Assembly (NCBI GenBank): GCA_947461015.1
Contig: CANHIR010000022.1
Coordinates: 1 to 16,336 of the forward strand
DNA: 16,336 bases
Direction of reading: 5' to 3'
Source: Bacteroidota bacterium
GTDB taxonomy: Bacteria > Bacteroidota > Bacteroidia > Chitinophagales > Chitinophagaceae
This document shows, one piece after another, positions 1 through 16,336 of this stretch. The notes beneath the pieces are model-generated. The model had not been told where the DNA came from and did no database searches. It worked only from the letters and a program-made list of their open reading frames with translations. Made by a program: the position numbers and the translations under genes. Within the stretch, counting starts at the first letter, position 1, and every line of letters starts with the position of its first letter.

Positions 1-1340
1 TCTTCTATCACGCCAATATCTCCCGTGTGTAACCATCCGTCAATAATGGTTTCGGCTGTTAATTCCGGTAATTTATAATAACCTTTCATTACACTAGGTC
101 CTGCTACACAAATTTCGCCATCTGCTTCCAGTTTTAATTGAACACCATCAATTGGTAAACCAACGGTTCCAAATTTAGTATCCCCTGGTGTTCTAAAATT
201 GATACTGATGATAGGACTATTCTCTGTTGGACCATATCCTTCATAAACAGGTATTTGTGCTGCATTAAAAATGCGCAACAATTTTACTTGGCAAGCAGCT
301 CCTCCGGTTACAATAAACTTTACATTACCACCTAGACCTTCTCTCCACTTACTAAAAATTAATTTATTTGCAAGCTTTAATTGTAATTGATACCAAAAAG
401 AGCCTGGAATTAAATTGTCGTATTTTTCACCTAAGGCAACGGCCCAGAAAAATAATTTTCTTTTAATGCCTGTTAGCTCCTCGCCCTTCATCATTATTTT
501 TTCAAATACCTTTTCTAGTAATCTTGGTACGGTAGAGAATCCGTCTGGCGAAACTTCTTTTAAATTGTCACCAATGGTCTCCAATGATTCAGCATAATAA
601 ATACTCATACCACTATACATATAAATATAGGATGCCACTTTTTCGAAGATATGATTCAGCGGTAAAAAGCTTAATACTTTTTGGGTGGGCGCATCTGGAA
701 AAGGAAAACTTTTTTTACCAGATTGTAAATTAAAATAAACACTGTGGTGCGTTAACATAACCCCTTTTGGCGTTCCCGTTGTACCAGAAGTATAAATAAA
801 AGTAGCTACCTGCTCTACGGGGATTGTTTTTTTAATAACATCTACTTGTTCCAATAAATCGGCATCCTTTAAACATAATTCCGTCCAATGCTTTGCACCT
901 TCAATTGGATCGAAAGTATATACTTCTTTTAAACAAGGCACATTGTCTTTAATAGACATTACCTTATTATACAGTTCTTGATTGCTCGCAAACATATATT
1001 TTACAGAAGCATCATTTAAAATAAAAGTTAATTCCAATGGATTGGTGGTTGGATAAACGGGCACCCATATCACACCAATTTGTTGTGTCGCCATATCCGC
1101 CATTAACCATTCTGGTCGATTACTACTTATGATGGCAATTTTATCCGAACCCTCGGGTGTAAAATCATTTCCTGATAAACCCAAACTCAGTAATCCTGCA
1201 CTTAAGGAGTTTACGGTTGCTGCAACTTCGGCAGTGGAATAGGTTCTCCATCCACCATTTTCTTTTCCAGCCAACATCACTTCCTGTGGAAAATTTTGCA
1301 ATTGATGTTCAATACAATCAAAGAGTCTTTTTGGTTCCAT
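1..1340 (-). CDS. Long-chain acyl-CoA synthetase (AMP-forming), partial at left edge
   Basis: This is the N-terminal 446 codons of an adenylate-forming long-chain fatty-acid:CoA ligase; the frame is open to the left edge. The enzyme activates fatty acids with ATP and CoA for degradation or lipid synthesis, in the cytoplasm or at the inner membrane. Seen in the translation: the ATP/AMP-binding loop TSGTTGTPKG at residues 184-193, the adenylation motif YGPTE at 369-373 and HTGD at 438-441. Family members are usually about 590-600 residues, so the hinge and the C-terminal lid with the catalytic lysine lie outside the window. I chose the ATG at 1340 (MEPKRLFD) because it gives a normal N-terminus. 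An in-frame ATG at 1412 would add 24 Phe-rich residues and sits directly against a terminator T-run, so it is unlikely. Exact chain-length specificity cannot be read here. Confidence 0.93.
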   Translation of the reverse strand, partial: MEPKRLFDCIEHQLQNFPQEVMLAGKENGGWRTYSTAEVAATVNSLSAGLLSLGLSGNDFTPEGSDKIAIISSNRPEWLMADMATQQIGVIWVPVYPTTNPLELTFILNDASVKYMFASNQELYNKVMSIKDNVPCLKEVYTFDPIEGAKHWTELCLKDADLLEQVDVIKKTIPVEQVATFIYTSGTTGTPKGVMLTHHSVYFNLQSGKKSFPFPDAPTQKVLSFLPLNHIFEKVASYIYMYSGMSIYYAESLETIGDNLKEVSPDGFSTVPRLLEKVFEKIMMKGEELTGIKRKLFFWAVALGEKYDNLIPGSFWYQLQLKLANKLIFSKWREGLGGNVKFIVTGGAACQVKLLRIFNAAQIPVYEGYGPTENSPIISINFRTPGDTKFGTVGLPIDGVQLKLEADGEICVAGPSVMKGYYKLPELTAETIIDGWLHTGDIGVIE

Positions 1341-1412
1341 AAAGCAAACAAATTGTTTAACAAAGTACTCAAAAAGCTGCAGAAAAAAAAGAAATCCGGA
1401 GCAAGAAAACAT

Positions 1413-1440
1413 AAAAAAACCCAACATCCATGTTGGGTTT
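1413..1440 (-). terminator. Intrinsic terminator of the serC/DUF1015 operon
   Basis: A perfect 10-bp inverted repeat (1417-1426 with 1431-1440, 4-nt loop) contains the core ACCCAACA/TGTTGGGT. Read on the minus strand it is followed by seven T residues (complement of 1413-1419). It lies 32 nt past the stop of the DUF1015 gene and before the acyl-CoA ligase start, so it closes the upstream operon. The remainder of the 131-nt gap (1341-1471) is AT-rich; I saw no convincing promoter for the ligase gene in it. Confidence 0.85.
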
Positions 1441-1471
1441 CAAAATCATTAAGAATTATTTATGCTGTTTA

Positions 1472-2704
1472 TTAATAAATTAAATGCGTTAACAATCCAT
1501 CTCTTAATTTAGGCTCAAACCAAGTACTTTTTGGAGGCATTACTTCACCTGCATCGGCGATATTGAACAACTGGTCAATAGTAACGGGATATAAACTAAT
1601 AGCCAATTGCATTTCACCACTGTCTACTCTTTTTTCCAATTCACTCAAGCCCCTAATACCACCAACAAAATCAATTCTTTTATCGGTACGTTGATCCACA
1701 ATACCCAATAATTTTGATAAAATATTATTGGATAATATGGTTACATCCAATACTCCAATTGGATCGTTATCGTTATAAGTTCCAGGCTTCGCTGTTATAC
1801 GATACCATTTGCCTGCTAAATACATTCCAAAACTGTGTAATGATGTTGGCTTAAATGCACCTTCATGTTCAACAACTTCAAATTCAGTACCCAAGGCAGC
1901 CAAAAACGCAGCTTCGCTATGACCATTCAAATCCTTTACCACACGGTTGTAATCCATGATATGTAATTGATTGGATGGGAATAAAGTAGTTAAGAAATAA
2001 TCGGCAGCTGGCGTAGCTCGCTCACCCAATGCCAATTTTACTTTTGCAGCAGATGCAGCTCGGTGGTGACCATCGGCAATATAGGTACAAGGTACTTCGG
2101 TCGCAAAAAGATGGGTGATTTGGTCGATGGTATCCGTATCGGTTACGGCCCAAACAGAATGCTGAATGCCATCCTCTGTGATAAAATCGTACACAGGGGT
2201 TTTAGCCGTTTTCCATTTCTCAATTAAGGCATCAATAGAAGCTTGATTGCGGTATGCTAAAAACACATTGCCCGTTTGTGCCCCCGAGGTTTTAATATGA
2301 TTAATTCTATCCTGTTCCTTTTCAGGTCTCGTAAACTCATGCTTTTTGATAATACCATTATTATAATCATCAATGCTACTTACACAAACCAATCCCGTTT
2401 GTGCACGACCATCCATTATTAATTGATAGATATAATAACAAGGTTTTGATTCCTTAAATAAAACATCTCTTTGTACAAATGCATTTAAATTTTCTAAAGC
2501 TAAATCGTAAACTTGTTGACTATGAATATCGGTAGATTCTGGTAAATCAATTTCACTTTTTGTGATATGTAAAAAAGAATATGCATTGCCAACTGCTTCC
2601 AGTTTTGCTTCTGCACTATTTAAAACATCATATGGTTTACTTGCTACCTGCTTCGCTAATTGAGGCTGAGGACGAAGCGCTTCAAAGGGTCTAATATTTG
2701 CCAT
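1472..2704 (-). CDS. DUF1015 family protein (COG4198), serC-linked
   Basis: A 410-residue, apparently soluble protein of the DUF1015 family, whose biochemical role I do not know to be established. Family hallmarks seen here are the N-terminal IRPFEALRP, a central HEFT...DR segment (residues 122-133) and the highly conserved ADGHHRAAS (210-218). There is no signal peptide or membrane segment, so it is probably cytoplasmic, and the length is normal for the family. It lies 67 nt downstream of serC on the same strand and ends before a strong terminator, so it is the last gene of that operon. DGHHR-type motifs also occur in the ParB/sulfiredoxin-like fold, which includes a free-serine kinase (SerK). 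Together with serC linkage this makes a role in serine metabolism a reasonable but unproven inference. Confidence 0.9.
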   Translation of the reverse strand: MANIRPFEALRPQPQLAKQVASKPYDVLNSAEAKLEAVGNAYSFLHITKSEIDLPESTDIHSQQVYDLALENLNAFVQRDVLFKESKPCYYIYQLIMDGRAQTGLVCVSSIDDYNNGIIKKHEFTRPEKEQDRINHIKTSGAQTGNVFLAYRNQASIDALIEKWKTAKTPVYDFITEDGIQHSVWAVTDTDTIDQITHLFATEVPCTYIADGHHRAASAAKVKLALGERATPAADYFLTTLFPSNQLHIMDYNRVVKDLNGHSEAAFLAALGTEFEVVEHEGAFKPTSLHSFGMYLAGKWYRITAKPGTYNDNDPIGVLDVTILSNNILSKLLGIVDQRTDKRIDFVGGIRGLSELEKRVDSGEMQLAISLYPVTIDQLFNIADAGEVMPPKSTWFEPKLRDGLLTHLIY

Positions 2705-2771
2705 GGGCGCAAATATCGTTCTTTTTTTTGAGTAAAAGATTTTTTGTTGAAGCTGATTCGTTAAACAAAAT

Positions 2772-3830
2772 TTAAGAAAAATGGTGCATTAAATCACAAA
2801 ATGCTTGTACACTGCTCATAGGCAATGCATTATACATGCTAACCCGAATACCACCAACGGATCGGTATCCTTTCACGCCAATCATGCCTTCTTTTTTACA
2901 CATTGCTAAAAATGCTTCTTCTTTATTTGGATCGGTTAAAAAGAAAACTGCGTTCATAATACTACGATCTGCTTTTTCAATAGGACAATAAAATGCAGGA
3001 TGTTCATCAATGGTTTTATACAACAAAGCCGCCTTGGCTTCATTTCTTTTTTCCATCTCGGTTAAGCCTCCTTCTTTTTCAATCCATCTTAATGTTAACA
3101 AGCTAACATAAATTGAAAAAACAGGAGGTGTATTTAATAAACTTCCTGCTTCGATATGTTTTTGATAATCTAAGATGGCAGGAATTTTTCGATTTACGCT
3201 TCCCAATAAAGATTTTTTTATCACCACCATCGTTACGCCCGCAGCACCCATATTTTTTTGCGCACCTGCATATATTAAATCAAAATTTTTGAAATTGGTT
3301 GGCCTGCAAAATATATCGGAACTCATATCCCCAATTAATGGCACATTCACCTGTGGGTATTGATGCCACTGGGTTCCCTCCACCGTATTATTAGTGGTAA
3401 TATGCAAATAAGTAGTATTTTCTGGGAGCTGTAAGTCCTTTTTTAAATAAGTATGTTTTTTATCGGAACTATCTGCCACCACCGTTACAGGACCAAATAA
3501 TTTTGCCGCTGCAACCGCCTTATTTCCCCAAACGCCATTGTCACAAATTGCAGCCATCCCGTTTTCGTCTAACAAATTCATAGGTACTTGCATAAACTGC
3601 ATAGTAGCGCCTCCTTGTAAAAACAATACTTCATAATCATCTCCAATGTCCATTAATTTTTTTACGATACGCTTTGCCTCCTCCACTACTTCTACAAAAT
3701 GAGTAGTACGGTGTCCTATTTCTAAAATGGATAATCCAGTATTATTGAAATTATGAATTGCTGCTGCTGCCTGTTCTAAAACTTCTTTAGGTAATATAGC
3801 TGGGCCTGAATTAAAATTGTGCAAATGCAT
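2772..3830 (-). CDS. serC: Phosphoserine aminotransferase
   Basis: A PLP-dependent class V aminotransferase that converts 3-phosphohydroxypyruvate plus glutamate to O-phosphoserine plus 2-oxoglutarate in serine synthesis; it also acts in pyridoxal phosphate synthesis where the DXP-dependent route exists. The 352-residue length is normal. Visible motifs are the N-terminal NFNSGPAILP (5-14), SILEIGHRT (34-42), FLQGGATMQF (70-79), GDMSSD (167-172) and the PLP-lysine segment AGAQKNMG (188-195), with K192 the expected Schiff-base residue. The C-terminal GGIRVSMYN is also typical. No Shine-Dalgarno sequence is evident, only an A-rich leader, as is common in Bacteroidetes. It starts 17 nt after the DUF502 gene and is followed by the DUF1015 gene, so all three are likely cotranscribed. 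Confidence 0.97.
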   Translation of the reverse strand: MHLHNFNSGPAILPKEVLEQAAAAIHNFNNTGLSILEIGHRTTHFVEVVEEAKRIVKKLMDIGDDYEVLFLQGGATMQFMQVPMNLLDENGMAAICDNGVWGNKAVAAAKLFGPVTVVADSSDKKHTYLKKDLQLPENTTYLHITTNNTVEGTQWHQYPQVNVPLIGDMSSDIFCRPTNFKNFDLIYAGAQKNMGAAGVTMVVIKKSLLGSVNRKIPAILDYQKHIEAGSLLNTPPVFSIYVSLLTLRWIEKEGGLTEMEKRNEAKAALLYKTIDEHPAFYCPIEKADRSIMNAVFFLTDPNKEEAFLAMCKKEGMIGVKGYRSVGGIRVSMYNALPMSSVQAFCDLMHHFS

Positions 3831-3847
3831 TTGTAAAATATCTTTTT

Positions 3848-4504
3848 TTAATTATTTGGATCATCATCCACATCGGTCACACCGCCTGAAATAGCATACT
3901 TCATGGCTTCTGAGGCACTCACTCCATAAGGCAATTTTTTAATTCTATTAGTAGGTACCATATAGGTAATACCAGAAATCGCATATGAATGTGGTACATA
4001 AACTGTTAGATGATCTTGCAATCCAAAATGTTCTGTAGATTCCTGCGTAATAAATCCAACGCGCCAAACATCAAGTGCATCTACATTGACCAAAACAGGT
4101 TGATCAAATTTTTTCTTACTACCTGCAAATGCTTGTAAAAAATCTTTGATGGATGAATAAATGATTTTGATACCAGGTGTTTTTTCTAAAACCTTATCAA
4201 AAATGGAAATGATTTTCTCAATAAAAAATAAGGATGACAACCAACCTACTATTAATACCAATCCAATTGCAACCACAAAACCCAATCCCGTTACTTTGGG
4301 AATGCTCCCGTTAACAACAGCGAATTTTACTGGGAAAAGTAAATTTAAAATGTTGGGTAAAAAATTGTCTACCCAATTAAATACACTAACAATTACCCAT
4401 ACTGTTATGCCTATTGGGGCCAGTAAAACCACACCCTGGAAAAAAAGATGTGCTAGTCCATTAAATATCTTCCTAAGTCTAACTTTTCGCCTTGATGGTA
4501 GCAT
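3848..4504 (-). CDS. DUF502 family inner-membrane protein
   Basis: A 218-residue DUF502 (COG2928) protein, related to the plant LIKE-COV family; its molecular function is unknown to me. A basic N-terminus (RRKVRLRK) is followed by two membrane segments at about residues 18-44 (ending in the typical FNWVDNFLP) and 72-96. The soluble C-terminal half has the family signatures TPGIKIIYSSIKD (109-121), VPHSYAISG...MVP (170-184) and EAMKYAISGGV (199-209). Positive charges at the N-terminus suggest both termini face the cytoplasm. The stop is 17 nt from the serC start, making it the first gene of that operon. The start codon at 4504 is preceded by a short hairpin (4510-4524) that could affect translation. 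It is divergent from the TetR-type gene. Confidence 0.88.
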   Translation of the reverse strand: MLPSRRKVRLRKIFNGLAHLFFQGVVLLAPIGITVWVIVSVFNWVDNFLPNILNLLFPVKFAVVNGSIPKVTGLGFVVAIGLVLIVGWLSSLFFIEKIISIFDKVLEKTPGIKIIYSSIKDFLQAFAGSKKKFDQPVLVNVDALDVWRVGFITQESTEHFGLQDHLTVYVPHSYAISGITYMVPTNRIKKLPYGVSASEAMKYAISGGVTDVDDDPNN

Positions 4505-4509
4505 AATTG

Positions 4510-4524
4510 GGTGCTTTTAGCACC
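4510..4524. promoter_or_regulatory. Short perfect inverted repeat beside the DUF502 start codon
   Basis: GGTGCT-TTT-AGCACC forms a 6-bp perfect dyad ending 5 nt upstream of the DUF502 ATG. In the mRNA it would be a small hairpin covering the ribosome-binding region; as DNA it could be a protein-binding site. It has no T-run on either strand, so it is not a terminator. Function is inference only. Confidence 0.35.
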
Positions 4525-4574
4525 AAATTTCACCCTTTTTTGCCATTCAACATAAATAATAAAATAAATTGAGG

Positions 4575-4602
4575 GGAAACTTTGAAAACGAAAATAGTTT
4601 CC
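4575..4602. promoter_or_regulatory. Candidate operator for the TetR-type regulator
   Basis: An inverted repeat GGAAACT (4575-4581) and AGTTTCC (4596-4602), perfect 7-bp arms with a 14-nt spacer, spans 28 bp. It surrounds the -33 element and ends one base before the -7 element of the efflux promoter. Its size and placement fit a TetR-family dimer repressing its own operon. Binding is inferred, not shown. Confidence 0.45.
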
Positions 4603-4611
4603 GTAGTTTTG
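4582..4611 (+). promoter_or_regulatory. Bacteroidetes-type promoter of the efflux operon
   Basis: A TTG at 4582-4584 (-33 element) and TAGTTTTG at 4604-4611, an exact match to the Bacteroidetes -7 consensus TAnnTTTG, are separated by 19 nt, which is a normal spacing. Transcription would begin near 4617-4620, giving a leader of only about 10 nt before the TetR-type ATG at 4628. The match to a known sigma-factor consensus is seen; activity is inferred. Confidence 0.65.
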
Positions 4612-4627
4612 CGGCTCAAATTGAAGT

Positions 4628-5260
4628 ATGGAAAACCGTATATTATTCAAAGCTAGGGACTTAATGACACGTAATGGGGTTAAACACATTACCATGGACG
4701 ATATTGCCTCCCAATTAGGCATTAGCAAAAAGACCATTTATCAATTTTATAAGGACAAAGATGCTTTGGTGATGGCCGTGGTAAATTTTGAATTGGAAGA
4801 GCAGGCCTTAAAATGTCAGCGGACTCAGGATATGGCCGACAATGCAGTACATGAAATGTTCATGATTTTGGAAGACATCCAACAAATGTTTAAAAACATG
4901 AACCCAATGACCATGAACGAACTGGCAAAATATTATCCAGAAGCATTCCTTCGTATACAAAATCACAAGGATGAATTTATGCATAAGATTATAAAAACGA
5001 ATCTTATCAAAGGAATTGAACAGGGTGTATATCGCAAAGAAATTGATCCAGAAATTTTATCTATCTATCGTTTAGAAACAAGCTTTGTTCCTTTCAATGC
5101 ACAGCTTTATCCTTATAGCAAATTTGACATCGCAAAAGTAACCTTGCAAATTATTGAAAATTTTATATACGGAGTAATGTCTATTAAAGGAATTGAATTC
5201 ATGGAAAAATATAAACACGAAACGGTTGCTAATGCACCTGTTGATTTACAAAATAATTAA
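4628..5260 (+). CDS. TetR/AcrR family transcriptional regulator
   Basis: A 210-residue one-component regulator, normal in length for TetR proteins. The N-terminal DNA-binding domain is clear: RILFKARDLMTRNGVKHITMDDIA followed by the recognition-helix region GISKKTIYQFYKDKDAL (31-47). The rest is an all-helical ligand-binding and dimerisation domain with no recognisable subfamily motif, so the inducer cannot be guessed. It is the first gene of an operon with the TolC-like channel (40 nt downstream), adaptor and RND pump, which makes it most likely the local repressor of that pump. A promoter and a 28-bp inverted repeat lie directly upstream, suggesting autoregulation. The start codon is supported by the promoter position and by the N-terminal alignment to the family. 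Confidence 0.93.
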   Translation: MENRILFKARDLMTRNGVKHITMDDIASQLGISKKTIYQFYKDKDALVMAVVNFELEEQALKCQRTQDMADNAVHEMFMILEDIQQMFKNMNPMTMNELAKYYPEAFLRIQNHKDEFMHKIIKTNLIKGIEQGVYRKEIDPEILSIYRLETSFVPFNAQLYPYSKFDIAKVTLQIIENFIYGVMSIKGIEFMEKYKHETVANAPVDLQNN

Positions 5261-5300
5261 AGTATTAAAATAAACATAAAATAAACAAGCAATAAATAGT

Positions 5301-6638
5301 ATGAAAAAACTAAGTTTCCTCATCGCGGTTTTTGCAATCACTGCCTTAGCTAAAGCGCAGGATGCAAATAAAATTACGCATGCATTTTCACTTGACCAGT
5401 GTGTGGAGTATGCACAAAAAAATAATGTACAAGTTAAAAATGCATTATTGGCAATTGATGTGCAAGCACAAACCAATAGAGAAATAGCAGGTACTGCATT
5501 ACCAACCATTAATACAAATGTGAGTGGTACCGACTATCTAAAAATTCCAACCTCTTTATTGCCAGGTCAAATTTTTGGTGGGGCCCCAGGAACTTTTATA
5601 CCTGTTCAGTTTGGTACAAAATTTAATGCAAACTATGGCGCTAGCATCCAACAATTATTATTTGACGGTCAAGTATTTATTGCTTTGCAAGCAAGAGCCA
5701 CTTCCATGGATTTGCAAAGAAAAAATGCTGCTTTAACACAGGAAGTTATTAAGGCTAATATTTATAAAATATATTATCAATTGTCTGCTAGCAAAACACA
5801 ATTAAATATTTTAGATGCAAACATTAACCGTGTAAAAGCCCTAGCACATGACGCTGAAATTATGTACAAGAATGGTTTTGCAGAAAAATTAGATGTTGAT
5901 AAAATAAGTGTTCAATTAAATAACCTTGAAACAGAAAAGTTAAAAGCAAACAATAGTGTTGCCATTGGCTATATGGGTTTAAAAATGTTAATGGGCATGC
6001 CAGTAAAAGATAGCTTGTCATTAACGGATGTGATTAATGAAGGTAGTTTAACAAATGATATTTTAACCGAATCCGACTTTCAATACAATGTGCGTAAAGA
6101 TTTTCAATACTTAAGTACGGTGAAAAAAATGAATGAGTTTAACGTAAAAAGATATCAATTAAGCAACTTGCCAACGGTTTCCATGTCTGGCTCTTATTCT
6201 AAAAATGCACAAAGAAGTAAATTTGATTTTTTCCAAGGAGGCAATTGGTTCTCTACTTCCTTAGTTAGTTTGAATATTAACCTTCCTATATTCAACGGTT
6301 TTGCGACCGATGCACGTATTAAGCGAACAAAAATAGAATTGAAACAAACCGAAAACCAAATTGAGTCATTAAAAAATAGTATTGATAACGAAATCAATCA
6401 AGCTAAATTAAACTACATGTCTTCTGTAGCAACGGTTCAATTTCAAAAGAAGAATATGGAATTAGCAGAGAAAGTGTATCAACAAACAAAAAAGAAGTTT
6501 GAAGCGGGTACAGGATCTAATACCGAAATATCTGCTGCACAAACTGATTTAGTAAGTGCACAAAACAATTTTATGAATGCACTTTATGCAGCATTAATTG
6601 CTAAAGTAGATTTATTAAAAGCAACTGGAAAATTATAA
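5301..6638 (+). CDS. TolC-family outer-membrane efflux protein
   Basis: A 445-residue outer-membrane channel of the OEP family, which as a trimer carries substrates from the periplasmic adaptor to the outside. A signal peptide is visible at residues 1-19 (MKKLSFLIAVFAITALAKA, cut before Gln20). The mature start FSLDQCVEYAQKNN (29-42) is the classic first OEP helix. Long helical stretches rich in Gln, Asn and Lys follow in two halves, roughly 30-240 and 250-445; the second ends in AALIAKVDLLKATGKL, typical of the family. No lipobox is present. It lies between the regulator (40 nt) and the adaptor (29 nt), so it is cotranscribed with its partners. Confidence 0.95.
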   Translation: MKKLSFLIAVFAITALAKAQDANKITHAFSLDQCVEYAQKNNVQVKNALLAIDVQAQTNREIAGTALPTINTNVSGTDYLKIPTSLLPGQIFGGAPGTFIPVQFGTKFNANYGASIQQLLFDGQVFIALQARATSMDLQRKNAALTQEVIKANIYKIYYQLSASKTQLNILDANINRVKALAHDAEIMYKNGFAEKLDVDKISVQLNNLETEKLKANNSVAIGYMGLKMLMGMPVKDSLSLTDVINEGSLTNDILTESDFQYNVRKDFQYLSTVKKMNEFNVKRYQLSNLPTVSMSGSYSKNAQRSKFDFFQGGNWFSTSLVSLNINLPIFNGFATDARIKRTKIELKQTENQIESLKNSIDNEINQAKLNYMSSVATVQFQKKNMELAEKVYQQTKKKFEAGTGSNTEISAAQTDLVSAQNNFMNALYAALIAKVDLLKATGKL

Positions 6639-6667
6639 GAAAAAATATAACAAATAAATACACGAAA

Positions 6668-7840
6668 ATGAAACATAGTTTAAAATTATTTACAATTAGT
6701 ATCATGTTAATTACAGTTGCTTGTGGCGGCGGTGATAATAGCATTGAGGCAAAAAAAGCAAATTTAGAAAAGTTAAAAAAGCAAGTTTTAGAGATAAATG
6801 GTAAAATTGCTAGTTTAGAAAAAGAACTGGCAACTAGTGGAGCCGCAGAACAAGCGAAAGCAGTTTTAGTGGTGGTTGCGCCAATTGTGAATCAGGACTT
6901 TAATCACTTTATTGAATTACAGGGTAAAGTAGAGTCTGAAAGTGTTTCTTATGTTACACCTCGCGCAGGTGGTGGCCAAGTAAAGGCTTTGTATGTTAAA
7001 AGAGGCGACCGTGTAAAAAAGGGACAACTCATTTTACAATTAGACAACAGTTTAATTAAGCAAAGTGCCGCAGCTGCTGCACAAAATATTGAAACCATTA
7101 AAGCGCAGGCTGCTTTAGCTAGATCGGTTTATGAAAAACAAAAAAATCTTTGGGAACAAAATATTGGTAGCGAAATACAATTAATGACGGCTAAAACAAA
7201 TGCCGATGCATCTGCAAGTCAATTAAAAGCAGCGACTGAACAATTGGGCATGGTTAAAGATCAGCTTTCTTATACAAGTGTTTATAGCGATGTAGATGGC
7301 GTTGCTGAAGAAGTGAATGTTAAAGTAGGAGAATTGTTTGGCGGTCCAGGTCAAATTAAAATTGTCAATACCGAGAAATTAAAATTAACTAGTATGGTAC
7401 CTGAAAACTATGCTGGTAAAATTAAGGTTGGAACAGAAGCTACTTTGATTTTCCCGGACATCAATAAAACAATTGATGCCAAATTAGGTGTGGTGGGAAC
7501 TGTGATTGATCCACTGAGCAGAAGTTTTTATGTTGAATCTAAATTACCTATAGATAAGGACTTTCGTCCAAATCAATTGGTTCAAGTTAAAATCAAGGAC
7601 TATACTAAGGCAAACGCAATCATTATTCCAATTAACCTAATTCAAAACGATGAAAAAGGGAAATTCATTTATGTGGCTGCAAAAGAAGGCGGTAAACTTA
7701 TTGCACGTAAAAGAGCAGTGACCATTGGTGAATTTTATGGAAACAATATTGAAATTCTTTCCGGTCTAACAGCAGGAGAACAAATGATTACGGAGGGATT
7801 TCAGTCCTTGTTTGATGGTCAAAATATCATTACAAAATAG
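6668..7840 (+). CDS. RND efflux periplasmic adaptor (HlyD/AcrA family), lipoprotein
   Basis: A 390-residue membrane-fusion protein that links the RND pump to the TolC-like channel. The N-terminus has a lipoprotein signal with LITVAC, placing the lipidated cysteine at residue 19, so it is probably anchored in the inner membrane. A charged coiled coil (about 27-56, KKANLEKLKKQVLEINGKIA) precedes the core. The first half of the lipoyl-like domain is GGGQVKALYVKRGDRVKKGQ (101-120); the alpha-hairpin runs about 131-200, and the second lipoyl half VDGVAEEVNVKVGE follows at 209-222. Beta-barrel and membrane-proximal domains make up the rest. It lies 29 nt after the channel gene and 40 nt before the pump gene. 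The extra coiled coil between the lipid anchor and the core is not part of the minimal AcrA layout. Confidence 0.95.
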   Translation: MKHSLKLFTISIMLITVACGGGDNSIEAKKANLEKLKKQVLEINGKIASLEKELATSGAAEQAKAVLVVVAPIVNQDFNHFIELQGKVESESVSYVTPRAGGGQVKALYVKRGDRVKKGQLILQLDNSLIKQSAAAAAQNIETIKAQAALARSVYEKQKNLWEQNIGSEIQLMTAKTNADASASQLKAATEQLGMVKDQLSYTSVYSDVDGVAEEVNVKVGELFGGPGQIKIVNTEKLKLTSMVPENYAGKIKVGTEATLIFPDINKTIDAKLGVVGTVIDPLSRSFYVESKLPIDKDFRPNQLVQVKIKDYTKANAIIIPINLIQNDEKGKFIYVAAKEGGKLIARKRAVTIGEFYGNNIEILSGLTAGEQMITEGFQSLFDGQNIITK

Positions 7841-7880
7841 TAGGACAGTTTAATAATTTATAAAAGCACAATCGATCTAT

Positions 7881-10800
7881 ATGTCGACAATTCAAAAAAT
7901 AAAAGAAAAATTTAAGGAGTTTGGTCCTACTTCTTGGAGTATCACTAATAAAACATCTATATACCTATTAATGTTGTTTATTAGTTTGGGTGGTATTTAC
8001 CAATTTTTAACCTTGCCAAAAGAACAGTTCCCAGAAGTTGTAATTCCAACCATGTTTGTTCAAACTGTTTATGTAGGTAACTCTCCCAAGGATATTGAGA
8101 ACTTAGTTACCCGTCCCCTTGAAAAACAAATTAAGAGTATTAGTGGTGTAAAAATTAACAAGTTTACTTCCTCCTCTCAACAAGACTTCTCGTTAATTAC
8201 GGTAGAATTTAGCACAGACGTGAAAACAGATGTGGCTTTACAAAAAGTGAAAGATGCGGTGGATAAAGCAAAAGGTGAACTACCCAACGATCTAACACAG
8301 GAGCCACGCGTAATGGAACTAAACATAAGTGACCAACCTATTATGTTTGTAAACATCAGTGGTAATTATAGCACAGTGCAACTTAAAAAGTATGCCGACG
8401 ATTTAAAAGAAAAATTAGAAGGCATTCCGCAAATTAACAGAATTGATTTAGCAGGTGCGCCTGAAAGAGAGTTTCAAATTAATGTGGACAATTATCGCAT
8501 GCAAACAGCAGGTATCACTTTTGATGATATCAGCGCTGCCATTCAAAGGGAAAATTTAGACTTGTCTGGCGGTTTGTTGGAGGTTGGCAATATGCAAAGA
8601 AACCTTCAATTAAAAGGTCAATTAAAAAATGCCAATGACATTGCAAATATTATTGTTCGAAATACAAGTGGCGCTCCTATTTATTTAAAAGATGTTGCAA
8701 AAATCATTGACACCATCAAAAACACGGAAAGCTATGCACGTTTAAATGGAAAAAATGTATTAACCTTAAATATTATTAAGCGTAATGGCGAAAACCTTAT
8801 TGCCACTTCCGATGCGGTTAAAAAAGCAGTAGAGGAAGCAAAGGCAACTGTTTTTCCAAAGGACTTGAATGTAGTGATATCGGGCGATCAAAGTATTCGA
8901 ACTAGAAGTTCTTTTACCGAATTGGTTAACTCCATTGTTATTGGATTTATTTTGGTATTGATTGTATTGATGTTTTTTATGGGTGTGACCAATGCTTTCT
9001 TTGTGGCCTTATCTGTGCCTTTAAGCATGTTTGTTGCATTTGTATTTTTACCAGCCGGAGATTGGGTAGTAGGGTCTCATATTACCTTAAACTTTATGGT
9101 ATTGTTTGCATTGCTATTTGGCTTGGGAATTATTGTGGATGATGCCATTGTAGTAATTGAAAATACGCATCGCATATTTGTACAAGGAAAAGGTAAATTA
9201 ACCGCCACCACTTCTGCTAAAATGGCTGCCGGTGAAGTATTTATACCAGTATTAGCAGGAACCATCACTACACTTGCCCCATTTTTCCCATTGTTATTTT
9301 GGCCTGGGATCATTGGTAAATTCATGGTATACTTACCTGCTATGTTAATTTTCACCTTAGCAGCTTCATTGGTCGTTGCTTTTATCATGAACCCTGTATT
9401 TGCAGTAGACTTCATGAATCATGAAGATGATCATAAAGCCGCTGAATCTAAATTTTCTATTTTCAAAAAGAAAATTTTCTGGGTTCCACTTATCGCAGGG
9501 ATATTACTTGACTTCGCAAAGTTTACATTCCTGGGAAACCTGTTGATCTTTTTAATGATTACCATGGTAGCCAATAAATTTTTTATAAATAAATTAATTG
9601 TAAAGTTCCAAACCTCCACTTTGCCAAGATTAATGAATTGGTATGAGCGTGCATTAAGAAGATCCTTAAGCGGATGGAGGCCCGTTAGATTATTGATAGG
9701 CACATTTGTATTACTCATTTTATCTTTTGTGATTTTAGGTATTAGTGTAAGCACAGGTCGAGTAGGTATTGAATTTTTCCCTAAAGGAGACCCTAACCAA
9801 GTGTTTGTATATTTAAAACTACCTGCTGGTTCTAATGTAAGATATACCGATTCTATTACTAAGGTATTAGAAGCAAAAGTGAATAAAGTATTGGGGAATG
9901 AAAATGGTCAAAATCCTTTAGTGGAAAGTATCATTAGTAACGTGGCTGTGGGCGCTGGTGACCCAATGAGAGGAGACAGAAGCAATAGAGCCGAACTAGG
10001 ACGTATACAAGTAAACTTTGTTGAATTTGAAAAACGTCATGGTAAATCAACTGCTCCCTATTTAGAAAGTTTAAGAAATGAATTAAAAGGAATGCCAGGT
10101 GCTGAAATTTCTGTAGACCAAGAATCAAGTGGTCCACCAACAGAACCTCCTGTGAACATTGAAATACAAGGTGAAGATTTTGATAAGTTGATCAAAACTG
10201 CTGTAGGTTTAAAAAATTATTTAGACGCTGCACAAATTCCTGGCATCAACACTTTAAAAATGGATGTGGATTTACAAAATCCTGAATTAACTTTAACCAT
10301 TGATAGAGAAAGAGCTTTAATTGAAGGCGTAAGCAGTGCACAGGTAGGCATGCAAATTAGAACTGCTTTATTTGGTAAAGAAGTTTCTAAAATTAAAGAG
10401 GGTAAAGATGAATATAAAATTCAATTAAGAAGCCAAGAGCTACAAAGAAACAATTTGGTTGATTTATTAAACATGCGCTTATCCTTCAGAGATATGGCTG
10501 CAGGTGGTATGGTTAAAAATATCCCTATTAGTAGTTTAGTAAAAGTAGAGCCAACCAATACTTTTGGTAGCATTAAAAGAAAGGATCAAAAAAGATTAAT
10601 TCAATTAAGCTCCAATGTACTTGTGGACAAAGGATACAGTCCTACTTCGGTAAACGCTGTCATTGCCCAGTATATTTCCAACTTTAAAGGTATTGCAGAA
10701 GGTGTAACCGTAAAACAAACTGGGGAAAATGAACAACAATTAGAAACAGTTGCCTTCTTGGGAAAAGCATTGATTATTGCTTTAATGTTAATCTTATTCA

Positions 10801-11474
10801 CCCTTGTATTGCAATTCAACTCTATTTCAAAATCGGTAATTATTTTAACGGAGATTTTATTTAGTATCATAGGTGTATTCTTGGGATTCTCTATTTTCGG
10901 AATGAAAATTTCAGGCGTAATGACTGGATTGGGTATAGTTGGATTGGCGGGTATTGTTGTTAAAAACGGTATCCTGGTAATTGAATTTGCAGACGAATTA
11001 AGGTCAAGAGGTATGAAAACAAAAGAAGCAGTAATTCAAGCAGGTAAAACCAGAATTATTCCAGTTATGTTAACTGCATTGGCTGCTATATTAGGTTTCA
11101 TCCCTATTGCCATTGGTTTCAATATTAATTTTGTGACTTTATTTAGTGAATTGAATCCACATATCTTCTTTGGTGGAGACAACGTTGCATTCTGGAAGCC
11201 ATTAAGTTGGACCTTAATATTTGGTTTGATATTTGCTTTCTTTATGACCTTGTTTATTGTACCAGGTATGTACTTGATAGCAGAACGTTTAAAGCGACCA
11301 ATGCGCCGTCATTTTGGTGGTAAGTGGATTAGCATGTTGGGTATTCCTCCATTGACCATTATATTTATTCCTTTGGTGTTTGTTACTATGTACATTCATA
11401 GAAGAAATGTAAAGCGCCGCAGGGCAAAGCAAAATGCTAACGGGGATCTTACTGTGAATGGATCCTGGTATTAA
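7881..11474 (+). CDS. RND-family efflux pump, AcrB/MMPL-like inner-membrane subunit
   Basis: A 1197-residue proton-driven exporter of the RND superfamily (AcrB/HAE-like), about 150 residues longer than AcrB. TM1 is at about 27-44. The proton-relay pair is in GLGIIVDDAIVVIENTH (D420, D421), and the partner lysine is in GIVVKNGILVIEFADE (K1028). The two periplasmic loops lie at about 45-345 and 625-955. Helices TM2-TM6 run from about 348 to 510 and TM8-TM12 from about 957 to 1135. Extra sequence occurs at 515-575, with two hydrophobic segments between TM6 and the helix before TM7, and at the C-terminus (about 1145-1172), with another hydrophobic stretch and a basic tail. All catalytic residues are present, so the pump should be active. 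Substrate is unknown; it could be drugs, lipids or other toxic compounds. It is the last gene of the operon, followed by a terminator. Confidence 0.96.
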   Translation: MSTIQKIKEKFKEFGPTSWSITNKTSIYLLMLFISLGGIYQFLTLPKEQFPEVVIPTMFVQTVYVGNSPKDIENLVTRPLEKQIKSISGVKINKFTSSSQQDFSLITVEFSTDVKTDVALQKVKDAVDKAKGELPNDLTQEPRVMELNISDQPIMFVNISGNYSTVQLKKYADDLKEKLEGIPQINRIDLAGAPEREFQINVDNYRMQTAGITFDDISAAIQRENLDLSGGLLEVGNMQRNLQLKGQLKNANDIANIIVRNTSGAPIYLKDVAKIIDTIKNTESYARLNGKNVLTLNIIKRNGENLIATSDAVKKAVEEAKATVFPKDLNVVISGDQSIRTRSSFTELVNSIVIGFILVLIVLMFFMGVTNAFFVALSVPLSMFVAFVFLPAGDWVVGSHITLNFMVLFALLFGLGIIVDDAIVVIENTHRIFVQGKGKLTATTSAKMAAGEVFIPVLAGTITTLAPFFPLLFWPGIIGKFMVYLPAMLIFTLAASLVVAFIMNPVFAVDFMNHEDDHKAAESKFSIFKKKIFWVPLIAGILLDFAKFTFLGNLLIFLMITMVANKFFINKLIVKFQTSTLPRLMNWYERALRRSLSGWRPVRLLIGTFVLLILSFVILGISVSTGRVGIEFFPKGDPNQVFVYLKLPAGSNVRYTDSITKVLEAKVNKVLGNENGQNPLVESIISNVAVGAGDPMRGDRSNRAELGRIQVNFVEFEKRHGKSTAPYLESLRNELKGMPGAEISVDQESSGPPTEPPVNIEIQGEDFDKLIKTAVGLKNYLDAAQIPGINTLKMDVDLQNPELTLTIDRERALIEGVSSAQVGMQIRTALFGKEVSKIKEGKDEYKIQLRSQELQRNNLVDLLNMRLSFRDMAAGGMVKNIPISSLVKVEPTNTFGSIKRKDQKRLIQLSSNVLVDKGYSPTSVNAVIAQYISNFKGIAEGVTVKQTGENEQQLETVAFLGKALIIALMLILFTLVLQFNSISKSVIILTEILFSIIGVFLGFSIFGMKISGVMTGLGIVGLAGIVVKNGILVIEFADELRSRGMKTKEAVIQAGKTRIIPVMLTALAAILGFIPIAIGFNINFVTLFSELNPHIFFGGDNVAFWKPLSWTLIFGLIFAFFMTLFIVPGMYLIAERLKRPMRRHFGGKWISMLGIPPLTIIFIPLVFVTMYIHRRNVKRRRAKQNANGDLTVNGSWY

Positions 11475-11493
11475 ATTTAAATGCTTACATAGT

Positions 11494-11523
11494 AAAAAGC
11501 CCCTCCAAAAGAGGGGCTTTTTT
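11494..11523. terminator. Bidirectional intrinsic terminator between convergent operons
   Basis: The hairpin GCCCCTC-CAAAA-GAGGGGC (11499-11505 and 11511-11517) has A residues before it and T residues after it, extending the stem and giving a T-run on each strand (six on plus, five on minus). It lies 19 nt after the RND stop and just beyond the PorP/SprF-like stop at 11526, so it serves both operons. Confidence 0.93.
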
Positions 11524-11525
11524 AA

Positions 11526-12524
11526 TTAATCGTAGATGGTTCTAAATAATTTGTTACGCCTATTCCCAATAGAGGTGGAAAAAGAAAGTTCAAAAGTATT
11601 TTGTCTTAACCGGGCTTGTGTAATATCTGTATTGTATATGTCATAACTAAAACCCAAAATATTTTTATTCATTAAAAGTCTTAATGATGGAATGATAGCA
11701 TCTCCTATTCTGTAATAACAGCCAACGTACATTCTTTTTTCCGCATCCTCATAAGTAGCAATAGGAAGCCCTATAGAACCACCTGTTAATATTTGGCTAT
11801 TGTTGGTTCTGTTTATATAAGATGCATGTACACTAGCGGTAAATTGATTGTAAAGCTTAGTTTCATAATTAACATACACGCTTGACTTATAACTTAATCT
11901 TGTATTTAAGGTCGTTGTCAATAAATCGGGCATAGATTGAAAATTTAAACTACCGCCCGTTTCCAAAAAAGCATCTTCGGTGTGTCTAGTAAAAGCCAAT
12001 CCAACATTCATAGAAAACCTAGATGCATTGTTTTTAAACATTTCTGCTGTAGCGCTCACTAAATTCGCACTGTAATCATACTGATCAGCAAATATCAATT
12101 TAGTTCTGTCCACAGTTGTATTGATATAAGAAGCACCTAATCCTAGCGCAATGTTATTTTTATAATCTTCGTCTACAAACATATGATATGCAACATTAAA
12201 TGTAACATGATTAGAATTAATTGCTCCATTCATAATTTGATCCGATAGCACATTTATGCCAAGTCCTAAATAATTATCTCCTTCATATACCGACTTTCCT
12301 GAACGCCAATCCCAACCTGCAAATATGGTTTGATAGGATTTATTGTTGTCAATAAATTGAGTTCTTACATTGCCGTTTATTCTTTGGTCATAGACGCCTC
12401 CCCCTACAGAAGCTGTATTTAAAAACTGAGCTGAACTATAAGGTTGAGACAAATATGGATCCTGCGCAAGTGATTGCACAATGCTTAGTAAAAAAAATAA
12501 GATATATAAAAACGATACTCTCAT
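11526..12524 (-). CDS. PorP/SprF family type IX secretion outer-membrane protein
   Basis: A 332-residue beta-barrel protein of the PorP/SprF family, named for components needed for export of particular T9SS cargoes and for gliding. A signal peptide spans residues 1-20 (ending IVQSLA), and the mature protein begins QDPYLSQPYSSAQFLNTASVG, the family's characteristic start (usually QDP.FSQ.......NPA..G). Alternating hydrophobic strands with aromatic ends follow through to the C-terminal ELSFSTSIGNRRNKLF. Length is typical. It starts 8 nt after the stop of the long type B cargo gene, so both are surely one transcript, and it ends at a bidirectional terminator. Such pairing is common for cargoes with the type B sorting domain, so this is probably the dedicated partner of the neighbour rather than the core PorP. 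No gene symbol is given for that reason. Confidence 0.92.
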   Translation of the reverse strand: MRVSFLYILFFLLSIVQSLAQDPYLSQPYSSAQFLNTASVGGGVYDQRINGNVRTQFIDNNKSYQTIFAGWDWRSGKSVYEGDNYLGLGINVLSDQIMNGAINSNHVTFNVAYHMFVDEDYKNNIALGLGASYINTTVDRTKLIFADQYDYSANLVSATAEMFKNNASRFSMNVGLAFTRHTEDAFLETGGSLNFQSMPDLLTTTLNTRLSYKSSVYVNYETKLYNQFTASVHASYINRTNNSQILTGGSIGLPIATYEDAEKRMYVGCYYRIGDAIIPSLRLLMNKNILGFSYDIYNTDITQARLRQNTFELSFSTSIGNRRNKLFRTIYD

Positions 12525-12532
12525 TAATAATT

Positions 12533-12805
12533 TTATTTTATTAAAACGGTTTGTCCGCTCGCTTTAAATGTTTCGCCTAATATGGTTTTATATTCTGCAA
12601 TCCAATAGTATGCATCCGATTCCTGCATCACTCCATTTTTTCTACCATCCCATCCCCACTTAAGATTATTGGTCTCAAATACCAAATATCCATATCTATT
12701 AAATATTTTAAAATAATTTAAAGCGGTCACTTCTGGTTTAGCAATAATTTTTAAATTATCATTTAATGCATCTGAATTTGGAGAAAAAGCAGTTGGGACA
12801 AAAAA
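12533..12805 (-). other. Type B T9SS C-terminal sorting domain (CHU_C/gliding-motility-associated)
   Basis: The last about 90 residues read FFVPTAFSPNSDALND, then FKIFNRYGYLVFET, WGWDGRKNGV, DAYYWIAEY and a final SGQTVLIK. This is the typical gliding-motility-associated C-terminal domain, used as the type B signal for export across the outer membrane by the type IX system. The match by eye is strong at every conserved block. Confidence 0.95.
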
Positions 12806-15800
12806 TAAGTCCGTTGCCAATATATTAATTTGATACTGCTCACTTTCTGCTGACAAACAATTATTGGCATCCATTACATGATAGGAAACATTAATAATAC
12901 CACTACCAATCCCCTTAAAATTAAAATTTTGTTGTCCCGATCCTATCACTTTAGTGGGATCAGATAAATTCCAGTAATATGTATAAGGTGGTGTTCCAGC
13001 TATTGGGTTTGCTTTTAAAACCAATTGCTCATCAATTTTAATAAAATGTAATGGAGCCGTTATATTTCCTATGAGCGGTAAGGGGTTAACAATAATTGTG
13101 GCTGTATTGGTTGAACTTTTACACTGTGTGTTTTTGTTTACAACATAAATACTATATGTTCCAGCGACACCACTATTTAAAGTAGCTGCATTGCTTGGCG
13201 TCATTGCATTTAATGGAACCGTCCAAAAATAATGATAATCACTAGCCAATCCGAAATTTACACTAGCTAATAAATTTGCTGTTGCACCTTCACAGATATT
13301 TGCATTGCGAATGGTAACAATGGGGTTTGGATTAACCACAATGGATACACTGTCTATATTTTTACAGCCATTTACAGCGGTTCCCGTAACAAAATATTTT
13401 TTTGAACTAGCTGGTGAAAATAATACACCATCTACAATTTTATCTGACCATACATAGGTAGTACCACCCGTTCCAGATAAGGTAATTTTATCCCCCTCAC
13501 ATGGTGTAGCATTGGATGTATTTGCTTTTATAATAGGCAATGCGGTAATCACAACGGTTTTAGTAGAAGTATTTTTACATCCATTTATATCCGTACCCGT
13601 TACGGTATAGGTTAGGGTGCGATTGGGATTAAATATGATCCCATTGACAACTCCATTGTCCCAACTGTATGTATTTGCTCCCGTTGCAGTAAGTGTAACA
13701 GGATCATTTGCACATATTATTCCATTGTTAGGATTGGTTGCAATAGTTAAAATAGGCAATGCATTTACCGTAATGGTTTTACTAAAAGTATTGGAGCATC
13801 CATTTATATCAGTCCCTGTAACGGTATAGGTATCCGTTAAGGTAGGATTAAACGAAATCCCATTGGTTATGCCTTTATTCCATGCATATGATATTGCTCC
13901 GCTCGCAGTGATGGATACATTTTGACCAGCACAAATAATACCATTTACTGGATTGGAAAGTGCAGACAATACAGGAAGCGCATTGACCAATATATTAATG
14001 CTATTGGTAGATTTTACATTTAAACAATTAGTTGAAGTATTGGCAGTTAAACTATATACGCCCGCTTCTGTAATGGTAATTTGTTGACTATTCCCACCCG
14101 GAGTAATGGGTAGTCCATTTTTATACCACTGATTTCCACTATTGGTACTACTGGATAATATAACCGAAGCCCCATTACAAAAAGTAGTTGGGCCAGCTGC
14201 GGTAATCGTTGGAGGCGGTGTAACTGTAATGACTACCTGGTCCTGACAACTAGTATAACCATTGCTTACTTTTACTGTATAGGTTGTGGTAGCAGTTGGT
14301 TTCACTTTAATAGTTTCCGTTGTTTCCCCTGTTGACCAAAGTATAGATTTTGTAATTACATATGGCGTGTAACTAAAATTATCATATTTGCTTACTGAAT
14401 ACGTACTAATTATAACAGATCCAGTTGGACTGCTCACTGCAGGTGGATTGGCAGTTTCATATAACAGTGTGTTATTTAACCAAAATCTTAGTGAATCGGG
14501 TGTATACCTTACTTTAATATGATACCAATTAGGATAGGAAACAGGATTGACGCCTGTGGCACTTGCAACTTTAGTGCCATTAAACCAAAAAGCCCATCCC
14601 ACATCGTCGGTACCACTTGCCCTGGAGTCAACAATGATAAGTGGATTGGCATTGTTCATATCTGCACTTTTGGACAACAACAATAACCCTTGATTGGAAA
14701 TATTGTCTCCTGCTTTTGCATCTATTTCATAGGTGCCATATCCGTAATCTTGTTTGAGGGTCCTTACAAGTGCAGGCCTATTAATAGTAAGTGCATTTCC
14801 ACTTATTCCATCATTTGTTAATGCTGTGGATCCTTGGCCATTATTTTCAAAAGCAGCCAACGTGCTAAAATTATTGATGACAGTTGATAAATTTTGTCCA
14901 ACAGAAAAACTTGTAGATGTTAATAAAACGCTATCACCGCTACATATTGTTGAATCATTATTTATAATATTTATACCAAGTAAATTTACAAAAGTACTAT
15001 CTATAGCAGTACAACCTTGTGCATTGGTGACGGTCACAAAATGTTTTCCAGTGATACTTGCAGTTGCTGTTTGTGTATTTGCTCCTGTGTTCCAAGTATA
15101 TGAAGTAAACCCTGCACCCGCATTTAAAATTGTATTTTTTTGACCACATGCCGTTGTGGTATCTTGTAATGGATTAAATCCACCTAAATTATTAATAGTA
15201 ACTACTACTTGATCTTGACAAGTAGTAATGCCATCGGTAATGGTCACCGTATACGTAGTTGTGGTACCAGGTGCTACGGTAATGGAATTGGTTGTATCTC
15301 CTGTTGACCATTTTATCTTAAATGGCTGTTCGTTGATATCAATAAATTGCACCCCGTCGGTGGTGGCTACCAATAATCTATTGTCTAATAGCTCCATTCT
15401 AAAAGTGGGATTGCTATAATATCCAGACGGATTAGCAGTTGTGTATTTTATGGTATCTACTTGTCTAAATTGACTTCCTCCATTGTAGCTATAAAATACC
15501 TGTCCCTTTGCTAAAAACATTATTTTTTTTGAAAACAATATATCTGAAGTATATGCTCCATTGGTCATACTAAAATTAAGTGGATGCACATTTGTAAAGC
15601 TGCTGCCCTGATTACTACTTTTGTATAATGGACTGTTGGTAGGCGAACTGGTTGTATACACATTGCCTAGGTTGTCCGCCCTTACGACAAAGCCATCATA
15701 TGCACTAGAAAGCGTGGTCCAGTTTAACCCATTATCTGTAGACTTGTAAAATCCGCTTGCATAAATATTTCCATAAATATCTTTTGTAACACTTGGTGGA

Positions 15801-16336
15801 TCTAGGCCGCCTATTTTTTGTGTCCAGTTATTTGAGTTGTTAGAATACCAAATTCCTCTGCTTGAACCTTTTACGGTTAAAACGGATCCAGTTGCAGTGG
15901 TAAATACAATATCCATGGGGCCACATCCAAAACCAAAGTCTTGAACATTGGTCCAGCTGGTACCATTATCCGATGAGCGATACATTCCATTATGATTAGT
16001 GGATGCATAAATACTATTGTTGGCATCTACGCCTAAGGCCATAAAATTATGATCACCTAAAGCAGGAAAACTTGAAAGCTGTACCCAGGTATTTCCCCTG
16101 TCTGTGCTCTTATAAATTTTATCGCTATTCCAAGAGGGAAGCGCGTATAAATTTCCATATAAATCTTTTTTAACATTGTAAATTTCTTTGCCCGTTAACC
16201 TACGTTGCCATTTATTATAAGATATTAAAATAGAATCTATGGAAAGTGTAATACTTGCTCCACTACAAATGGTAGTATCATTATTTAAAATATTTGCTTT
16301 TACCAAACTCACATAACTACTGTCCGAAGCAATACA
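12533..16336 (-). CDS. Giant repetitive surface protein with type B T9SS sorting domain, partial at right edge
   Basis: At least 1267 residues of a secreted, multidomain surface protein; the start lies beyond the right edge. The GTG at 16312 is not a start: the frame continues upstream and resembles an internal stretch (IIN/ILNNDTTICSG, with the preceding C.A.DS..V.L pattern). Residues below count from that GTG codon. Order: Ig-like half module (C16); propeller-like region with Asp-box motifs (about 41-330); second half of the Ig-like module (W335-C365); Ig-like module (C389-C434); half module (C457), concanavalin-like domain (about 478-650), second half (W659-C689); further Ig-like modules with cysteine pairs 712/763, 794/839, 867/912, 938/983 and 1007/1064; a PKD-like segment (about 1080-1165); and a CHU_C/type B sorting domain (1170-1259). 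It is probably exported by T9SS and adhesive or sugar-binding. No catalytic motif was seen. Confidence 0.93.
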   Translation of the reverse strand, partial: CIASDSSYVSLVKANILNNDTTICSGASITLSIDSILISYNKWQRRLTGKEIYNVKKDLYGNLYALPSWNSDKIYKSTDRGNTWVQLSSFPALGDHNFMALGVDANNSIYASTNHNGMYRSSDNGTSWTNVQDFGFGCGPMDIVFTTATGSVLTVKGSSRGIWYSNNSNNWTQKIGGLDPPSVTKDIYGNIYASGFYKSTDNGLNWTTLSSAYDGFVVRADNLGNVYTTSSPTNSPLYKSSNQGSSFTNVHPLNFSMTNGAYTSDILFSKKIMFLAKGQVFYSYNGGSQFRQVDTIKYTTANPSGYYSNPTFRMELLDNRLLVATTDGVQFIDINEQPFKIKWSTGDTTNSITVAPGTTTTYTVTITDGITTCQDQVVVTINNLGGFNPLQDTTTACGQKNTILNAGAGFTSYTWNTGANTQTATASITGKHFVTVTNAQGCTAIDSTFVNLLGINIINNDSTICSGDSVLLTSTSFSVGQNLSTVINNFSTLAAFENNGQGSTALTNDGISGNALTINRPALVRTLKQDYGYGTYEIDAKAGDNISNQGLLLLSKSADMNNANPLIIVDSRASGTDDVGWAFWFNGTKVASATGVNPVSYPNWYHIKVRYTPDSLRFWLNNTLLYETANPPAVSSPTGSVIISTYSVSKYDNFSYTPYVITKSILWSTGETTETIKVKPTATTTYTVKVSNGYTSCQDQVVITVTPPPTITAAGPTTFCNGASVILSSSTNSGNQWYKNGLPITPGGNSQQITITEAGVYSLTANTSTNCLNVKSTNSINILVNALPVLSALSNPVNGIICAGQNVSITASGAISYAWNKGITNGISFNPTLTDTYTVTGTDINGCSNTFSKTITVNALPILTIATNPNNGIICANDPVTLTATGANTYSWDNGVVNGIIFNPNRTLTYTVTGTDINGCKNTSTKTVVITALPIIKANTSNATPCEGDKITLSGTGGTTYVWSDKIVDGVLFSPASSKKYFVTGTAVNGCKNIDSVSIVVNPNPIVTIRNANICEGATANLLASVNFGLASDYHYFWTVPLNAMTPSNAATLNSGVAGTYSIYVVNKNTQCKSSTNTATIIVNPLPLIGNITAPLHFIKIDEQLVLKANPIAGTPPYTYYWNLSDPTKVIGSGQQNFNFKGIGSGIINVSYHVMDANNCLSAESEQYQINILATDLFFVPTAFSPNSDALNDNLKIIAKPEVTALNYFKIFNRYGYLVFETNNLKWGWDGRKNGVMQESDAYYWIAEYKTILGETFKASGQTVLIK
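13334..13984 (-). repeat. Three tandem Ig-like repeats of 73, 73 and 71 codons
   Basis: Three consecutive units (13766-13984, 13547-13765, 13334-13546) each begin with ALP[VI] and contain a cysteine, then G....Y.W about 17 residues later, ..GV/I.F.P, YTVTGTDINGC or a close variant, and a short link to the next unit. Cysteine spacing is exactly 45 in all three. DNA similarity is visible: the stretch around 13800-13832 recurs at 13581-13613 with a 219-nt offset, and a weaker version recurs 213 nt further on. This indicates duplication, with the first two units the more recent pair. Confidence 0.9.
14363..14881 (-). other. Concanavalin/LamG-like domain inserted in an Ig-like module
   Basis: About 170 residues (478-650 from the GTG codon) with a beta-sandwich look. 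A strand-like start INNFSTLAAF is followed by a glycine-rich loop, GTYEIDAKAG, GLLLLSK, WAFWFNGTKV, NWYHIKVRYTPDSLRFWLNN, GSVIISTYS and KYDNFSYTP. This pattern fits concanavalin-like lectin/LamG domains that bind glycans, or DUF-type relatives. I see no glycosidase EXDXXE motif, so a binding role is more likely than catalysis. The fold assignment is by eye. Confidence 0.7.
15323..16192 (-). other. Beta-propeller-like region with Asp-box (BNR/sortilin-type) repeats
   Basis: About 290 residues (41-330 from the GTG codon) hold Asp-box motifs of the form S.D.G..W: STDRGNTW (69), SSDNGTSW (113) and STDNGLNW (191). Degenerate versions are SNNSNNW (157), SSNQGSSF (232) and YNGGSQF (276). Spacing is 34-44 residues, so there are about six or seven blades. 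Most blades also contain a .GN.Y or .NS.YAS strand. Sortilin, sialidase and BNR propellers share this signature; I see no sialidase arginine triad, so a non-catalytic binding or scaffold role is more likely. Confidence 0.8.

Follow-up and report, generated by a model that had tools for sequence, protein, structure and literature searches.

The window, i.e. the entire 16,336-nucleotide stretch of DNA analysed here, encodes a long surface protein composed of Ig-like modules, two of which are interrupted, together with a PorP/SprF-like gene (Table 1). Because the window is a whole contig, the reading frame of the surface protein is open at its 5' end, and a 98% identical relative of 1567 aa (P0001) has additional modules upstream. 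The C-terminus scores 50.5 bits against PF13585 (CHU_C; curated cut-off 27) and 43.9 bits against TIGR04131 (curated cut-off 35), which by sequence classes the protein as T9SS type B. The neighbouring gene matches TIGR03519 with an E-value of 1e-24 and 87.4 bits, slightly below the cut-off of 90.55. When the whole protein is scored, Ig_7 (PF19081) reaches 35.4 bits (cut-off 27.3), the best stretch being an uninterrupted module, and an RTX model is absent among the six Pfam matches.

Table 1 Features of the surface-protein locus (positions in the window).
Feature	Position	Strand	Remarks
Socket 1, N-side half: strands A and B with C16 (ANILNNDTTICSGASITLSIDS)	16232..16297	-	predicted strands 2-9 and 21-32
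Insert 1: whole Asp-box-type beta-propeller, probably seven-bladed from its best matches	15320..16231	-	
Socket 1, C-side half: W335 to C365 and last strand	15188..15319	-	predicted strands 320-337, 351-359, 364-375
Uninterrupted spacer Ig module between sockets: C389, W407, C434	14975..15169	-	
Socket 2, N-side half with C457 (INIINNDSTICSGDSVLLTSTS)	14909..14974	-	
Insert 2: concanavalin A-like jelly-roll domain	14348..14908	-	
Socket 2, C-side half: W659 to C689 and last strand	14216..14347	-	
Six more uninterrupted Ig modules: W729, W811, W884, W955, W1030, W1114	12833..14215	-	Pfam Ig_7
C-terminal T9SS type B sorting domain (CHU_C)	12536..12799	-	PF13585, TIGR04131
PorP/SprF-like gene downstream, possible outer-membrane partner of the cargo	11526..12524	-	TIGR03519

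Interrupted modules and their inserts

With residues counted from the GTG at 16312, all cysteine and tryptophan positions of the earlier note were recovered. The first cysteine precedes the core tryptophan by 17-18 residues in five of six uninterrupted modules (389/407, 712/729, 794/811, 867/884 and 938/955) and by 23 in the sixth (1007/1030); a seventh (W1114, C1152) is without first cysteine, and the tryptophan-to-cysteine distance in the uninterrupted modules is 27-34. The interrupted modules, C16-W335-C365 and C457-W659-C689, display first distances of 319 and 202 and a second distance of 30 in either case, and the consensus strings previously read at both ends of both modules are present. 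Their N-side ends form a 36-nt DNA repeat with 83% identity (14937-14972 and 16260-16295). Among the first 202 relatives and the window protein, 80 of 95 interrupted modules have the tryptophan and the cysteine exactly 30 residues apart, compared with 24 of 625 uninterrupted modules (178 of those 625 lack a cysteine within the range searched); this spacing in interrupted modules exceeds chance.

The AlphaFold models, based on alignments of 18 and 24 rows, show gap 1 filled by a complete propeller and gap 2 by a ConA-like fold, in agreement with the fillings proposed earlier. In the propeller model two strands precede the whole propeller and three follow, starting at its end. The structure prediction suggested in the earlier note hence upholds whole domains in both gaps; closure of a single Ig fold by the two ends is not provable from the models, because confidence is too low in the Ig parts (pLDDT about 50-62 in the propeller model; under 50 on the N side and about 59-75 on the C side in the ConA-like model). 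Among the matches listed by VIA-align for both models none is confined to the Ig parts, which says little, as one domain filled each list.

Occupied and empty sockets in relatives

The census covered 319 proteins, i.e. 318 database relatives and the window protein. It returned 215 gaps, in 172 of which the tryptophan of the preceding module lies 50 residues before the socket cysteine. Twenty gaps (clusters 2, 10, 11, 15, 16 and 17) were dropped, as on inspection by eye they looked like artefacts in which adjacent intact modules had one half missed. The tabulation of gap fillings proposed earlier thus comprises 195 occupied sockets in 97 of the 319 proteins, with a distance of 30 from the tryptophan to the next cysteine in 175 of them, and the inserts fall into 13 BLAST sequence clusters. 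Named by Pfam where possible, these include LamG and C-type lectin domains, the two commonest, the ConA-like domain of the window protein, Asp-box and other propellers, Fib_succ_major, Lcl_C-like domains and unnamed families. In named genomes, the best 80 of 484 matches yielded 19 gaps in 80 loci, of which seven, in six loci, were judged real inserts. A scan for fragmented C-side matches, insensitive by nature, found no inserts in other module loops. Homologues in which the two ends never occur together would have spoken against the earlier reading; the two ends do co-occur in the homologues. In 500 shuffles of the order of orphan halves, N followed by C averaged 105 and never exceeded 122, compared with 132 observed; this test is weak, as many modules escape the N-side profile.

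Matching positions in relatives are empty or hold a C-type lectin or a LamG domain, and unrelated inserts, or none, occur between scaffold flanks that share 80% identity or more on each side. Across proteins, 153 pairs differ in filling with flanks that match at 70% identity or more on each side, and an uninterrupted version of the socket scaffold, with 18-23 residues from cysteine to tryptophan, was found in 14 convincing cases. The scaffold tree calls for at least 38 filling changes vs a minimum of 11, and the starred branches of this quick tree alone force at least eight changes for LamG and at least five for the empty state. At the level of sequence, the variety of the inserts, their exchange, the split and its site are plain; the exchange presumably took place by recombination.

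These data bear on two alternatives. Inserts could have been inherited once and never exchanged, each socket lineage keeping its own, in line with labels that cluster on the tree more than in shuffles (38 changes vs a mean of 58.4). The excess over the minimum, the starred branches that join different inserts and the pairs with matching flanks make this highly improbable. Alternatively, the two ends could belong to separate units: the first would be a short linker following the preceding Ig, the second a small C-terminal Ig-like domain that does without A and B strands, and the inserts would be in-line beads. The low model confidence in the Ig parts is compatible with such an arrangement, as are the in-line occurrence of some socket domain types at the N-terminus (e.g. 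LamG in P0003) and the resemblance of the N-terminal domain of P0001 to a socket insert (28-33% identity). However, the same scaffold exists uninterrupted and its flanks are closely similar with and without an insert, and together with the cysteine pattern described below this leads us to consider separate units improbable. The reading of a split Ig scaffold as a socket for unrelated domains, put forward in the earlier note, is therefore borne out by the census and by the matching empty and occupied positions, and further backed by the near-identical flanks, the scaffold tree and the cysteine covariation across the insert; the sequences support it for this protein and for relatives beyond it.

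Cysteine covariation between neighbouring modules

The cysteine of the preceding module and that after the insert are present or absent together in 185 of 185 pairs (179/0/0/6, Fisher 2e-11), the six double losses stemming from about three lineages. The post-insert cysteine hence follows the pre-insert one throughout, at odds with ends in separate units, and the covariation supports closure of the socket across the insert, as judged from sequence. Five sockets in four genome loci agree with this pattern. The opposite direction, socket cysteine before the insert vs second cysteine of the next module, is uninformative (113/1/0/0).

Over all modules the inter-module phi is about 0.80-0.81, vs -0.08 for the i to i+2 control and 0.05 for the first and second cysteine within a module; it should be noted that the idea of inter-module pairing was formed on part of the data later used to test it. 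After thinning to below 50% identity the inter-module counts are 504/2/29/15 (p 3.5e-16). The reverse neighbour pair, i.e. the second cysteine of module i and the first of i+1, gives a phi of 0.42, and 0.24 after thinning. The first cysteine is missing and the second kept in 107 of 3559 pairs. An intra-module disulfide as the main pattern was rejected on these values, and the cysteines of a module instead covary with those of neighbouring modules: in a departure from the earlier note, a module's two cysteines probably do not pair with each other and are tied to the adjacent modules. The ends of the chain are less simple than this scheme predicts, since the second cysteine is retained in 37 of 45 first modules near the start and the first cysteine in 65 of 74 last modules, so that neither predicted loss is general. 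By eye, some of the records whose first module keeps the second cysteine are leaderless fragments, and in others an additional cysteine follows the leader; L086, L088 and L094 keep the second cysteine and fit neither case.

Proposed display mechanism and known systems

We propose that in the window protein, a surface protein of T9SS type B, every second module of the Ig string within the socket region would be a dedicated socket subtype. The chain would exit the socket Ig fold after strand B, form a complete independent domain and return for strand C onward; the insert would consequently project sideways from the string, both its ends on the socket. Disulfides would join neighbours, linking the cysteine that precedes strand B in one module with the one ahead of the last strand in the next, and would thereby staple the string beside the insertion point. 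In evolution the scaffold would be kept and the insert exchanged, giving surface proteins with varying combinations of domains, probably glycan-binding. LamG and C-type lectin domains, the commonest inserts, are known chiefly as binding domains, and the enzyme-family scores of the window protein lie under the curated cut-offs. An enzymatic rather than binding insert is possible; enzymes or catalytic modules in the sockets, in place of adhesive lectins, appear unlikely. We judge the explanation of split Ig sockets, exchanged inserts, inter-module disulfides and sideways display, taken as a whole, very likely. With less assurance, we favour a general Bacteroidota display system in T9SS surface proteins, in which whole domains are plugged and unplugged at one fixed site of a socket Ig open between strands B and C, on a nearly constant spine stapled by inter-module disulfides, relatives differing in what they display from a repertoire of at least a dozen domains.

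Family models have difficulty in recognising split modules, and binding domains and their boundaries in these giant proteins are therefore easily missed. The socket provides a rule, i.e. find the two halves and read the gap, that may locate candidate binding domains of T9SS surface proteins, insert families without a Pfam name among them. Domain exchange also finds a natural site in the socket. A disulfide-linked Ig spine is also predicted for GhpA, the Aureispira grappling hook protein (PDB 9flp and related), the only PDB match to the spacer-plus-socket-start profile at E<1e-5 (E 2e-38). Compared by sequence profile, GhpA likewise consists of a long run of Ig modules of this type; however, its modules follow one another at a spacing of about 80 residues through most of the matched region, where no socket was identified. 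The integrin beta hybrid domain similarly accommodates a large domain, betaI, in a loop of an Ig-like domain, but is an animal receptor with one fixed insert, in contrast to a socket with many fillings.

The earlier note knew of no description of the layout. Split Ig-like display of ligand-binding domains has, however, been published for AhLap of Aeromonas hydrophila and FrhA of Vibrio cholerae, RTX adhesins secreted by type I systems (PMC12077191, PMC10865825). According to the excerpts of these papers drawn on here, a discontinuous Ig-like module in a long array lets a ligand-binding domain bud out and project from the axis, both ends on the module, and in the two-domain crystal structure of AhLap the chain exits after the first strand. 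The literature searched returned no paper on a split Ig domain in T9SS or Bacteroidota proteins, nor any T9SS counterpart that combines exchangeable inserts with empty sockets and cysteine pairing between modules; a keyword check of a review of adhesive appendages gave no match, and the RTX adhesins are absent from the 15 PDB sequences matched by the scaffold profile. As far as those excerpts go, the two systems share the discontinuous Ig-like module with a complete domain between its halves (seen here in sequence, with the insert fold predicted) and the carriage of several different domains on split modules. The window protein, in contrast to RTX repeats and type I secretion, has a T9SS sorting domain with no RTX model among its six Pfam matches, its chain is predicted to exit after the second strand, and empty sockets, exchange of inserts at one site and inter-module cysteine pairing were not found in the same excerpts for RTX adhesins. 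It may thus work like the RTX split-Ig adhesins without being a member, which suggests that RTX-type split-domain display exists in another secretion system: the principle is known from RTX adhesins, and the T9SS version with exchange, empty sockets and cysteine pairing is the putative new part.

The window protein and its socket-bearing relatives

The window spans an entire contig. Its minus-strand frame at 12533-16336 (1267 aa, with an open 5' end) codes for an array of Ig-like modules and, at the C-terminus, a sorting domain of CHU_C / T9SS type B; a PorP/SprF-like gene downstream scores slightly below its family cut-off. Residues are numbered from the GTG at 16312, and the cysteine and tryptophan positions on which the earlier note had based two split modules all proved correct when recounted from this codon. 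These sockets, i.e. Ig-like modules split around a large inserted domain, hold an Asp-box propeller (C16-W335-C365) and a ConA-like domain (C457-W659-C689). The relative P0001 (1567 aa, 98% identical) provides the start absent from the window. The source genome is rated 71% complete; two of its other contigs (G000:C7 and G000:C25) carry three more long open frames (2036, 1377 and 1322 aa) resembling the C-terminal part of the protein, and no convincing socket was found in the short loci around them. On the plus strand of the window, the translated genes at 4628-11474 look like an operon of regulator, TolC-like, membrane-fusion and RND-pump components.

Sockets were sought in 319 proteins, namely the window's own and the 318 relatives listed as best in three protein searches (402, 92 and 1072 matches). 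Profiles for each socket half (N-side and C-side), made from motif matches in the first 202 relatives, together with a Cys-to-Trp distance of at least 120 residues, yielded 215 gaps in 110 proteins, with the N side located by motif instead of profile in 69. Twenty gaps, judged on visual inspection to be neighbouring intact modules, were discarded, and 195 sockets in 97 of the 319 proteins were kept. BLAST clustering divides the inserts into 13 groups, a number of sequence clusters and not of folds, because some groups have a common fold.

Inserts of the 195 kept sockets, among the listed relatives and the window protein
Insert	Sockets	Basis
LamG	89	BLAST cluster, Pfam
Window's ConA-like domain	55	BLAST cluster
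C-type lectin	14	BLAST cluster, Pfam
Asp-box propeller	11	BLAST cluster, Pfam
Two groups without name	7 and 5	BLAST clusters
Kelch-like propeller	5	BLAST cluster, weak Pfam match
P-domain-like	3	BLAST cluster; our label, no Pfam match
Further group without name	2	BLAST cluster
Lcl_C	1	Pfam match below cut-off
Fib_succ_major	1	Pfam
DUF5122 propeller	1	Pfam
SBBP-like	1	Our label, no Pfam match

The scaffold spacing is regular, the preceding module's tryptophan lying 50 residues before the socket cysteine in 172 of the 215 gaps. As the socket tryptophan lies 30 residues before the next cysteine in 175 of the 195 kept sockets, versus 24 of 625 intact modules (202 first relatives and window), we regard the socket as a dedicated module subtype. 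Two contigs of one relative (L147, G541:C3, and L148, G541:C10) both end within a socket, one just past the N-side half and the other starting with an insert tail and C-side half of a long Ig array protein; they are possibly one gene split by assembly.

Cysteine covariation and probable closure across the insert

Were the two cysteines of one module bonded to each other, their losses would be expected to coincide; across 3559 adjacent module pairs in 285 proteins they do not (phi 0.05). In the same pairs, presence of the first cysteine in one module (i) goes with presence of the second in the next (i+1), with a phi of 0.80 (0.70-0.88 when proteins are bootstrapped); this test is not wholly independent, because the inter-module idea came from the P0005 family of relatives. 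The first is kept with the second absent in 2 pairs, the opposite holding in 107. Without the 20 artefact sockets included in this set, phi is 0.81 (3546 pairs), and the i to i+2 control gives -0.08. The reverse neighbour pair correlates as well (phi 0.42, 3559 pairs). After thinning to below 50% identity (550 pairs), the inter-module counts are 504/2/29/15 (p 3.5e-16), with phi 0.01 within modules and 0.24 for the reverse neighbour. Inter-module pairing would suit Ig geometry, in which the first cysteine would sit in the turn between strands A and B and the second ahead of the final strand, at opposite poles. As exceptions, the second cysteine is kept in 37 of 45 modules close to the protein start, and the first in 65 of 74 last modules.

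At sockets, where the second cysteine follows the insert, this cysteine and its proposed partner one module earlier are both present in 179 cases, both absent in 6 (from about three lineages) and never mixed (Fisher 2e-11; listed relatives and window). Since the preceding-module cysteine tracks the post-insert one, the chain must come back to the same junction, and this covariation is the best evidence that the scaffold would close across the insert. Comparing the cysteine before the insert with the next module's second cysteine (113/1/0/0) gives no information, and the two cysteines within sockets show no relation (146/6/33/0, p 0.59). In the P0005 family, leucine replaces the first cysteine of the ConA-like socket in 18 of 35 proteins, i.e. 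all those readable by a narrow pattern, and the second cysteine of the propeller socket that follows is absent in all 26 readable of the 35. Agreement with the pairing also comes from five sockets at four genome loci (L037, L057 with two, L058 and L106), which may overlap with the 319 proteins. For the window protein, the predicted pairs are C16-C434, C389-C689, C457-C763, C712-C839, C794-C912, C867-C983, C938-C1064 and C1007-C1152; the cysteine expected to pair with C365 would lie upstream, past the end of the contig.

Exchange of inserts and spread among genomes

At one position, matched by the same two flanks, P0126 is empty, P0045 and P0064 carry a C-type lectin, and P0056, P0060, P0135 and P0138 carry LamG. 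Differing fillings are seen in 153 cross-protein socket pairs with both flanks at least 70% identical (17 with both at least 80%), and in 7 of 45 LamG socket pairs with flanks at least 80% identical the inserts share just 39-47%. When empty sockets of this subtype were sought, 22 candidates emerged from 17 proteins, and 14 of the candidates are convincing by eye. A scaffold tree excluding insert columns (117 of 204 labelled rows, without short and near-identical rows; P-domain-like and SBBP-like sockets unlabelled) requires 38 filling changes, versus a minimum of 11 and a shuffled mean of 58.4, and an earlier tree of 82 rows 29 versus 10; we infer the route of exchange, as both are quick trees that draw on few columns and leave many forks unresolved. 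Outside sockets, in-line copies of LamG and of one other socket domain are found at N-termini. The related P0005 family (P0005 to P0039) has its ConA-like and propeller sockets side by side, in reversed order relative to the window. Identity in its propeller module is about 50%, no spacer separates the two sockets, and MBG (PF18676) and CHU_C domains are listed for many members.

Among titled genome records (best 80 of 484 matches), real sockets were judged present in 6 loci, including those of a Sphingobacteriales MAG, an Odoribacter species (Bacteroidales) and a Salibacteraceae MAG. A propeller-like insert is also seen at locus L010, in a genome belonging to the same genus as the window. Of 395 genomes from the phylum, 101 match the two-module scaffold profile A5; this is not socket prevalence, because only the window's own locus and L010 were convincing among 36 inspected. 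The closer profile A6 matches 88 of 195 genomes of the family; among 12 stretches from A6-matching and earlier genomes, only L153 (same gene as L010) holds a complete socket. Ig module matches also occur outside Bacteroidota, in records labelled Thermoanaerobaculia (P0218, P0229, L069), Patescibacteria (P0280) and Phycisphaerae (P0314), possibly mislabelled MAG contigs.

Proposed display mechanism and known systems

We propose that the Ig spine would hold the insert at a distance from the cell, and that a domain with both ends close together, placed in a loop, would project sideways with its far face exposed; the split domains of RTX adhesins are explained in this way (PMC10865825, PMC12077191). 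Judged from domain types, the inserts likely serve putative glycan binding, an enzymatic role being possible.

The grappling hook protein GhpA of Aureispira is the only PDB sequence with a good match to the scaffold tag, its matched modules following one another at regular spacing over most of the matched region. It is a solved relative of the window's Ig modules (PDB 9flp), in whose coordinates the predicted inter-module cysteine pairing would be visible, if true. The literature searched, with most subscription papers outside its reach, yielded no T9SS or Bacteroidota split Ig case. Split Ig-like domains projecting ligand-binding domains are already published for RTX adhesins (PMC10865825, PMC12077191), and the T9SS/Bacteroidota split-Ig socket would be a new form of the display principle known from these adhesins.
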